Shown: positions 1 through 64,000 of the stretch, in pieces
Layout: each line of letters opens with the position of its first letter
Position numbering within the stretch: position 1 is the first letter of the stretch
DNA from: Acidaminococcus hominis
GTDB taxonomy: Bacteria; Bacillota; Negativicutes; Acidaminococcales; Acidaminococcaceae
DNA: 64,000 nt
NCBI RefSeq assembly: GCF_900291475.1
Contig: NZ_OLMM01000004.1
Coordinates: forward strand, 186,001-250,000
Direction: 5' to 3'
Notes under the pieces: model-generated
Databases searched by the model: none
What the model was told of the DNA's origin: nothing
Seen by the model: the letters and a program-made list of their open reading frames with translations, nothing else
Program-made: the position numbers and the translations under genes

Positions 1-252
1 CTTTACACCATCTCCGTCATGCACCGGCGTCGGGCATACGGGAGGGATGATCCCGCCCCATTGGCTTTCTGCGCCACGTGCCTTGGCAGCTTCGATGGCC
101 GCATCTAGTTTTGCTTTTCCCGCTACATCAGTCTTAGGCAGCAGGATCGTGCAGGAATATTTGGCCGGTTGATCCGGATGGTTTGCAAAAGGTTTTACCA
201 GGTGGACATAACTCAGTCTGACATTCTCCAGTACGCATTGTGTGTTGTTCAT
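1..252 (-). CDS. Phage DUF2815 family protein, partial (3' end outside the window)
   Basis: The reading frame opens with ATG at 252 and runs off the left edge, so only about 84 N-terminal residues are visible. The start MNNTQCVLENVRLSYVHLV, then PDQPAKYSCTILLPK and later GIIPPVCPTPVHDGDG, match the pattern of DUF2815. Members of this family are phage proteins encoded beside DUF2800 and a phage DNA polymerase, and are thought to bind single-stranded DNA. Only 2 bp separate it from the DUF2800 gene upstream, so the two are co-transcribed. A polymerase gene would be expected further left, outside the window. The family call is fairly secure; the single-stranded-DNA role is family-level inference. 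Confidence 0.8.
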   Translation of the reverse strand, partial: MNNTQCVLENVRLSYVHLVKPFANHPDQPAKYSCTILLPKTDVAGKAKLDAAIEAAKARGAESQWGGIIPPVCPTPVHDGDGVK

Positions 253-254
253 AA

Positions 255-1421
255 TTACGCCTCCATATCTTTAAATACATTTTCAGCCTTGGCCACGTTG
301 CTGATGGCCGGCCGTTTATCTGAATCGGGCACCAGGGTAGGTTTTCCCGGATTCTTAACGATAAAGTCTTGCATCCATTCTTCGAATTCTTTCTTGCCTA
401 CGGCTTTCTCGGTCTGTGCCAGTGTAAGCGGCACCCGGTTGTACAGAATGGATTCAGGGATACCATGCTGCAGAAGTACTGCAAACGCTTTTTCCTGGTC
501 AGTCCACCCCCGGCTGCCACGCCCTTCTACCGCTTTCCATCCAGGGATCTCCGCGCCGTTGAGGGCGGAGGTAAGTGCGTAATCCTGCAGATCCTCGATC
601 CATTGTTTCAGCCCCTTGGCCAGTTCCAAATACTGGGAAAGGCTGCTTGGCTTCAGTAGTTTTGGATCTCCGGCTTCTTGAGCTTTTAGGCCAACGTTTT
701 TGTAGTAGTCTGCCCGGGCTTTGCACTGCTGCCGGGCCCGGCAAAACCGGCACCATTCTCCGGGCTGAGCTTCTCCCTCGCCTTTCATGGCCTTATCGGC
801 TGCAGGTTTGACCACGTTCGTTCCCCAGTCCCGCAATTCGGCGACCGAAATGGAATCGGTACTGTAGTTGTTGATCCGGGGCTGGATGATGGTCATAGTA
901 ACCTGCTTCAGAGGATACAGGATTGCGTACCGCTCCAGGGCGCCCAACGCATATAGCCGCAGCTGCGGGTTGTTTTTGGCGTCAACTTCCACGCCTTTGC
1001 CGTGTTTATAATCCACGATATTAAGGGTATCACCGCCCAAAATGAGGCAATCGGCTGTACCGAAACCATCCGGCACATACTTGGAAAAATCTACTTTCTG
1101 TTCGGCTACCACATGAGGTAAATTCGGGTAGGAAAGCATGATGCTTTTAATCCGATCCAGGTACTCTTCGCTGCATTCGTCCATTTCTTTTTGATACCCA
1201 GTCTCTTTCTGGAGTTTGTGCAACTGCCGGGTATAAGTACTGCTGGACATAGGCTCCACCGCATATTTCCGAAGCTTCAGTTCACAGAACTTATGCGCCA
1301 GGGTCCCCTCAGCCGCATATGGGCTGAGGGTATCCGGAAATTTTGCCTCCAGAGAAGGGGCGATGGGGCAGTGCAGCCAACGGTGTGCGCTGGATGCTGA
1401 AAGGAATGCATGGGCGGTCAT
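255..1421 (-). CDS. Phage DUF2800 protein, PD-(D/E)XK nuclease-like with probable Fe-S cysteines
   Basis: This 388-aa protein matches DUF2800, a phage family with a RecB/Cas4-like nuclease fold. The nuclease core is visible as GTAD around D124, followed by NIVDYKHGKG (D137-x-K139), which provides the D...DxK metal-binding set. C18 near the N-terminus and the C-terminal trio C224, C227 and C233 (CRFCRARQQC) copy the layout of the 4Fe-4S cluster in Cas4 and AddB nucleases. It overlaps the upstream 142-aa gene by 4 bp and is followed after 2 bp by the DUF2815 gene, a conserved phage replication or recombination block. End-processing of DNA is a reasonable guess, but the substrate is unknown. Confidence 0.82.
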   Translation of the reverse strand: MTAHAFLSASSAHRWLHCPIAPSLEAKFPDTLSPYAAEGTLAHKFCELKLRKYAVEPMSSSTYTRQLHKLQKETGYQKEMDECSEEYLDRIKSIMLSYPNLPHVVAEQKVDFSKYVPDGFGTADCLILGGDTLNIVDYKHGKGVEVDAKNNPQLRLYALGALERYAILYPLKQVTMTIIQPRINNYSTDSISVAELRDWGTNVVKPAADKAMKGEGEAQPGEWCRFCRARQQCKARADYYKNVGLKAQEAGDPKLLKPSSLSQYLELAKGLKQWIEDLQDYALTSALNGAEIPGWKAVEGRGSRGWTDQEKAFAVLLQHGIPESILYNRVPLTLAQTEKAVGKKEFEEWMQDFIVKNPGKPTLVPDSDKRPAISNVAKAENVFKDMEA

Positions 1422-1846
1422 AATTTAGCCCCCAGGGCCCGAAGGTCCGCAGCTACCGATCCGAAATCGGATTCCTTGATTGCCATGAAGCTATCCGCGC
1501 CATATTTCCGGGTAAGCGCAGTCATTTCATCGAACTTCCCGGCATCGAGTAAAGGAGCTGCCGCTGTGATCAGATCATCCAGGGTATAGGTTTTGGCAGG
1601 TGCTGTGGGAACCACGGGAGTTGCTGTTGGGATGTGCGCCGCGGGATTGTTGTTTTGGATGACCACGGTGGAACCCGGAGCCAGCTTGATGGACTCATCC
1701 TTCGCTGGGATTTTTTCGGCTACATAGTCTGGATGGGCCGGTTCGGTTCCGGGTACTTCCACCAGTACTGGTTCATCTTTGAAGCCTAGCAGTGCAGCCG
1801 CTTCCTGTCTGATTTGCTTCGGTGTGCCCTCAAAAATAACTTTCAT
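1418..1846 (-). CDS. Hypothetical phage protein upstream of DUF2800
   Basis: The 142-aa product starts MKVIFEGTPKQIRQEAAALL, has a proline- and alanine-rich middle (about residues 62-85, low complexity), and ends in a helical segment beginning YTLDDLITAAAPLLDAGKF. This resembles small helical C-terminal domains found in phage proteins encoded next to DUF2800, but I do not recognise a named family. The start is supported by GCGAGG a suitable distance upstream. The stop codon overlaps the DUF2800 start by 4 bp, so translation is probably coupled. Function is unknown; membership of the early prophage operon is clear from the packing. Confidence 0.7.
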   Translation of the reverse strand: MKVIFEGTPKQIRQEAAALLGFKDEPVLVEVPGTEPAHPDYVAEKIPAKDESIKLAPGSTVVIQNNNPAAHIPTATPVVPTAPAKTYTLDDLITAAAPLLDAGKFDEMTALTRKYGADSFMAIKESDFGSVAADLRALGAKL

Positions 1847-1883
1847 AATAAAAACCTCGCTTTCTTTTTAATCAGTTTCGCGG

Positions 1884-1946
1884 TATAATCAGTGTTGTAT
1901 ATTTTTATGCGCTCATCAGTATGGCTGTGCTGATGAGCTTTTTTTT
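1884..1946 (+). terminator. Plus-strand TATAAT box followed at once by an intrinsic terminator
   Basis: On the plus strand TATAAT (1884-1889) is followed by a hairpin with a 9-bp perfect stem (GCTCATCAG, 1911-1919, with CTGATGAGC, 1930-1938) and eight T residues (1939-1946). No plus-strand gene lies between or nearby, and the neighbouring genes run on the minus strand. On the minus strand the hairpin has no following T-run. It therefore terminates rightward transcripts, perhaps read-in from the left or a very short RNA. The -35 region is weak. Confidence 0.6.
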
Positions 1947-1970
1947 GCGTTCAATTGACCTCACCTCCCT

Positions 1971-2186
1971 TCAGCAGTAAGCGGCCATCCCGGCTAGAAT
2001 AATTAGGCCAGCAAGAGTTGCCGCCATACCCGTCACAAAACCTTGGAACCGTGGCCCCAGGGCCTGGATGCCGTCGCAGATCACATCAATAAGCCACATA
2101 ACCAGATCCATCGCCGTCCGGATCAGCACATATGGCAGCAGAATCATCAGCGCCGGCCAGGGTGCGTTCTTAGGTTTCTTTTGCAT
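1971..2186 (-). CDS. Small prophage membrane protein
   Basis: A 71-aa protein with a basic N-terminus (MQKKPKNAPW) and two hydrophobic stretches, at about residues 11-35 and 50-70, so probably two membrane helices. The start is well supported by GGGAGGGAG seven bases upstream. It lies in the leftward early operon. Its first codons overlap the 3' end that the upstream HTH gene would have without its internal TAG. I recognise no family. A holin-like or exclusion role is possible, but nothing in the sequence settles it. Confidence 0.6.
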   Translation of the reverse strand: MQKKPKNAPWPALMILLPYVLIRTAMDLVMWLIDVICDGIQALGPRFQGFVTGMAATLAGLIILAGMAAYC

Positions 2187-2241
2187 CGTTCTCCCTCCCT
2201 ATCAATATCCCCAGGGGAATCCCCAGAGCTTTAGCAATCTT

Positions 2242-2637
2242 CTACCATGACTTGATCCCGAACTGGTTGTATCCAGCCAGGACTCTGTGCAGATGCCCTT
2301 TGCTGAGTCCCAGCCGGTCATTAAACTGGGGCACCGTCAGGTGTTTCTTCTTCCTCAGCTTTTCCAGATTCCGCAGTCCGAATTCTGCTTCCGCCCGGCT
2401 CACGTCCATGATTGTTTCAGGGACCGGCTTGATCAGATCTCTCAGCTTCATTCCGAGGACCCGGGAAATCTCTAAGAGAGCATCATCCGGTATACTCTTG
2501 ATGGAGCCTTGCTCCACCTGGGTCAGCCATCCAGGTGACCGGCCCACCGCAAGGCTGATGGTCATCACGGAAATCCCTTTCTGAAGCCGCCAGTATCGTA
2601 TGCTGGATATGATGTTGTCCATCATCTCAGCATCCAT
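2242..2637 (-). CDS. Prophage XRE-type regulator cut short by an in-frame TAG
   Basis: From ATG 2637, preceded by GGGAGGTGG, the frame encodes 131 aa. Residues about 8-62 form a Cro/CI-type helix-turn-helix (ISVMTISLAVGRSPGWLTQV). After a linker a second HTH-like unit begins (LRKKKHLTVPQFNDRLGLSK). It ends abruptly at a TAG (2242-2244) just after GIKSW. In the same frame the sequence continues KIAKALGIPLGILIGREN to a TAA at 2170-2172, which is exactly what the end of an HTH_3 domain looks like. The intact gene would be 155 aa. This is either a nonsense mutation (CAG to TAG would do it) or a recoded or suppressed codon. Confidence 0.75.
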   Translation of the reverse strand: MDAEMMDNIISSIRYWRLQKGISVMTISLAVGRSPGWLTQVEQGSIKSIPDDALLEISRVLGMKLRDLIKPVPETIMDVSRAEAEFGLRNLEKLRKKKHLTVPQFNDRLGLSKGHLHRVLAGYNQFGIKSW

Positions 2638-2651
2638 GGTGCCACCTCCCT

Positions 2652-2861
2652 TCACTGCATTTCTTCTACTCGCCTTTCCAGCTCTTCCACCGGAATGCCC
2701 AGCCAGGCTGCCAGCTTCCCGGGACTGATGGTGTAGTTCCACCGGCTTCCAGTCATCTTGTAGGCCACCCCGATATCCAGCAGCTTCCGCTGCAGGCCGA
2801 TCCGCACATACATCGGACCCTTGCCCATCAGGGCTGCTGCCCTTGATACTGTCAGTTTCAT
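2652..2861 (-). CDS. Small excisionase-like or HTH phage DNA-binding protein
   Basis: A 69-aa protein, MKLTVSRAAALMGKGPMYVR at the start, resembling short phage DNA-binding proteins with a MerR/excisionase-like winged helix (AAxLxGKxPxxVRxGLQ near the N-terminus, and GSRWNYTISPGKLAAWLG). ATG 2861 is preferred over a GTG nine bases upstream because that GTG lies inside the Shine-Dalgarno GAGGTG. A 17-bp palindromic operator (2876-2892) sits directly upstream. It is probably an early regulator or excision factor of the prophage; the exact role is inferred. Confidence 0.7.
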   Translation of the reverse strand: MKLTVSRAAALMGKGPMYVRIGLQRKLLDIGVAYKMTGSRWNYTISPGKLAAWLGIPVEELERRVEEMQ

Positions 2862-2875
2862 TGTTTTCACCTCGT

Positions 2876-2892
2876 ATTTCTATTTTAGAAAT
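2876..2892. promoter_or_regulatory. Prophage operator, 17-bp palindrome
   Basis: ATTTCTATTTTAGAAAT has perfect 7-bp arms (ATTTCTA and TAGAAAT) around TTT. It lies between the Cro-like gene and the excisionase-like gene, just upstream of the latter's ribosome-binding site. A near-identical sequence fills the spacer of the leftward promoter at 3147-3163, which supports a shared repressor site. Confidence 0.7.
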
Positions 2893-2909
2893 TTATCTTG
2901 TAAAAAAAA

Positions 2910-3107
2910 TCAGTAGTATAAATCTTCAATCTTGCAGTCAAATGCCCGAGCTAAAACCGGTAGCATGTCCGCCCTGAACTTTCTCTCACCTTTTTCATAG
3001 TGAAAATACGCCGGCGCAGATTTAAATCCGAGCAGTTCAGCCATATACTGCATTGACAGGCCTTTTTCCTCTCTCTTCCTTTTGATGAATAGAAGATTGA
3101 TGTTCAT
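2910..3107 (-). CDS. Cro-like XRE family regulator
   Basis: The 65-aa protein MNINLLFIKRKREEKGLSMQ... is a single Cro/CI helix-turn-helix unit (SMQYMAELLGFKSAPAYFHY, about residues 18-37), ending CKIEDLYY. ATG 3107 is chosen because GGGAGGTGG lies directly upstream; the frame stays open further upstream but without translation signals. It is the first gene of the leftward operon and faces the repressor gene, the classical position of Cro. A strong promoter precedes it at 3139-3167. Control of the lysis-lysogeny choice is inferred from position. Confidence 0.8.
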   Translation of the reverse strand: MNINLLFIKRKREEKGLSMQYMAELLGFKSAPAYFHYEKGERKFRADMLPVLARAFDCKIEDLYY

Positions 3108-3138
3108 CTTATCTCCACCTCCCTTCATTTGCTCTTTC

Positions 3139-3167
3139 ATTATAATATTTCTGTTTTGGAAATGCAA
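3139..3167 (-). promoter_or_regulatory. Leftward early promoter of the prophage
   Basis: Read on the minus strand: TTGCAT (3167-3162), a 17-bp spacer and TATAAT (3144-3139), with ATG of the Cro-like gene about 30 bases downstream. The operator-like palindrome 3147-3163 occupies the spacer, so a bound repressor would block RNA polymerase directly. Confidence 0.8.
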
Positions 3168-3191
3168 CAACTTTATTGCTATTTTGTAAAG
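3147..3191. promoter_or_regulatory. Two further repressor-operator copies in the divergent immunity region
   Basis: ATTTCTGTTTTGGAAAT (3147-3163) differs from the perfect site at 2876-2892 at two positions. ATTGCTATTTTGTAAAG (3175-3191) matches it at 12 of 17 positions. Centre-to-centre spacing is 28 bp, and both sites lie between the Cro-like and repressor genes, as expected for a CI/Cro switch. Confidence 0.6.
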
Positions 3192-3215
3192 AAGCCTCTT
3201 TTTCCGTTTTATTAA

Positions 3216-3224
3216 TGCTATAAT
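3216..3224 (+). promoter_or_regulatory. Rightward repressor promoter, extended -10
   Basis: TGCTATAAT (TGnTATAAT) lies 38 bases upstream of the repressor ATG. No convincing -35 hexamer is present at the usual distance, which is common for extended -10 promoters. It would drive the repressor and the two genes that follow. Confidence 0.55.
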
Positions 3225-3262
3225 GTAAACGTATTAACAATATAGAAATATGGAGGTGTGTC

Positions 3263-3634
3263 ATGAATATTGGTGACAGGATTGCTGAACTGCGCGAACA
3301 AGCTGGAATGAAACAATATGAACTTGCTCAAAAGGCTAACCTGAACCCGGCCGTTCTAAACCGAATTGAAACCGGAAAACGTCCCGCCCGTGATGATGAA
3401 ATCAAGGCTCTTGCACATATTTTCCATGTTTCTACGGACTATCTTCTTGGAAACTCAGATTCTGGGTACTATACCGATCCTGAAACCGCCCGGCTTGCCC
3501 AAGAGCTCCACGATAATCCGGAATACAAAGCCATGTTTGATGCCACCCGGGGACTCTCTCCCGAAGCGGTTAAAGAAGTCATGAACTTTATTAGATTCCA
3601 AAAAGCCAAGGAAGGCGGCAAGGACAATGGATGA
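3263..3634 (+). CDS. Prophage CI-like XRE repressor
   Basis: 123 aa with an N-terminal helix-turn-helix: MNIGDRIAELREQAGMKQYE, then YELAQKANLNPAVLNRIETG (about residues 19-38) and STDYLLGNSD. A short C-terminal segment (PETARLAQELHDNPEYK... EVMNFIRFQKAKEG) is typical of the small phage and ICE repressors that are paired with ImmA-type partners rather than the LexA-like self-cleaving CI. The start has GGAGGTG seven bases upstream. It is divergent from the Cro-like gene, with operators between, and overlaps the next gene by 8 bp. It probably maintains lysogeny. Confidence 0.85.
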   Translation: MNIGDRIAELREQAGMKQYELAQKANLNPAVLNRIETGKRPARDDEIKALAHIFHVSTDYLLGNSDSGYYTDPETARLAQELHDNPEYKAMFDATRGLSPEAVKEVMNFIRFQKAKEGGKDNG

Positions 3635-3848
3635 ACGGCCCCGTGCTGTGCTGTATGATTTGCCCCTGGGAGTGCGGGAGATGGTCTGTGAATCGGACGA
3701 CGGATCTACTGTGGTGCTGTTGAACTCTCGGTACAATCGGGAAACAAACCAGGCGTCCTATCTCCATGCGCTATCTCATGTGAGGAATGGGGATCTGGAC
3801 AAGGAATTGGATGTGGGACAAGTAGAAAAGGAAAGGCACTCTAAATGA
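3627..3848 (+). CDS. Short ImmA/IrrE-like protein with a degenerate metal-binding motif
   Basis: The 73-aa product follows the repressor with an 8-bp overlap, the usual position of an ImmA-type anti-repressor protease. Its middle, NRETNQASYLHALSHVRNGD, aligns by eye with short phage ImmA-like proteins that carry HExxH followed by I-x-N-D/G-D. Here the motif is HALSH: both histidines are kept but the catalytic glutamate is alanine. It is therefore unlikely to be an active zinc protease and may be a binding partner of the repressor. The family call rests on motif and context only. It overlaps the next start by 4 bp. Confidence 0.6.
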   Translation: MDERPRAVLYDLPLGVREMVCESDDGSTVVLLNSRYNRETNQASYLHALSHVRNGDLDKELDVGQVEKERHSK

Positions 3849-4534
3849 ACAGAAAAGTCAAATTTCTACTATTGGTCATCGTAGTACTTGTATTCCCGCC
3901 TTCCCTGATTGTTTTTCTGCTATGGAAACTTTTCCATAAAAATAGCCGTAACAATGAAATCTACGGGGGATATGCAATACCATCTGATGAAATTATGAAA
4001 AAACGGCGTCCTTATCTGAATCAAGCCAAGAGTTTTGGCTTTTTTGAATTGAGAAAAATGAGAGATCTTTCCAATGTGCCAGATGACGTTCTGCAGCGCT
4101 GGGCGTCCCGAGCTGTTGAAGATTTGGGGCGCAATGCTATAACCGCAAATGATGTGATTCCTTTTTTCTCCGGTATCACCAAAAAAGATGCAGGCTATTT
4201 AGCGGCATCCATTAAATCAACTTGTCGATCCTATTGGGATCAGGTAGAGGCTCAGCGGGTCGGCGCTCGGTTCTATCTATGGAGCTCGTTAAAGGGAGAA
4301 CAGCACTTTCACCTAGACAACCTGGTTGTTCCAGTTGGGGTTCCCCTTCCTCCCAATTTGACGAAGGATACCCATATGAATGGTCCTATTTTCCCTGGGG
4401 AAGGGTTTCGATGCTTGTGCTACGCCGAACCCATAATTGATGCTGATCAATTGAAAAGAACCGTAAAAGTCTATGAAAAAGGGATGATTATTTCCATGCC
4501 GAAGCGAGAATTTTTACGAACTCATAAAATATAA
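3845..4534 (+). CDS. Membrane-anchored protein with a MuF-like (phage minor head) domain
   Basis: 229 aa. Residues about 5-29 form one strong membrane segment (FLLLVIVVLVFPPSLIVFLL), followed by basic residues, so the rest is probably cytoplasmic. The C-terminal 110 residues carry the signature of phage head-morphogenesis (MuF/gpF) C-termini: YWDQVEAQRVGARFYLWSS, then HFHLDNLVVPVGVPLPPNL, then GPIFPGEGFRCLCYAEP, which corresponds to the W-S, H..LDG and P..CRC pattern of that family. It overlaps the ImmA-like gene by 4 bp and lies between immunity genes and integrase, where lysogenic accessory genes sit. It is AT-richer than the host genes, which suggests a separate origin. A superinfection-exclusion or defence role is a guess. 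Confidence 0.6.
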   Translation: MNRKVKFLLLVIVVLVFPPSLIVFLLWKLFHKNSRNNEIYGGYAIPSDEIMKKRRPYLNQAKSFGFFELRKMRDLSNVPDDVLQRWASRAVEDLGRNAITANDVIPFFSGITKKDAGYLAASIKSTCRSYWDQVEAQRVGARFYLWSSLKGEQHFHLDNLVVPVGVPLPPNLTKDTHMNGPIFPGEGFRCLCYAEPIIDADQLKRTVKVYEKGMIISMPKREFLRTHKI

Positions 4535-4563
4535 AATACCCTGCCTTGTGAGCAGGGTATTTT
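4533..4563 (+). terminator. Terminator after the MuF-like membrane protein gene
   Basis: A 12-bp perfect stem (AAAATACCCTGC with GCAGGGTATTTT) with a 7-nt loop starts at the stop codon of the gene at 3845-4534. It separates the immunity operon from the integrase gene. Confidence 0.8.
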
Positions 4564-4614
4564 AAAGGACTTTTAAGCAAACATTTGTACAATATGCGAA
4601 AGGAGATACGAACC

Positions 4615-5634
4615 ATGAGATTACCAAGCGGTTATGGATCCATCCGGAAATTGTCGGGAAAGCGCCGGCGTCCCTTTGCCGTCCGGATCACTACCGGATG
4701 GACGGACGAAGGAGAGCAAATCAGGAAATATCTTGGGTATTTTGCCACCAGGCGGGAGGCTCTGGAAGCTCTGGACCTCTATAACCAAAACCCATACAAT
4801 CTGGATTCCCGGTCCATCACCTTTTCCCAGCTCTATGAAAAATGGGCAGAATGGGAATACAAAGGGGAACCGATCCCCCACTGCTACACGGCTGCCTTCC
4901 ACTACTTTTCCCCCGTCCAGGATACTGTGTGGGCGGACCTCAAGGTGGACCCGGTGCAGGACTGCATCGACCGCTGCCCACTGGGGTACAGCACCAAGAA
5001 GAACTTGAAGACCCTGGTGAACAAAATGACCAAGTACTCCGACCGGATGGAGCTGCCCCACCGGGAAATTGTCAGCCTGCTGAAGCTCCCGCCAAAAACC
5101 GAGAGCCGGCTGCACCGGCCCTTTACGCCGGCCCAAATCAAGGCCCTATGGGAGCACCTGGACGATGCCGGAGCCCGGATGGCACTTATCTACATATATA
5201 CAGGGCTTCGGGCCACGGAGCTGCTGAAGATCAAAACGGAAAACGTCCACCTGGATCAGCTGTACATGATGGGCGGTATGAAAACCGCCGCCGGCAAGAA
5301 CCGGGTCATCCCCATCGCAGAGAAAATCTTTCCCCTGGTGCAGGCTCTCTATGATCCCAATCAGGAATACCTTGTCATGGATCCGAAGGACGGGAAGCCT
5401 ATGCTCGGGTATGACCGTCTGAATGATCATGTCTGGAAGCGGTCCCCGGTCCTGCGCCCCATGAAGCACCTGCCTCATGACTGCCGGCATACCTGTGCTA
5501 CCCTGCTGAGCAATGCCGGGGTCGAGCTGAAGATCATCCAGCTCATCCTGGGGCATTCCTCCAAAGATATCACAAACCGTGTCTATACCCACAAGACGAT
5601 AGAGCAGCTTATCGAGGCCATCAATCAGATATGA
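4615..5634 (+). CDS. int: Prophage tyrosine integrase
   Basis: 339 aa. ATG 4615 is chosen for AGGAG nine bases upstream. The N-terminal part (PFAVRITTGWTDEGEQIRKY) is an AP2-like arm-binding domain. The catalytic domain shows R199 (TGLRATEL), K223 or K228, H288-x-x-R291-H292 (LPHDCRHTCATLL), H314 (LILGHSS) and the nucleophile Y324 (NRVYTH), so the enzyme appears complete. It integrates and excises the prophage by recombination at att sites. It converges on rpsI; the chromosome/prophage junction must lie in or near the 150 bp after its stop codon. Confidence 0.93.
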   Translation: MRLPSGYGSIRKLSGKRRRPFAVRITTGWTDEGEQIRKYLGYFATRREALEALDLYNQNPYNLDSRSITFSQLYEKWAEWEYKGEPIPHCYTAAFHYFSPVQDTVWADLKVDPVQDCIDRCPLGYSTKKNLKTLVNKMTKYSDRMELPHREIVSLLKLPPKTESRLHRPFTPAQIKALWEHLDDAGARMALIYIYTGLRATELLKIKTENVHLDQLYMMGGMKTAAGKNRVIPIAEKIFPLVQALYDPNQEYLVMDPKDGKPMLGYDRLNDHVWKRSPVLRPMKHLPHDCRHTCATLLSNAGVELKIIQLILGHSSKDITNRVYTHKTIEQLIEAINQI

Positions 5635-5722
5635 TTGTGTGCCCTGTACGTACCCTTTTTGTACCCTGTAGATAAAATCAGCCTGGTTTTCTGTAGGTTT
5701 TATCCATTCTTGAAATAAAAAG

Positions 5723-5751
5723 AAAGCGCATCCCGTCTTGGGATACGCTTT
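5723..5751 (-). terminator. Terminator of rplM-rpsI, possibly bidirectional
   Basis: A 12-bp stem with one mismatch (AAAGCGCATCCC with GGGATACGCTTT) and a 5-nt loop. On the minus strand it is followed by CTTTTTATTTC, on the plus strand by TCTTCTT. It can end the ribosomal transcript and also that of the convergent integrase gene. The region 5635-5722 holds AT-rich sequence with a repeated GTACCCT, possibly part of the attachment site. Confidence 0.7.
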
Positions 5752-5788
5752 TCTTCTTGCATAAATTTGCAACAGTTTGCAGAACGAC

Positions 5789-6181
5789 TTACCTTTTAGA
5801 GAACTGGGAAGCCTTACGAGCTTTCTTCAAGCCGTATTTGCGGCGTTCTTTTTCCCGAGGATCTCTGGTCAGCAGACCAGCTTTTTTCAGCAGGGGACGG
5901 AAGTCAGCATCCACTTTCAGCAGGGCACGGGCAATACCATGACGGATTGCACCAGCCTGGCCAGCAATGCCGCCGCCAACTACGTTAGCGATAACATCGT
6001 ATTTGCCCAGGGTTTCCGTGGTATCCAGCGGTTGACGAACCACCAGTTCCAGGGTCTTCAGGCCAAAATATTGGCTCAATTCACGGCCGTTGATTTCGAT
6101 CTTGCCTTCGCCCGGAACAAGGCGAACGCGAGCAACAGAGCTCTTGCGGCTGCCAGTTGCATTATAGGTAACTTTTGCCAT
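5789..6181 (-). CDS. rpsI: 30S ribosomal protein S9
   Basis: 130 aa, full length. It starts [20 protein letters not shown], carries the S9 core [20 protein letters not shown], and ends in the basic tail [16 protein letters not shown], whose last residues contact P-site tRNA in the 30S subunit. It follows rplM after a 20-bp gap with its own Shine-Dalgarno, the standard bacterial pair. It is downstream neighbour to the prophage integrase, and its 3' end may form part of the attachment site. Confidence 0.98.
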
Positions 6182-6201
6182 TTTCTAGTTCTCCTCTCCT
6201 C

Positions 6202-6639
6202 TTAGCGAATATCGATGGTCAAATCTTCAGGCTTTTGTGCAGCATGAGGATGTTCAGAACCAGCGTATACATGCAGTTTTTTAATGATTTGATTGCCCAG
6301 ACGATTGTGGGGAACCATGCCGCGGATAGCCATTTCAACCATCTTTGCAGGATCCTTTTCCAGCAGTTCGCCGGCTTTCGTATACTTGTCACCGCCCAGA
6401 TAACCGGAATGACGGAAGTAGATTTTTTGAACCAGTTTTTTACCGGTCAGTCTCACTTTAGCAGCATTGATAACGATGACGTTGTCACCAGTATCCATAT
6501 GCGGGGTAAAGGTAGGTTTATGTTTACCGCGGAGCACCTTAGCAACTTCAGCAGCCAGACGGCCCAAAGTCTTATCGGTGGCATCCACTACATACCATTT
6601 GCGTTCAATGGTAGACGGGGTTGCCATGTATGTTTTCAT
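6202..6639 (-). CDS. rplM: 50S ribosomal protein L13
   Basis: 145 aa with the typical start [20 protein letters not shown] and the family motifs [20 protein letters not shown] and [21 protein letters not shown]13 is an early-assembly 50S protein. It is the first gene of the rplM-rpsI operon, with a consensus promoter and a structured leader upstream. The ribosome-binding site AGGAGG is 6-7 bases before the ATG. Confidence 0.98.
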
Positions 6640-6732
6640 CCTTATTCCTCCTATAAAGCTTTTACTTTAGCGTATCCGGTGATGACTCTTTGGGAGGCTG
6701 CCGGGGCTAACGGCACGGTCTCAAAGTGATAC
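6640..6732 (-). promoter_or_regulatory. Structured 5' leader of rplM, L13-leader-like
   Basis: The transcript from the promoter at 6739-6767 would have a leader of about 90 nt. It contains CTTTG...CAAAG enclosing TGCCG-TTAGCCC-CGGCA, and then the AGGAGG site. This is compatible with the autoregulatory L13 leader of Firmicutes, where excess L13 is thought to repress its own operon. The assignment rests on position and fold; no covariance model was run. Confidence 0.5.
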
Positions 6733-6738
6733 CCATAT

Positions 6739-6767
6739 ATTATAAACATTATTTAGATACTTGTCAA
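6739..6767 (-). promoter_or_regulatory. Promoter of rplM-rpsI
   Basis: Minus strand: perfect TTGACA (6767-6762), 17-bp spacer, perfect TATAAT (6744-6739). This is a full consensus housekeeping promoter, as expected for a ribosomal protein operon. Confidence 0.9.
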
Positions 6768-6805
6768 AGGGAAAAAGTATCTTTTTTAACATTTTTAGGA
6801 ATTTT

Positions 6806-8269
6806 TTACGCCTTTTTGATGTAGGCAATGGCCTGCTGCAGCCGGGCCAGGGTCTTTTCCTTGCCCAGGAGCACCATGACGTCAAACATACCGGGGCTGA
6901 AGGTCCGGCCGGTCAGGGCCAAACGGGTGGGATGGATTACCTTGCCCAGGGACAGGCCCAGGTCTTCCGCCAGTTTGTTGTAGGCATCTTCCGTGGTCTT
7001 CAGGTCAAAGACTTCCAGGGCAGCCAGGGCGTCATAGCATTTTTGCAGCAGCTCTGCGGCTTCGGGCTTAAAGAACTTGGCTGCGCCCTTTTCATCGTAG
7101 CTTTCCACGTCCTTAAAGAAGTAAGCAGAAGCGTCCGCCACTTCTTCCAGGGTCTTCACCCGCACCCGAACTACATCCACCAGATGGTCGAAGTATTCCT
7201 GGTGGGCCGGCAGGTAGTTGTCGTCAATGAGGCCGGCCTTCTTGAAGAAGGGCACGGAAGCATCGGCAATCTCCCGCAGGGGCAGGGAGGACAGGTACTG
7301 GCCGTTAAGCCAGGTCAGCTTCTTCACGTCGTAGACGGCAGCCTTCTTGGACATTTTGCTGAAGTCAAAAGCCTTTACGGTATCTTCCAGGGTGAAGATT
7401 TCCTGGTCATTGCCAGGGGCCCAGCCCAGCAGGGTCAAGTAGTTGATGATGGCCTGATGGACATAGCCTTTATCCCGGAATTCCTCTACGCTGGTAGCGC
7501 CGTGGCGCTTGCTGAGCTTGCTCCGGTCGGGAGCCAGGATCATGGGCATATGTCCAAACTGGGGTACTTCGTAGCCCAGAGCTTCGTACAGCACGATCTG
7601 CTTGGGGGTGTTGGACAAATGTTCTTCCGCCCGCAGTACGTGGGTAATATGCATCATATGGTCGTCCACCACTACAGCAAAGTTGTAGGTGGGGATACCA
7701 TTGGTTTTCATGATGACGAAATCATCGAATTGGTTGAAATCGAAGGTTACGTCCCCGTGAATCATGTCATGGACGGTAATGGGGCCGCTGGCCGGCAGCT
7801 TAATCCGAACAGAGTACTTTTCGCCGGCTTCCACCCGCTTTTTGGCTTCTTCCGGGGGAATATCCCGGCAGGTGCGGGCATAATGGAAGGGCTGCTTCAG
7901 GGCTCTTTGTTTTTCCCGCTGTTTTTCCAGGTCTTCTGCCGAGCAGAAGCAGTAGTAGGCTTTGCCGCTGTCCACCAGTTCCTGGCAGATTTTCCGGTAG
8001 ATATCCAGCCGTTCGGACTGGTAATAGGGACCGTAGTCCCCGCCCACTTCCGGGCCTTCATCCCAGGACAGGCCCAGCCACTTCAGGCTGGTAAGAATCT
8101 GGGAAACGGAATCTTCCTTTAACCGTTCAATATCCGTATCTTCAATACGCAGGATCAATTTCCCGCCTTGGCTTTTGGCAAACAGCCAGTTGAACAGTGC
8201 CGTTCTGGCACCACCGATATGCAGATACCCCGTAGGACTGGGGGCAAATCTTACACGAATTTCACTCAT
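6806..8269 (-). CDS. gltX: Glutamyl-tRNA synthetase
   Basis: 487 aa, class I aminoacyl-tRNA synthetase that charges tRNA-Glu (in many Firmicutes also tRNA-Gln, for later amidation). The HIGH-type motif is in FAPSPTGYLHIGGART near the N-terminus and the KMSKS-type motif is KLSKRHGAT in the middle. ATG 8269 is preferred to a GTG nine bases upstream because that GTG is part of the Shine-Dalgarno AGAGGTG. It is transcribed alone from an extended -10 promoter just upstream. There is no clear terminator before the rplM promoter. Confidence 0.97.
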   Translation of the reverse strand: MSEIRVRFAPSPTGYLHIGGARTALFNWLFAKSQGGKLILRIEDTDIERLKEDSVSQILTSLKWLGLSWDEGPEVGGDYGPYYQSERLDIYRKICQELVDSGKAYYCFCSAEDLEKQREKQRALKQPFHYARTCRDIPPEEAKKRVEAGEKYSVRIKLPASGPITVHDMIHGDVTFDFNQFDDFVIMKTNGIPTYNFAVVVDDHMMHITHVLRAEEHLSNTPKQIVLYEALGYEVPQFGHMPMILAPDRSKLSKRHGATSVEEFRDKGYVHQAIINYLTLLGWAPGNDQEIFTLEDTVKAFDFSKMSKKAAVYDVKKLTWLNGQYLSSLPLREIADASVPFFKKAGLIDDNYLPAHQEYFDHLVDVVRVRVKTLEEVADASAYFFKDVESYDEKGAAKFFKPEAAELLQKCYDALAALEVFDLKTTEDAYNKLAEDLGLSLGKVIHPTRLALTGRTFSPGMFDVMVLLGKEKTLARLQQAIAYIKKA

Positions 8270-8310
8270 TGCCGACACCTCTTCCCATCGTTTTCCCTAC
8301 AATGTTTTTC

Positions 8311-8319
8311 ATTATACCA
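8311..8319 (-). promoter_or_regulatory. gltX promoter, extended -10
   Basis: On the minus strand TGGTATAAT gives a perfect extended -10 about 42 bases before the gltX start codon. No good -35 box is present. Confidence 0.65.
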
Positions 8320-8348
8320 CGCAAATCCGCTGATTTCAGCAGAAAGTG

Positions 8349-9602
8349 TTATTTCTTTTTATTCTTCTGTTTCCGGGAGGCTTCCGCGTACTTGGTACCC
8401 CGTTTGTTGGGGCCCACGGCGTTTTTGCCCCGGCTGGGCACGTGTTTCTTCTTGGAGCGCACCGGCTTCATGGTCCGGCGCACGGTTTCCCCTGCCAGGT
8501 TCTGGCGCTCCAGGGTGATGTTCAGTTTCTGCTCCAGGTTTTGGAGCCAACGGGTTTCGTCCGCGGTGTAGAAGGTAATGGCCATGCCTTCGTTACCGGC
8601 CCGGCCTGTCCGTCCAATGCGGTGCACATACCAGTCCGCATCGTGGGGAATGTCGTAGTTCACCACCTGGGTGATGCCTTCCACGTCCAGGCCCCGGGCA
8701 GCAATATCGCTGGCCACCAGAATCTGGAGCTTGGCCTTCCGGAAGTTTTCCATCACGGTCCGGCGCTTGGCCTGGGACATATCCCCGTGGAGCACGTCCA
8801 CGTTGAAGCCTTCCCCGTAGAGCCAGTCGCTAAGGGCAATGGCCCGTTCCTTGCTGGCGCAGAACACCAGCATCAGGTAGGGGTTGTACCGGTGGATCAG
8901 GGTGGCCAGGGCCTCCTGCTTGTGGTCTTCGTTGACCTTGATGCAAATCTGCTGGATGGTGTCCGCCGTAGCCTGTTTGGGGGCAATGTCAATCAGCAGG
9001 GGGTTGGTGGTAATCTTCCGGCCCAGCTTCCGCACTTCCTCGTCCAGGGTAGCGGAACACATCATGGACTGGTGCTGCTGGGGCAGCAGGGACAGGATGG
9101 TCTCAATATCGTCCCCAAAGCCCTGGCGGAGCATTTCGTCCACTTCGTCAAGCACCAGATACACCACCCCGCCCAGGCTGGTGTTGCCCTTGCGCAGATG
9201 GTCCAAAAGGCGGCCGGGCGTTCCTACCAGAACCTGGGCCTTGGTGGAAATCTTCCGTTTTTCTTCTTCAAAATCCCGTCCCCCGCTGACCAGCAGGGTA
9301 TGGATTCCCGTATCGCCGGTGAGCTTGCGGATTTCCCCAGCGGTCTGCTGGGCCAGCTCCCGGGTGGGAGACAAAATCAGCGCCTGGACGTATTCCTTTT
9401 CCGGCACCACTTTATCAAACAGGGGAATCACAAAGGAAAGGGTTTTTCCCACCCCCGTCTGGGCCCGGGCAATTACGTCCCTCCCGGCCAGCAGGGCCGG
9501 TATGGCCCGCTCCTGGACAGGCGTGGGGATATCCTTCCCCGTCTTGTGGAGCTTCTCTACCATCTCCGGATTCACTTTCAATTGGGCAAAACCAGCTGCC
9601 AT
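8349..9602 (-). CDS. DEAD-box ATP-dependent RNA helicase
   Basis: 417 aa, superfamily 2 RNA helicase of the RhlE/CshA type. Motifs in order: Q motif PTPVQ (26-30), motif I AQTGVGKT (47-54), Ia PTRELAQQ, II DEVD (rather than DEAD), III SAT, and in the second RecA domain ASDIAARGLDVEG and VI HRIGRTGRAG. The tail is short and lysine/arginine-rich (KKHVPSRGKNAVGPNK, ending QKNKKK), typical for RNA contact. It is probably involved in ribosome assembly or RNA decay, often under cold stress. It is monocistronic, with its own promoter; the leader carries a very stable CCCCGCC-ACG-GGGCGGGG hairpin (about 9645-9662). Confidence 0.93.
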   Translation of the reverse strand: MAAGFAQLKVNPEMVEKLHKTGKDIPTPVQERAIPALLAGRDVIARAQTGVGKTLSFVIPLFDKVVPEKEYVQALILSPTRELAQQTAGEIRKLTGDTGIHTLLVSGGRDFEEEKRKISTKAQVLVGTPGRLLDHLRKGNTSLGGVVYLVLDEVDEMLRQGFGDDIETILSLLPQQHQSMMCSATLDEEVRKLGRKITTNPLLIDIAPKQATADTIQQICIKVNEDHKQEALATLIHRYNPYLMLVFCASKERAIALSDWLYGEGFNVDVLHGDMSQAKRRTVMENFRKAKLQILVASDIAARGLDVEGITQVVNYDIPHDADWYVHRIGRTGRAGNEGMAITFYTADETRWLQNLEQKLNITLERQNLAGETVRRTMKPVRSKKKHVPSRGKNAVGPNKRGTKYAEASRKQKNKKK

Positions 9603-9698
9603 TGTGTCATCTCCTCTCGCTATTTACCTTTTTTGCAAAACTTTCCCCGCCCCGTGGCGGGGACAAAGCAAGGTACTACGCATACAATCGTATCTTTT

Positions 9699-9727
9699 AT
9701 TATACCGTATGGCAGGGGCTTCGGTAA
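9699..9727 (-). promoter_or_regulatory. Promoter of the DEAD-box helicase gene
   Basis: Minus strand: TTACCG (9727-9722), 17-bp spacer, TATAAT (9704-9699). The predicted leader is about 90 nt and includes a GC-rich hairpin at about 9645-9662. Confidence 0.65.
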
Positions 9728-9798
9728 AGCAGAAAAGCATAAATTGTCCGTTTCTCGTGAAAATTTCACAGTCCTTCCCCTACGGCCTGCAAGAAAAA

Positions 9799-10146
9799 GA
9801 AGGGGCTGTGAAAAAATGAAACTTCTATCGTCGCCTACGGCGGCACTTCCTACACTCTTGCAGGAAGCGTTCTAGAGCTCTACTGGTCAAGTGAAAGAGA
9901 AAGATAGTACTACTATTTACATACCGTAATTTCATCTCTAACCCCGTTTTGCACATGACTCGTATAAGCCTAAGACTGGCCCCTTCAAGCGTGAAGGGGC
10001 TGTCAGCCTGTAGGGCTGACTGAGAAAGTTTAACCAAACAAAAGCGATTGGCTGAGAAAATTTTGATGTTCGGATATAGCTAAAACAAATGAATGCTAAA
10101 GAAGGGGCTGTGGAAAAATGAATACTCATTTTTTCACAGCCCCTTC
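9799..10146. repeat. 348-bp MITE-like element with 21-bp perfect terminal inverted repeats
   Basis: The 21 bp at 9799-9819 (beginning GAAGGGGCTGTG, ending AAATGA) are the exact reverse complement of 10126-10146. A third copy with one mismatch lies at 10101-10121, forming a 21-bp hairpin with the right end. The interior contains two more hairpins (a CCCCTTCA/TGAAGGGG pair at about 9981-10000 and GTCAGCC-TGTAG-GGCTGAC) and no plausible gene. This fits a non-autonomous mobile element or palindromic repeat family. No clear target-site duplication is visible. It fills most of the 580-bp gap between the helicase and hydrolase genes. Confidence 0.5.
10101..10146 (-). terminator. Long hairpin, probable terminator of the tannase-like gene
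   Basis: A 21-bp stem with one mismatch and the 4-nt loop ATAC begins 40 bp past the stop codon at 10186. On the minus strand it ends CCCCTTCTTTAGC, a modest T-run. It also forms the right end of the element at 9799-10146. Confidence 0.55.
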
Positions 10147-10185
10147 CCGCATTTCACTTTTTATTCGCCAGCGCCCTGCAAAGCC

Positions 10186-11829
10186 TTAATGGCAAATACT
10201 GTCCATCCAGGCAAAAAGCTGGTCCAGGTCGTAATCCCCGGCGTGGCCCTTGCCCCAGACGGCAGCAAAGTTCACGTCAGCCCCGGTATTTTGCAGTTTC
10301 AGGGCCAAAATGGCGGGAATGGCAATGGCCGTATCCCGGTCCACGCTGCCGTGGCGGATCCGCCAATGGGGTGCCACGGTAACGCCCCGTTTGCCGATAT
10401 AGGCCAGAGGGCTCAGGAGTTTGATATCCTCCGCCGGTGCCAGGCCGTTTTTGTCCGTCCGGTGCTTCAGGGAATACTCCGTAAAGTGCCGGGGTACATT
10501 GCTGCTGGTACCGAATTCATCGTTTTCCCCGGAAGTGCCGTCCAGCTTGTCAAAAGCCGGAGCCGCCTTCAGTCGAGTAGCGTACACGGCATATTTGCCC
10601 AGGTCCATAGCCACAGCCTTGCCGTTTTGGATGGTCAGCCAATCCAGACCGGACAGATCCTGCCCTGCAGCCAGGGCTGTCTGGGCGGAAGCCAAATACA
10701 CGGACTTGATGTAATCGGCAAAGCTGCCCTGCCCCTTCTTATCCAGGGTCAGCAGCCTGCCGCTGGGGTCCTTGAGCCCCAGACTGTTCACGTAGGCCGG
10801 GAACAGTTTCTTCAGGTCGTCAGAGGTTTCCTGCTCCAATTTGCTCATGACCTGGACGCTTTGGGTTTCCTGGGGCGCATTCTCCGGCCGGCCTGCGGCT
10901 GCGCCCTTTTGGGAAGCGGCAGCAGCTTTGGGAGCACCTTGGGGCATTCCCTGGGCCCCGGGCATGCCTGGGAGCCCGCCGGGCATTTTGTTCTGGTGGT
11001 AGAAATTCACCCCGTTAAAGACCCATTCGTAGGCCATATCTGCATGGGACAGGTTGGTAATGGGGCAATAGTCACTGGAAGCGTAGATATCGTCCCGTTC
11101 TTCTGCGGCGCCGATTTTCTTCAGGGCCGCCTCATAATCCTTGCTGTTGCCGGTGGCCCCCAGCAGGGCGGACAGGGCGCCCCCGGCGCTGGTGCCGTTG
11201 GAAATGATCCGCTCCGTATTGCCGGCGGGCAGCCGCAGCTGGTTGTGGCGCAGGTAGCGGACCGCCGCCTTGTAGTCCACAATCAAGGCCGGTGCCTTGC
11301 CCACATAGGCGCCGTCCGCGCCCTGGGTGGTACGGCCCCGAATGGCCGGGGCAGCCACCACGTACCCTTTGGACAGGGCCACCAGGGCAGCGTTGGGACC
11401 CCCGCTCATCCGGTCCTTTTCCTGGGGTTCATCGGCGGTACCGGGCATATAGCCCCCCACCTTGTTGGGCAGGAAAATAGGCGCTGTCTGGGCGGTGTAG
11501 CCGTTGACGCTTTTGCCCTCCAGGTAAGCAGCGGGCACAAACAGATTCATACTTTCGTATTCCACATTTTTCGGTTTGCTGACATAGACAATATTCCGGT
11601 AGGCGTAGTAGTCCACCTGCTGGTTCTGGTAGGTTTTGCTTTCCCGGATGCCCTTTTCCGGGTGGAAGGTCAGGTCGTAGGTTTTCTGGGCCTCAGTCCC
11701 GGTTTTCACGGCTGCTGCCGAAGGCTTTTGGGTATCGGCCGCCCAAACGGCTGCCGGTGCATAACAGGAGGCACCCGCCAGGATGCCGCAGACAAGGGCT
11801 GCCGAAAGCAGCTTTTTCGATTGACGCAT
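10186..11829 (-). CDS. Secreted alpha/beta hydrolase, subtype B tannase-like
   Basis: 547 aa. The N-terminus MRQSKKLLSAALVCGILAGA... is a signal peptide with likely cleavage after AVWA (residue 30), so the enzyme is exported; C22 gives only a weak lipobox. The nucleophile elbow is GTSAGG with Ser214. The surrounding GGPNAALVALSKGYVVAAPA and YLRHNQLRLPAGNTERIISN are typical of bacterial subtype B tannases, which cleave galloyl esters of plant polyphenols. A low-complexity insert (KMPGGLPGMPGAQGMPQGAP and following) lies in the lid region. ATG 11829 is preceded by AAAGGA. The substrate is inferred from family. A promoter and a leader hairpin with a T-run lie just upstream. Confidence 0.75.
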   Translation of the reverse strand: MRQSKKLLSAALVCGILAGASCYAPAAVWAADTQKPSAAAVKTGTEAQKTYDLTFHPEKGIRESKTYQNQQVDYYAYRNIVYVSKPKNVEYESMNLFVPAAYLEGKSVNGYTAQTAPIFLPNKVGGYMPGTADEPQEKDRMSGGPNAALVALSKGYVVAAPAIRGRTTQGADGAYVGKAPALIVDYKAAVRYLRHNQLRLPAGNTERIISNGTSAGGALSALLGATGNSKDYEAALKKIGAAEERDDIYASSDYCPITNLSHADMAYEWVFNGVNFYHQNKMPGGLPGMPGAQGMPQGAPKAAAASQKGAAAGRPENAPQETQSVQVMSKLEQETSDDLKKLFPAYVNSLGLKDPSGRLLTLDKKGQGSFADYIKSVYLASAQTALAAGQDLSGLDWLTIQNGKAVAMDLGKYAVYATRLKAAPAFDKLDGTSGENDEFGTSSNVPRHFTEYSLKHRTDKNGLAPAEDIKLLSPLAYIGKRGVTVAPHWRIRHGSVDRDTAIAIPAILALKLQNTGADVNFAAVWGKGHAGDYDLDQLFAWMDSICH

Positions 11830-11857
11830 ACAATCAGATCCTTTCTTTCCCATATAC

Positions 11858-11908
11858 AAAAAGAAGAACAACGACGATGCAAACCCTGTGCAGCTATCGT
11901 TGTTCTTC
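11858..11908 (-). terminator. Terminator-like hairpin in the leader of the tannase-like gene
   Basis: A perfect 12-bp stem (GAAGAACAACGA with TCGTTGTTCTTC) with a 22-nt loop. On the minus strand it is followed by TTTTTG, so it looks like an intrinsic terminator. It lies 3' of the aminotransferase gene but also downstream of a strong promoter (11924-11952) that points at the tannase-like gene. It may therefore terminate both, or attenuate the latter. Confidence 0.75.
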
Positions 11909-11923
11909 CCCAATTTCTATTTT

Positions 11924-11952
11924 ATTGTAATTCTTTTCCGTGCAAGAGTCAA
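11924..11952 (-). promoter_or_regulatory. Promoter upstream of the tannase-like gene
   Basis: Minus strand: TTGACT (11952-11947), 17-bp spacer, TACAAT (11929-11924). The predicted transcript starts near 11917, before the hairpin, and reaches the start codon after about 88 nt. Confidence 0.75.
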
Positions 11953-11965
11953 ACGCTTGCTTACC

Positions 11966-13162
11966 TTAGAGGGTCCGGCCCGGATATTGTTTCAGGCCTT
12001 CGGCCAGAATGTGCATGGCCTTTTCCAGGTCCTGGCAGTTCAGCACATAGGCCAGCCGGGCTTCATCCACACCCAGGTTCGGGTTGGAGGCGTAGAAGCC
12101 GCTGCCGGGGGTAATCATGACCGTTTCGTTGTCAATGGAAAAGTCTTCCAGCAGCCATTTGGCGAAGCTTTCCGTATTGTCCACCGGGAGTTTCACCATG
12201 ACGTAGAAGGCGCCTTTGGGCTGGGAGGAAATCACCCCGGGCATGGCTGCCAGGGCAGCTTTGATGGTATCCCGCCGTTTGGTGTATTCCGCCTTCACGT
12301 CAGCCCAATAGGACTTGGGCGTGCTGTAGAGAGCAGCCGCACCGGCCATTTCCAGTTCTGGACAAGCCAGCCGAGCCTGGCAGCTCTTTAACAGTTCTGC
12401 CTGGAGGGCCTTGTTCCGGGTAATCACGCAGCCGCTTCTGGCGCCGCAGGCAGAGTACCGCTTGGATACAGAATCGATGAGCACCAGGTTATCGTTCAGT
12501 TCCGGCAGGGAAGCAAAACTGGTGTAGTCCCCGTCGTAGACAAATTCCCGGTACACTTCATCGGCAATCAGGGTCAGGTCGTGTTCCAGGACAATGTCCG
12601 ACAGCCGTTTCATTTCTTCGGCGTTGTAAATGACGCCGGTGGGATTGCCGGGATGGGTAATCAGAATGGCCCGGGTCCGGTCGTTAATGGCCGCTTCAAT
12701 CTGTTCCCGGCTGGGCATCCGGTAGCCGGTGGCAGGATCTGCGGGCACCCCGTTGATTTCCACGTTATAGGCGCCTACAAAGCTCTTGTAGTTGGCGTAG
12801 AAGGGCTCAAACATCACAATGTTGTCCCCGGGATCGCAGGTGGTCATCACCGCAAAGGCCAGGGCTTCGCTGCCCCCGTTGGTGATGTAGATATCGTCAA
12901 AGTCAAAGTGGATATTCCAGCCTTCATAGTACTTCTGGATAGCTTTGATCAGGTTCTCGTCCCCCTGGCTCTTGGCATAAGCCAATACCTTGGGATGGCA
13001 GGCGGCAACCCCTTCATAGAAGCTTTCCGGCGTAGCAATATCCGGCTGGCCAATGTTCAGATGGTAGATTTTGCGGCCGGCTTTCTCCGCCCGGTTGGCA
13101 ATGGGTGCCAGTTTCCGGATGGGAGAGGTAGGGATGTTCAGTGATCTTTGAGAAATATACAT
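11966..13162 (-). CDS. PLP-dependent aminotransferase, class I/II
   Basis: 398 aa, full length for fold-type I aspartate/aromatic aminotransferases. Recognisable elements are YHLNIGQPDIATPESF near the N-terminus, TNGGSEALAFAV (cofactor phosphate region), HPGNPTGVIYN, LIADEVYREF (the Asp that holds the pyridine nitrogen) and DSVSKRYSACGARSG with the Schiff-base lysine. The substrate cannot be told from sequence alone. It starts 11 bp after the nucleoside kinase gene, so the two probably form an operon, although no functional link is obvious. Confidence 0.92.
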   Translation of the reverse strand: MYISQRSLNIPTSPIRKLAPIANRAEKAGRKIYHLNIGQPDIATPESFYEGVAACHPKVLAYAKSQGDENLIKAIQKYYEGWNIHFDFDDIYITNGGSEALAFAVMTTCDPGDNIVMFEPFYANYKSFVGAYNVEINGVPADPATGYRMPSREQIEAAINDRTRAILITHPGNPTGVIYNAEEMKRLSDIVLEHDLTLIADEVYREFVYDGDYTSFASLPELNDNLVLIDSVSKRYSACGARSGCVITRNKALQAELLKSCQARLACPELEMAGAAALYSTPKSYWADVKAEYTKRRDTIKAALAAMPGVISSQPKGAFYVMVKLPVDNTESFAKWLLEDFSIDNETVMITPGSGFYASNPNLGVDEARLAYVLNCQDLEKAMHILAEGLKQYPGRTL

Positions 13163-13173
13163 AGCAAGACCTC

Positions 13174-14835
13174 CTATAATAGGTCACCAAAAATGGAGTG
13201 ACCAATGAACTCACGGATAATTGAGTTGTTGGGAATGGCCTCGTCATCAATGGATTCAACGATACTTAACATATCCATCAAATTCTTGGCTACGGTGTAC
13301 TCCGGTTTATCCGGGGTAATCTTGGCCAAGAGAGGCTGGGCATATTTTTTCAGCACGGCCAGTTCGTAAATCAGCGTGGTGTTGAACATAATGTCCGCCT
13401 CCTCACTGAAAGGAAATATGTACTTTTCTTCTCCCGCCCGAACTTTCGGCCAATTCTGCAAGGTTTGCAGGGCATTGTGGGACCGGAATTGGGAATCCCG
13501 GACCATTCGGCGCAGAAGCCGCATATCCGTTGTTGGTATACGATTATAATCGTCAAATGACAATGGTGTCAAGGCACTAATATAAATTTTTAATTTGTGT
13601 TTCGCTGAGACGTGACTAGAGAGCTTTTCGTTCAGTCCGTGTATACCCTCCACAACCAGCACCCCATCGCTGCCCAGTTGTTCTTTCTGGCCCCGGAACT
13701 CCCGTTTGCCGGATTTGAAACTGTAATGGGGAATTTCCACCGTTTTGCCCTTCAGCAGCTGTTCCAAATCGTAGTTGAACAGGTCCAGGTCCAGGGCATT
13801 GATGGATTCATAGTCGTAGCTGCCATCGGGCAGCAGCGGCGTATCTTTGCGTTCCTTAAAATAGTTGTCCAGGGAAATGGGGATGGGCCGCAGGCCGTTG
13901 ACCCGCATCTGGACCGCTAGCCGCTGGGCAAAGGTGGTCTTCCCGGAGGAAGACGGCCCGGCAATGAGCACCAGTTTGATGTCCCGGTCTTCCTGGTCCG
14001 CAATCACATCCGCAATCTGGGCAATCTTCTTTTCGTGCTGGGCCTCGCACATCTGGATAATCCCCCGGCTGTCGCCCCGGGTAATGTACTGGTTCAAGGC
14101 CGCCACCGTGGGGCAGTGCATCACCTGGCCCATCTTTTCTGCCTGGGCATAGACGGAGGCCAGTTTCTGCCGCTCCTTAAAGGGCTTCAGATGATTGTAT
14201 TGGCCCCGCTTACCATAGCGCAGCAGGATACCAGGCCCCATCCGCAGCAGTTCAAACTTCTTCAGGTACCCCAAATCCGGCAGCAGGGGACCTACAAAGT
14301 AGGCATTTTCCCGGCCCAGCTGGTAAATATTGATTTTGTAATCCGCCGGCAGGGCTGCCAAAAGCGGCGCCTGATCTTCGTAAAACCGGGGCTTCACATA
14401 GGGCCAGGCATCGTCCTTGGCAATCTGGGTCACTTCCACCGGTACCCGTTCCCGGATCATCTGTTCCATAAAGCCGGTCACGTCCGCCAGGTCGTACTTG
14501 CTCAGTACAATCCGGTTCTTGATATCGCAGAAAAGGGCATTGCCAAAGGTGTTTTCCACCTCCAGCCGCACTTCCGGCCGCAGCTTCTTCATGGCAGTAA
14601 TCAGGGCAAACAAAAAGGTGCTGATGTAGGCCTTATACCCTTCGGCAGAATCCAAATCCAAAAAGCCCACCCGGTCCCCGTTGTGGGGACAGAGCTGGAG
14701 AGGCACAGCTTCTCCATTGACTACACCCACCGCAATGGGCGCCTGGTATTGGCTTTGAAAGTCCTTGGCCATTTCCACAAGCGGGGTTCGATCCGCGTAG
14801 GATCTTTTCTCCCCACCCGGTCCATAGATATACAT
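13174..14835 (-). CDS. Uridine kinase-like nucleoside kinase with TGS/ThrRS-like N-terminus
   Basis: 553 aa. ATG 14835 is preferred because GGAGAGG precedes it; the open frame continues upstream without signals. Residues 1-60 resemble a TGS domain, about 60-250 the threonyl-tRNA synthetase editing-type region, and about 285-553 are a uridine/phosphoribulokinase-like kinase with P-loop GPSSSGKT (293-300), ISLDNYFKERKDTP and LVVEGIHGLNEKL. This three-part arrangement is a known but poorly characterised Firmicute family that phosphorylates nucleosides. It is transcribed ahead of an aminotransferase gene. Confidence 0.9.
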   Translation of the reverse strand: MYIYGPGGEKRSYADRTPLVEMAKDFQSQYQAPIAVGVVNGEAVPLQLCPHNGDRVGFLDLDSAEGYKAYISTFLFALITAMKKLRPEVRLEVENTFGNALFCDIKNRIVLSKYDLADVTGFMEQMIRERVPVEVTQIAKDDAWPYVKPRFYEDQAPLLAALPADYKINIYQLGRENAYFVGPLLPDLGYLKKFELLRMGPGILLRYGKRGQYNHLKPFKERQKLASVYAQAEKMGQVMHCPTVAALNQYITRGDSRGIIQMCEAQHEKKIAQIADVIADQEDRDIKLVLIAGPSSSGKTTFAQRLAVQMRVNGLRPIPISLDNYFKERKDTPLLPDGSYDYESINALDLDLFNYDLEQLLKGKTVEIPHYSFKSGKREFRGQKEQLGSDGVLVVEGIHGLNEKLSSHVSAKHKLKIYISALTPLSFDDYNRIPTTDMRLLRRMVRDSQFRSHNALQTLQNWPKVRAGEEKYIFPFSEEADIMFNTTLIYELAVLKKYAQPLLAKITPDKPEYTVAKNLMDMLSIVESIDDEAIPNNSIIREFIGHSIFGDLL

Positions 14836-14902
14836 ACTGCAACCTCTCCTTTGCTGATGGTTTCTCGTGCTAAGTCTATATTGAATATTGTATACAAGAA
14901 AA

Positions 14903-14929
14903 ATTGGCTGCCGAGGTCCGGCAGCCAAT
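14903..14929 (-). terminator. Terminator of the aminotransferase gene at 14940
   Basis: A perfect 11-bp stem (ATTGGCTGCCG with CGGCAGCCAAT) and a 5-nt loop, followed on the minus strand by TTTTTCTTG. A strong intrinsic terminator. Confidence 0.9.
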
Positions 14930-14939
14930 CCATTTCTGT

Positions 14940-16190
14940 TTATTCTCCTACTGCATCCATGGCAGCCTTGATTTTGGCAGCCAGACCCTTTACCTTGTTC
15001 AGGGAAATGCCGCACAGGGCTACACGCACGCCTGCAGCCAAAGGCACGCAGAATACGTTGACTTCATGCAGTTTTTCGCAGACCTTCATGGAATCCTTTG
15101 CCGGAATGGACAGGAAGAAACCGGAGATGTAGGGCACAATATTCAGGCCGCATTCCTTGGCTTCCTTGGTGAACAGGTCACCTCTGGCCTGTACCATCTT
15201 GTAATAGTAGGCTCTTTCCTGCTGTACCTTGTCCAGCAGTTCAGGGTCCTTGTAGATGATCTGCAGGGTTTCCATAGCTCCCCGGTTGATGTTGGACCAG
15301 GTGGAGCGGCCGGTATTTTTGTTTACGTCCAGGAACTGTTGGATCTGTTCCTTGTCGGAGGTTACCCCCAGCAGGGCGCCGCAGCGCTCGCCGTACATGG
15401 TAAAGCTCTTGGACATGCTGTAGGCAACCAGGCCGAAGATGTTCTTGGGCAGGTTGGACAGCTTCTTGAAGATTTTGCGGACTTCTTCCCGTTCGCCGGC
15501 ATAGTCGATATAGGCTACGTCCAGGCACAGGGTAGCAGTCTTGTTGGTGCCCTTCAGTTCTTCCTTCAGCATATTGAGGACATTTTCCACGTCTTCAGGC
15601 GTCAGGCTGAAACCGGTGGGGTTGTGGGCCGGGGTGTTGATGATGACCAGTACCCGGTCCTGGCGGGCCAGCACCTTGTGGACCGTTTCGGTCAGGGCCG
15701 GCAGGTTGAAGTACTTATCGTCCGGGGTCAGCATGGGATACGTTACCAGTTCCCGATCCATGTCCCGGCAGATGGTGTTGTAGGCACCCCAGTACCATTC
15801 AGCGGTAATTACCTGGTCGCCCACTTCCGTATAGTTCCAGATGGAATGGTGGATGGCACCGGTGCCGCCGGCCGTGGCCAGGGCTGCGGTATAGCCTTCG
15901 GGGCGGGACTCGCCAAAGCAGGCGTCCTGCACCAGATCCAGGAATTCTGGAAGCCCCATAATGGGAGCATATCTGAAGTACTGGCCGTCTTCCAGGCTTC
16001 TGAACACCTTGCTGACGGTGGGCAGTACTGCGAATTTTTCATCATCGTCCATAATAGCGCCAATGGTGGCATTGGTCACTGCGTCAGCACCGATTTCTTT
16101 GATTCTCTTTTGGGCTGCTTCGCTGGCTCCGAAAATTCTGTCTACACTTGTCTTTCCGTGTGTATGCGGTGCTACACAACTAATGGTCAT
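14940..16190 (-). CDS. PLP-dependent aromatic/aspartate-type aminotransferase
   Basis: 416 aa, fold-type I. ATG 16190 is chosen for GAGGGGAGGA just upstream. Motifs: ATAGGTGAIHHSIWNY (phosphate-binding region), NTPAHNPTGFSLTPED, LCLDVAYIDYAG (cofactor Asp) and AYSMSKSFTMYGERCG with the Schiff-base lysine. It closely follows the form of class I aminotransferases seen in clostridial and Negativicutes genomes. Substrate preference is not readable. It is monocistronic, with its own promoter and terminator. It is only distantly related to the aminotransferase at 11966, so this is not a recent duplication. Confidence 0.92.
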   Translation of the reverse strand: MTISCVAPHTHGKTSVDRIFGASEAAQKRIKEIGADAVTNATIGAIMDDDEKFAVLPTVSKVFRSLEDGQYFRYAPIMGLPEFLDLVQDACFGESRPEGYTAALATAGGTGAIHHSIWNYTEVGDQVITAEWYWGAYNTICRDMDRELVTYPMLTPDDKYFNLPALTETVHKVLARQDRVLVIINTPAHNPTGFSLTPEDVENVLNMLKEELKGTNKTATLCLDVAYIDYAGEREEVRKIFKKLSNLPKNIFGLVAYSMSKSFTMYGERCGALLGVTSDKEQIQQFLDVNKNTGRSTWSNINRGAMETLQIIYKDPELLDKVQQERAYYYKMVQARGDLFTKEAKECGLNIVPYISGFFLSIPAKDSMKVCEKLHEVNVFCVPLAAGVRVALCGISLNKVKGLAAKIKAAMDAVGE

Positions 16191-16254
16191 GATAGTTCCT
16201 CCCCTCAATGATTGAACAACTAGATAAACTCTGTTCATAACCGTTGCACTAAAT

Positions 16255-16283
16255 ATTATCTCATTAATTTTCGGGGAGGTCAA
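16255..16283 (-). promoter_or_regulatory. Promoter of the aminotransferase gene at 14940
   Basis: Minus strand: TTGACC (16283-16278), 17-bp spacer, GATAAT (16260-16255), about 65 bases upstream of the start codon. Confidence 0.8.
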
Positions 16284-16300
16284 CTGGAAGAACGGAAATT

Positions 16301-16840
16301 TTAGGATTTTTGGCCATTTTTTGTAGCAAAAATTTTTAATTTTCCATGAAAATTTAACATACTGTTACGATTTTTCCACTCTGTGCTAGATTCTGTCCAT
16401 TGAAAAGTGCCAGGTTCCTGCTCCCACAGCTGGTGGAACAACAGCAATTGGGTGTAATCCCCCTCCAGAGCCAGGGACAGGGGCAGGTACGTTCCCCCCG
16501 CTTCCCGGCCGGGAGCCTGGGCTTCCAGAGAAAGCAGACGCACCCCGCTTTCCCGGCACAGGGCTTCCAGCCGGCTGACGGCTTCTTCCCGGGTCACCTG
16601 GTCCGGCACCTGCCGGCGCAGCTGCTGCCACTGCTCTTCCGTCTGGGCGGCTGTTCCAGGGTCATACCGTTTGGCAAAAAGCACCAGCTGCCGCTGCCGC
16701 TCCTCCAGGCCCAGCAGCTTATGCCGCTCCAGCCGAAGCTGGGTCAGGGCCGGGCGAAAGGCCAAAACCAGGAAGGCCAGCCATAGGCACAGGTGCAGGG
16801 CCAGTCGGATTTTGGGGTCCCGTTTCAGGTTAGCCAGCAT
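16301..16840 (-). CDS. PilO/GspM-like pilus assembly protein
   Basis: 179 aa: a short cytoplasmic N-terminus, one membrane helix (about residues 12-30, LALHLCLWLAFLVLAFRPAL), a coiled-coil-like segment rich in Q, R and E, then a small alpha/beta periplasmic domain (SGVRLLSLEAQAP ... YLPLSLALEGDYTQLLLFHQ). This is the layout of PilO and GspM, inner-membrane assembly proteins of type IV pili and type II secretion. It overlaps the PilD/M/N fusion gene by 11 bp, so translation is coupled, and it is the last gene before a new promoter. The family call rests on architecture and context; sequence identity to PilO is low. Confidence 0.7.
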   Translation of the reverse strand: MLANLKRDPKIRLALHLCLWLAFLVLAFRPALTQLRLERHKLLGLEERQRQLVLFAKRYDPGTAAQTEEQWQQLRRQVPDQVTREEAVSRLEALCRESGVRLLSLEAQAPGREAGGTYLPLSLALEGDYTQLLLFHQLWEQEPGTFQWTESSTEWKNRNSMLNFHGKLKIFATKNGQKS

Positions 16841-19187
16841 AGCTGCCGCCTCCCTTCAGCTGAAGCCGGATCCGGAAACCCGCCGTCCGGTCCTTGGCCC
16901 CGTCTTCCTCCAGTCGTTCCAGCTGGGCGTCGCTGATGCCGGGCTGATGCTGGAGCAGGTCCACCAGCCTGAGGACGCTGTTTTTCTCCAGGGTCCGGCC
17001 TTCCAGCACCACCCCAGGCGCCTGCACCGCTTCCCCGTCCCCTTCCTGGGTCACCCGGGTTACCCAGCAGTCCGCCGGCACCAGGCTGCCCAAAAGGGCC
17101 AATAGTCCAGCCCAGGGCAGCTGTTTTTGCTGCACCTTCTGCCGGAGCTGGCTCCGGGCCTCCAGGTCCGCCTTGCGGCTCAGGCTGGTCTGCCACTGGG
17201 CTTCCCAGGGTGCCAGGGCCGCCAAATGCCTTTGGGTTTCTCCCAGCCGCCAGGCAGTGCCCAGCCGCAGCAGCTGGCAAAAAACCAAGCCGCAAAAGCC
17301 CAGACCCCAAAGCAGGGTAAACCCCCGTTTCTGGGACAGCCGCCCCAGGGACGGCTGGGCTCCCGCAGTCCGGTGGAGGGACAGCTTTCTCGTGTGGAGA
17401 CAGGGTTTGGCCGCCCCCAGGGAGCAGAGGATTTCCGGCTGGGAAAGCAGTTCTTCCCCCCTGGCATAGGCTTCTGCCACCGTAACCTTGTCCAGGCCCG
17501 GCAGAGGCCGCAGCAGCCCCCGTTTCTGGAGCAGGGGCTGGAGCTCCTGGCCCAAAGGCTCCCCGCCGCCCAGGGCCGCATAAAGGGGCAGCGCCGCAAG
17601 TCCCAGCTCCTGCCGCCACAGCTCTGCATAGGCAGCAATCTGCTGGGCTGCCTGCTGGCCAGACTCCTGAAAAGTCCCCTGCGCCTCCTGCCACAGGGGG
17701 CTTTTGGTCAGCTCCTCCGCCCCCGTTTTCTCTTTTTCCGCAAGGGCCAGGGGCTCACTGTCCACAGGAATCCCCCGCTGCAGCACGGTGAGGACAAAGC
17801 GCTTCCCTTCTTTGGTAAGCAGCAGCGCCCCCGGTTCCTCCGTCAGCCATTTGCCCCAGCTGGCCGCCTGGGCTTCCAGGCTCACCAGTTCCCAGTCCAG
17901 TGCCGCTGCCAGGTCCAGCAGGGCCTGATTCAGGGCCTTGGACTGGAGCAGCACCGCCGTATTATTGCTTTTGAGCTGCACCGGAACCGCGGCGGCCGTA
18001 AAGGTGCCGGGCTTCCAGGGTACGTCCTGCAAAAGGCCCCACTGGGCCGCTTCCGCCAGGTTTTTCGCCGCTGCCTGGGGCAGGCTGGCCCGGCGCAGCA
18101 GCACCTGCCGGCTGGACAGGCTAAAGCTCACCTGCCCCGCCCCAAAGCCCCGCTTCCGGCACTGGTCCCCCAGCCATTCGGCTACGGCAGGGACCTGTTC
18201 CGGACTGGTAAGCGCCGGCAGTTCCCGGGGCCAGGGCAGCTGGGCCGTACGGGCAAGGTGCAGCTTTTCTCCCCGGCGCTCCGTTTCCGTCAGGGTCAGA
18301 GCCTGGTTTCCCCAGTGGACCACCAGGAGCCGCTTGGGCCAGGGGGAAACCAGTTTTTCCCAACGGCTGCGCAGGTTGTCCCAGGAAAGGGTTTGCTCCA
18401 GGGGCAGCAGCCCCAGCAGCAAAAGCCCCGGGTCCAGCGCCGACGGCAGCGTTCCCACCACCCCTTTACAATGCACCAGAAAGGCTCCCAGGGCCAAAAA
18501 AGGAGCCAGGGGAACACCCACCTTTTCCAGAGCCAGCTTTTTCTCCCGGGCACGGGACAGGGCCCAGCCCAGGCTCAGCAGGTTCCCCAGCACAATGCAT
18601 TGGAACCCTTTCAAAGGTCCCAGCCAAGCTCCCAAAAGGGAACACAAAAGCACGTCCCCAAACCCCAGACCCTGGGGAAAAATCAAATGAAACACCAGCA
18701 GGAAACCGCCGCCGGCCAAAACCCCAAAAAGCCCTTCCAGCAGCGTTCCCCCTACCAAAAAACAGCGCAGGGCAATCCACCCGGCCAAGGCCAGCAGCAC
18801 GCAGTGGTACACCGCCCGTTCTCGCAGGTCCTGCCAGACGATAAGGTACAGGGTGCCGAAGATACCCCACAGGGTAAAAAGCTGCCAGCCGGGAACCTGG
18901 CCCCAGCCCAACAGCAGAAACAGCAGGCCGCAGCCTAGTTCCTGATACAGCAGGTCCCGGGAAAGGGGCGTCCGGCAGTAGCCGCAGCGGCCTTTCCGGT
19001 ACAAATAGCTTACCACCGGCACCAGGTCCTTTGGGCCCAGTCTTCTGCCGCAGGCCTCGCAATGGGACGGCGGCCAGCAGATGGACACCCCGTTTTTCAT
19101 CCGGTCCGCGCACAGTCCCACAAAACTGCCGGCACAAAGGCCGGTGAGAAAATAGATGATTCCATAAAAAACATTTACTCCCATCAT
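16830..19187 (-). CDS. Fusion of prepilin peptidase, PilM-like and PilN-like domains
   Basis: 785 aa in one uninterrupted frame from ATG 19187 (GGGGAGGAC upstream). Residues 1-265 are an A24 prepilin peptidase: GSFVGLCADRM, zinc cysteines C43/C46/C68/C71, catalytic Asp candidates D120 (WQDLRERAV) and D178 (GLGFGDVLL), and several membrane helices. Residues about 280-560 resemble PilM/GspL (KRLLVVHWGNQALTLTETER, LSSRQVLLRRASLPQAAAKN). Residues about 625-785 resemble PilN: a membrane helix (LLWGLGFCGLVFCQLL), then a coiled-coil-like and a small periplasmic domain. These are normally three proteins. No methionine codon occurs near the domain joins. It follows comM by 8 bp and overlaps the PilO-like gene. 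Confidence 0.75.
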   Translation of the reverse strand: MMGVNVFYGIIYFLTGLCAGSFVGLCADRMKNGVSICWPPSHCEACGRRLGPKDLVPVVSYLYRKGRCGYCRTPLSRDLLYQELGCGLLFLLLGWGQVPGWQLFTLWGIFGTLYLIVWQDLRERAVYHCVLLALAGWIALRCFLVGGTLLEGLFGVLAGGGFLLVFHLIFPQGLGFGDVLLCSLLGAWLGPLKGFQCIVLGNLLSLGWALSRAREKKLALEKVGVPLAPFLALGAFLVHCKGVVGTLPSALDPGLLLLGLLPLEQTLSWDNLRSRWEKLVSPWPKRLLVVHWGNQALTLTETERRGEKLHLARTAQLPWPRELPALTSPEQVPAVAEWLGDQCRKRGFGAGQVSFSLSSRQVLLRRASLPQAAAKNLAEAAQWGLLQDVPWKPGTFTAAAVPVQLKSNNTAVLLQSKALNQALLDLAAALDWELVSLEAQAASWGKWLTEEPGALLLTKEGKRFVLTVLQRGIPVDSEPLALAEKEKTGAEELTKSPLWQEAQGTFQESGQQAAQQIAAYAELWRQELGLAALPLYAALGGGEPLGQELQPLLQKRGLLRPLPGLDKVTVAEAYARGEELLSQPEILCSLGAAKPCLHTRKLSLHRTAGAQPSLGRLSQKRGFTLLWGLGFCGLVFCQLLRLGTAWRLGETQRHLAALAPWEAQWQTSLSRKADLEARSQLRQKVQQKQLPWAGLLALLGSLVPADCWVTRVTQEGDGEAVQAPGVVLEGRTLEKNSVLRLVDLLQHQPGISDAQLERLEEDGAKDRTAGFRIRLQLKGGGSYAG

Positions 19188-19195
19188 GTCCTCCC

Positions 19196-20722
19196 CTACC
19201 CTTGGATACTGGTGCGCAGCTGGATGGCTTCCCCCAAATGGGTGACGGTAATTATGGGACTTTTCGCCAAATCCGCAATGGTCCGTGCCACCTTGATAAT
19301 CCGGTCGTGGCTGCGGGCGCTGAGCCCCAGAGCCACAAAGTACCGCTCCAGCAGGGCTTCCGCTTCCGGGGTCATGGGACAAAAGGCCTTCACTTCCCGG
19401 CGTCCCATACTGGCGTTGCAGTACAGGTGGGTGCCTTTAAGGCGCTGCCGCTGGATTTCCCGGGCCGCCACCACCCGCTGCCGGATTACGGCAGAGGATT
19501 CTTCCTTCTTATCGCTTTTCAGTTCCTGGTATTGCAGCCGGGGTACGTGAATCTGGATATCGATCCGGTCCAGCAGCGGCCCGGAAATCTTCTTCCGGTA
19601 GCGGGCAATATCCCCGGGCCGGCAGGAACACTGGTGCACCTTGTCCTCCTCTCCCCAAAACCCACAGGGACAGGGATTCTGGGCCGCCACCAGAATGAAC
19701 CGGGCCGGATAGGTCAGGGAAGCCTGGACCCGGCTGATGGTCACCATTCCGTCCTCCAGGGGCTGGCGCAGGACCTCCAGGGCGCTTCTTGAAAATTCCG
19801 GTAATTCATCTAAAAACAATACCCCGTGGTGACTCAGGGTCACTTCCCCAGGATGGGGAATGGTGCCGCCCCCAATCAGGGCGCTTTGGGACACCGTATG
19901 GTGGGGGCTGCGAAAGGGCCGCTCGCTGATAATGCCGCTGCGCCGCTTCAGCAGTCCGGAGATGCTGTAGATTTTCGTTACCTCCAGGGCTTCCTCCTCC
20001 GTCATAGGCGGCAGAATGGTGGGCAGACGCCGGGCCAGCATGGTTTTCCCGGCTCCGGGAGCCCCCACCATCAGCACGTTGTGGCCCCCGGCCGCAGCAA
20101 TTTCCATGGCCCGTTTGGCCACCACCTGCCCCTGGACGTCAGCAAAGTCCACGCTGTTGTCCTCCGGGTTTTCCAGCTGGAGAGGCTCCTTCTCCAAAGG
20201 TTCCAAAAGCTCCTTGCCCTGAAGATGGTCCACCAGTTCCAGCAGGGTTTTCGCCGTAAACACCTGGATGCCGTCCACCAGCTTCCCTTCCTGGGCATTG
20301 CCCCGGGGGATGTAGATGGTGTCCCGGCCTTCTTCCCGGGCCCGGAGAATCATGGGCAGAATGCCGCTGATGGGCCGCAGGCTGCCGTCCAGGGCCAGTT
20401 CTCCGGCAAAGACCGGAGGATTGTCCTCCGGCAGCTTGATATGCTGTTTGGCTGCCAGGATGCCCAGGGCAATGGGCAGGTCCAGGCCGGAGCCGTCCTT
20501 TTTCAGGTCCGCCGGCGCCAGATTTACCGTAATGTGGGTATCGGGAAAGTAGAACCCGGTGTTTTTCACCGCCGCCTTTACCCGTTCCTTGGACTCCTTT
20601 ACCGCCGTATCCGGCAGTCCCACCATTTCAAAGGCGGGCAGGCCGTTGGCCACATCCACTTCCACGGCCACCATTTCTCCGTTAATGCCTCGGGTGGTTT
20701 CCCCCCATGTGCGTGCATACAT
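19196..20722 (-). CDS. comM: YifB/ComM family Mg-chelatase-like AAA+ ATPase
   Basis: 508 aa, full length. Residues 1-170 form the Lon-like N-terminal domain (NGLPAFEMVGLPDTAVKESK). The AAA+ core shows Walker A GAPGAGKTML, Walker B VLFLDELPEF and the C-terminal Mg-chelatase domain with GPLLDRIDIQIHV. In Gram-negative bacteria ComM is a helicase acting in branch migration during natural transformation; Firmicute YifB is presumed similar. Here it sits directly upstream of pilus-assembly genes, which fits a link with competence pili (inference). Confidence 0.93.
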   Translation of the reverse strand: MYARTWGETTRGINGEMVAVEVDVANGLPAFEMVGLPDTAVKESKERVKAAVKNTGFYFPDTHITVNLAPADLKKDGSGLDLPIALGILAAKQHIKLPEDNPPVFAGELALDGSLRPISGILPMILRAREEGRDTIYIPRGNAQEGKLVDGIQVFTAKTLLELVDHLQGKELLEPLEKEPLQLENPEDNSVDFADVQGQVVAKRAMEIAAAGGHNVLMVGAPGAGKTMLARRLPTILPPMTEEEALEVTKIYSISGLLKRRSGIISERPFRSPHHTVSQSALIGGGTIPHPGEVTLSHHGVLFLDELPEFSRSALEVLRQPLEDGMVTISRVQASLTYPARFILVAAQNPCPCGFWGEEDKVHQCSCRPGDIARYRKKISGPLLDRIDIQIHVPRLQYQELKSDKKEESSAVIRQRVVAAREIQRQRLKGTHLYCNASMGRREVKAFCPMTPEAEALLERYFVALGLSARSHDRIIKVARTIADLAKSPIITVTHLGEAIQLRTSIQG

Positions 20723-20766
20723 TTGTTCATCACCTGTTTCAAATAGAATAGCGTTTGTAGTCTGGC

Positions 20767-21120
20767 CTAAAAGCAGGCCTGCATATGATTGATGTTCAGG
20801 GTCTCGTGCAGGGAAAGTACCTCAATAATGTCAAAGCGGATCTTGCCCCGAAAGCCTGGATGCTCCTTGAGATACACAAAAACCGCCCGGTGCAGGTGAA
20901 CCTGTTTTTCGCGGGTTACAGCTGCTGCCGGACGGCCAAATTTCAGGCTGCGTCGGCTTTTCACTTCCACAAAAACCAGCGTATTCTTTGTTTGGGCAAT
21001 AATATCCAGTTCTCCATAAGCACAAGCATAGTTCCGGGCTACAATCCGGTAGCCCTGTTTTTCCAGGTACTGGGCAGCTGCATCCTCTCCCCAGTTGCCA
21101 AAGCATCTGTGTTCGTGTAT
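20767..21120 (-). CDS. yraN: YraN/UPF0102 family protein without an ordinary start codon
   Basis: The frame encodes the whole UPF0102 family: FGNWGEDAAAQYLEKQGYRI, NYACAYGELDIIAQ, TLVFVEVKSRRS and IRFDIIEVL, an Endonuclease-like fold of unknown function found next to rnhB. From the preceding in-frame stop (TAA 21180-21178) to the first conserved residues there is no ATG, GTG or TTG. AGGAGG is followed, with ideal 7-nt spacing, by ATA (21120-21118), which would give a normal 117-aa protein. Either ATA initiates, or a frameshift or sequence error is present. It lies between rnhB and comM in the usual order. Confidence 0.7.
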   Translation of the reverse strand: MHEHRCFGNWGEDAAAQYLEKQGYRIVARNYACAYGELDIIAQTKNTLVFVEVKSRRSLKFGRPAAAVTREKQVHLHRAVFVYLKEHPGFRGKIRFDIIEVLSLHETLNINHMQACF

Positions 21121-21172
21121 ACCAATCCCTCCTGTTTCAGCGGCTGGCAGGCGCAGGACACGGGCACTCCGC

Positions 21173-21976
21173 CTATTTTAATACCAGCGTTTTTTCCTCA
21201 CTGATTCCCTGATGCTGGGGAAAGTGGGTCTTAATGGGTTCGTAGCTGCCCCGGTGCCAGGGACAGGGGCCGTCCCGCAGAATGGCCTCCACATGGGTGG
21301 AAACGCCGTAGCCCTTGTGGGCTGCAAACCCGTACTGGGGATACTGGGCGTCCAGCTCCACCAGCAGCCGGTCACGGGTAACCTTGGCGATAATGGAAGC
21401 CGCCGCAATGGCCGCGCTTTTGCTGTCCCCTTTGACCAGGTCCTCCACCGGTATCCCAGAGGCCAGCGTCAGGGGCATGGCGTCTGTCAGGGCTGCCTGG
21501 GGCGGCGTGGAAAGGTGGTTCAGGCAGTTGGTCATGGACCACTTGGCCGCCTGATAGATGTTCAGGGCGTCAATCTCCCGGGGCCCCAGAATGGTCACGG
21601 TCACCGCCACCGCCTGGTCCAAAATTTCGTCATACAGTTCTTCCCGCCGGGCAGGGCGCACCTTTTTGGAATCGTTGAGCCCGGGCAGCCAAATCCCGTG
21701 GGGCAAAATAACCGCAGCGGTTACCAAAGGTCCCGCCAAAGGGCCCCTCCCCGCTTCATCGGTGCCGGCCACCTGATTCAGGCCCTGCTCCCAATACCGG
21801 CGCTCCAGGTCCTGGAAATGCAGCAGCCGGTCCCGTTCCGCCGCTTCTGCCGCCAGGCGCTTCGTATAGGCCGCCAGCAGCTTCTGGACCCCGGCCCGGG
21901 CATCCAGGCGCAGCTCCGCCAGCTGTTCTGCGGTGGGCGTTCCCGCCAGCAGTTCCTTCACTTCAGCAATCTTCAT
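21173..21976 (-). CDS. rnhB: Ribonuclease HII
   Basis: 267 aa with an N-terminal extension of about 65 residues (common in Firmicute RNase HII), then the catalytic start [14 protein letters not shown] (D73, E74) and [20 protein letters not shown] with the third acidic residue nearby. It removes RNA primers and single ribonucleotides from DNA. ATG 21976 has GGCGGAGGA upstream and lies inside the 3' end of rbgA (14-bp overlap), so the two are coupled. Confidence 0.95.
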
Positions 21977-22880
21977 GGTGTTCCTCCGCCTTTTCGGCAG
22001 CACTTTTTCCCGGAACCTCCAGGGTGAAAGCCCCCAGTTTGCCGGTCTTAAAGTCCCGGATCACCATTTGGATGACCTTGTTGTAGTCCACCAGGCCGCC
22101 GGCTTTCAGGCAACCCCGGGAACGGCCGATTTTTTCTTCCAGTTCCTTGGCCCCGTCTTCTTCCGCCAGTGCAATGTTGTAGTAGGCGGACAGTTCCTGG
22201 GGATAGTACTTCTTCAGCCGCAGCAGCAGAATGTGCACGGCAATTTCCAAGTCGAATACCTCTTCCCGGATGGCCCCAGTCACGGCCAGGGAAAAGCCCG
22301 TTTCCGGGTCGTCAAATTTGGGCCACAGCACCCCCGGGGTGTCCAGCAGTTCCAGCCCCTTGCCCAGGATGACCCACTGGGGCCCCCGGGTTACGCCGGG
22401 CCGGTTCTGGGCCACGGTCTTGTTTTTGCCCAGCAGCCGGTTGATCAGGGTGGACTTGCCCACGTTGGGAATGCCCACAATCATCACCCGGACCGGATGG
22501 TTCTTGACGCCTTTTTTCAGCCATTTGTCCAGAGTAGGCTGGCCGGCCTTTTGGATGGCCGCCACCAGGGCCTTGACCCCTTTGTTCTTCTGGCAGTTCA
22601 CTTCCAGGGCGGTAAAGTTCTGTTCCTTCAGCCGCTCCAGCCACCGGGCGGTCTGCACAGGATCCGCCATATCCGTCTTGTTCAGCACCACGATTTTCTG
22701 CTTGTTGCCAATGAGCTTTTTCAGCATGGGGTTGGCGCTGGACCGTGGAATCCGGGCGTCCAGCATTTCCACCACCACGTCCACCAGCTTCAGCTGTTCC
22801 TCCATCATCCGTTTGGCCTTGGTCATATGACCGGGGAACCACTGGATGTGAAGCTTGGGTTCTTTTTCCATTTCGTTCAT
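21963..22880 (-). CDS. rbgA: Ribosome biogenesis GTPase YlqF/RbgA
   Basis: 305 aa, circularly permuted GTPase: G4 NKTD (67-70) comes before G1 GIPNVGKS (136-143) and G3 DTPG (180-183), with the N-terminal [16 protein letters not shown] signature. It is needed for late 50S assembly in Firmicutes. It is the first gene of the run rbgA-rnhB-yraN-comM-pil, with a promoter about 130 bp upstream. The intergenic region 22881-23098 otherwise shows nothing coding. Confidence 0.96.
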
Positions 22881-23008
22881 AGTTTTTCCTTTCTATCCTA
22901 CGCCCTGCCGCCCAGAGGCCAGCAGAGCCGCTCTTTTCTGTCCTTTAGGAGAGCCAGTTGCTCCCCCTCTGCCGCAGCCTTCAGGTCCTGCGGCTTTCAA
23001 TTTGTTTT

Positions 23009-23036
23009 ATTATAACAGTTTTCTTTCTCCCTGCAA
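23009..23036 (-). promoter_or_regulatory. Promoter of the rbgA-rnhB-yraN-comM-pil run
   Basis: Minus strand: TTGCAG (23036-23031), 16-bp spacer, TATAAT (23014-23009) preceded by TGT, so also an extended -10. The leader is about 125 nt. Confidence 0.75.
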
Positions 23037-23098
23037 AATGCGGGCATTTTTAGGGGTTTAACGGGAATCCCCCACTTTTTTCCCAGGCAAAAAAAGAA

Positions 23099-23126
23099 GC
23101 AGGGCCAGTTATTGCACCGACCCTGC
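23099..23126 (-). terminator. Terminator of lepB
   Basis: GCAGGG and CCCTGC stems around a 16-nt loop, followed on the minus strand by TTCTTTTTTT. It separates lepB from the rbgA promoter. Confidence 0.75.
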
Positions 23127-23141
23127 ATGTTCTTATTCTAC

Positions 23142-23681
23142 TCAAGGCAAAGACCGAAATTGTCCCAAGGGCCAGAAAATCAGGCTGGCTTTGCCCTTGA
23201 CCAGACTCAGGTCCACAAAGCCCACGTCCCGGTACCGGCTGTCTTCGGAATTGTTCCGGTTGTCCCCCATGACAAAAATATGGCCCTGGGGTACCGTGGT
23301 TTTGGGATAGTTGGTGTGGAAGGGTTCCCGGATATAGGACTCATCCAGCGCCTCACCATTCACATAGGTCTTCCCATCCCGGATTTCAATGGTATCCCCG
23401 CCTACGGCGATGACCCGTTTGATAAAGTCCCTGCGGGTGTCACTGGGATATTTGAAAACGATGATTTCGCCCCGTTTGGGCTCCCTGGTGTAGTACACCA
23501 GCTTGTTCACCAGCAGCCGTTCCTGGTCCTGGAGGGTATTCATCATGGAAGGTCCGGAAACCATATAGGGTTCCACCAAAAATGTACGAATCCCAAAGGC
23601 CAGCACCACGGCCACAATAATGGAAATCAGCCAGTCGCTGACAGTGTCCTGCCAGGACCCGGATTTTTCTTTTTCGTCCAT
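23142..23681 (-). CDS. lepB: Signal peptidase I
   Basis: 179 aa, type of short Firmicute SPase I: one N-terminal membrane helix (about residues 16-36), catalytic Ser45 in VSGPSMMNTL, Lys88 in RRDFIKRVIAVGGD, and the box GHIFVMGDNRNNSEDSRYRD. It removes signal peptides from exported proteins such as the autotransporters and the tannase-like enzyme in this window. The active site lies outside the cytoplasmic membrane. The gene follows a small membrane protein gene. Confidence 0.96.
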   Translation of the reverse strand: MDEKEKSGSWQDTVSDWLISIIVAVVLAFGIRTFLVEPYMVSGPSMMNTLQDQERLLVNKLVYYTREPKRGEIIVFKYPSDTRRDFIKRVIAVGGDTIEIRDGKTYVNGEALDESYIREPFHTNYPKTTVPQGHIFVMGDNRNNSEDSRYRDVGFVDLSLVKGKASLIFWPLGQFRSLP

Positions 23682-23735
23682 ACCATTCTCCTAGCACAAA
23701 ATTGGAAAGCCGCAGCACCGCCGCTTCCAAAATTT

Positions 23736-24083
23736 TTACAGCAGATTCCCCAGCAAATGGAGAATTCCCAGCACCGCCACCAGTTTCACCAAGGTGGCCT
23801 GGGTGGCAAAGGCATCCTGGTTCCAGAAGTTCCAGACTCCGGCCACCAGCTGGTTTACCGCCTTCTTGTCCCCGTGGACGTACCGCTGCAGCAGGGCAAA
23901 GCCCTGGCGTTCCCGGATTACCGCCAGCCAGTACAAAAGGGACACCAGTCCCAGTAAGTTCAGCCCCTGTTCCGTCCAGGCCTTGTCCACAAAAAGGACC
24001 ATGGGCCAGTAGGTCAGGATCACAAACAGCAGCAGACTGGACAACTTTCCGGACCAGCCCTGTGCGTTCTTAGGTGCAGCCAT
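23736..24083 (-). CDS. Hypothetical membrane protein between rplS and lepB
   Basis: 115 aa with about three hydrophobic segments (near residues 14-33, 41-60 and 94-115) and an aromatic-rich centre (VWNFWNQDAF). I recognise no family. It lies after the rplS terminator and before lepB in the same direction, 54 bp from lepB, so the two may be co-transcribed. The start ATG 24083 has only a weak ribosome-binding site. Coding status is likely but not certain. Confidence 0.6.
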   Translation of the reverse strand: MAAPKNAQGWSGKLSSLLLFVILTYWPMVLFVDKAWTEQGLNLLGLVSLLYWLAVIRERQGFALLQRYVHGDKKAVNQLVAGVWNFWNQDAFATQATLVKLVAVLGILHLLGNLL

Positions 24084-24105
24084 CTTACCAACTCCTAAAA
24101 CAAAA

Positions 24106-24127
24106 GGGGACTGCGCAGACAGTCCCC
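24106..24127 (-). terminator. Terminator of rplS
   Basis: A perfect 8-bp GC-rich stem (GGGGACTG with CAGTCCCC), 6-nt loop, followed on the minus strand by TTTTGTTTT. Confidence 0.88.
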
Positions 24128-24146
24128 CACCGTTTTTTGTTTCCGA

Positions 24147-24488
24147 TTAGCGGCGTTCTCTAATACGAGCAGCCTTACCGGTCAGTTTACGCAGATAGTA
24201 CAGTTTTGCTCTGCGAACGATACCTCTATGAGATACCTCAATTTTCTCCAGTCTGGGAGAATGTACAGGGAAAGTTCTTTCTACGCCAACGCCGGAAGCG
24301 ATACGACGTACGGTGAACATTTCACGCACACCTGCGCCACTGCGGGAGATGCAAACGCCTTCAAACAGCTGAACACGTTCACGGGTACCTTCGACTACTT
24401 TTACATAAACTTTCAAAGTGTCGCCGGCACGGAATTCAGGAATGTCGGAACGCAGTTGTTCCTTTTCAATTGCTTCGATGATGTTCAT
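24147..24488 (-). CDS. rplS: 50S ribosomal protein L19
   Basis: 113 aa, full length: [20 protein letters not shown], the core [20 protein letters not shown] and the basic end [17 protein letters not shown]19 lies at the 30S-50S interface. The gene follows trmD as in most bacteria, but here it has its own promoter and leader (24489-24596). GGAGG precedes the ATG. Confidence 0.98.
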
Positions 24489-24596
24489 TTATGTTCCTCC
24501 TCAGAATCCAAGACGTTCATTCTTAGCCTCGTGCTAACAGCGGACCGCCCGTTAATGCATACGCTGTATTATACCATACAGACAGGGTGGGCGCAA
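24489..24596 (-). promoter_or_regulatory. rplS promoter and structured leader, L19-leader-like
   Basis: Minus strand: TTGCGC (24596-24591), 17-bp spacer, TATAAT (24573-24568) with TGG before it. The leader of about 75 nt contains ACAGCG pairing with CGCTGT and then the hairpin TTAGC-ACGAG-GCTAA before AGGAGG. Firmicutes have a known L19 leader in this position; that this is one is inferred from location and folding only. Confidence 0.6.
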
Positions 24597-24613
24597 GAAA
24601 AAGGGCTGCAAAA

Positions 24614-25378
24614 TCAGTCCTTTTCCGGGTCCTTTCCCTGATTTTTTTCTTCCGCCTGGACGGCCAGAAACAGCTTGCCGTCCCCGGGCTGCCAGGGCAC
24701 CGTCCGGAGCAGTTCCGGCCGGTACTTCAGGGTAGTCCGCAGGGCTTCCTTCCGCCGCCAGGTTTCAATCTTCCCGTGGTCCCCACTGGTGAGGACGGAG
24801 GGTACAAGCTGTCCCTGATAGTCCACCGGGCGGGTATACTGGGGGTATTCCAACAGGCCCGCAGCAAAGGATTCCTCCTCAGCGCTGACGGCCTTGCCCA
24901 GCACCCCGGGAATAAAGCGGGCCACTGCATCCATGACGGCAAGAGCCGGAAGCTCCCCTCCCGTCAGGACGAAGTCCCCTACGGAAAGCCGCAGGTCCGC
25001 CTGGGCCAGAATCCGCTCGTCAAAGCCCTCGTAGTGCCCGCAGCAAAAGATCAGGTCCCGGCCGCTGGCGGCCAAGCTGCAAACCCGCTGCTGCTTCAGG
25101 GCTTCCCCGGCGGGGGTCATCGCCAGCACCAGAGCCTCCGGTGCCAGTTCCCTGGCCCGCTCCAGCGCAGCCAAATAGGTCCGGGGCTGGAGCACCATAC
25201 CGGCGCCGCCGCCGCAGGTGGTATCATCCACACTGCGGTGCCGGTCCGTAGCAAAGTCCCGAGGATTCACGCAGGCTACAGAAAGAAGACCTTCCTGTAC
25301 GGCCCTGCCCAAAATAGAGAAGGACGCCGCCTGCTGGATCATTTCCGGAAACAGGGTGAGAAAGATGAACTGTCTCAC
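24614..25378 (-). CDS. trmD: tRNA (guanine-N1)-methyltransferase
   Basis: 254 aa, SPOUT-class enzyme making m1G37 in tRNAs. Signature segments: FLTLFPEMIQ, DDTTCGGGAGMVLQP, CCGHYEGFDERI and SVGDFVLTGGELPALAVMDA, which form the trefoil-knot SAM site. The start is GTG 25378, directly behind the rimM stop (TAA, no gap), with GGAGTGG as ribosome-binding site inside rimM. Tight coupling with rimM is typical. Confidence 0.96.
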   Translation of the reverse strand: MRQFIFLTLFPEMIQQAASFSILGRAVQEGLLSVACVNPRDFATDRHRSVDDTTCGGGAGMVLQPRTYLAALERARELAPEALVLAMTPAGEALKQQRVCSLAASGRDLIFCCGHYEGFDERILAQADLRLSVGDFVLTGGELPALAVMDAVARFIPGVLGKAVSAEEESFAAGLLEYPQYTRPVDYQGQLVPSVLTSGDHGKIETWRRKEALRTTLKYRPELLRTVPWQPGDGKLFLAVQAEEKNQGKDPEKD

Positions 25379-25873
25379 TTAGATCCACTCCGGCAGGACC
25401 ATGACCACCTGCTTCTGGTCCCAATCAATTTTTTTGATATTCTCGGCAATGGAGGCCACCAGAATATCTTCCCCTTCCGGGGGAGCCACCACGAACACAT
25501 CCGTGGGTCCCGGGGAAATCACGTCCTTTACCGTGCCAATGGGATCTCCCGCAGGAGAAACCACCGCAAACCCGATAATGTCCCTGACATAGAACTGCCC
25601 TTCCGGCAGGGGCGGCAGCTCCTCTGGCCTTAGGACAATGGTCCGGCCCCGCAGGGCTTCGGCCTGGTCCATATCGGTGACTTCCTGCACCTTTACCAGG
25701 TACGCATTCTTATGGAAGCGTACGGAAACTACGTGCAGCACCCGGCCGTTGTCCAAGGTCAGGGTTTCCCTGTCCTCGTACTGTTCCGGCTGGTCCGTCA
25801 GGGGCAGAACGCGAAATTCGCCCCGCACGCCATGCGGGGCGACAATTTTGCCAATCACAATCTTCTGTTCCAT
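25379..25873 (-). CDS. rimM: 16S rRNA processing protein RimM
   Basis: 164 aa with the N-terminal RimM barrel (KIVAPHGVRGEFRVLPLTD) and the C-terminal PRC-barrel (YVRDIIGFAVVSPAGDPIGT... DILVASIAENIKKIDWDQKQ). It binds S19 and helps mature the 30S head. It starts 4 bp after the YlqD-like gene ends and abuts trmD, inside the SRP/ribosomal operon. Confidence 0.95.
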   Translation of the reverse strand: MEQKIVIGKIVAPHGVRGEFRVLPLTDQPEQYEDRETLTLDNGRVLHVVSVRFHKNAYLVKVQEVTDMDQAEALRGRTIVLRPEELPPLPEGQFYVRDIIGFAVVSPAGDPIGTVKDVISPGPTDVFVVAPPEGEDILVASIAENIKKIDWDQKQVVMVLPEWI

Positions 25874-25877
25874 GGAC

Positions 25878-26285
25878 TCACGCTCTAAAACCGATGACTT
25901 TGCCGTCTTCCACCAGGATTTCGGCGCCCATCAGGGATTCCAGATCGGAACCGATGGTGATTTCCACACTGCGTTCCAGTGTGCCGTGACCGACTTCACT
26001 GCCAATTTCCAGATTTTCAGCCCGTTCCAGTTTATCTTTCAGCTCCTGGAGCGCATGGCCGCGCTGGGCCTTTTCGTACTCGATCTGTTCCTGCAAACCG
26101 CGCAGGGCATTGGGATCGGCACCAGCTTGTTCATTCAGTGCCCGTTTGGCATTGAACTGGAATTGTTCAAAATCCAGCTCGGCGGCCTGGACCTGGCGTT
26201 TCATATCTGCAACGATTTGAGATTTCAGGTCTTCGGTCACCTTGGCTTTGATGCCAACCGGTACCCGGACGATCATTTTATCCAT
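25878..26285 (-). CDS. ylqD: YlqD family protein
   Basis: 135 aa beginning MDKMIVRVPVGIKAKVTEDL, with a long helical coiled-coil middle (about residues 20-90, rich in A, E, K and Q) and a short beta-rich end (SVEITIGSDLESLMGAEILV). This matches YlqD, a conserved Firmicute protein of unknown function encoded between khpA and rimM. ATG 26285 is chosen for AAGGTGG upstream. Confidence 0.8.
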   Translation of the reverse strand: MDKMIVRVPVGIKAKVTEDLKSQIVADMKRQVQAAELDFEQFQFNAKRALNEQAGADPNALRGLQEQIEYEKAQRGHALQELKDKLERAENLEIGSEVGHGTLERSVEITIGSDLESLMGAEILVEDGKVIGFRA

Positions 26286-26387
26286 AGTATCCACCTTACT
26301 GAACCCCTGACGCCAGGGCGCCGGGATCCGCGTCATGTCTCCTGACTAAAGAAGAGCATCACCTGCAATACAGGGGCTGCTCTTCCA

Positions 26388-26615
26388 TTAATCAATGTCT
26401 ACGATTACTTTTACGTTTTCACGGGTGGCAGCAGCTTTCATCACCAGGCGGATAGCCTTGGCAATGCGGCCCTGCTTGCCGATCACTTTACCCATATCTT
26501 CAGGTGCCACGTGGAGTTTGAGGATTACGGAAGAACCGTTTCTCTCCTCCTCCACTTGGACCTCGGAGGGATTATTGACGATAGCCTTAGCAATGACTTC
26601 AACTATCTCTTTCAT
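26388..26615 (-). CDS. khpA: KH-domain RNA-binding protein KhpA
   Basis: 75 aa, a single KH domain with the GxxG loop in VIGKQGRIAKAIR. KhpA forms an RNA-binding pair with KhpB (Jag) and affects cell division and envelope in several Firmicutes. ATG 26615 follows AGGAGG with a 6-nt gap; a TTG six bases earlier is inside the spacing and less likely. It lies between rpsP and ylqD in the standard order. Confidence 0.93.
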   Translation of the reverse strand: MKEIVEVIAKAIVNNPSEVQVEEERNGSSVILKLHVAPEDMGKVIGKQGRIAKAIRLVMKAAATRENVKVIVDID

Positions 26616-26626
26616 AGTCAACCTCC

Positions 26627-26899
26627 TTATTTACCAGCCTTTTCGCCAGCCAGTTTAGCCATCAGGCCTTGTTTGCTGAACATGGAACAAACCGTGTCGG
26701 TGGGTTGAGCACCTTTCAGCATCCAAGCCAGAGCCTTTTCTTCATCAATATTGATCACTGCGGGATCAACAGTGGAATCATAGGTACCTACGGTTTCGAT
26801 GAAGCGGCCATCACGCGGAGCGCGTTCGTCGGCAACAACGATACGGTAGAAGGGGCTTTTCTTAGCACCCATACGTTTCAGACGGATTTTAACTGCCAC
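26627..26899 (-). CDS. rpsP: 30S ribosomal protein S16
   Basis: 90 aa: [20 protein letters not shown], then [23 protein letters not shown] 26899 is taken as the start because AGGAGG lies eight bases upstream and the preceding in-frame GTG is inside that site. S16 is an early 30S assembly protein. It follows ffh after 27 bp. Confidence 0.97.
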
Positions 26900-26926
26900 A
26901 AGATTCACCTCCTTAAAAGAATTTGT

Positions 26927-28273
26927 TTATTGCAGGAAGGGGAGCTTAAAGCGTCCCTTCCGTGCATACTTGTTCATGCCCTGCATGGTTTTCATCAGCT
27001 TCTTGCTTTCCTCAAACTGCTTCAGCAGGCGGTTGACATCCTGTACCCGCTGGCCGCAGCCGGCTGCAATGCGTTTCCGGCGGGACCCGTTGATAATCCG
27101 GGGATTGCGCCGTTCTTCGGCAGTCATGGAAGTGATAATGGCCTCCAGGCGGCGTACTTCCTTGCCGTCCAGGTCCACCCCTTCCAACTGCTTGCTGATT
27201 TTCCCCATGCCGGGGATCAGGCTGAGAATGGATTCCAGGGAGCCCAGTTTCTTGACCTGTTTCATTTGGTCCAGGAACATGTCCAGGGTAAATTCATTCT
27301 TTTTCAGATGCTCAGCCAGCTTTTGGGCTTCCTTTTCATCAAAGGCGGATTGGGCTTTTTCAATCAGGGAGAGCACATCCCCCATGCCCAGAATCCGGGA
27401 AGCCATTCTATCAGGATAAAAGGGTTCCAAAGCATCCAGCTTTTCGCCCATACCCACAAATTTTACCGGGCAGTTGGTCACTGCCTTCACACTGAGAACC
27501 GCACCGCCCCGGGCGTCGCCGTCCAGTTTGGTCACAATCAGGCCCGTAATGCCCAGTGCCTGGTTAAAGGCATCAGCCACCGTAACGGCGTCCTGACCGG
27601 TCATGGCGTCCACCACCAAAAGGATTTCGTCGGGATGTACGGCTTCCTTCATGTCCTTCAGCTCGTTCATCAGGGTTTCGTCCACGTGGAGACGGCCGGC
27701 GGTATCGATGATTACCGTGTCGCACAACAGGGCATTGGCCCGCTTCAGGGCTTCCTTGGCAATTTCCACCGGGGAAACCTTGTCGCCCAGGGTAAACACC
27801 GGCATGTCCAGCTGTTTGCCAATGACCTCCAACTGGGTGATAGCAGCAGGACGGTACACGTCCCCAGCCACCATCAGGGGCTTTTTGCCATTTTTCCGCA
27901 GGTAGTTGGCCAACTTACCCACCGTAGTGGTCTTACCAGCGCCCTGCAGGCCCGCCAGCATAATAATGGTGGGCGGGTTGGGAGACACGGCCAGTTTGCT
28001 CTGGGTGCCGCCCAGCAGATTGATCAGTTCTTCATGAACAATCTTTACAATATATTGGCCAGGAGTCAGGCTGGGGTCCACTTGCTGCCCTTGGGCCCGC
28101 TCCTTGATTTTTGCTGTAAATTCCTTGACGACCTTGAAGTTTACATCGGCCTCCAACAGAGCCAGCCGGACTTCCCGGAGGGTATCCTTCAAATCCTGTT
28201 CGGATACGGTCTTTTGTCCGCGCAGCTTTTGGATGGCAGCCGTCAATTTATCGGTTAATATTTCAAAAGCCAT
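26927..28273 (-). CDS. ffh: Signal recognition particle protein Ffh
   Basis: 448 aa. The NG GTPase domain shows G1 GLQGAGKTT, DTAGRLHVDE, TKLDGDARGGA and GMGEKLDALEPF; the M domain is methionine-rich at the end (MTAEERRNPRIINGSRRKRI and the C-terminal MKTMQGMNKYA). With SRP RNA and FtsY it targets membrane proteins. Only 2 bp separate it from ylxM. No SRP RNA gene was recognised in the window. Confidence 0.97.
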   Translation of the reverse strand: MAFEILTDKLTAAIQKLRGQKTVSEQDLKDTLREVRLALLEADVNFKVVKEFTAKIKERAQGQQVDPSLTPGQYIVKIVHEELINLLGGTQSKLAVSPNPPTIIMLAGLQGAGKTTTVGKLANYLRKNGKKPLMVAGDVYRPAAITQLEVIGKQLDMPVFTLGDKVSPVEIAKEALKRANALLCDTVIIDTAGRLHVDETLMNELKDMKEAVHPDEILLVVDAMTGQDAVTVADAFNQALGITGLIVTKLDGDARGGAVLSVKAVTNCPVKFVGMGEKLDALEPFYPDRMASRILGMGDVLSLIEKAQSAFDEKEAQKLAEHLKKNEFTLDMFLDQMKQVKKLGSLESILSLIPGMGKISKQLEGVDLDGKEVRRLEAIITSMTAEERRNPRIINGSRRKRIAAGCGQRVQDVNRLLKQFEESKKLMKTMQGMNKYARKGRFKLPFLQ

Positions 28274-28275
28274 AG

Positions 28276-28641
28276 TTACCTGCCTTCGTCAATCAAACTC
28301 TGCAAGATGGTCCGGACTTCTTCCAGACGTGGGTCGGTTAAGCCGTCGGACTTGCAGGCTTCCAGCAGCGACAGGGCTCCCCGGAGCTTGAACCGGGTAT
28401 CCTGGGCGCCATGCAGCAGCTGCAATTTGGATTCATATTTTTCCAGGGTCTGTTCTACCCGCCGCAGCAGATCGTACACTGCCTGGCGGCTGATGCCGCA
28501 GCTTTCCGCAATCTCTCCCAGGGAGAGGTCATCGTAAAAGTACTGCTCCATCACAGCCTGCTGCTTTTCGGTCAGCAGACCGCCGTACATATCGTAGAGC
28601 CGGCCAAACCGGATCTTTTTTGTCAATTCATCATCCTGCAT
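28276..28641 (-). CDS. ylxM: YlxM family SRP-associated DNA-binding-like protein
   Basis: 121 aa. The sigma-70 region 4-like HTH is obvious: LTEKQQAVMEQYFYDDLSLG, then IAESCGISRQAVYDLLRRVE. YlxM is encoded with ffh in Firmicutes and in streptococci modulates SRP GTPase activity. ATG 28641 is the first good start; the ribosome-binding site GGTGAT is weak. It is the first gene of the operon that runs to trmD. Confidence 0.92.
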   Translation of the reverse strand: MQDDELTKKIRFGRLYDMYGGLLTEKQQAVMEQYFYDDLSLGEIAESCGISRQAVYDLLRRVEQTLEKYESKLQLLHGAQDTRFKLRGALSLLEACKSDGLTDPRLEEVRTILQSLIDEGR

Positions 28642-28657
28642 GGTATCACCGACGCTT

Positions 28658-28686
28658 ATTCTACTATAATGGCACAAGCCTGTCAA
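28658..28686 (-). promoter_or_regulatory. Promoter of ylxM-ffh-rpsP-khpA-ylqD-rimM-trmD
   Basis: Minus strand: TTGACA (28686-28681), 17-bp spacer, TAGAAT (28663-28658). The -35 lies in the right arm of a hairpin (AGCCTGTCAAG with CTTGACAGGCT, about 28677-28703) that overlaps the 3' end of the upstream gene. Confidence 0.85.
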
Positions 28687-28692
28687 GCATTT

Positions 28693-29136
28693 TTACTTGA
28701 CAGGCTCAGTTTTTTCCAGGCTAAACAAACTTTCTTCCACAAACCCGGTTTTCTCCTGGTTTTCGTCCTTCTTCACCGGCGTCTCCCGGCGTTTGGTCTC
28801 CCCGGAGAACAGGTCCTCCCCGCCGTACATGACTTTTTTGGCCATGCGCCGGGTTCTGTCCTTATCCCAGCGGACCCCGTGCCGGGTGTACTTTTTCAGC
28901 AGTTTGGACTCCGGATTGGTTTCCTTGTTCAGGTTTTCCAGGTCATAGGCTTCGGTGATCATCTTTCCCAAAACGGCGTTGACCCCATGGGCAGAGCTGT
29001 TTTTCACCGCTTCCCGGTACTGCTCCAGGAGCTCCGGGTGTTTCTCGATGAACTGGAAAATCTCATCGGTAATCCTGTAGGTAAAAAGCTCCAGGACCTT
29101 GCGGCCCAGAGCTTCCGCTTCTTTGTTTCCTGCCAT
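28693..29136 (-). CDS. Hypothetical protein at the end of the thi operon
   Basis: 147 aa, soluble and charged. The first 110 residues are predicted helical (KVLELFTYRITDEIFQFIEK, KNSSAHGVNAVLGKMITEAY); the last 35 are rich in K and E and look disordered. ATG 29136 has GGAAGG upstream; an earlier GTG lies inside that site. It follows thiE after 12 bp and is probably co-transcribed, but nothing ties it to thiamine. I recognise no family. Its stop codon lies in the hairpin that also carries the ylxM -35 box. Confidence 0.65.
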   Translation of the reverse strand: MAGNKEAEALGRKVLELFTYRITDEIFQFIEKHPELLEQYREAVKNSSAHGVNAVLGKMITEAYDLENLNKETNPESKLLKKYTRHGVRWDKDRTRRMAKKVMYGGEDLFSGETKRRETPVKKDENQEKTGFVEESLFSLEKTEPVK

Positions 29137-29148
29137 AGGCACCTTCCT

Positions 29149-29784
29149 TTAGCGGCGGGCGGCGTACAACGCCTTCAGCCGGGTTACGGTGGCGGTAATG
29201 TCCGCTGCCCCCAAAATACCGCTGATCATGGCACAGCCGCTGGCCCCCAGTTCCAAAACCTGGGCGTACTGGTCCTCGTGGATGCCCCCAATGCCCACCA
29301 CAGGAATCTGGACTGCGGCCACAATAGCCCGGAAAGTCTGGGCCGGCAGCAGTTTGGCGTCCTTTTTGCTGCCCGTAGGGTACAGGGCTCCTGCTCCCAG
29401 GTAGTCCGCACCCCGGCGCTGGGCCTCGGTGGCTTCCGCCACATTGTGGGCGGAGATGCCCACCACCGCGTCCGGTCCCAGTTCCTGCCGGGCCTTTTCG
29501 ATGGCGGCGTCCTCCTGGCCCAAATGGACCCCGGCGGCGCCGATTTCCTTGGCCGCTGCAATATTATCGTCAATCAGCAGGGGTACCCCATAGCGGTCAC
29601 ACAGGGCTTTCACCCGTTTTCCCTTGGCCAGCAGTTCTTCCCAGGAGGCCTCCTTTTCCCGGAGCTGGACCAGGGTTACCCCGGCCTTCAGGGCTTCTTC
29701 CACGGCGGCGTAAAAATCCCGGCCCTTCAGGCAATGGGTATCCGTCACCAAATATACGCTGTAATCAATGATTTTCTTCGTCAC
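29149..29784 (-). CDS. thiE: Thiamine phosphate synthase
   Basis: 211 aa TIM barrel that joins HMP-PP and THZ-P to thiamine phosphate. Motifs: YLVTDTHCLKGRDF, TLVQLREKEASWEELLAKGK, LLIDDNIAAAKEIGAAGVHL, GAGALYPTGSKKDAK and GASGCAMISGILGA. It overlaps thiM by 20 bp, so translation is coupled. With thiM and thiD it forms a salvage-type set; thiC and thiG are not in the window. Confidence 0.95.
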   Translation of the reverse strand: MTKKIIDYSVYLVTDTHCLKGRDFYAAVEEALKAGVTLVQLREKEASWEELLAKGKRVKALCDRYGVPLLIDDNIAAAKEIGAAGVHLGQEDAAIEKARQELGPDAVVGISAHNVAEATEAQRRGADYLGAGALYPTGSKKDAKLLPAQTFRAIVAAVQIPVVGIGGIHEDQYAQVLELGASGCAMISGILGAADITATVTRLKALYAARR

Positions 29785-30589
29785 GTTGTTCTTCCCCCCG
29801 AAATTTCTGCTGGAGCGTCAGGCCGTTTTCCTGGTATAGGGCATCCATCAGCCGGGCCCGGAAAGTTCCCGGTCCCGGGCAGTTCACCTGGGCCGCTTCC
29901 GCCGCCACGTTCATCAGGGTTAGCCCCCACAGGGCACCTGCCAGCGGCGACTCCGCCACGGCAATGCCGGCTCCCATAACGGTGCCGGTCATGCACCCTG
30001 CCCCGGTAATCCGGGAAAGCAGCGCCGACCCGTTCCGGGCATAGAGTATCCGTTTTCCGTCGCTGAGGGCGTCCACCGGACCGGTAATTACCGCCACACA
30101 ATGATAGGTCCGAGCCAGGGCTTTGGCCAATAGGCCCGGCTGGGTTTCCAGTCCTGCGTCCACCCCTTTGCCCTTTCCCTGGCGCCAGTCCAAGAGAGCC
30201 CGGCCTTCGGCGCCGTTGCCCTTGAGCACCGTCACCCCGCCCTGCAAAAGTTTGAGGGCTGCCTGTTTCCGCCAGTCCACCGTCATGACCCCTACCGGGT
30301 CCAGGAGAATGGGCACCCCGCCTTCCCGGGCCGCCCCCATGGCTCTTTCCATGGCCTCATAATGGCTAGTGCTGAAGGTACCCAGGTTGCACACCAGGGC
30401 GTCCGCCCGGCGGGCTGCGGCTTCCACTTCTTCCGGGGCGTCCGTCATCATGGGCAGGGCTCCCAGGGCAAGGCCTGCATCAGCACAGAAGCCGGCGGTG
30501 ACGTAATTGGTAATGTGGTGCAGCAGCGGCCGCCGCTCCCGGACCTGGCCGCTGATTACCGAAAACTCGGCCAGCAGGTCTTCCATCAT
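29765..30589 (-). CDS. thiM: Hydroxyethylthiazole kinase
   Basis: 274 aa ribokinase-like kinase that salvages thiazole. Seen: PLLHHITNYVTAGFCADAGL, DPVGVMTVDWRK and the anion hole region ITGAGCMTGTVMGAGIAVAE. ATG 30589 overlaps the thiD stop as ATGA; a second ATG follows at once. It is located between thiD and thiE. Confidence 0.95.
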   Translation of the reverse strand: MMEDLLAEFSVISGQVRERRPLLHHITNYVTAGFCADAGLALGALPMMTDAPEEVEAAARRADALVCNLGTFSTSHYEAMERAMGAAREGGVPILLDPVGVMTVDWRKQAALKLLQGGVTVLKGNGAEGRALLDWRQGKGKGVDAGLETQPGLLAKALARTYHCVAVITGPVDALSDGKRILYARNGSALLSRITGAGCMTGTVMGAGIAVAESPLAGALWGLTLMNVAAEAAQVNCPGPGTFRARLMDALYQENGLTLQQKFRGEEQRDEENH

Positions 30590-31386
30590 TCCAGCCCGGC
30601 CTTCTTGAACATGGTTACAAAGTGATGGATGGGGCCGTGGCCGTGGCCCACCGGCAGACCGTTTTTGATGCCCAGGGCCACGTAGTCCTTGGCTTCCCGG
30701 ACGGCCTGCTCCATCGTCATCCCGCTGGCCAGGTCCGCTGCCAAAGAAGAAGACAGGCTGCACCCTGTACCATGGGTGTTGGGGTTATCGTACCGGGGGC
30801 CGTCAAACCACTTGCCCCCGTCCCGGGTCAAAAGATAATCATCGGCCGTCTGGGCCAAATGGCCGCCCTTTAAGAGAACGCCCTTGGCGCCCTTTTCCAG
30901 GATGATGGCCGCCGCCTTTTCCATATCCGCCTTGCTGCGGATGGTCAGCCCGGACAGCACTTCCCCTTCCATCATGTTGGGGGTAATCAGGTCCGCCAGG
31001 GGCAGCAGGTCTTCGATCAAATCCGTCCGGGCGTCCTTTTCCAGCAGGTAGGCACCGGAGGTGGCTACCATCACCGGATCCACCACCAGGACCTTGGGCT
31101 TGTACTGGCGCATTTTTTCCGCAATGGTGCGGATAATGGGGGACGTGGAAACCATGCCGATTTTCACCCCGTCCACCCGGATGTCCGTGAATACCGCATC
31201 AATCTGGGCGGCCACCACTTCCGGGTCAATATTCTGGATGGCCGTAACGCCGGTGGTATTCTGGGCCGTTACGGAAGTAATCACACTCATGCCAAAGCAG
31301 CCATGGGCTGCAAACGATTTCAGGTCGGCCTGGATGCCGGCCCCGCCGGAAGAATCGGATCCGGCAATGGTTAATAAGTGAAACAT
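30586..31386 (-). CDS. thiD: Hydroxymethylpyrimidine (phosphate) kinase
   Basis: 266 aa, ribokinase family. Motifs: [20 protein letters not shown] at the start, [13 protein letters not shown], and [20 protein letters not shown] with the catalytic Cys/Asp region. It makes HMP-PP for ThiE. It is first in thiD-thiM-thiE. No TPP riboswitch is visible in the 95 bp upstream, which is occupied by a terminator hairpin, and no clear promoter was found, so expression may depend on read-through from tkt. Confidence 0.95.
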
Positions 31387-31406
31387 CAGCGCGCCTCTTT
31401 TCCAAA

Positions 31407-31448
31407 AAAGAAGCGCCGCAGGAAAGGAAATCCATACAGCGCTTCTTT
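31407..31448 (-). terminator. Terminator between tkt and thiD
   Basis: A 10-bp perfect stem (AAAGAAGCGC with GCGCTTCTTT) enclosing a 22-nt loop, with TTTTTT as T-run on the minus strand. It lies 20 bp before the thiD start, so it can end tkt transcription or gate read-through into the thi genes. Confidence 0.8.
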
Positions 31449-31481
31449 ACCAGTTTCCTTTGATGCCAAGGAAGACAAATC

Positions 31482-33470
31482 TTATTTAACTTTCTTTACC
31501 ATTTCTACCACATGGTCCACGGTAAAGCCAAACTTTTCGTAAACGGTCTTGCCCGGAGCGGAGGCTCCAAAGCGGTCAATGCCCAGCACCCGTTTCTCAC
31601 TGCCGGTGTAGCGGGCCCAGCCCAGGCTGACCCCAGCTTCCAAAGCAATGACCGGCGTATCCTTGGGCAGGACCTTCTTCCGGTAGGCTTCGTCCTGGGC
31701 GTCGAACTTATCCCAGCTGGGCATGGAAACCACCGTTACGCCGATTTTTTCCTTGTCCAGGGCAGCCTGAGCGGCCAGGGCCAGATGTACTTCGCTGCCG
31801 GTAGCCAGCAGAATGGCTTTCACCTTGTCCCGGGGGGACGGGCTCAGCACATAGGCGCCTTTGGCGGCGTTCTTGGCAATCACCTTTGCATAGTCGTGGA
31901 GCACAGGCAGGTTCTGCCGGGTGAGCATCAGGCAGGTGGGCTGCTTGCGGTTTTCGCAGGCGGCTTTCCAGGCAACGGCCGTTTCCAGGGCGTCAGCCGG
32001 ACGGAAAACGGATACGTTGGGAATCAGCCGCAGGCTCATGGTTTGCTCGATGGGTTCATGGGTAGGACCATCTTCCCCTACGAAAATGCTGTCATGGGTG
32101 AACACGAACATACTGCCGATACCCATCAGGGCGGCCATTCTTACAGCCGGGCGCATAAAGTCGGAGAACACCAGGAAGGTAGCGCCAAAGGGCAGGATGG
32201 CTCCGTGGAGGCACAGGCCGTTGACAATGCAGCCCATGGCGTGTTCCCGGATGCCGAAATGGATGTTCCGGCCGGTCCGGTCTTCTGCAGAGAAGAAGCC
32301 CTTGTTCTTCATTTCGGTCTTGTTGGAAGGACCCAGGTCAGCAGAACCGCCAATAAGCGCGGGCAGCTGGTCGGACAGGGTTTGCAGCAGGGTGCCGGAA
32401 GCACTGCGGGTAGCTACAGAAGTGGCATCCGCAAAGACCTTCATCAGCTCTTTCACATCCAGGTCCATTTTTCCGTTAATCCGGTCGGTAAGTTCCTGGG
32501 CCAGTTCCGGATAGGCCTTGGCGTAGTCGATAACCAGTTGGTTCCAGTCGGCTTCGTTCTTCTGGCAGTCCGGAATTTTGGCGTCAAAATGCGCCTTGAC
32601 CTCATCAGGCACGTAGAAGAATTTGCTGCTGTCCCAGCCAGCGGCTTCCTTGGTTTTGGCCACATTGTCTTCGCCCAGGGGTTCGCCGTGGGCGCTGGCC
32701 ATATCCTGCCGGGGGCTGCCAAACCCGATATGGGTCTTGACGATGATCAGGGACGGATGCTTGGTATCGGCCTTGGCTTCTTCCACGGCCTTTTGCAGGG
32801 CTTCCACGTCCTCGGAATTATCCACTCTCAGCACCTGCCAGCCGTAAGCGGCAAAGCGGGCGCCCACATTTTCCCGGAAAGCAATTTCCGTATTACCTTC
32901 AATGGTAATGTGGTTGTCATCGTACAAGAAAATCAATTTGCCCAAGCCCAGGGTACCAGCCAGGGAAGCAGCTTCAGAAGCCACCCCTTCCATCTGGTCC
33001 CCGTCGGAGGTAATGCCGAAGGTATAGTGGTCCACCACCGGGAAGTTTTCCTTGTTGTAGCGGGCAGCCAGCATTTCTTCTGCCATAGCCATACCCACTG
33101 CCATGGCAAAGCCGTGGCCCAGAGGACCGGTGGAAACGTCCACGCCGGCGGTAACGCCATATTCCGGATGGCCCGGAGTCCGGGAACCCCATTGCCGGAA
33201 GGCTTTCAGGTCTTCAATAGACAGGTCATAGCCAGCCACATGGAGCATAGCATACAAAAGTGCGCTGCCGTGGCCGGGAGACAGGACAAAACGGTCCCGG
33301 TTGAACCAGCTGGGGTTCTTGGGATTATATTTCATGAAGCGGTCCCAAAGGGTGTACATCAGGGGCGCGGTGCCCAGGGGCAGGCCCGGATGGCCGGAAT
33401 TGGCGGCCTGAACTTCATCAATGGACAAAAAACGCAGGGTGTTGATACATTCTTGGTCAATATTTTTCAT
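31482..33470 (-). CDS. tkt: Transketolase
   Basis: 662 aa, single-chain form of full length. The N-terminal TPP-binding half has LSIDEVQAANSGHPGLPLGT and ITSDGDQMEGVASEAASLAG; the middle Pyr domain has NIHFGIREHAMGCIVNGL and DSIFVGEDGPTHEPIEQ; the C-terminal domain ends LGWARYTGSEKRVLGIDRFG. It transfers two-carbon units between the pentose phosphate pathway and glycolysis. It is TPP-dependent and lies next to the thiamine salvage genes, which may be more than chance. Confidence 0.97.
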   Translation of the reverse strand: MKNIDQECINTLRFLSIDEVQAANSGHPGLPLGTAPLMYTLWDRFMKYNPKNPSWFNRDRFVLSPGHGSALLYAMLHVAGYDLSIEDLKAFRQWGSRTPGHPEYGVTAGVDVSTGPLGHGFAMAVGMAMAEEMLAARYNKENFPVVDHYTFGITSDGDQMEGVASEAASLAGTLGLGKLIFLYDDNHITIEGNTEIAFRENVGARFAAYGWQVLRVDNSEDVEALQKAVEEAKADTKHPSLIIVKTHIGFGSPRQDMASAHGEPLGEDNVAKTKEAAGWDSSKFFYVPDEVKAHFDAKIPDCQKNEADWNQLVIDYAKAYPELAQELTDRINGKMDLDVKELMKVFADATSVATRSASGTLLQTLSDQLPALIGGSADLGPSNKTEMKNKGFFSAEDRTGRNIHFGIREHAMGCIVNGLCLHGAILPFGATFLVFSDFMRPAVRMAALMGIGSMFVFTHDSIFVGEDGPTHEPIEQTMSLRLIPNVSVFRPADALETAVAWKAACENRKQPTCLMLTRQNLPVLHDYAKVIAKNAAKGAYVLSPSPRDKVKAILLATGSEVHLALAAQAALDKEKIGVTVVSMPSWDKFDAQDEAYRKKVLPKDTPVIALEAGVSLGWARYTGSEKRVLGIDRFGASAPGKTVYEKFGFTVDHVVEMVKKVK

Positions 33471-33525
33471 TTAGTTTGAACTCCCCCATGATTGGACAGA
33501 TTGAAATACGGTGCAATTCATTTTG

Positions 33526-33554
33526 ATTATAGGATATTTTTACCGTTTACGCAA
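33526..33554 (-). promoter_or_regulatory. Promoter of tkt
   Basis: Minus strand: TTGCGT (33554-33549), 17-bp spacer, TATAAT (33531-33526), giving a leader of about 50 nt. Confidence 0.8.
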
Positions 33555-33811
33555 CACGTGGCACTTTTCAGAATTTTCTCCGTTTTCCAGGATTTTTCGG
33601 TCCAAACGCCAAAAAGCCGCCCCCTGTCCCGGTACAGCAGCGCTGCCGGCACAGAAAGCGGTTTTTCGGTTGTTGTTCACTATAAGAACAGCGGTTGTCC
33701 CGAAGCTCCTCCGGCCTGCCTGTTTTGGGCACGCCGGAGGATCCCCTGGCAGTCCAGGCCCCTACACCTGCAAACTGCCGCCTTCGTGACACTATTCTTA
33801 TTCGCTAATGG
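33555..33811. other. Unassigned 257-bp intergenic region with GC-rich hairpins
   Basis: Between the EF-G-like gene and the tkt promoter. It contains CCTCCGGC pairing with GCCGGAGG at about 33706-33740 and a partly self-complementary GGCAGT...ACTGCC next to it. A possible plus-strand -10 (ACTATAAG, about 33680) precedes these. No open frame here has a ribosome-binding site and a recognisable product. It could hold a small structured RNA; I cannot name one. Confidence 0.35.
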
Positions 33812-35878
33812 TTAGGCTTTTTCCTGCTTACTTTCCGCAATAATTTTTTCTGCCAGTTTGGGCGGAACATCTTCGTAATGGTCGAACTTCATCTCGAAGG
33901 AGCCCGTGCCCTGGGTCAGGGCCCGCAGGTCCACGGCGTAGTCCAACACCTCGGCATAGGGAGCCTGGGCGTTGACGCAGGCCCGGCCATCTTCCAGGGT
34001 CTGCATGCCCAGAATCCGGCCCCGTTTGCCATTCAGGTCGGAAATCACGTCCCCGGTCATCCGTTCGTCGCAGTACACGTTCAGGTTATAATAGGGCTCC
34101 ATAAGCACCGGCTTGGCCTGTTCGGCGGCCTTCTGGAAGGCCTGGTGGGAAGCCACCTTAAAGGCCATTTCCGAGGAGTCCACCGTATGGTAGGAACCGT
34201 CCAGCAGGCTGATTTTCAGGTCTACCACCGGATAGCCGGCCAGGATACCGTGTTTCATGGATTCCTTCATGCCCTTTTCCACCGCAGGAATATATTGATG
34301 GGGAATGGCCCCGCCAAAAATCTTATCCTCAAAGACGAAGCCGCTTCCCGGAGGCAGGGGTTCCATCTTGATGACCACATGGCCGTATTGGCCGTGGCCG
34401 CCAGTTTGTTTCTTGTACTTGCTTTCCGCGTCGGCGCTGCCCCGGATGGTTTCCCGGTATTCCACAATGGGCGCCTTCAGGTCAGCTTCCACACCGAATT
34501 TCCGCTGCATCCGTTCCATAATGATTTCCAGATGCTGGTCCCCCATGCCGCTGATCAGGGTTTCCTTGGTCACCGGGTTCCGGCTGACAATAATGGTAGG
34601 ATCTTCTTCCGTCATCTTGGTCAGGGCGGAAGCAATCTTGTCCTCGTCCCCCTTCTTCTTGGGGTAGATGGCCCGGCTGTACATGGGCAGCGGGAAATCA
34701 ATGGGCGGGAACAGGACCGGCACATTGGGGTCGCTCAGGGTATCCCCGGTAGCCGTAAATTGCAGGCGGGAGAGCACCCCAATATCCCCGGCCACAATCT
34801 GGTCCATGGGAATCTGGGTCTTGCCCCGGAGGGTAAAGATACCCGTCACCTTTTCGTTTTCTTCCCGGCTGGCGTTGTACACGGTGCTGTCCTTCTTGAT
34901 GGTGCTGGAGAACACCCGGACAAAGCTGAGCCGGCCCACAAAGGGATCGGAGGTGGTCTTGAACACCAGGGCTGCCATGGCTGCGTTGGAGTCCTTGATT
35001 TCTTCTTCGCCGGTCTTAACATCCTTTACAATGAAGTCGTTCAAAATGGCCGGGAAGGTGTAGTCCACCACGGCGTTCAGGCAGCGGCCCAGACCGATGT
35101 TCTTATAGGCGGAACCGCAGAGCACCGGGAAAATCATTCCTTGGCGGATGCCCTTTACCAGGCAGCGCATAATGTCCTCGTCCGAAATGTCTTCCCCGTT
35201 CAGGTACCGTTCCATTACCGCATCATCGGCTTCCACCGCAGCTTCCACCATCTTGCTGTGGGCGTCTTCCACCCAGGCCTTCATATCGTCCGGCACTTCG
35301 ATTTCGTCCGCTCCGTTGCCGTTGCCCCGATAGGCCTTCATATTGAACACGTCAATGACGCCGCAGAAATTTTCTTCCTTGCCCAGGGGCAGTTCCAGGG
35401 GCAGTACTTCCTTGCCGATCTTGGCCCGCAGGTTGTTCAGGATATTGTCGTAGTCCGCGTTTTCCCGGTCCATCTTGTTGACGAAAATCAGCCGGGGCAG
35501 CCCCGCTTCTTCCGCCAGTTTCCAGCATTGCTCCGTGCCAATCTGGACACCGCTGGTGGCGCTGACCACAATCAGCACGCTGTCCACAGCCCGGAAAGCA
35601 CCCTTTACCTCGGCTACAAAGTCGGCAAAGCCCGGGGTATCAATGAAATTGATCTTCACGTCCCGCCATTCCACCGGGGCCAAGGTGGCGCTGACAGAAA
35701 CGCCCCGCTTGATTTCTTCCGGTTCAAAGTCCGTGGTGGTCTGGCCGTCTTCCACCTTGCACATCCGGCTGATGGACCCGCTGCGATACAGCAGTGCTTC
35801 CGTCAGGGAAGTGGTCCCGGCTCCGCCGTGTCCCACGATTGCTACGTTTCTGATTTTATCGCCTGTATACTCTTTCAC
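33812..35878 (-). CDS. EF-G-like translation GTPase with altered P-loop
   Basis: 688 aa with the full EF-G layout: GTPase domain (DTPGFADF, FVNKMDRENAD), domain II, III-V ending with the EF-G C-terminal fold (GRILGMQTLEDGRACVNAQA). It belongs to the second type of EF-G (FusA2-like) common in Firmicutes, whose role is unclear, and not the operon-borne fusA beside rpsG and tuf. The P-loop reads GHGGAGTTS (16-24): the invariant lysine of GxxxxGK is Thr22, encoded by ACC, which should weaken nucleotide binding. It is monocistronic; no clear promoter was seen in the A/T-rich 195 bp upstream. Confidence 0.9.
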   Translation of the reverse strand: MKEYTGDKIRNVAIVGHGGAGTTSLTEALLYRSGSISRMCKVEDGQTTTDFEPEEIKRGVSVSATLAPVEWRDVKINFIDTPGFADFVAEVKGAFRAVDSVLIVVSATSGVQIGTEQCWKLAEEAGLPRLIFVNKMDRENADYDNILNNLRAKIGKEVLPLELPLGKEENFCGVIDVFNMKAYRGNGNGADEIEVPDDMKAWVEDAHSKMVEAAVEADDAVMERYLNGEDISDEDIMRCLVKGIRQGMIFPVLCGSAYKNIGLGRCLNAVVDYTFPAILNDFIVKDVKTGEEEIKDSNAAMAALVFKTTSDPFVGRLSFVRVFSSTIKKDSTVYNASREENEKVTGIFTLRGKTQIPMDQIVAGDIGVLSRLQFTATGDTLSDPNVPVLFPPIDFPLPMYSRAIYPKKKGDEDKIASALTKMTEEDPTIIVSRNPVTKETLISGMGDQHLEIIMERMQRKFGVEADLKAPIVEYRETIRGSADAESKYKKQTGGHGQYGHVVIKMEPLPPGSGFVFEDKIFGGAIPHQYIPAVEKGMKESMKHGILAGYPVVDLKISLLDGSYHTVDSSEMAFKVASHQAFQKAAEQAKPVLMEPYYNLNVYCDERMTGDVISDLNGKRGRILGMQTLEDGRACVNAQAPYAEVLDYAVDLRALTQGTGSFEMKFDHYEDVPPKLAEKIIAESKQEKA

Positions 35879-36041
35879 AATAAGCCCCCCTTAATCGGTA
35901 ATCACAAACATCTGATGACTTTTTTCGGGTGCAGTGGGCCCTTTTCCTGCAAAGACCGGGTAAAGTTCTGAATTTTCTTCAAATAACAGGAATTTTTGTA
36001 AGGAAAGATACACAAAAAAGTTTTTCGGTAAACAAAAAAGC

Positions 36042-36065
36042 CCTCCAGCAGCAGTTCTGCCAGAG
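36042..36065 (-). terminator. Terminator of the TVP38-family gene
   Basis: A 10-bp stem with two G-U pairs (CCTCTGGCAG with CTGCTGGAGG on the minus strand), then GGCTTTTTTG. Confidence 0.75.
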
Positions 36066-36073
36066 GACGTTCT

Positions 36074-36820
36074 TCAGGCTTTGGGCTTTTTGTGCCGTTT
36101 GTATTGGACATAGAGCAGGGTGCCGTAGGCCAGCACCACCAGGGTGGTGAGAATGGCCAACCGGTGCATATGCTCATGAAAGTTGACGATATCGTGGCCC
36201 ACCACCACTTCCAAAAAGGTGGAGGGAAATTTTCCGAGAAAAGTGGCAATCACATAATCCCGCAGGCTCATCCGGCTGATGGCCCCCAGGCAGGTAAGAA
36301 TCCCCGACGGAAAATAGGGCAGAGTCCTGGCCAGGGCCATGACCACCAGGCCTTTGTCGCTGCTCATGTCATCGATTTTCTTCAGGTTGTTGCTTTTGAT
36401 AATGACCTTTTCTGCTGTGGCCCGGAGAAAGTAGCGCATAATCAGAAAGGAAATGATTACGCCCACGGACTCCGCCGCCCAGGAAATGGTAATGCCAATG
36501 GGCAGGCCAAACACCACTCCGTTGGCAGTAGACATGAAAATGGAGGGCAGAAAGCCCGCCGCATTGATGAACACGTCCAGGAAAAAGCTGATGACAATGG
36601 CCCAGGGGCCATAGGAACGGAGAAAGCACACGGCTTCTTCCATGTCCCCGCCTTTCACCAGGTGGAACACGTGGCCATAAAAGGTGGGGTCAAGCACATT
36701 GATGAGATACAGCAGCAGAACCAGGGCTGCAAAGGCAATGAATTTAAAAACCCGGGCTTCACAGTGGTCCTTGCTTTTATTCTTTTGAGGTAGGGTACTG
36801 GGATCTTGGTCTGGGGTCAT
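36074..36820 (-). CDS. TVP38/TMEM64 family membrane protein (VTT/DedA-like domain)
   Basis: 248 aa with a charged N-terminal tail of 25 residues and five to six hydrophobic segments. The family core is present: FINAAGFLPSIFMSTANGVV, FGLPIGITISWAAESVGVII, and ALARTLPYFPSGILTCLGAI with the conserved R-x-x-P-x-x-P pattern, then FLGKFPSTFLEVVVG. Relatives are lipid-scramblase-like or envelope-homeostasis proteins, but the exact role is unknown. It is monocistronic, between recG and the EF-G-like gene. Confidence 0.88.
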   Translation of the reverse strand: MTPDQDPSTLPQKNKSKDHCEARVFKFIAFAALVLLLYLINVLDPTFYGHVFHLVKGGDMEEAVCFLRSYGPWAIVISFFLDVFINAAGFLPSIFMSTANGVVFGLPIGITISWAAESVGVIISFLIMRYFLRATAEKVIIKSNNLKKIDDMSSDKGLVVMALARTLPYFPSGILTCLGAISRMSLRDYVIATFLGKFPSTFLEVVVGHDIVNFHEHMHRLAILTTLVVLAYGTLLYVQYKRHKKPKA

Positions 36821-36907
36821 AAGCGCCTGCTTTCTAGGGTCAGGTTGTGCAGGGCCAAAGGCGCCTGCAAGGAAGGTGGCTGTGCATTTATAGGCGAAGG
36901 CTGCCGC

Positions 36908-38971
36908 CTAGGCATTGAAAATCCGGTCAAAACGTCCGTCAAACTGGGTGGTGGCCGCAGCATTTTCCACAAAAGCCGCCGTCTCGGGGTCGTGCATGGC
37001 CCAAAGGGCTGCTTTCCGGGCTTCCACCAAAGTATCTGCATCTCGTAGTATATCAGCTATATAAAGGTCCGACAACCCATGTTGACGCAGTCCGAAGAAT
37101 TGGCCAGCGCCCCGGAGCTCCAGGTCCTTTTCTGCCAGGAGAAAGCCGTCGCTGCAGGTGCGCATAATCTGGAGCCGTTCCAGGGTCACCGGATTCTGGG
37201 AAGCCGTCAGCAGCACGCAGTAGGATTGGGCGCTGCCCCGGCCTACCCGGCCCCGGAGCTGGTGCATTTGGGCCAGGCCGAACCGGTCCGCACCCTCGAT
37301 AATCATCAGGGTGGCGTTGGGTACGTTCACCCCTACCTCCACCACCGTGGTGGTAATCAGCACCTTGGTTTTGCCCTTGACGAAGTCCTCCATCACCTGG
37401 TCCTTTTCCTCCGCCTTCAGCCGGCCGTGGAGCAGACCGCAGGGAATCCCCTTGAGATAGGTCTGGGTCAACTCGTCGTAGAGCTCCGAGGCGGCCTTGG
37501 CGTCCACCCCTTCCGATTCCTCAATCAGAGGACACACCACGTAGCCCTGGTGGCCCTGCCGGATCTGGTGAATCAGCCCCTTGTAGACCCCGGGGCGCAT
37601 ATCTTCGGTATAGCACAGGGTCTGGACGGGTTTACGGCCCGGGGGCAGCCCCTTCATCAGGGAAACGTCCAAATCCCCGTACACCGTCAGGGCCAGGGTC
37701 CGGGGAATGGGGGTGGCCGTCATGATCAGCACATGGGGCGCCGCCGTGGACTTGTCCTGGAGCTTGGCCCGCTGGGCCACCCCAAACCGGTGCTGCTCGT
37801 CGGTGATGACCAGAGCCAGGGACTGGAACACCACTGCGTCCTGAATCAGGGCGTAGGTGCCCACCACCGCCTGGATGCTGCCGTCCGCCAGGCCTTCCAG
37901 CACTTCCCGGCGCTGCTTGGCGCTCAGGCTGCCGGTAAGCAGGGCCGTATGGATGCCCGCCGGTTCCAGCACCTTCTGCATTTCCTTGTAGTGCTGCTCT
38001 GCCAGGATTTCCGTAGGCGCCATCAGGCAGGTCTGGTAGCCATTTTCCACGGCCTTGGCCATGGCCAGAAGGGCCAGCGCCGTTTTGCCGGAGCCTACAT
38101 CCCCCTGGACCAGCCGGTTCATGGGTTCCGTGCCCTGCATATCGTCGTCAATTTCCTGCCAGGCCTTTTTCTGGCTGGCGGTCAGCTCAAACCCCAGGTT
38201 GTGCTTCACCTGGAGCCACAGCTTTCCGTTGGGGCTCATTTTGATGCCGCTGTTTTCCTGTTTGATTTTCGTCCGGTGGTGCAGCAGCCCGCACTGGAGA
38301 AAGAACAGTTCCTCAAAAACAAAGCGCCGGGTAGCCTCGTCCAGGCGTTTGGGAGAACTGGGAAAATGGATGTTCCGCAGGGCTTCGTAGCGACCCAGAA
38401 AATGGTATTTCTCCATAATGGGCGCCGGCAGGCACTCGGGCAGTTCCTTTTTGGCCAAAGCCAGGGCCTGCTTTACGGCGCTGCGCACCTGGTTCTGGCT
38501 CAGGCCGCCGGTGAGGGCATAGGTGGGCAAAATCCCAGGCGCCGCCTGCTGCTCCTCCTTTACCGCCGACAGGGAAGCATTGGTCACGCTTTTGGCCGTG
38601 CGGCCCTGGGTCACCTTGCCGATGACCAGTACCTCCTCCCCGTTTTTCAAAAACCGCACCCCGTACACCTGGGGTCCGAACAGCATCACTTCCGCAAAGC
38701 CCGTGTCGTCCCCTACGGTAACCGTGGCGTATTTCATATTCCGGGCGCTGCGCCGCTGGTTCAGCCGGACAATCCGTCCCTTGAACAGCTGCATTTCCCC
38801 GTCCGTGGTCAATTCCTTGATGGTTTTTACATGGGAATAGTCCAGGTAGCAGCCCTGCCGGGGAAAATGGTTCAGCAGATCCCCAATGGTTTGTATGTTC
38901 AAGTTTTCGAATTCCAGGGCTTTTTTGGGCCCGATGCCTTTTAATTTGGTAATGGGTTCCTGCCACCACAT
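36908..38971 (-). CDS. recG: ATP-dependent DNA helicase RecG
   Basis: 687 aa. N-terminal wedge (OB-fold) domain; helicase core with Walker A VQGDVGSGKTALA, MAPTEILAEQHY, ITDEQHRFGVAQR (DEQH box), TATPIPRTLALTVYGDLDVS, and C-terminal LRGRVGRGSAQSYCVL. RecG remodels stalled forks and branched DNA. ATG 38971 is chosen because AGAGGAGAG precedes it. The gene is divergent from rpmB. Confidence 0.96.
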   Translation of the reverse strand: MWWQEPITKLKGIGPKKALEFENLNIQTIGDLLNHFPRQGCYLDYSHVKTIKELTTDGEMQLFKGRIVRLNQRRSARNMKYATVTVGDDTGFAEVMLFGPQVYGVRFLKNGEEVLVIGKVTQGRTAKSVTNASLSAVKEEQQAAPGILPTYALTGGLSQNQVRSAVKQALALAKKELPECLPAPIMEKYHFLGRYEALRNIHFPSSPKRLDEATRRFVFEELFFLQCGLLHHRTKIKQENSGIKMSPNGKLWLQVKHNLGFELTASQKKAWQEIDDDMQGTEPMNRLVQGDVGSGKTALALLAMAKAVENGYQTCLMAPTEILAEQHYKEMQKVLEPAGIHTALLTGSLSAKQRREVLEGLADGSIQAVVGTYALIQDAVVFQSLALVITDEQHRFGVAQRAKLQDKSTAAPHVLIMTATPIPRTLALTVYGDLDVSLMKGLPPGRKPVQTLCYTEDMRPGVYKGLIHQIRQGHQGYVVCPLIEESEGVDAKAASELYDELTQTYLKGIPCGLLHGRLKAEEKDQVMEDFVKGKTKVLITTTVVEVGVNVPNATLMIIEGADRFGLAQMHQLRGRVGRGSAQSYCVLLTASQNPVTLERLQIMRTCSDGFLLAEKDLELRGAGQFFGLRQHGLSDLYIADILRDADTLVEARKAALWAMHDPETAAFVENAAATTQFDGRFDRIFNA

Positions 38972-39001
38972 CTTTTTTCTCTCCTCTTGCTGAAAATATA
39001 C

Positions 39002-39031
39002 TTGCATAAAACTAAGCGTATATGTTAGAAT
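39002..39031 (+). promoter_or_regulatory. Promoter of rpmB
   Basis: TTGCAT (39002-39007), 18-bp spacer, TAGAAT (39026-39031), about 60 bases before the rpmB start. Confidence 0.75.
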
Positions 39032-39090
39032 AGATACACTGATTTAAAAAAATGTAAAGCATTGCCTTATAACTAGAAGGAGGTGGGACC

Positions 39091-39282
39091 ATGGCATGCA
39101 TCTGTGAAATCTGCAACAAAGGTGAGCTGTCCGGTAACAACGTCAGCCATTCCAATAGACATGTAAAACGTTCTTGGGAACCTAACGTACAAAAGGTTAA
39201 AGCGGTGGTAGACGGTGAAGTAAAAAGCATCAACGTTTGCACTCGCTGCTTACGTTCCGGCAAGGTAACCCGCGCCATCTAA
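39091..39282 (+). CDS. rpmB: 50S ribosomal protein L28
   Basis: 63 aa: MACICEICNKGELSGNNVSH, SNRHVKRSWEPNVQKVK and VCTRCLRSGKVTRAI. The CxxC pairs (CEIC and CTRC) mark the zinc-binding form of L28. GGAGGTGG lies just upstream of the ATG. It is one of the few plus-strand genes outside the prophage and is monocistronic, with a promoter and terminator of its own. Confidence 0.97.
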   Translation: MACICEICNKGELSGNNVSHSNRHVKRSWEPNVQKVKAVVDGEVKSINVCTRCLRSGKVTRAI

Positions 39283-39296
39283 GCTATAAAGCTGAG

Positions 39297-39329
39297 GGAT
39301 CAGTTGTCATTGACAACTGGTCCTTTTTT
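39297..39329 (+). terminator. Terminator of rpmB
   Basis: A 13-bp stem with one wobble (GGATCAGTTGTCA with TGACAACTGGTCC) and a one-base loop region, then TTTTTT. Confidence 0.88.
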
Positions 39330-39363
39330 GTTGCGCAGTTTGGGCTGCGCCTACCCTTCTGCC

Positions 39364-39798
39364 CTAGTCCAGCTTCTGCCCGCAGTAGGGGCAAAAGGCC
39401 ATGCCCACTGCCACGGCCTGACCGCACCGGCTGCAGATCCGCTGGTGCAGATAGGCGTCCACCTTCTGCTGGAACAGCTCCATGAACTGCTTGGTTTCCC
39501 GGTTTTGGGGCGTCAGGCTGTACACCTCCAGGTGTTTTTTGTGGATGTCCACAATCACCTGGCAGCCCTCCTCCAGCGGCTGCACCGCAAACGTCACGAA
39601 TTTCCGCTTGGGCCGGCCAAACAGAAAGCTTTTTTCTTCCGTCAGCAGGGACCCAGAAAACAGATGCTGCTGATCGTCCTGGCTTTCTGCCTCAATGCCC
39701 ATATCGGCAATGACCATAAGCCCCAGCTGCCAGGCAGCCTCCAGGGGAATCTGAAAAGCCTGCTGCACAAAACTGCCGCCGCTGCCATTTACACGCAT
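39364..39798 (-). CDS. Hypothetical protein with C-terminal zinc ribbon
   Basis: 144 aa. The C-terminus holds two CxxC knuckles, CSRCGQ and CPYCGQ (about residues 121-141), a rubredoxin-like zinc ribbon. The rest is a beta-rich domain (KSFLFGRPKRKFVTFAVQPL) of no family I recognise. It lies between rpmB and pnp, converging with rpmB. A nucleic-acid or protein-binding role is only a guess. Confidence 0.6.
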   Translation of the reverse strand: MRVNGSGGSFVQQAFQIPLEAAWQLGLMVIADMGIEAESQDDQQHLFSGSLLTEEKSFLFGRPKRKFVTFAVQPLEEGCQVIVDIHKKHLEVYSLTPQNRETKQFMELFQQKVDAYLHQRICSRCGQAVAVGMAFCPYCGQKLD

Positions 39799-39940
39799 AT
39801 TCCTACTCCTTTATACCAGCTGATAGGGAACGCCGTTCCCTGTTTTTCTTTCCCATACCCTGAAAACAGGGCTATCTTTATAATTCTACCATTTTTAGGA
39901 CGCTTTGTCAGCAGTCCCCTTCCCTGCCCCTTCTTACGCA

Positions 39941-39986
39941 AAAAGACTTCCTGGCGCTCCTTACGGAGTTCCAGGAAGTCTTTTTT
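39941..39986 (-). terminator. Terminator of pnp
   Basis: A 14-bp perfect stem (AAAAGACTTCCTGG with CCAGGAAGTCTTTT) around a 16-nt loop. T-runs on both sides make it bidirectional, suiting the end of pnp. Confidence 0.88.
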
Positions 39987-39994
39987 GTCTAAAC

Positions 39995-42064
39995 TTACAG
40001 AGCAGCTTTTCTGGACAGGTTCATCCGGCCCTTGCTGTCGATTTCCACCAGTTTCACGACGATTTCGTCGCCGACGCTGACCACGTCTTCCACCTTTTCC
40101 ACCCGTTCCTTGGCCAGTTGGGAAATGTGTACCAGACCTTCACGGCCGGGCATGAATTCCACAAATGCGCCGAAGTTCATGATGCGGGTTACCTTACCGG
40201 TGTAGATCTTGCCCACTTCCGGTTCAGCAGTAATGCCTTTGATGGTGGCAATGGCCTTGTCAGCAGATTCGGAGTTCACGGCTGCAATGTAAACAGTACC
40301 ATCGTCTTCGATATCGATCTTGGCACCCGTTTCTTCCACAATCTTCTTGATTACCTTGCCCCCAGGTCCAATGATATCTTTGATCTTGTCCGGGTTCACC
40401 TTCAGGGTGGTAATCTTGGGAGCGTACTTCTTCAGTTCCTTGCGGGGTTCGGAGATGCATTCCAGCATCTTGCCCAGGATGAAGGCACGGCCTTTTTTGG
40501 CTTGGGCCAGGGCTTGCTGGAAGATTTCCTTGTTGATGCCGTCAATCTTGATATCCATCTGGATGGCGGTAATGCCTTTGGCAGTACCAGCAACCTTAAA
40601 GTCCATATCGCCCAGCGCATCTTCCAGCCCTTGGATATCGGTGAGGATGGTGAAGTGTTCGCCTTCCTTGACCAGACCCATGGCTACGCCGGAAACCGGA
40701 GCCTTAATGGGCACGCCGGCATCCATCAGGGACAGGGTGCTGGCGCAGACGCTGGCCATGGAGGAGGAACCGTTGGATTCCAGCACTTCAGATACCAGCC
40801 GAATGGTGTACGGGAATTCTTCTTCAGAAGGGATTACCGGCAGCAGACCCCGTTCTGCCAGGGCGCCGTGACCAATTTCCCGTCTGCCCGGGGAACGCAG
40901 GGGTTTGGTTTCGCCTACGCTGTAGGGCGGGAAGTTGTAGTGATGGATGTACCGTTTTACCAGTTCGGTACCCAGTCCGTCCAAGGTCTGGGCTTCCCGC
41001 AGGGGAGCCAGAGCCAGGCAGTTCAGTACCTGGGTCTGTCCACGGGTGAACAGGCTGCAGCCATGAGGCCGAGCCAGAAGACCTACTTCACAGCTGATGG
41101 GACGTACTTCATCCAAAGCACGGCCATCGGGACGAATCTTGTCCACGGAAATGGTATGGCGCACTACCGCTTTGATGAGCTTTTGGGTAATGTAGGCTAC
41201 ATCTACGGCGTTGTCCGGATACAGTTCGCTGAAATGTTCAGCGATTTCCATTTTTACTTCATCCACCATTTTTTCCCGATGGAGCTTGTCCGCATCCATC
41301 AGGGCAGCCTTCAGTTTGTCTTCGCCGTACAGGCGGATTTCTTCCACCAGTTCAGCAGGAGGCGTGTAAACGGGCACTTCCATCTTGGGTTTGCCCACTT
41401 CAGCCTGAATTTTTTCTTGGAATTCAACCAGTTTCTTGATTTCCCCATGGGCGAACCAAATGGCGTCCAGCATGGTTTCTTCAGAAACTTCCTTGGCACC
41501 AGCTTCTACCATCAAAATGGCATCCTTGGTACCAGCCACACACAGGTTCATTTCGCTGACCGCAGCCTGTTCTACCGTGGGGTTCACGATGAACTGGCCA
41601 TCAATCAGGCCCACCCGAACACCTGCAATGGGGCCTTCGAAGGGAATATCGGAAATGGACAGGGCGCAGGAAGCACCAATCATAGCCGGAATGTCCGGAG
41701 CATTGTCGGGATCCACGGAAACGGCAGTGGCCACAATCTGTACGTCGTTGTGGTAGCCTTCCGGGAACATGGGACGAATGGGGCGGTCAATCAGACGGGA
41801 AGTCAGGATGGCCGTTTCTGCCGGGCGTCCTTCTCTCCGTAAAAAGCCTCCGGGAATCTTGCCCACGGCGTACATCTTTTCTTCAAAGTCCACCGTCAGC
41901 GGGAAAAAGTCAACGCCTTCCCGAGGGGTATCCGTCCCGGTGACGGCCACTACTACAGCCGTATCGCCGTAACGCACCAATACAGAACCATTGGCCTGCT
42001 TGGCAATTTTGCCGGTTTCAATCGTGAGAGTTCTTCCTCCCAGGTCCGTGCTAAATGTATGCAT
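39995..42064 (-). CDS. pnp: Polyribonucleotide nucleotidyltransferase (PNPase)
   Basis: 689 aa, full length: two RNase PH domains ([52 protein letters not shown]), then KH ([20 protein letters not shown]) and S1 ([20 protein letters not shown]) domains. It is a phosphorolytic 3'-5' exoribonuclease of the degradosome. ATG 42064 gives the better spacing from AAGGAGG; an ATG nine bases upstream touches that site. Unusually, rpsO is not directly upstream. Confidence 0.97.
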
Positions 42065-42109
42065 CCTCTGCATCCTCCTTATGTTACACTCTTGACATGT
42101 ATGTAAAAT

Positions 42110-42139
42110 ATTATACTACAGAAGTTGGAAAAACTACAA
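42110..42139 (-). promoter_or_regulatory. Promoter of pnp
   Basis: Minus strand: TTGTAG (42139-42134), 18-bp spacer, TATAAT (42115-42110). Confidence 0.7.
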
Positions 42140-42179
42140 TAAAAATCCCAGAAAGGTTCCCCCAGCAGTTGTGAAAAAG

Positions 42180-42218
42180 CCTGCACCCTGGGCGCCAGCG
42201 GCAGCACCAGAATGCAGG
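42180..42218 (-). terminator. Terminator of the flavodiiron protein gene
   Basis: CCTGCA..CTGG pairs with CCAG..TGCAGG around a GC-rich loop; on the minus strand the stem is followed by CTTTTTC. Confidence 0.7.
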
Positions 42219-42273
42219 TGTACTTATTTGGGTATTTGGTTTTTCCCAGGGTTCTGCGGCAACTAGTCCGGGC

Positions 42274-43461
42274 CTACTCCAGCAGGGCTTTCACCAGGGC
42301 CGGCACCTTGGCAAAATCTTCTTCCGCCGGGTTCCACTGAGATCTCACTTCCGGCTCTACCACCTTAAAGCCAGCGTCCTTCAGTTTTTCCTTGAGGATC
42401 TTGACGCTTTCCCCGCTCCAGCCATAGCAGCCAAACGCAGCGCCTTTCTTGTTCTTGAATTTCAGCTGCTTCAGGAAGGCCAGCCAGCCGGAAACGCTGG
42501 AGAGAATGTCGTTGCTCACCGTGGGAAAGCCTACGGCAATGGCCTTGGATTTGAATACTTCCGTCATCACTTCGTTCTTGTCCGACTTGGCAATGTTGAA
42601 CAGCTTCACCACCGTATCCGGGCTCTGGCGGGCAATTTCCCGGGCGATTTCGTGGGCAAGCTTGGTAGTACCTTCCCACATGGTATCGTAGGCAATGGTC
42701 ACCCGGTTTTCCTGGTACTGGGCAGCCCACTGGCCGTATTTCTCCACAATCTGCAGAGGGTTGTCCCGCCAAATGGCCCCATGGGCAGGGGCAATCATAT
42801 CAATCTGGATGCCCAGGCCGGCAATTTCCTTCAGCTTGTTGGTCACCAGCGGAGAGAAGGGATTCAGAATGTTGGCGTAGTATTTCATGGCTTCCTTCAT
42901 CAGGAGGCATTGGTTGGCTTTGTCATTGAACATTTCTTCTACGGCAAAGTGCTGGCCAAAGGCGTCCATGGAAAACAGGATGTTGTCCCCAGTGAGATAG
43001 GTGGCCATGGAATCCGGCCAGTGGAGCATTTTCATTTCCACGAAAATCAGTTTCTTGCCATTTCCCACGTCCAGGGAATCCCCGGTTTTCACCACGTGGA
43101 AATCCCAGCCCCGGTCTCCGTATTGGCCCTTGATGCTGTTTACGGCATTGGCGGTGCAGTAGATGGGCGTTCCAGGAATTTCTTCCATCAGGGCCGTCAG
43201 CGCCCCGGAATGGTCCACTTCCCCATGGTTCATGACGATAAAGTCAATCTTGTGAAGGTTCACGGCCTTTTTCAGGCTTTCCACGAATTCGAACCGATGG
43301 GGCGCCCACACCGTATCCACCAGCACGGTCTTTTCTTCTTCAATCAGATAGGCATTTTGGCTGGAACCATTCATGATGGAATAATCGTCCCCGTGGAAAT
43401 GTTCCAGTTCCCAGTCGATATAGCCTACCCAGCTGACATTGTTTTTTACCTGCTTTTTCAT
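42274..43461 (-). CDS. fprA: A-type flavodiiron protein (oxygen/nitric oxide reductase)
   Basis: 395 aa. The metallo-beta-lactamase-like half has the diiron ligands H79-x-E81-x-D83-H84 (NHGEVDHSG), H147 (MLHWPD), D166 (FSMDAFGQH) and H227 (APAHGAIW). The flavodoxin half follows (VTIAYDTMWEGTTKLAHEIA). No rubredoxin or other extra domain is attached. Such proteins reduce O2 to water or NO to N2O in the cytoplasm of anaerobes. The gene is divergent from a Crp/Fnr regulator, with a good promoter and a 17-bp palindrome between, so it is likely controlled by that regulator. Confidence 0.94.
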   Translation of the reverse strand: MKKQVKNNVSWVGYIDWELEHFHGDDYSIMNGSSQNAYLIEEEKTVLVDTVWAPHRFEFVESLKKAVNLHKIDFIVMNHGEVDHSGALTALMEEIPGTPIYCTANAVNSIKGQYGDRGWDFHVVKTGDSLDVGNGKKLIFVEMKMLHWPDSMATYLTGDNILFSMDAFGQHFAVEEMFNDKANQCLLMKEAMKYYANILNPFSPLVTNKLKEIAGLGIQIDMIAPAHGAIWRDNPLQIVEKYGQWAAQYQENRVTIAYDTMWEGTTKLAHEIAREIARQSPDTVVKLFNIAKSDKNEVMTEVFKSKAIAVGFPTVSNDILSSVSGWLAFLKQLKFKNKKGAAFGCYGWSGESVKILKEKLKDAGFKVVEPEVRSQWNPAEEDFAKVPALVKALLE

Positions 43462-43522
43462 ACTGCTCTCCTCCTAAATCCTCTTACCTGCTGCCATTAT
43501 AAAACGCTTATCAATACGCCCT

Positions 43523-43551
43523 ATCATACGGGATTTCTTGTTTTTCTGCAA
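43523..43551 (-). promoter_or_regulatory. Promoter of the flavodiiron protein gene
   Basis: Minus strand: TTGCAG (43551-43546), 17-bp spacer, TATGAT (43528-43523). The palindrome 43552-43568 touches the upstream side of the -35, a class II-like activator position. Confidence 0.75.
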
Positions 43552-43568
43552 TCAGTATAGTACACTGA
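43552..43568. promoter_or_regulatory. 17-bp palindrome between fprA and the Crp/Fnr gene
   Basis: TCAGTATAGTACACTGA is nearly a perfect inverted repeat (TCAGT.TA.TA.ACTGA). It overlaps the possible -10 (TACACT, 43561-43566) of the regulator gene and adjoins the -35 of fprA. A binding site of the encoded regulator is likely by position. Confidence 0.6.
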
Positions 43569-43610
43569 AACTATTATTTATGTTGGAAAACAAACAAACA
43601 TGGAGGAATT

Positions 43611-44285
43611 ATGGAAGATTACACAAAAAAGCTCCAAAATCACGCCCTGTTTAAAGGCATCAAGCCGGAAGAAAGCAAAATTTTAATGGGCTGCCTGGGC
43701 CCCCGGCACTGCCGGAAAAAAGCCGATGAATACATTCTCCGGGCCGGGGAACCCACCCAGGAAATGGGCCTGGTGCTGTCCGGCTCCGTCATAGCCATCC
43801 AGGAAGACCTGTGGGGCCACCGCCATATTATGACCCGGATTGGCGCCGGGGATATTTTCGCCGAGCCCTTTGCCGCCGTACCGGGCAGTCTGCTGAATGC
43901 CAGCGTAGTGGCCGCAGAGGACTGCGAACTGCTGTTTCTGAACGTCAGCCGGCTGCTCACCTCCTGCCAGGCTGCCTGCGCTTTCCACAACCGGCTGATT
44001 CAAAACCTGGTAGCCATTTTGGGCCGCAAGACCATGGTTTTCAACGAAAAGCTCACCCATCTCAGCAAACGGACCACCCGGGAAAAACTCCTGTCCTACC
44101 TGTCCTCCCAGGTCCTCCAAAAGGGCAGCCTATCCTTTGCCATCCCCTACGACCGGCAGCAGCTGGCGGATTATCTCTGCGTAGAACGGGCCGCCATGTC
44201 CACCGAACTGTCCAAGCTGCAAAAAGAAGGCATCCTCCAGTACCACAAAAACCATTTCGTCCTGAAAAAGCTGGAGGAGGAATAG
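43611..44285 (+). CDS. Crp/Fnr family transcriptional regulator
   Basis: 224 aa: N-terminal cyclic-nucleotide-binding-type barrel (EYILRAGEPTQEMGLVLSGS, GAGDIFAEPFAAVPGSLLNA), long dimer helix (about residues 120-150), and C-terminal winged helix (SFAIPYDRQQLADYLCVERA AMSTELSKLQ). Cysteines at 28 and 34 plus others could sense redox, but the FNR cluster pattern is not present. GGAGGAATT precedes the ATG. Divergence from fprA suggests a response to oxygen, NO or peroxide (inference). Confidence 0.9.
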   Translation: MEDYTKKLQNHALFKGIKPEESKILMGCLGPRHCRKKADEYILRAGEPTQEMGLVLSGSVIAIQEDLWGHRHIMTRIGAGDIFAEPFAAVPGSLLNASVVAAEDCELLFLNVSRLLTSCQAACAFHNRLIQNLVAILGRKTMVFNEKLTHLSKRTTREKLLSYLSSQVLQKGSLSFAIPYDRQQLADYLCVERAAMSTELSKLQKEGILQYHKNHFVLKKLEEE

Positions 44286-44316
44286 CCGCCAGTTGGCCCC
44301 ACCGCCCACAAAAAGA

Positions 44317-44341
44317 CCCCAGAGCCGTTTTGGTTCTGGGG
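44317..44341. terminator. Bidirectional terminator between the Crp/Fnr gene and autotransporter 1
   Basis: CCCCAGAGCC pairs with GGTTCTGGGG around a 5-nt loop; T-runs follow on both strands. A closely related hairpin lies behind the second autotransporter at 52838-52863. Confidence 0.85.
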
Positions 44342-44360
44342 TTCTTTTTTGTTATTCCTT

Positions 44361-47300
44361 TTAGAAGTGGTACTGGGCGCCCACACTGAACTGGGTGCCT
44401 TTCTGCTTGCCGATCCATTGGGTAACGCGTACATCGGCGCTCCAGGGATTTTCCTTGCTGGCCTTGCTGATCCAGCCCAGTTCCACCATACCGCTGCTGC
44501 CCTTCACATCGGGGCTCAGGGTATGCATATCGTGGTAGGCTGCCCGGGCACTGCTGCCGAACTCGTAGTCCCAGGCCAGGCCGCCATACAGGCTCTGGCT
44601 GCTTCCATAATTCCGGGTCCAGCGGGTGCCAATCCGGCTGCGGTAGGAGTTCACGCTGTCGAATTCGTAGGGTGCACTGCCCAGGCTGCTGTGCAGGTGG
44701 GTTTCCGCACTGTTCATATGGGTGTAGAAGAACCGGGCGTATACGTCCAGGCTATCCTTGTCCGTCAGCTGGAACTCCCGGCCGGTGCCCATATGGGCCG
44801 CCGTATACGTATGATCCAGGTCATAGCTGGCCCGGTAGCCTGCAATAACGCCGCTGTAGTCCCCCTGGGTGTGCCCCACCCGGAAGCTGCCTTCGGTGTA
44901 CAGGCCGTTGGCGTTCTCCTGGCGTGCCAGGAGGCCGGCCCCGTAGTACGTATTCTGTCCATCTCCCCGGGTACCGTCGTCCAGGTGGCTGGTATAATTG
45001 CCATTGCCATATTCCACAAAGGGCATGATAAGGGCGGTATGCTGCCCGCTCTTTAGCTGCCGGGCAAAACCCAGCTCGGCGTTCATGCCATGGTTTTTCA
45101 CATAGGAACCGGTTTCGTACCGCAGGCTGCTGGCGCCCATTGCCGCAAACAGCTGGTACTCCCCGCTGCCGTCCTGGTTCTGGCCGGCCAGCAGGCTTTG
45201 GTTCACCATAAAGTCCCCGGCATTGTTCAGCATACCCAGGGCTGCTTCCTGGGTTTCCACCAGGCTCTTGGTCTGGGCGTTCAAATGGGGGCCCGCCGGT
45301 TGGCTGGAATTGCCATTATCGGTGCTGCCGTTAATGCGCTGGCCGCCCAGGATGGCCGTAATGCTGTCCGCGGTATATTCCAGGGACAGATTTCTTTGGG
45401 CAAAGCCCGCATCGGTCAGGAGGCCGTACGCAGCCGTGTCCACCCCGGTAATGCCGTTGCTGTCGGTGAGCAGGGTAATCTCCGCCCCTTCAGGCAGGGT
45501 AGTGGCATCGGCAATCCCCGCCTTCACGGAGGCACCGGTAATATCTGCGGTGCCTGTAACGGTGAGCAGGGTGGCATTGGCTGCCGCATCAGCAGGAATG
45601 TAGAAATTGAGGTTTTGGAAATTGCTGAGGCCGGCGACGGTATTGCCCGTGGTATAGACGTTCAGGGTATTGTCGCTGCTGCTCAGGCTTTCGGCAGTGG
45701 CCGCTTCCGCAGCCGTTACAGCCAGAAGGGAAACACCCGTTTCTGCCGCCGCAGCGGTGACGCCGTAGCCGCCGTTCAGGCTGGCCGCCGTGAGATCGCC
45801 GCCGTAGACGTTGACCGTGTTGCCGCTGGCTGTCCCGTTATTCGTATAGCCGCCATAAACCGTACCGCTGACCGTGCCGCCCTTCAGGGTGACGACATTT
45901 TGCGTGGCGTCGCCGCTGTCCGTATAACCGCCGTAGACACTGCCGGTGACAGTCCCCTGGTTGACGGTGACCGTGTTTTCGCTGGCCAGGCCCTGGGTCG
46001 TATAGCCGCCGTAGAGACTCGTCGTGCTGGTTGTCCCAGTTTGCGCCAGAGCCAGGAGGCGCAGGCCGTGCAGGGTGGTCGTGCCAGTTGTGGTTGTGCC
46101 CAGAGTACCGCCGTTGATGACGACGTGGTTGCCAATGGCCGAGCCGTCGGTGGTGGCCCCGCCATAGACGCTGCCGCTGACCGTACCGGCCTCGACGGTA
46201 ACGCTGTTGCCGCCGTCCGCCGTGCCCACGTCGCCGCTGGTGCTCTGGCCGCCGTAAACGCTGCCCGAGACCGTTGCGGTGGTGGTATTTCCTGTGGTAT
46301 CGGTGGCCGCCTTGAGGGTGACGCTGTTGCCAGTGGCTGTGCCGCTGGCCGTAGCTGCGCCGTAGACACTGCCGCTGACAGTCCCTGCGGCCAGGGTGAC
46401 GCTGTTGCCCCCGCTGGTGGTGCCCACGTTGCCGCTTTCGGTTTGGGCGCCGTAAACATTGCCCGTGACGGTGCTGGTGGTAATCGTGCCGTCTGAGGTG
46501 GTTCCCGTGGTCAGGGCCACCTGGTTGCCGGTAATGCTGCCGCTGGTGGTATAGCCGCCGCTGACGCCGCCTACGGTGCCGCCGCTGACGGTGACGCTGT
46601 TGTGGGATACGGCTTCTACGACGCTCAGGCCATTGGTGCTGTCGTTGTAGCCGCCGTAAACCGTCGTTTCTATGTCGCCGCCGGTGACACTAACCGTGTT
46701 GCCGCTGGTGTCGCCTAGGTAATCCGTTTGGAAGGTATCGTACTTCTGGGTTTTGGAGTCAGTTTGGGAAGTGATTTCCACATTGGCTGCTGTACCAATG
46801 GTGAGCAGAACCGACTTGCCGTCAGCGCCCCTCATGAGGGTAAAGCCGCTGGTGGCAAAACCCGCATCCACCAGGTTGCCAAAGGTGACGCTGTCGAGGC
46901 CTTTGAGCGTATCCGCTGTGAGGAGGTTGATGAGCGTCGTGCCTGTGTAGTCGTTGATATTGGCCACAGCGGCGCTGATGACGGAATCCGTCACGTCCGC
47001 CGTGCCCGTCACGGTGAGCATGGTACTGCCCGCTGCGGTGGCTGCCGGAACGTAGAAATTGATATTCTGGAAACTGCCCAGGTTTTGGACGGTATTCCCT
47101 ACGGTGTAGACGTTTAAGGTATTGTTGGAAACGGAACTGCCGGAGCCGCCGTAAAGGCTGGCGCCAGACACATCCGTACTGTACAGGTTGATGACGTTGC
47201 CCTCCACGGAACCGTTTTCGGTGTAGCCGCCATAGATGACGCCGGAGACCGTACCGCCCAGGAGGTTCAGCGTATTGTTATTGATGGTGCCGTAATCGTC

Positions 47301-50300
47301 ACTGTCACTATAACCGCCGTAAATACCCTTTGTCAGGGTGCCGCCGTTTACAGTCACCGTATTGAACGTAGCCGCACTGCCCTTAGCGCCGTAGACCGTT
47401 CCGGCAATAGTCCCGCTGTTTACCGTGACTGCGTTATTATAGGCAGTCCTACTGACGCTGGCGCCCAGGACCTCACCGGTGATTGCAGGACCGGCTGTGC
47501 CGTCCGCGCCAAGGGTAACCAGATTGCCGGAGGCTCTCCTCCCGTAAGCGCCTGTGACGGAGCCGTTCAGGGTCCCTGCTGCAATCGTAACCGTGTTATT
47601 GTTTACAGCCTCGCTGTCGCTATAGGCGCCGTACACGTCTCCCAGGCTGCCTCCCGTAACAGTGACTTGGTTTTCCCCAGTATCGTAGAGGTAGCTCTTT
47701 TTAAAATCCCCATAAGAGGCAGTAAGGCCGTGGGTGGTAATCGTCACGTCATCGCCGGGCAAAGGCCCATTGGGGTCCGTGCCGAGGGTGAGGTACACGG
47801 CTGTGCCGCCAGCGTCCTTGGAAAGGTAGAAACTGGTCGTCGCAAAGCCCGCGTCCGTCAAGGTGCCCAGGGCCGCACTCTTTAGGCCTGTAATGCCCTG
47901 TGCGTCCGTCAGAAGCGTAATGACGTCGCCGTCTGTGAGCTGCGTCAGGTCTGAAATACCGGCCTGGATGGCAGCGTCCGTTACGTCGGCCGAACCTGTG
48001 ATGGTGAGCATGGTGTCGCCCTTTACGGCCGTAGCTGGCACGTAGAAATTCAGGTTCTGGAAGCCGCCCAGATTTTGGACCGTATTGCCTACGGTGTAGA
48101 CGTTCAGGGTATTATTATCAACGGAACCGCCATAGCCGCCGTAGAGGCTGGCACCGGACACGTCCGTGCTGTACAGGTTGATCACGTTGCTGCCCACAGA
48201 GCCATTTTCCGAGTAGCCACCATAGATGTTCCCGCTTACGGTACCGGCGTTCAGGTTGATGACGTTTTCGTCGACAGAGCCGCCGCTGGTGCTGTAACCG
48301 CCGTAGATGCCGTTGGTAATAGAGCCGCCGTTTACAGCGATGGTGCTCTGAGTGACCGTTGCGGCCTGGCCGCCGTAGACTGCGCCGCCCACAGAGCCGC
48401 TAGAAACAGTGACCGTGTTGCCGCTGGTAATGCCCGTACCGTCATAGGCGTAGAGATCCCCTGTAATGGTCGGTCCGTCCGTACCTGCTGCACCGAGGGT
48501 GACCGTATTATTCGTACCGCTGCTGCCGCCAAAGGCGCCGTAGACGGACGCGTCCACCGTGCCCGCAGAGACAGCGACCGTATTATCTGAGGTCTCGACC
48601 CCACTGGCGTAAGCGCCGTAGAGATTCGTTGCAAAAGTACTGCCCGTAATCGTAACCGTGTTGCCCTTCGTATTGGCGAGATACTCCGTGTCGTAGTCCG
48701 GATAGGCCGAGGTCAGGCCATTGGTCACGATAGACACATAATCGGTGGGCTTTGTGCCAATGGTCAGGATGATGGAGTTCCCGTCCTTACTCTTGGTGAG
48801 ATAATAGCCCGTCTGGGCAAAGCCGCTGTCCGTGAGAGTGCCTACGGCAGCAGATTTCAGGCCCGTCAGGCCATTATCGTCCGTCAGGAGCGTGATGACC
48901 GTGCCTTCTGTGTAACCTGTCAGGTCTGCAATGCCCGCTTTAATGGCCGTGTTCGTGATATCCGCTGTACCTGTGACGGTAAGCATGGTGGCATCGGCCG
49001 TGGTCTTGGCCGTATCGGGGATATAGAAATTGATATTCTGGAAATTGCCGATATTCGCCACACTGTTGCCCAGGGTATAGACGTTCAGGGTGTTATTGGT
49101 AAATTCAGAGCCCGTGCCGCCGCCCCCGTAGAGGCTGGCACCGGACACGTCCGTGCTGTACAGGTTGATCGTGTTGCCGCTGGCTGAGCCGCTTTCGGAG
49201 CTGCCGGCGTAGACGCTCCCCTTGACAGTGCTGCCCTGGAGGTTTACCGTATTGGAACCTACGGAAGCGCTTACCCCGTAGGCGCCATAGACGTCGCCGG
49301 TGACGGTGCCGCCCGAGAGGGTGACCGTGTTATTATCCACAACGCCGCCATTGCTATTACTGCTATAGGCGCCGTAGATATTGCCTACAGAGCCGCCGCT
49401 GACCGTAACCGTATTGTACGTTGCCGTATCGGTCTTGGCACCGTAGATCGTGCCGCCTACAGAGCCGCTGGCTACGCTCACTGCGTCAAAGCTGGACACC
49501 CCGGTGCCGTCATAGGCGTAAACATTTCCTGTAATGGTTGGCCCGTCCGTGCCGCTGGTGCCCAGAGTGACGATATTGCTGCCGCCGCCTGTACCGCCGG
49601 AGGCGCCGTAGACCGAGGCCTGCACCGTACCGGCCGTGATGGTAACCTTATTGTCGCCTGTGTCGCCGCTGGTGGCCTTGGCGCCATAGATGTCCCCGGC
49701 AAAGGTGCCGCCTGTAAGGGTGACGCTGTTTTGCTGCTGGCTGGAAAGATAGTCCGTCTGGTAATCCGGATACGACGCCGTATTGCCATTCGTGACGATG
49801 GTAACGTAATCCGTCGGTTTCTCGCCAATGGTGAGGACGATGGCTTTGCCATCCCGGGACTTGGTGAGATAGAAACCTGCCTGGGCAAAACCCGCATCCG
49901 TAATGGTGCCTACCATGGCACTGGTAAGGCCCGTAAGCCCATTGGCATCCGTCAGGAGCGTGATCACCGTGCCGTCCGCATAGCCTGTCAGGTCTTCTAT
50001 GCCCGCCTTAATGGCTGTATTCGTGATGTCTGCGGTATCCGTGACGGTGAGCATCGTAGCGTTTTCTGTGCTTTTGGCCGTATCGGGAATATAGAAATTG
50101 ATATTCTGGAAGCCGCCCAGGTTCACCACACTGTTGCCCAAGGTATAGACGTTCAGGGTATTGGTGTCCATGCCCGAGCCCGTTCCGGCCGCGCCGTAAA
50201 GGCTGGCGCCCGATACGTCGGTACCTTTCAGGTTGATGTTATTGTCGCCCAGGGAGCCGTTTTCGGAATAGCCGCCGTAAATAGCGCCGGAGACTTTGCC

Positions 50301-52166
50301 GCCCAGGAGGTTCAGCGTGTTGCTATTGATGGCACCGTTGGCATCACTGGTGCTGTAGGCGCCGTAGATGCCGCCTGTGATGGTACCGCCGTTTACGGTA
50401 ATGGTATTGTAGGTCGCCGTATTGCTCTTGGCGCCGTAGACCGTGCCATTAATGGTGCCGCTGTTTACGGTAACTTCGTTAAAATAGGTCGTCCCCGTAC
50501 CGCTGTCACCCAGAACATCGCCTGTGATGGACGGGCCGTCTGTACCGACTGCGCCGATACTGACCTTGTTGCTGGTACCACCGTCGCCGCCATAGCTGCC
50601 ATAGATGGAGCTGGTATAGGTGCCGCTCTTGACGGTAACCACGTTATCGGCGGCACTAGTCAGGTAGCTGGTCTGATAATCTCCGTAGGACGCAGTGGTG
50701 CCGCCTGTGGTAATTTCTACGGCATCGCCTGCCACCGGTGTCACGTCGCCGGAATCACTGGAGCCGGAATTTCCCGAATCGGAACCACTGCCGGAGCCGG
50801 AATCACCGGAGCCAGAGCCGCTGTCGTCCGTTTTCGTGCCGATGGTCAGGGTAACCGCATGGTTGTCTGTCGTCTTAGACAGATAAAACCCGGTCTGGGC
50901 AAAGCCTGCATCTGTCAGGGTGCCAAAGGTGACGCCATCAAGCCCAATAATACCGTTACTGTCCGTCAGAAGGGTAATGACCTGATTCGTCGTAAAAGCA
51001 TCGATATTTTCCACGCCAGCACTGATGGTGCTGCCGGTCACATCGGCCTTCCCCGTAACAGTCAGCATGGTAGCATTGGCCGTCGTGGCAGCCGTGGCAG
51101 GAACATAGAAATTGAGATTCTGGAAGGCGCCCAGATTCACCACACTGTTGCCCAAGGTATAGACGTTCAAGGTGTTGTTTCCTCTGCCGGTGGCGCCGAC
51201 ACCGCCATAGAGGCTGGCGTCAGTGAGTGTGCCGCCGTAGAGGTTGATTGTGTTGCTGTTGGTCTCGCCCTCTGTGGAGTAACCGCCGTAAATATCACCG
51301 GTGATGGTACCACCTTTGATGGTGATAGTATTATTTTCAGCGATGCCGCTGCTGTAGCCGCCGTAGATCCCCTGATCGATGGTGCCGCCATTTACGGTCA
51401 GCGTATTTTGCGTAGCCAAGCTCCCCCAGCTGCCATAGACGGTACCTTTCACCTCGCCGCTGTTAATGGTAAGGCCATTGGCATAGGCCCACCCGGACGT
51501 GCCATAGGACCCATAAAGAGAGCCGCCAATAGACGGACCGATAGTGCTGCCCTCGGTGCCCAGGGTAACCGAACTGCCGGAGCCGCCAGCTCCATAGCTG
51601 CCGTACACATTCCCTTTTACCGTACCCCGGTCAATTTCTACACTGTTGCTGCCGACATCCCCTTGTTCCGAATAGCCGCCGTAAACAGAGCCGCCAATGG
51701 AAATATCGCCGGTATTGCTTGCATCCGTGCCTACATAGACGTGGTTATTATTTGCGGTACCGCTTTGGGCATAGCCGCCATAGACGTTTCCCTGTACGGT
51801 GCCGTCATGGATGGTTACCGTGCTGTAGGTCGCTATATCCGGGTCATAGGTGCCGTACAGGTTTTCCGTGACGGTACCATTATTTAAGGTAACCGTATTG
51901 GAGTCCGAGTAGCTGCCGCCGGAGGTACCCATACCACCGTAGGCAGAGCCGGTAATAGTGGTGGCTAGAGTGACCGACCCAATGGTCAGGTTATTGCTTT
52001 CCACCCCGTCGCCAGTGGCCGCATACACAGGACCGGTCTGGTCCGCTGTGACCGTTAGGTCCGCAGCCAAGGCCCTACCAGGAATGGCCAGTCCCCCAGC
52101 CAAAATCCCCAGCAGCAATACTTTTGTCAGTTCTTGTTTTCTCCCATTCACTGCAAGCTGTTTCAT
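44361..52166 (-). CDS. Giant autotransporter adhesin-like protein 1 (2601 aa)
   Basis: 2601 aa, type Va secretion. A signal peptide (VLLLGILAGGLAIPGRALA, likely cut after residue 34) precedes a passenger of about 2,280 residues built from glycine-, threonine- and serine-rich beta-helix repeats of the kind NTVTVNGGTITGGIYGGYS. Six larger modules can be counted; each ends with NTLNVYT.GN, FQNLNFYVP, MLTVTG.AD.T and a TDAGFA...FYL.K segment. The last 290 residues form an autotransporter beta-barrel ending in FSVGAQYHF, the terminal-Phe signal for BAM. It is expected on the cell surface. Barrel and signal peptide are nearly identical to the next gene. A Ser/Gly/Asp linker (GSGSGDSGSGSGSDSG) lies near residue 450. 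Ligand unknown. Confidence 0.9.
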   Translation of the reverse strand: MKQLAVNGRKQELTKVLLLGILAGGLAIPGRALAADLTVTADQTGPVYAATGDGVESNNLTIGSVTLATTITGSAYGGMGTSGGSYSDSNTVTLNNGTVTENLYGTYDPDIATYSTVTIHDGTVQGNVYGGYAQSGTANNNHVYVGTDASNTGDISIGGSVYGGYSEQGDVGSNSVEIDRGTVKGNVYGSYGAGGSGSSVTLGTEGSTIGPSIGGSLYGSYGTSGWAYANGLTINSGEVKGTVYGSWGSLATQNTLTVNGGTIDQGIYGGYSSGIAENNTITIKGGTITGDIYGGYSTEGETNSNTINLYGGTLTDASLYGGVGATGRGNNTLNVYTLGNSVVNLGAFQNLNFYVPATAATTANATMLTVTGKADVTGSTISAGVENIDAFTTNQVITLLTDSNGIIGLDGVTFGTLTDAGFAQTGFYLSKTTDNHAVTLTIGTKTDDSGSGSGDSGSGSGSDSGNSGSSDSGDVTPVAGDAVEITTGGTTASYGDYQTSYLTSAADNVVTVKSGTYTSSIYGSYGGDGGTSNKVSIGAVGTDGPSITGDVLGDSGTGTTYFNEVTVNSGTINGTVYGAKSNTATYNTITVNGGTITGGIYGAYSTSDANGAINSNTLNLLGGKVSGAIYGGYSENGSLGDNNINLKGTDVSGASLYGAAGTGSGMDTNTLNVYTLGNSVVNLGGFQNINFYIPDTAKSTENATMLTVTDTADITNTAIKAGIEDLTGYADGTVITLLTDANGLTGLTSAMVGTITDAGFAQAGFYLTKSRDGKAIVLTIGEKPTDYVTIVTNGNTASYPDYQTDYLSSQQQNSVTLTGGTFAGDIYGAKATSGDTGDNKVTITAGTVQASVYGASGGTGGGSNIVTLGTSGTDGPTITGNVYAYDGTGVSSFDAVSVASGSVGGTIYGAKTDTATYNTVTVSGGSVGNIYGAYSSNSNGGVVDNNTVTLSGGTVTGDVYGAYGVSASVGSNTVNLQGSTVKGSVYAGSSESGSASGNTINLYSTDVSGASLYGGGGTGSEFTNNTLNVYTLGNSVANIGNFQNINFYIPDTAKTTADATMLTVTGTADITNTAIKAGIADLTGYTEGTVITLLTDDNGLTGLKSAAVGTLTDSGFAQTGYYLTKSKDGNSIILTIGTKPTDYVSIVTNGLTSAYPDYDTEYLANTKGNTVTITGSTFATNLYGAYASGVETSDNTVAVSAGTVDASVYGAFGGSSGTNNTVTLGAAGTDGPTITGDLYAYDGTGITSGNTVTVSSGSVGGAVYGGQAATVTQSTIAVNGGSITNGIYGGYSTSGGSVDENVINLNAGTVSGNIYGGYSENGSVGSNVINLYSTDVSGASLYGGYGGSVDNNTLNVYTVGNTVQNLGGFQNLNFYVPATAVKGDTMLTITGSADVTDAAIQAGISDLTQLTDGDVITLLTDAQGITGLKSAALGTLTDAGFATTSFYLSKDAGGTAVYLTLGTDPNGPLPGDDVTITTHGLTASYGDFKKSYLYDTGENQVTVTGGSLGDVYGAYSDSEAVNNNTVTIAAGTLNGSVTGAYGRRASGNLVTLGADGTAGPAITGEVLGASVSRTAYNNAVTVNSGTIAGTVYGAKGSAATFNTVTVNGGTLTKGIYGGYSDSDDYGTINNNTLNLLGGTVSGVIYGGYTENGSVEGNVINLYSTDVSGASLYGGSGSSVSNNTLNVYTVGNTVQNLGSFQNINFYVPAATAAGSTMLTVTGTADVTDSVISAAVANINDYTGTTLINLLTADTLKGLDSVTFGNLVDAGFATSGFTLMRGADGKSVLLTIGTAANVEITSQTDSKTQKYDTFQTDYLGDTSGNTVSVTGGDIETTVYGGYNDSTNGLSVVEAVSHNSVTVSGGTVGGVSGGYTTSGSITGNQVALTTGTTSDGTITTSTVTGNVYGAQTESGNVGTTSGGNSVTLAAGTVSGSVYGAATASGTATGNSVTLKAATDTTGNTTTATVSGSVYGGQSTSGDVGTADGGNSVTVEAGTVSGSVYGGATTDGSAIGNHVVINGGTLGTTTTGTTTLHGLRLLALAQTGTTSTTSLYGGYTTQGLASENTVTVNQGTVTGSVYGGYTDSGDATQNVVTLKGGTVSGTVYGGYTNNGTASGNTVNVYGGDLTAASLNGGYGVTAAAAETGVSLLAVTAAEAATAESLSSSDNTLNVYTTGNTVAGLSNFQNLNFYIPADAAANATLLTVTGTADITGASVKAGIADATTLPEGAEITLLTDSNGITGVDTAAYGLLTDAGFAQRNLSLEYTADSITAILGGQRINGSTDNGNSSQPAGPHLNAQTKSLVETQEAALGMLNNAGDFMVNQSLLAGQNQDGSGEYQLFAAMGASSLRYETGSYVKNHGMNAELGFARQLKSGQHTALIMPFVEYGNGNYTSHLDDGTRGDGQNTYYGAGLLARQENANGLYTEGSFRVGHTQGDYSGVIAGYRASYDLDHTYTAAHMGTGREFQLTDKDSLDVYARFFYTHMNSAETHLHSSLGSAPYEFDSVNSYRSRIGTRWTRNYGSSQSLYGGLAWDYEFGSSARAAYHDMHTLSPDVKGSSGMVELGWISKASKENPWSADVRVTQWIGKQKGTQFSVGAQYHF

Positions 52167-52493
52167 AATAGATTTTTCATTTTCCCCTTTACTTCAGAGC
52201 CCTGGACTTCTGCTGCAGGCTTCCTGTACCCTGCACAAAAAGCACCACCCCATTCAGAATTCCAGCAGCTATTTCAACAAATGTGCGTCAAAGCCATAAA
52301 ATGACGGCCAAAACCTTTTTAGGGGATTTTGCATCATCTTAGTTGGATTTGAAAGTATTCTGTACTGCTTGTACCCGGTCTGATAGCAGCCAGGCTGAGT
52401 TTGATTGCGACTGCGCAGCTTCGTTTGCCTTTTCTTGCAAGGACAAAACGAAGACAATACACGCCCTCCTTTTTATAAAAGTTAATATTTGTA

Positions 52494-52534
52494 TAATAAT
52501 AATTATTATTTATTTTATATCGTTTATTATATCA
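52494..52534 (-). promoter_or_regulatory. Promoter and Fur-box-like palindrome of autotransporter 1
   Basis: Minus strand extended -10 TGATATAAT (52534-52526). Starting 17 nt downstream lies TAATAATAATTATTA (52508-52494), a perfect 7-1-7 palindrome that differs from the Fur consensus TGATAATnATTATCA at one position per arm. The transcript would carry a leader of about 350 nt (52167-52519), partly conserved with that of the second gene. The remaining 52535-52759 has no gene and shows diverged similarity to 57731-57930. Confidence 0.65.
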
Positions 52535-52759
52535 TAGTTTGCTTACTACAAATTGCGTATAAGTATATTCTTATGAATCTTAGGCATTGGCCTATGCCCA
52601 TAGTGCATAAGCACTACAGAATTTCTATACTCCTGCACGCATCCAAAGAGAAGTGTAAAAAATTGTCCACTTACCCTGGTAAACCTCCAAAGAATTTCGT
52701 TATAAACCAGCGATTCCAGGGAAAAAAGTAATTTTATGAACTATTTCTGGCATAAAAAA

Positions 52760-52795
52760 TACACTGCAAGCACAAAATACAACTGCAGCAGTGTA
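52760..52795 (-). terminator. Second hairpin behind autotransporter 2, relic of a duplicated terminator
   Basis: TACACTGC pairs with GCAGTGTA; on the minus strand TTTTTTATG follows. The surrounding CATAAAAAATACACTGCAAG is identical to the sequence at the aldo/keto reductase terminator (57929-57948), marking the edge of the tandem duplication. Confidence 0.65.
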
Positions 52796-52837
52796 TAAAA
52801 AAATTGTTTTATTTTGGTTTTCCCGTTAAGCCCCAAA

Positions 52838-52863
52838 CCCCAGAGCCGTTTCTGGTTCCGGGG
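52838..52863 (-). terminator. Terminator hairpin of autotransporter 2
   Basis: CCCCAGAGCC with GGTTCCGGGG around a 6-nt loop, the counterpart of the hairpin at 44317-44341. The T-run on the minus strand is short. Confidence 0.65.
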
Positions 52864-52877
52864 TTTTGTTTATCCAA

Positions 52878-55800
52878 TTAGAAGTGGTACTGGGCGCCCA
52901 CACTGAACTGGGTACCTTTCTGCTTGCCCATCCACTGGGTCAGCCGTACATCGGCGCTCCAGGGATTGGTCTGGCTGGCCTTGCTGCTCCAGCCCAGTTC
53001 CACCATACCGCTGCCGCCTTTCACCTCGGGGCTCAAGGTAGTCAGGTCATGGTAGGAAGCCCGGGCGCCGCTGCCGAACTCATAGTCCCAGGCCAGGCCT
53101 GCGTACAGGCTCTGGTTTTCCCGGTAGTTCCGGGTCCAGCGAGTGCCAATCCGGCTGCGGTAGGAGTTTACGCTGTCAAATTCGTAGGGTGCACTGCCCA
53201 GGCTGCTGTGCAGGTGGGTTTCCGCACTGTTCATATGGGTGTAGAAGAACCGGGCGTATACGTCCAGGCTATCCTTGTCCGTCAGCTGGAACTCCCGGCC
53301 AGTGCCAATATGGGCCGCCGTATAGGTGCCGTCCAGGTCGTAGCTGGCATTATAGCCCGCAATGGCGCCGCTGTAGTCCCCCTGGGTATGGCCCACCCGC
53401 AGGCTCCCCTCGGTGTACATCCCATTGGCATTATCCTGGCGTACCAATAGGCCGGCCCCGTAATACGTATTTTTCCCGTCTCCCCGGGCGCCGTCGTCCA
53501 GGTGGCTGGTGTAATTGCCATGGCCATATTCCACAAAGGGCATAAGTAAGGCCGTATGTTTCCCGCTGGGCAGCTGCCGGGCAAAGCCCAGCTCTGCATT
53601 CATGCCGTGGTTCTTCACATAGGAACCGGTTTCATACCGGAGGTCATTGGCTCCCAGCACCGCAAACAGCTGGTACTGCTTCTGAATGTCCCGGCTCTGG
53701 TCCTGGGCAGCCAAAATCCCCTGATTCACCATAAAGTCCCCGGCATTGTTCAGCATACCCAGGGCTGCTTCCCGGGCCTCCACCAGGATTTTGGTATCCG
53801 GATTCAGGTGGAGGGCCAGGAGCTTGTCCTCACTGCTGGAGTCAGTGCTGGTGTTGGTATTGGCATTGGTGTTCGTATTCGTATTGGTATTCGTGTTCGT
53901 ATTGGAGTTTGTATTGGTGTTGGTGTTGGTGTTATCCGGATTGTCATCATCCTTGGCATCGGGCAGGGTGGCATTGCTGCTGCCGATGGTGAGAAGCACG
54001 GTTTTGCTGTCCTTGGACTTGGACAGGGTAAAGCCCGTGGTGGCAAAGCCTGCATCGGTAACTGTGCCAAAGGAAGTGGTATCCAGGCCCGTAATGCCGT
54101 TTTCGTCCTGGAGCAGGTTGATGACGGTCTTTCCCGTATAGGCGCTGAGATCGGACACCCCGGCGCTGATTACCGTATCCGTTACATCAGCCTTCCCCGT
54201 TACCGCCAGCATAGTGCTGCCGGTGCGGGTGGCAGCCGGCACGTAGAAGTTGATGTTCTGGAAGTCCCCCAGATTTTCTACGGTGCTTTTCAGGCTGTAG
54301 ACATTCAGGGTATTGCCCCCGGTGGTGCTGCTGCCCACGCCGCCGTAAAGGCTGGCCCCTGTCAGGCTGCCGCCGTACAGGTTAATGGTGTTGTCGCTGG
54401 CCGCCCCCTGCTCGGAATAGCCGGCGTAAATATCCCCGCTGACGGTGCCTCCCTTGAGGTTAATGGTGTTGTGGTCCACGGAGCCGTTGGTGGCGCTGTA
54501 GCCGCCGTAGATGCCGGTTTGCACCGTGCCGCCGTTCATATTGACGGTATTGTACGTGGTTCCCAGGCCCCTAGCCCCGTAGACTGCGCCGGCGATGGTG
54601 CCGCTGTTCACGTTGACCGTATTGTCATAAATGGTTCCCGTACTGTCGGCCCCGTAGACGTTGCCATTCAGGGTGGGACCCACGGTTCCGGCCGCCCCCA
54701 CGGTAACGCTGTTGCCCTGGCCCTTGACCCCGTAGGCGCCAATGATATCGTCATTCACCGTACCGGAGGCCACGCTTACGGCGTTGTTTACGGCCTTGCC
54801 GCCGTTGGTATAGGCGCCGTAGACCTTGCCGCTGATGGTGCCGGAGTAGTCGTCGATACCGTTATGGTCCACATCCCCTTTTTCCGAGTAGGCACCATAG
54901 ACATTGCCGCTGATGGTACTGGCGGTAGTCTTCACTAGATGACCGGAGAGGTTGGTGGAACCAGTGCTGTAGGCGCCATATACATCATTATTGAGATTCT
55001 CGCCATTGATGTCCTTGGTATCTGTGTTTTGACTGCTGCCGGCAATGGTCAAAATCACGGATCTGCCGTCGGAAGACTTGGTAATGGTCATTCCCTCTGC
55101 GGCAAAGCCGGAATCGGTAAGAATGCCCGTAGTGGCCGTAGCCAGCCCGGTAAGACCGTTCTCGTCTGTGAGGAGAGTAAGGGTCTTGCCGCTGTAGGCC
55201 GCCAGGTTGGTTACGCCGACGCTGATGGTACTGTCAGTAATATCTGCGTTCCCTGTAACAGTAAGCATGGTATCCCCGTCCACCGCCGTACTGGGCACAT
55301 AGAAATTCAGATTCTGGAAGCCGGAAATATTGGCCACCGTATTGCCTACGGTGTAAACGTTCAGGCTGTTGCCGCTGACACTGCTGCCCACGCCGCCATA
55401 GAGGCTGGCCCCAGTCAGGTCGCCGCCGTACAGGTTGATCATATTGCCGGAGACGGAGCCAGCTTCGTCATAGCTGCCATAGACACTGCCGGTCACCTTG
55501 CCGCCGTAAATGGAAACGGAGTTATAGTCGTGGGAGCCGCCTTCTGTGCCGTAGCTGCCATAGATGTTGTCCACAGTGCCGCCATAGATACTGACGTAGT
55601 TGTGGGTGGCCGTAAAGCCCCGGGCGCCGTACACATTGCCAGCCACCGTACCGCCGTACAGATTGACATAGTTGGTGGTGGTGCTGCCGCTGGTATCCGC
55701 AATATCCGTACCGGACACGTCCTGGGTAACGGTGGGACCGTCTGCGGAGCCTTCGGCTCCAAGAGTAACCACGTTATCCGCACCGCCGGTGCTGTGGGCG

Positions 55801-57389
55801 CCAATGACGGAACCTGTGACAGTGCCGCTAAGGACCCGGACCTCATTGCTGAAGGCGTCGCCCCCGGCAATATAGGAACCGTAGATGTCCCCTGTCAGGT
55901 TCCCGCTTTTCACGGTGACAATGTTGGAATCCTTGGCTGCCAGGTAGGACGTCTTATAATCCCCGTAGGTGGTGGTGCTGCCGGCAGAGGTGATTTCCAC
56001 GTTGTTGCCGGTGGTGTCGGGGGTGTCCTCGGAGCCAGAGTCAGCAGGTTTGGTGCCGATGGTGAGAAGGACCGAGTTGCCATCACTGGCTTTGGTCAGG
56101 TAAAAGCCAGTCTCAGCAAAGCCCGCATCGGTGAGGGTGCCAAATTGTACCCCGTCAAGGCCGGTAATGCCGTTAGCGTCTGTGAGAAGGGTAATCACCT
56201 GGTCCTTGGTAAAGCTGTCGATATTTTGTACCCCGGCGCTGATGGTGCTGCCCGTTACGTCGGCTGTACCGGTGACGGTGAGCATGGCGGCTGTATTCGT
56301 TGCGGCTGCTTCCGGAACGTAGAAGTTCAGGTTTTGAAAAGCAGCGAGGTTTTTCACGGTATTGCCTACCGTATAGACGTTCAGGGTGTTGTTAGTAGGA
56401 GCGCTCCCATTACCACCGTACAAACTGGCATTGGTAAGATTGGTGCTGTAGAGGTTGATGGTGTTATCGCTGGAGCTGCCGGCGCCGGCGTAGCCGCCGT
56501 AGATTGTGCCCGAGATGGTACCGCCGCTGAGGGTGATAATGTTATGGTTTACTTGGTCCCCGGCAGTACTGTAGCCACCATAGAGGCCGTTTTGGAGGCT
56601 GCCGCCGTTTACGTGTACTTCATTGTAGGTGGCTGTTTGGCCTGCCCCGCCATACACAGTGCCTGCCACGGTGCCGCTGTTAATGGTTACTACGTTTTGG
56701 AAGGTCGTACCACCCGGAGTATTGGCGCCATAGACACGGCCGCTGATGGTAGGACCTGTGGTGCTGCTGGCGGCACCCAGGGTAACCGTACTGCCGGCGC
56801 CGCCAATGCCAGAACCGCCGTAGACAGAGCCGGTTACGGTGCCCCGGTCAATTTCTACACTGTTGCTGCCGGCATTGTAGGTTTCCAAATAGCCGCCGTA
56901 GACATCGCCGCCGATGGAAATGGTGCCCGTATTCGCTGTATCAGTGCCTACATACACGTGGTTGTAATCCGCCGTACCGTTTTGGCTATAGCTGCCATAG
57001 ACGTTTCCCTGCACCGTACCGGCGTTGATGGTGGTCGTACTTATCGTAGCCGCATCCGTATCGTACGTGCCGTACAGGTTTTCCGTGACGGTACCATTAT
57101 TTAAGGTAACCGTATTGGTGTCCGAGTAGCTGCCGCCGGAGGTACCCATACCGCCGTAGGCCGAGCCGGTAATGGTGGGGCCTGGAGTGACCGACACTGA
57201 GCCAATTGTCAGGTTATTCAATTCTACGCCATCGCCGGTGGCCGCATACACAGGACCGGTCTGGTCCGTTGTGACCGTTAGATCCGCAGCCAAGGCCCTA
57301 CCAGGAATGGCCAGTCCCCCAGCCAAAATCCCCAGTACCACCAGTTTTGCCAATTCCTGTTTCCGCCCGTTCGTAAATACCTGTTTCAT
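52878..57389 (-). CDS. Autotransporter adhesin-like protein 2 (about 1503 aa)
   Basis: 1503 aa from ATG 57389, chosen because it aligns with the start of the first autotransporter; AAGGCG is a weak ribosome-binding site and in-frame ATGs upstream are possible. The signal peptide (KLVVLGILAGGLAIPGRALA) and barrel (ending FSVGAQYHF) nearly match the first gene. The passenger has three modules of the same beta-helix type instead of six. Before the barrel comes an Asn-Thr repeat linker (TNTNTNSNTNTNTN...), absent in the first protein. It should be surface-exposed. The two genes are tandem paralogues with the same upstream control region. Confidence 0.9.
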   Translation of the reverse strand: MKQVFTNGRKQELAKLVVLGILAGGLAIPGRALAADLTVTTDQTGPVYAATGDGVELNNLTIGSVSVTPGPTITGSAYGGMGTSGGSYSDTNTVTLNNGTVTENLYGTYDTDAATISTTTINAGTVQGNVYGSYSQNGTADYNHVYVGTDTANTGTISIGGDVYGGYLETYNAGSNSVEIDRGTVTGSVYGGSGIGGAGSTVTLGAASSTTGPTISGRVYGANTPGGTTFQNVVTINSGTVAGTVYGGAGQTATYNEVHVNGGSLQNGLYGGYSTAGDQVNHNIITLSGGTISGTIYGGYAGAGSSSDNTINLYSTNLTNASLYGGNGSAPTNNTLNVYTVGNTVKNLAAFQNLNFYVPEAAATNTAAMLTVTGTADVTGSTISAGVQNIDSFTKDQVITLLTDANGITGLDGVQFGTLTDAGFAETGFYLTKASDGNSVLLTIGTKPADSGSEDTPDTTGNNVEITSAGSTTTYGDYKTSYLAAKDSNIVTVKSGNLTGDIYGSYIAGGDAFSNEVRVLSGTVTGSVIGAHSTGGADNVVTLGAEGSADGPTVTQDVSGTDIADTSGSTTTNYVNLYGGTVAGNVYGARGFTATHNYVSIYGGTVDNIYGSYGTEGGSHDYNSVSIYGGKVTGSVYGSYDEAGSVSGNMINLYGGDLTGASLYGGVGSSVSGNSLNVYTVGNTVANISGFQNLNFYVPSTAVDGDTMLTVTGNADITDSTISVGVTNLAAYSGKTLTLLTDENGLTGLATATTGILTDSGFAAEGMTITKSSDGRSVILTIAGSSQNTDTKDINGENLNNDVYGAYSTGSTNLSGHLVKTTASTISGNVYGAYSEKGDVDHNGIDDYSGTISGKVYGAYTNGGKAVNNAVSVASGTVNDDIIGAYGVKGQGNSVTVGAAGTVGPTLNGNVYGADSTGTIYDNTVNVNSGTIAGAVYGARGLGTTYNTVNMNGGTVQTGIYGGYSATNGSVDHNTINLKGGTVSGDIYAGYSEQGAASDNTINLYGGSLTGASLYGGVGSSTTGGNTLNVYSLKSTVENLGDFQNINFYVPAATRTGSTMLAVTGKADVTDTVISAGVSDLSAYTGKTVINLLQDENGITGLDTTSFGTVTDAGFATTGFTLSKSKDSKTVLLTIGSSNATLPDAKDDDNPDNTNTNTNTNSNTNTNTNTNTNTNANTNTSTDSSSEDKLLALHLNPDTKILVEAREAALGMLNNAGDFMVNQGILAAQDQSRDIQKQYQLFAVLGANDLRYETGSYVKNHGMNAELGFARQLPSGKHTALLMPFVEYGHGNYTSHLDDGARGDGKNTYYGAGLLVRQDNANGMYTEGSLRVGHTQGDYSGAIAGYNASYDLDGTYTAAHIGTGREFQLTDKDSLDVYARFFYTHMNSAETHLHSSLGSAPYEFDSVNSYRSRIGTRWTRNYRENQSLYAGLAWDYEFGSGARASYHDLTTLSPEVKGGSGMVELGWSSKASQTNPWSADVRLTQWMGKQKGTQFSVGAQYHF
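53845..53933 (-). repeat. 6-bp microsatellite coding an Asn-Thr linker
   Basis: About 14 units of a degenerate hexamer (AACACN AATACN type on the coding strand) encode an (NT)n tract between passenger and barrel. The unit length keeps the frame, so copy-number change would alter linker length and not switch the gene off. Confidence 0.75.
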
Positions 57390-57670
57390 AAAAATCGCCT
57401 TTTTCCCCTTTTCCATAGCCATAGGTTCTGCTGCAGGCTTTCCATACCCCCGTACAAAAAGCACCGCCCCATACAGAACCCCAGTGGCTGTTTCCACAAT
57501 TGCCTTAAACGCTGGTCAAAGCCCGGACTCCTGTCAGGCCCTTTTGCAAGGACTGGTCAGCAGCCTGGCCCGCTTGAAAAGCATTTGAAGCAGTTCGTTT
57601 AAAGCACTCTGCCGAAAGCAAAGGGAGGCACCAGCGCCCCCCTGCCTCCTTATAGAAACTCATATTTGAA

Positions 57671-57711
57671 TAAAAATCATTATTTCTTATTCTGTACCAT
57701 TCATTATAACA
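57671..57711 (-). promoter_or_regulatory. Promoter and Fur-box-like site of autotransporter 2
   Basis: Minus strand extended -10 TGTTATAAT (57711-57703) followed after 17 nt by a site whose plus-strand sequence is TAAAAATCATTATTT (57671-57685), matching the 7-1-7 Fur consensus at 10 of 14 positions. The spacing equals that at autotransporter 1. The leader (57390-57696, about 305 nt) shares blocks with the first leader, notably around GGGGCGGTGCTTTTTGT and GCCTGCAGCAGAA. No gene is evident in 57712-57936. Confidence 0.6.
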
Positions 57712-57936
57712 CGCTTTCCTTAACAAAACACATTCATAAGCATCTTCTTATGAATATTAGTTGTAAACCTATGCCAAAAAGGAATCAGCCCTACAAAAAT
57801 TGTTGATGCAGTTAGATGATTTCTATAAAATAACAAAGGTTCTCTGCCGATTCAGGAGAATATGTAAAAGTATTTGCTTATGCCAAAAAACCTAACGGAA
57901 ACTTTTGCTTTTAGAAATTCCTGACAGCATAAAAAA

Positions 57937-57970
57937 TACACTGCAAGTCCCAGAGGAAACTTGCAGTGTA
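57937..57970 (-). terminator. Terminator of the aldo/keto reductase gene
   Basis: A perfect 12-bp stem (TACACTGCAAGT with ACTTGCAGTGTA), 10-nt loop, then TTTTTTATG on the minus strand. Confidence 0.9.
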
Positions 57971-57989
57971 CAAAAAGTAATTTATTTTC

Positions 57990-58841
57990 TTAGTCGTGGA
58001 CCCGGTAGTTTTTCAGCAGCAGTTCTCCCATCCCCGGCGTTTCCGGGTCATGGCTGCCCTTGCCCGTATCCAGGGCACGGATCTGTTCCATTTCTTCTGC
58101 CGTCAGGGCAAAATCAAAAATAGCCAGGTTCCCGGCAATCCGCCCCGGGTTGGTGGATTTGGGCAGGACAATCAGTCCGTCCTGCACCTCAAAGCGCAGG
58201 ATTACCTGTCCCACATTCTTGCCATACTTCTTGGCCAGGGCCTTGAGCAGCGGCTGCTGCAGCAGAGTTGTGTCCCCATGACCCAGGGGCTTATAAGCTT
58301 CAATTTTTACATTTTGAGGGGCCAAAAGCGCCCGCAGTTCCTTCTGCTGGAAGAAGGGATTGCACTCCACCTGGTTCACCGCCGGCAGGGAGTCAAATTG
58401 GGGCACAAAGGAATTCCAGATTTTAGGCGTCATGTTGCTGACCCCAATGGACTTTACCTTGCCGGCCTTTTGGGCCGCTTCCAGGGCTTTCCAGGCTCCA
58501 GGTACGTCCCCATAAGGCTGGTGCAGCAGGTACAGGTCCACATAGTCCGTGTCCAGGTTCTGCAAGGAAGTATCCAAACCCTTGGTAGCAGCCGCAAACC
58601 CGTAGTCCTGCAGCCACAATTTGCTGGTGATAAAAATTTCCTCCCGGGGAATGCCGCTGTCCTTCACTGCCTTCCCCACTTCAGCTTCGTTGAAGTAGGC
58701 CGCTGCCGTATCAATATGGCTATAGCCTGCCTTCAGGGCTTCCAAAACCGCCTTATAGGTGGAGCCATCATTGGGGATCAGGAACACCCCAAAACCCACT
58801 GCGGGGATTTGATTTCCATCGTTTAACTTAACATATTCCAT
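57990..58841 (-). CDS. Aldo/keto reductase
   Basis: 283 aa NADPH-dependent TIM-barrel reductase. Family signatures: GYSHIDTAAAYFNEAEVGKA (catalytic Asp and Tyr), ITSKLWLQDYG (Lys), DLYLLHQPYGDVPGAWKALE (His), GKVKSIGVSNMTPKIWN and IVLPKSTNPGRIAGNLAIFD (cofactor phosphate). The best match in type is the 2,5-diketo-gluconate reductase / methylglyoxal reductase group; the true substrate is unknown. ATG 58841 follows AAAGGAGAAACAAC. It is monocistronic. Confidence 0.93.
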   Translation of the reverse strand: MEYVKLNDGNQIPAVGFGVFLIPNDGSTYKAVLEALKAGYSHIDTAAAYFNEAEVGKAVKDSGIPREEIFITSKLWLQDYGFAAATKGLDTSLQNLDTDYVDLYLLHQPYGDVPGAWKALEAAQKAGKVKSIGVSNMTPKIWNSFVPQFDSLPAVNQVECNPFFQQKELRALLAPQNVKIEAYKPLGHGDTTLLQQPLLKALAKKYGKNVGQVILRFEVQDGLIVLPKSTNPGRIAGNLAIFDFALTAEEMEQIRALDTGKGSHDPETPGMGELLLKNYRVHD

Positions 58842-58911
58842 GTTGTTTCTCCTTTCCCAGAAAAGCAGCGCCCCAAACTGCAGCCGCTGCCCAAACACTT
58901 TGTTCCCCTTT

Positions 58912-58941
58912 ATTGTAGAAGGCTGCGGCCCCGCTGTACAA
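58912..58941 (-). promoter_or_regulatory. Promoter of the aldo/keto reductase gene
   Basis: Minus strand: TTGTAC (58941-58936), 18-bp spacer, TACAAT (58917-58912), leader about 65 nt. Confidence 0.65.
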
Positions 58942-59005
58942 TGCCAATCCCGAACCCCGGTATACGCCCAGCGCATACCTCCACCTGCCGTTGCCCCAAA
59001 GCAAA

Positions 59006-59041
59006 AATGACCTGCAAACCCCGTAGGTTCTGCAAGTCATT
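59006..59041 (-). terminator. Terminator of the rubrerythrin-like gene
   Basis: A 15-16-bp stem with two wobble positions (AATGACTTGCAGAACC with GGTTTGCAGGTCATT on the minus strand), then TTTTTG. Confidence 0.88.
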
Positions 59042-59059
59042 TTCGTACCACTGTAACGC

Positions 59060-59482
59060 TTATTTATAGCTGATGCCGTGGGCTTCAAATACCTTGGCCA
59101 GCCGCCGGGCGTGTTCGTCTTCTTCCGGGATGGTGGCGGCAATTTCGTCAGCAATTTCCGGCAGGCCCGCGTCCCGTACCTGCTGGGCCAGTTCCAGCAG
59201 CTTTGTCCGGGCCCCGGCTTCTGCCTGGTAAAAGCCTACGGCCCGTTTCCACAGGGCAGCTTCTCCTTCTGCGCCCGGGTTCAGCAACGCCCCGTATTTG
59301 CCTCCGTGGAAGGCATCTTCAGCGGCGTTGGCCAGCATAGCCTCTGCCAGGTCCTCCAGGCCATAGCTTTTAGCCTGGGCCGCCAGCACATAATAGGCGT
59401 TGGCACCGTTTACTTCTGCCCCGTGCAGGGTCTTTATCAATTCTTCTATGGCCGTTCCTTTGGCCGTCAATTTTGGATTCAT
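59060..59482 (-). CDS. Rubrerythrin/ferritin-like diiron protein without rubredoxin domain
   Basis: 140 aa, four helices with the usual ligand spacing: a Glu in KTLHGAEVNGANAYYVLAAQ, E-x-x-H in AAEDAFHGGKYG, a Glu in FYQAEAGARTKLLE, and E-x-x-H in IPEEDEHARRLAKVFEAHG. There is no CxxC rubredoxin domain, so electrons must come from elsewhere. Relatives remove peroxide in anaerobes. AAGGAGG and an extended -10 promoter with a leader hairpin lie upstream. It is monocistronic. Confidence 0.8.
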   Translation of the reverse strand: MNPKLTAKGTAIEELIKTLHGAEVNGANAYYVLAAQAKSYGLEDLAEAMLANAAEDAFHGGKYGALLNPGAEGEAALWKRAVGFYQAEAGARTKLLELAQQVRDAGLPEIADEIAATIPEEDEHARRLAKVFEAHGISYK

Positions 59483-59507
59483 GGTATAGCCTCCTTATAA
59501 CGACAGT

Positions 59508-59553
59508 GTCCTGGAAGCCAATCTTCCAGGACGGCTGCTGCCTCATTATACCA
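59508..59553 (-). promoter_or_regulatory. Promoter and leader hairpin of the rubrerythrin-like gene
   Basis: Minus strand extended -10 TGGTATAAT (59553-59545), then a perfect 10-bp hairpin (GTCCTGGAAG-ATTGG-CTTCCAGGAC, 59532-59508) in the leader, about 12 nt before AAGGAGG. The hairpin has no T-run, so it may affect stability or translation. Confidence 0.6.
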
Positions 59554-59589
59554 TAGTCCTGGGGTTTGTTCCGGTTTCCCCAAAAAGAA

Positions 59590-59622
59590 AAGGATTGGCC
59601 CGGCTAAGCCGTTCCAATCCTT
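59590..59622 (-). terminator. Terminator of the clpX-lon-engB cluster
   Basis: A perfect 9-bp stem (AAGGATTGG with CCAATCCTT), 15-nt loop, then TTCTTTTTG on the minus strand, 5 bp past engB. Confidence 0.88.
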
Positions 59623-59627
59623 CTCTT

Positions 59628-60263
59628 TTAGTTTTCTACCAGCTGATCCATAATCCGGTTGATCAAATCCTTCCGGGTTACATGGGAAGATGAGCTGTAG
59701 GTGATAATCTGGTCGTCCCTGAGGCCAAAGGTTTTCTGGTACAGGGCTTTCTGGCTGGCCACTGCGTTCTTGGACAGCTTGTCCGCCTTGGTCAGGATGA
59801 CCATCAGGGGCAGCCCCAGATTCAGCAGCCATTGGTAGCAGTCAATATCGCTTTCCATGGGAGCATGGCGAATGTCCATGAGTACACAAACCAGTTTCAG
59901 GAACTGGGAGTTTTCCATGTACTTGCAGATGAAGGCAGACCATTCGTTTTTGTTTCCCTTAGACGTCCGGGCAAACCCGTAGCCGGGCAGGTCCACCGCG
60001 TACAGGGTGTGGCGCTGCACCTCTTCCTCCACCTGGCGCTTGGCCTGGAAGGAGTAGAAGTTGATGGTTTGGGTTTTGCCGGGAGAACTGCTGACCCGGG
60101 CCAGGCCCTTACGCCGGGCCAAGGAGTTCAGCAATGAGGATTTGCCCACATTGCTCCGCCCGATAAATGCCACCTCATCAATGGTATCCTGGGGATACTG
60201 GGTGGCTTTGACGGCGGAAGCTACATAGTCCGCTCCGATGATATCCCACTGGGTTGTTGTCAT
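59628..60263 (-). CDS. engB: Ribosome biogenesis GTP-binding protein EngB/YsxC
   Basis: 211 aa. G1 GRSNVGKS (35-42), G2 SSPGKTQTINFY, G3 DLPGYGFAR, G4 TKADKLSKN. It is an essential 50S-assembly GTPase in many bacteria. It starts 1 bp after the lon stop, so it depends on lon transcription; lon-ysxC is a standard Firmicute pair. Confidence 0.96.
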   Translation of the reverse strand: MTTTQWDIIGADYVASAVKATQYPQDTIDEVAFIGRSNVGKSSLLNSLARRKGLARVSSSPGKTQTINFYSFQAKRQVEEEVQRHTLYAVDLPGYGFARTSKGNKNEWSAFICKYMENSQFLKLVCVLMDIRHAPMESDIDCYQWLLNLGLPLMVILTKADKLSKNAVASQKALYQKTFGLRDDQIITYSSSSHVTRKDLINRIMDQLVEN

Positions 60264-60264
60264 G

Positions 60265-62583
60265 TTATTCCTCCAAAGCCAGTTTGGTCACCTGATCCAT
60301 ATGCTCTACAGGAATGAATTCCATATCAGCCCGGACATTTTCCGGAATTTCTTCCAGATCCTGTACGTTCTGTTTGGGAATCAGCACCGTCTTCACCCGA
60401 TACCGATGGGCAGCCAGCACTTTTTCTTTCAGTCCGCCGATGGGCAGAACATGTCCTGTAATGGTGATTTCACCTGTCATGGCCAGGTCGGCCTTTACTT
60501 TCCGTTTCGTCAGTGCCGATTCCATAGCCGTAGCCATGGTAATACCGGCGGAAGGACCATCCTTGGGAATGGCACCTTCAGGTACGTGGATGTGGATGTC
60601 CACCTTTTCATTGAAGTCCGGCTCCAGACCCAGTTCTTTGGCCCGGGAACGGATATAGGTGAAGGCTGCCTGGGCAGATTCCTTCATCACATCTCCCAAT
60701 TGACCGGTGAGCACCAGTTTGCCCTTGCCCTCGCAGACCACCACTTCTATCTTCAGCAGTTCGCCGCCTACGCTGGTCCAGGCAAGGCCGGTGCAGACGC
60801 CCACTTCGGATCTGGCCCGCATATCGCTTTCCAGGAAAATAATGGGTCCCAGGAAGTCTTTCAGGTTGGACGGGGTTACGGAAACCTTCTCCACTTTCTC
60901 TTCCACAATCTTCCGGTCTGCCTTCCGGCATACCGTAGCGATTTTCCGCTCCAGATTCCGGACGCCGGCCTCCCGGGTGTAATCCCGGATAATGTGCTGG
61001 ATGGTGGCAGCACTCAGGGTCAGGTTCTTGCCGGTCAGGCCGTTGGCCTTCCGTTCTTTGGGCAGCAGGTGCAGCTGGGCAATCTTCAATTTTTCATCGT
61101 CGGTATAGCTGCTGAGTTCGATGACTTCCAACCGGTCCAGCAGAGGCGCCGGAATGGTTTCCACCGTATTGGCGGTTACAATCCAGAATACGTTGGACAT
61201 ATCATAGGGGAACTCGATGTAGTGGTCGCTGAAATGGCTGTTCTGTTCCGGATCCAGCACTTCCAGCAGGGCGGAAGCCGGGTCACCCCGGAAGTCAGCC
61301 CCCAGTTTGTCCACTTCATCCAGCAGGAATACCGGGTTGTCGGCGCCGCAGTCAATCATGCCGTTGATGAGACGGCCGGGCATGGCGCCAATATAGGTGC
61401 GGCGATGGCCGCGGATTTCGGCTTCATCCCGAATACCGCCCAGGGAAATCCGGGTGAATTTCCGGTGTACAGCCCGGGCAATGGATTCGGCCAAGCTGGT
61501 CTTGCCTACGCCGGGAGGTCCTACCAGACAAATGATAGGTCCCTTGTTGGTTTTGGTAATGGCCCGTACTGCCAGGTAATCCAGGATACGTTCCTTTACC
61601 TTCTTCAAACCATAGTGGTCCTTATCCAGGACTTCCGCAGCCTTTTTCAGGTCATAGTTTTCCCGGGTAGTCTTGCCCCAGGGCAGGGACAGCACCGTAT
61701 CCAGATAGTTGCGGATGACGGCACTTTCAGCCATCATAGGCGGCATCTTGTACAGCCGGTCCAGTTCCTTTTCCAGCTTCTGCTTCACGTCCTTGGGAAG
61801 CTTCAGCTTGCTCATTTTCGCTTTATATTCATCTACTTCGGACTCTTTATCGGAGCCTTCATCCAATTCCTTGTTGATGGCCTTGAGCTGTTCCCGAAGG
61901 TAATATTCTCTTTGGTTTTGTTCGATCTGTTTCCGGACCTGGGCAGAAATATCCTTTTCCAGGTTCACGATTTCCAGCTCTTTGCACAGATCGGTGTACA
62001 GCAGCTTCAGCCGGGTCTTTACATCCACGGCTTCCAGGATTTTTTCCTTTTCATCTATTTCAATGGTCAGGTACCCGGCAATCAGGTCGGCAATCCGGCC
62101 CGGGTCTTCCTGGTCCTTAAAGGTCAGCAGCACTTCGGAATTGACTTTCTTGGTGGCAACCACCCACTGTTCGAAGGTCTGCTCCATCATCCGGCGCAGG
62201 GCTTCCACTTCAGCGGAGTTGTCAATAATATCCGGGCGCTTTTCCACGTAGGCTTCCAGATTCATGCCTACGGCATCTACTACGGAAATCACTTCTACCC
62301 GTTCCAGGCCTTCCACCAGGATACGCATGGCTCCATTGGGCAGCTTCAGCATCTGCTTCACTTCCGCAATCACACCAAAGGTATACAGGGACTTGGCCGT
62401 CGGATCGGCATCTTCAGCAGAGCGCTGGGTAACCAGCAGGATCTGCTTGGTGGTGTTCATGGCGGTTTCTACAGATTTAATGGAGCGTTCACGCCCCACG
62501 TCCAGGTTGATGATCATTCCAGGGAATACGATAATCCCCCGCAATGGCAGTAAAGGTAATCTTAAACTTGTTGCATCCAACAT
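60265..62583 (-). CDS. lon: ATP-dependent protease La (Lon)
   Basis: 772 aa. N-terminal substrate domain ([20 protein letters not shown]), a coiled-coil region, the AAA+ core with Walker [13 protein letters not shown] and [11 protein letters not shown], and the C-terminal protease domain with Ser in [13 protein letters not shown] and Lys in [13 protein letters not shown]. It degrades misfolded and regulatory proteins. ATG 62583 is preferred (GGTGAAAACC upstream); the open frame extends 23 codons further without signals. It sits 3' of clpX. Confidence 0.97.
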
Positions 62584-62616
62584 GGTTTTCACCGTCCTTA
62601 CGTATAGAGAAAAAGG

Positions 62617-62638
62617 GGAAAAGGGATATCCCTTTTCC
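62617..62638 (-). terminator. 22-bp perfect palindrome between clpX and lon
   Basis: GGAAAAGGGATATCCCTTTTCC directly behind the clpX stop; CCTTTTTCTC follows on the minus strand. It is a weak intrinsic terminator or processing hairpin that could reduce read-through into lon. Confidence 0.6.
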
Positions 62639-62644
62639 TTTTCT

Positions 62645-63916
62645 CTAGGCATTCTTTCTTGTGTCGTTTTTCTTTTCCTTCAGCACCAGGGTGGGTTCCT
62701 TTTTGTCGGTGACCACTTCTTTGGTAACGATGCATTTTTCCACATCGTCCCGGCTGGGCACTTCGTACATCACATTCTTCATGATGTTTTCGATAATGGC
62801 CCGCAGCCCTCTGGCGCCTGCATTCCGTTCCAGGGCTTCATGGGCGATGGCTTTCAAGGCACTGTCCTCGAATTCCAGGTCCACATGGTCCATGGCCAGG
62901 AAGCTTTCGTACTGCTTGGTCAGCGCATTCTTCGGTTCGGTAAGAATCCGCACCAAAGCGCTTTCATCCAACTTGTCCAAGGTCACTACCACCGGCAGCC
63001 GGCCTACGAACTCGGGAATCAAGCCGTACTTCACAAAGTCCTCCGGCAGCACTTTCCGGAAAACATTTTCATCCTTCTTCTGCTGGGCAGTGGCGATATC
63101 CGCACCAAAACCCATACTCTTTTTGCCGGTACGGGCGTTGATGACGTTCTCCAGGCCCGCAAAGGCCCCGCCGCAGATAAACAGGATATTGGTGGTATCG
63201 ATTTGAATCAGTTCCTGATGAGGATGCTTACGGCCGCCCTGGGGAGGCACATTGGCCACGGTCCCTTCCAGGATTTTCAGCAGGGCCTGCTGTACACCTT
63301 CACCGGATACATCCCGGGTAATGGAGGGATTTTCCGATTTCCGGGAAATTTTGTCGATTTCATCGATATAAATGATACCCCGTTCTGCAGCAGGGATATC
63401 ATAATCAGCATTCTGGATCAGGCGCAGCAGAATGTTCTCCACGTCCTCCCCTACATAGCCGGCTTCCGTCAAAGACGTAGCGTCGGCAATGGCAAAGGGA
63501 ACCCGCAGGATTTTGGCCAAAGTCTGAGCCAGCAGCGTCTTGCCGCTGCCCGTGGGCCCCAGCATCAAGATGTTGGACTTTTGCAGTTCCACATCCGAAT
63601 GGTGGGCGCGCTCATAATTGATCCGCTTGTAGTGGTTGTACACCGCTACGGACAAGGTTCTCTTGGCATCTTCCTGTCCAATTACGTATTCGTCCAGGAT
63701 TTCCTTGATTTCCTTGGGTTTGGGCAAATCCGTCAGCGTTTCTGCTACCGGTTTGCTCAGGTCCTTCTCCAGCATTTCATTGCACAAAGCAATGCATTCG
63801 TCACAAATAAACACGTTATGACCCGCAATGAGCTTTTTCACCTGGCTCTGCTTTTTGCCGCAGAACGAACAGGTATACTCCGGCCCCTGGGGATTCATCT
63901 TATCATCAAATGCCAT
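62645..63916 (-). CDS. clpX: ATP-dependent Clp protease ATP-binding subunit ClpX
   Basis: 423 aa. The N-terminal zinc-binding domain has C16, C19, C38 and C41 (CSFCGKK and CDECIALC); Walker A is GPTGSGKT (119-126), Walker [11 protein letters not shown], and the ClpP-docking loop lies in the family's usual place (IGF is replaced by a MGFGAD-containing segment, SMGFGADI). It unfolds substrates for ClpP. GGAGGGG precedes the ATG, and clpP ends 36 bp upstream. Confidence 0.97.
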
Positions 63917-63952
63917 CTGACACCCCTCCTAACAGCCAGGGCAAGATGGGTC

Positions 63953-64000
63953 TTACCCCTTACTGATGGAATGCGCATTTTCGACCACCTGGTCTACCAA
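63953..64000 (-). CDS. clpP: ClpP C-terminus, partial
   Basis: Only the last 15 codons are inside the window: LVDQVVENAHSISKG then TAA (63955-63953). The LVDxV pattern is the end of ClpP, and clpP-clpX is the standard order. The start and catalytic triad lie outside the window, so this rests on context and a short match. Confidence 0.7.
   Translation of the reverse strand: MVDQVVENAHSISKG

Follow-up and report, generated by a model that had tools for sequence, protein, structure and literature searches.

The locus presented here lies within the window (the whole 64,000-nt stretch of DNA that was analysed) and comprises three adjoining genes on the reverse strand, the central one of which (16830..19187) encodes a prepilin peptidase, a PilM-like domain and PilN. 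The frame of this gene starts at 19187 with ATG ATG, preceded by the bases aggggaggac. Upstream, after an 8-nt gap, stands a ComM/YifB-type Mg-chelatase-like gene (19196..20722; PF01078, PF13541 and PF13335); downstream, a PilO/GspM-like gene of 179 aa (16301..16840) overlaps the end of the fusion gene by 11 nt, in line with the PilO-like gene that the earlier note had placed there. The product of this gene stays below the Pfam cut-offs for PilO (PF04350, 19.9 against 22, E 8.5e-4) and T2SSM_b (PF10741, 16.2 against 21.7, E 0.01), and we call it PilO-like only from a PilO profile built from it and its relatives (1.4e-39, itself included). ComM is the upstream neighbour at all nine Acidaminococcus loci, and no ComM match was found upstream in five tested loci of other genera.

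We confirm, as the earlier note had proposed, that the peptidase, PilM-like and PilN domains share one stop-free reading frame of 785 aa, each of them being recognized by Pfam or hhalign. The A24_N domain (aa 14–95; 18903..19148, reverse strand, as are all the features described here), with zinc cysteines C43, C46, C68 and C71, matches PF06750 at E 8.5e-23 and 80.7 bits (curated cut-off 23), and the Peptidase_A24 domain (aa 110–208; 18564..18860), with the catalytic D120 and D178 (GxGD), matches PF01478 at E 1.9e-6 and 28.7 bits (curated cut-off 26.5). C43, C46, C68, C71, D120, G175, G177 and D178 are kept in 16/16 aligned peptidases. A linker (aa 240–284; 18336..18470) leads from the last peptidase helix to the PilM-like domain (aa ~285–610; 17358..18335), and the PilN domain (16833..17288) consists of a membrane segment, read by eye from a hydrophobic stretch at aa ~634–655, followed by a periplasmic part, within which aa 695–776 match PF05137 (E 4.5e-8, 33.5 bits against a cut-off of 22.8).

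The middle domain has no Pfam match, PilM_2 included, and was assigned through alignments and hhalign, in which the five fused sequences available to us were compared with 13 stand-alone PilMs, all matching PF11104 PilM_2 (99.7%, E 1.6e-25, 311 columns); the profile of the same five sequences finds PilM in the PDB at E 0.16 only. Within the D..G....K motif, which we take to be the actin-like nucleotide-binding signature, the Lys is replaced in 9/9 Acidaminococcus PilM domains and the Asp in 8/9 (G002 retains it). The PilM-like scaffold seems to have lost its capacity for ATP binding.

The peptidase–PilM frame is open in five of the nine genomes from the gut genus Acidaminococcus (G000, which is the genome of the window, G003, G005, G007 and G008). 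The family that the earlier note had guessed, Acidaminococcaceae, agrees with this genus. In the remaining four the peptidase has a gene to itself and the PilM–PilN gene starts with its own ATG, situated 15 codons ahead of the PilM domain at a place matching the fused linker and preceded by a Shine–Dalgarno-like stretch that is clear in three of them and weak in G002. These separate genes might speak for an assembly or sequencing error having joined two genes, and relatives of this kind were what the earlier note had named as evidence against the fusion. The same open frame nevertheless occurs in five separate assemblies, among them the single-contig assembly G008 and the records named as A. 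massiliensis and A. fermentans, and we reject a frameshift or misassembly as exceedingly improbable. The tree (built from 21 of 40 loci, with the G013 peptidase represented by the best of three fragments) separates the five fused sequences from the 16 others with support of 99 and so places the fused species in a derived clade, in which the fusion stands. The peptidase join apparently arose once, in this one Acidaminococcus clade.

PilM and PilN, on the other hand, form one chain in all nine Acidaminococcus species, and beyond the genus they share a single frame in G009, G018, G026, G030, G035 and G039 and also, with shorter PilM matches, in G020, G023, G024, G031–G034 and G036. Since the PilM–PilN frame is thus wider than the genus, only the peptidase join is peculiar, and we reject the notion that the joins between peptidase, PilM and PilN are of one age. 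A class-wide search with PF06750 (380 genomes, 79 with a match) returned five open frames of more than 350 aa, all of them from Acidaminococcus and none from outside it, the next longest being 347 aa; this model is blind to peptidases that lack the A24_N half, and at each of 13 loci carrying one of these (L079, L080, L085–L090 and L092–L096) its frame is apart from that of PilM. In a phylum sample of 398 genomes, of which 291 gave a match, the matches listed, which reach to E 7.8e-35, contain no frame of more than 336 aa; the query itself scores E 4.8e-24, so an equally diverged fusion would not appear among them. The triple fusion is undescribed in the literature searched, which comprised listings and the opening parts of abstracts.

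The earlier note had treated all three domains as separate proteins in known systems; this stands for the peptidase, whose join is uncommon, and falls for PilM–PilN, a chain already known from GspL, from C. difficile and from other Negativicutes genera. The likeness to GspL/PulL of type II secretion systems is close, these having a PilM-like part, a TM segment and a PilN-like part in one chain beside a GspM/PilO-like gene. To our knowledge, the N terminus of GspL is not joined to a prepilin peptidase. The fusion protein itself matches no NCBIfam model up to E 1 and no GspL Pfam model, and its neighbours are ComM and the PilO-like gene. PulL/GspL is described as a PilM–PilN-type fusion, with the peptidase PulO a separate component in Table 1 (PMC10191384), and PilM and PilN are fused in Clostridioides difficile, with no peptidase join mentioned in the passage on that fusion (PMC6916266). 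A conserved type IV pilus locus of Negativicutes is also in print (PMC5007114). In other Negativicutes (L072, L073, L074, L075 and L091) the same four domains follow in the same order as neighbouring separate genes, and their PilM retains the signature D and K, unlike the Acidaminococcus fusion. As far as our searches went, then, the new part is the peptidase at the N terminus of PilM–PilN.

The linker measures 45–49 aa and is stop-free in all five fused species, with a mean pairwise identity of 0.26 and 3% gaps. In G000 it contains a short hydrophobic core (LLLLGLLPL) and then a basic stretch ending in PWP. Shuffled linkers remain open in 0.115–0.313 of trials, so openness in a single genome is possible by chance; it is the joint occurrence in several genomes, together with the near-constant linker length and the lost PilM start, that takes the fusion beyond chance. 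As the earlier note had observed for this genome, there is no Met codon at the peptidase–PilM join, the G000 linker being free of ATG throughout. It may be asked whether two proteins nevertheless arise from the one frame, an internal start or proteolysis in the linker freeing the peptidase, such that the fusion would mainly be a device for translational coupling. Congeners do have both halves as separate genes, the linker is poorly conserved, and candidate non-ATG starts lie just ahead of PilM in G003 (GGAGG and then an in-frame TTG) and G005 (in-frame GTG/TTG), with in-frame ATGs further upstream in the linkers of G003, G007 and G008. Against this, an in-frame ATG is absent from the 60 nt ahead of the PWP motif in 5/5 fused species, and in G000 and G008 these 60 nt hold neither an in-frame ATG, GTG or TTG nor any of the four Shine–Dalgarno-like motifs searched; the G000 linker without ATG and the constant linker length point the same way, and we regard the production of two proteins as unlikely.

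The other parts of a pilus lie outside the locus, as the earlier note had anticipated, with PilB and secretin genes at 602–605 kb and PilC and N_methyl pilin genes at 906–907 kb of contig C7. PilT was not found, and G000 has no second T2SSE match above the cut-off. PilB is short; in the genomes scored from other Negativicutes, by contrast, PilB is long and an ATPase of PilT length is present (a comparison that omits G011, G014, G015, G020, G021 and G022, where the match is cut or fragmented or PilM–PilN is not called, as well as G016, which is without PilB, and class-level genomes in which both loci were not read). A secretin-bearing type IV pilus of DNA-uptake type, with no retraction ATPase detected, is probably what these genes would specify. 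For this the earlier note had a hint in ComM alone, to which we add the constancy of ComM at the locus, a ComEC-type gene (PF03772) in 9/9 Acidaminococcus genomes and the missing PilT; the case for competence is still circumstantial.

We also considered that the pilus system may be little used and decaying, tolerating the loss of a stop codon, with the fusion near-neutral. The fused proteins of the other species have 29–32% identity to the query as against 84–90% for the adjoining ComM, and divergence this rapid could reflect relaxed selection; the lost PilM signature, the short PilB, the missing PilT and broken genes in some family relatives (such as the peptidase of G013, whose matches fall in three frames) would fit as well. 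Yet the eight catalytic, zinc and GxGD positions are intact in the alignment of all five fused species, diverged as these are, the frame has stayed open in each of them, and the PilB, PilC, secretin and pilin frames are all open in G000, and we consider decay improbable. PF01478 and PF06750 have one match each in the genome; since this is the only A24 peptidase detected there, the fusion protein very likely processes pilins while tethered. Prepilin peptidases are described in PMC10191384 as acting alone and requiring no other pilus protein.

Taken as a whole, the evidence leads us to favour, with reasonable though not full confidence, a derived fusion in one Acidaminococcus clade that yields a single inner-membrane peptidase–PilM–PilN protein, active and part of the pilus platform; that four of the nine congeners manage without the fusion counts against it. 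A GspL-like PilM and PilN scaffold would have gained the prepilin peptidase encoded upstream through loss of the peptidase stop codon and of the PilM start. The product would probably be one inner-membrane protein, beginning with an eight-helix A24 peptidase/methylase and continuing through the short linker into a cytoplasmic PilM-like scaffold, a further membrane helix and, in the periplasm, the PilN domain, which would pair with the PilO-like protein. Such a protein would cut and methylate prepilins while serving as part of the assembly platform for PilB, PilC and the secretin. From sequence we infer the production of a single, uncleaved protein as well as its topology, stoichiometry, activity and pilus role; the fixed 1:1 ratio of peptidase to platform proposed in the earlier note would hold only if the protein is uncut and no internal start is used. 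The fusion may further be one end of a graded simplification (PilM and PilN fused, PilM signature lost, PilB short, PilT missing, peptidase fused), the order of these steps being a guess apart from the fusion of PilM and PilN before that of the peptidase.

More tentatively, and with the balance tilted against it, we suggest a ring of prepilin peptidases built into the base of the pilus, one per scaffold subunit, so that prepilins would be cut and methylated at the site of assembly. Were this true, a normally solitary peptidase would now be one of the machine's structural components, and an altered or extra membrane crossing would be required at its C terminus. Standard systems make it hard to ask whether processing and assembly are spatially coupled; here nature provides a peptidase joined covalently to the scaffold, and the close relatives in which this link is absent allow a ready comparison.

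Finally, the fusion raises a clear, testable problem of topology. PMC10191384 gives prepilin peptidases eight TM segments and four cytoplasmic loops, from which we deduce that the C terminus of the peptidase lies outside; since PilM is expected inside, an extra or partial membrane crossing is needed. A hydropathy scan puts part of the linker above the threshold in G000 and, by a narrow margin, in G007, and none of it in G003, G005 or G008. AlphaFold2 gave no usable model of the whole protein from an alignment of three rows (the window, A. massiliensis and A. fermentans; mean pLDDT 37.7). The first 328 residues gave a weak model (mean pLDDT 59.5) with eight long helices and, at low confidence, no helix over the hydrophobic core of the linker; this weak model has no Foldseek match in the PDB at E <= 0.001, and a sequence search of the PDB with the peptidase found none up to E 1. 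The N-terminal part resembles the PilD/ComC peptidase-methylases in A24_N and Peptidase_A24, four Cys, two Asp and, in the weak model, eight long helices, and differs from them in that its C terminus runs on into PilM–PilN. The loop before the last peptidase helix is altered too, about 3 to 8 residues being inserted there in comparison with unfused relatives.

On the reverse strand of the window, from position 19187 to 16830, 785 codons can be read without interruption, beginning at an ATG with a purine-rich stretch ahead of it. This frame carries the two halves of a prepilin peptidase (residues 14–95 and 110–208) and PilN (residues 695–776), all above the Pfam cut-off. Every one of the 16 aligned peptidases has the four cysteines of the zinc site and both catalytic aspartates. 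Residues ~285–610 match no Pfam model; a profile of five fused sequences, set against one of 13 stand-alone PilM proteins (each of which matches PilM_2), gave a 99.7% probability and an E value of 1.6e-25 over 311 columns. Against four solved PilM sequences, a 14-row profile containing these 13 proteins gave E values of 7e-69 to 4e-45, and that of the fused five alone reached E 0.16 at best. The proposal of an earlier note that three domains share one frame is thus borne out by the frame, its Pfam-matched ends and the profile–profile match. A PilO-like gene (179 aa) shares 11 nt with the end of the fusion gene, whose start lies 8 nt beyond the end of ComM.

The same arrangement is present in five of nine Acidaminococcus genomes (our own, G000, with G003, G005, G007 and G008, among them Acidaminococcus massiliensis and Acidaminococcus fermentans), in proteins with 29–32% identity to the query. 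The comparison of relatives that the note had proposed gives a divided answer, however, because the remaining four (G001, G002, G004 and G006) have a separate peptidase gene, with PilM and PilN fused. In all four, PilM begins with its own ATG, 15 codons ahead of the domain, and a Shine–Dalgarno-like stretch is clear in three and weak in G002. Within the 60 nt before the PWP motif that precedes PilM, none of the five fused species has an in-frame ATG, which for G000 agrees with the earlier claim of no Met codon near the join as far as the peptidase–PilM join is concerned; since the frame is also open, both the peptidase stop and this PilM start are gone. Counted from the end of the peptidase's final helix to PWP, the linker measures 45–49 aa in all five; conservation of its sequence is weak (pairwise identity 0.26 on average, 3% gaps; compare 0.53 and 0.43 for the peptidase halves, 0.43 and 0.32 for the N and C halves of PilM, 0.31 around the PilN helix and 0.48 for PilN). 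Shuffled linkers remain open in 12–31% of trials, so that an open linker in any single genome is unsurprising. Too strict a view of the lost start is countered by G003, which just before PWP has kept GGAGG with a TTG, by GTG/TTG codons at that place in G005, and by in-frame ATGs higher up the linker in G003, G007 and G008. The fusion is genuine. That it is a derived one, probably made as one inner-membrane protein that would serve as both enzyme and scaffold, we regard as a good deal the likeliest account overall, held slightly less firmly because of the upstream ATGs in three linkers.

We built a maximum-likelihood tree on the four domains, with 21 genomes. It splits the five fused species from the 16 others with a support of 99 and, when rooted on G038, places the four unfused congeners as sister to the fused clade. 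This tree, which was made from the same proteins as the fusion itself and has a long branch for G000, fits a single fusion event. In G006 the stop codon of the peptidase is in frame with the start of PilM, and the inter-domain distance (150 nt) equals that in three fused species, so that an ancestor resembling G006 would have needed to lose only a single stop codon for the frame to become continuous. At five loci of other genera (L072, L073, L074, L075 and L091) these domains are encoded by four adjoining genes in the same order. A class-wide search with PF06750 (A24_N), which is blind to peptidases without that domain, matched 79 of 380 genomes, and only the fused five have the match in a frame of more than 350 aa (next longest, 347 aa); at 13 loci with an A24_N-less peptidase, its frame is apart from PilM in every case. 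Among the matches listed for a phylum sample of 398 genomes the longest frame has 336 aa, but these end at E 7.8e-35 and the query's own row stands at 4.8e-24, which makes the sample uninformative for fusions this diverged.

The earlier view that peptidase, PilM and PilN are all separate in known systems does not hold for the last two, whose union in one chain is already described for GspL (PMC10191384) and C. difficile (PMC6916266). We found no description of a prepilin peptidase joined to PilM–PilN in the literature searched, mostly at title and abstract level. From the sequences compared, the three-part fusion is real, found in one clade only, and mechanistically suggestive.

The join poses a topology puzzle. 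From the published peptidase topology of eight membrane segments and four cytoplasmic loops (PMC10191384), we deduce that both peptidase ends would lie outside, whereas PilM should be inside. When residues 1–328 were modelled, at low confidence, eight long helices came out, followed by an unstructured hydrophobic core in the linker, a short helix and then the first PilM strands; since the linker passes the hydropathy threshold in only two of the five fused species, there is no clear sign of an ordinary ninth helix. The linker may cross the membrane or dip into it, or else the last peptidase helix may cross incompletely, as the same source allows for some peptidase segments (PMC10191384). In G007 and G008 this helix is immediately followed by arginines, which would suit incomplete crossing.

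The D..G....K signature, invariant in all 13 stand-alone PilM proteins (alignment A5), is altered in Acidaminococcus, with Lys changed in 9/9 genomes and Asp in 8/9. It is likewise missing from G018 and G030, where PilM and PilN are also fused; G009, G026 and G035, fused in the same way, keep the Asp. Without its signature, the PilM part is similar to GspL's cytoplasmic portion, which is a scaffold. The PilB frame is 421–458 aa in the nine Acidaminococcus genomes (in G000 the ATPase domain starts at residue 29) and 559–626 aa in the eight scored genomes where PilM and PilN are separate; both long PilB proteins that were read have a long extra N-terminal stretch, of GspE N-terminal type by eye, without a family search. 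Such a domain is where PilB homologues contact PilM homologues (PMC8389850). Fused PilM–PilN goes with short PilB (407–458 aa) in 14/14 scored genomes and separate PilM and PilN with long PilB in 8/8, counts that come from related, hence not independent, species, uncorrected for phylogeny; the comparison omits six ambiguous genomes (G011, G014, G015, G020, G021 and G022) and G016, which has no PilB, and takes class-level genomes only where both loci were read. The pattern suggests that the PilB–PilM contact was lost jointly, and we read it as a simplified platform whose fused protein would be enzyme and scaffold at once. The helix of PilN, after PilM, would put the PilN domain outside, there to pair with the PilO-like protein.

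As the note had anticipated, the remaining pilus genes lie elsewhere in the genome: one PilB (contig C7:604167), one secretin (C7:602265) and one PilC, adjoined by a pilin with an N-methylation motif and then by four further ORFs that resemble minor pilins by eye. The last ORF of the pilin cluster (L083:8931–9791, 287 aa) has a weak, below cut-off match to an Ice_binding-like family (E 0.0095). Upstream of the secretin, a 164-aa ORF without a Pfam match has an RDPF stretch, which we take to be reminiscent of PilP. The fused peptidase is the only A24 peptidase detected in G000, so that pilin processing, if it occurs at all, should fall to the fused protein. A retraction ATPase of PilT length was found in none of the nine Acidaminococcus genomes, and a second T2SSE ATPase above cut-off in none of G000–G003, G005 and G006, absences that are weaker for G001 (90% complete) and G006 (85%); G004 has one more, marginal match in a 767-aa frame, and 13 of 16 genomes of other genera in the family (G009–G024) have a second T2SSE of 329–365 aa. 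Of the nine Acidaminococcus genomes, only G007 (C2/C21) and G008 (C1:1308852–1316079) carry what is probably a Tad pilus set, made up of an extra T2SSE ATPase, an extra secretin and two T2SSF proteins with a single domain each.

All nine Acidaminococcus genomes have a PF03772 (ComEC-type) match, and in all nine the gene next upstream of the peptidase is ComM, which was not found beside the peptidase at five loci of other genera. At 13 loci (L079, L080, L085–L090 and L092–L096) the peptidase match lacks the first ~45–90 profile positions, and PF06750 has no match in genomes such as G026 and G035; the zinc/methylase half seems to have been lost repeatedly in the family. The peptidase of G013 (L078), matched in three frames, and the PilM of G021 (L071), matched in two, are decayed genes or assembly errors. 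ComM of G000 is 84–90% identical to that of the other fused species (for G003 over residues 213–508 only), as against 29–32% for the fused pilus protein, which amounts to very uneven rates within one probable operon (window positions 16301–20722).
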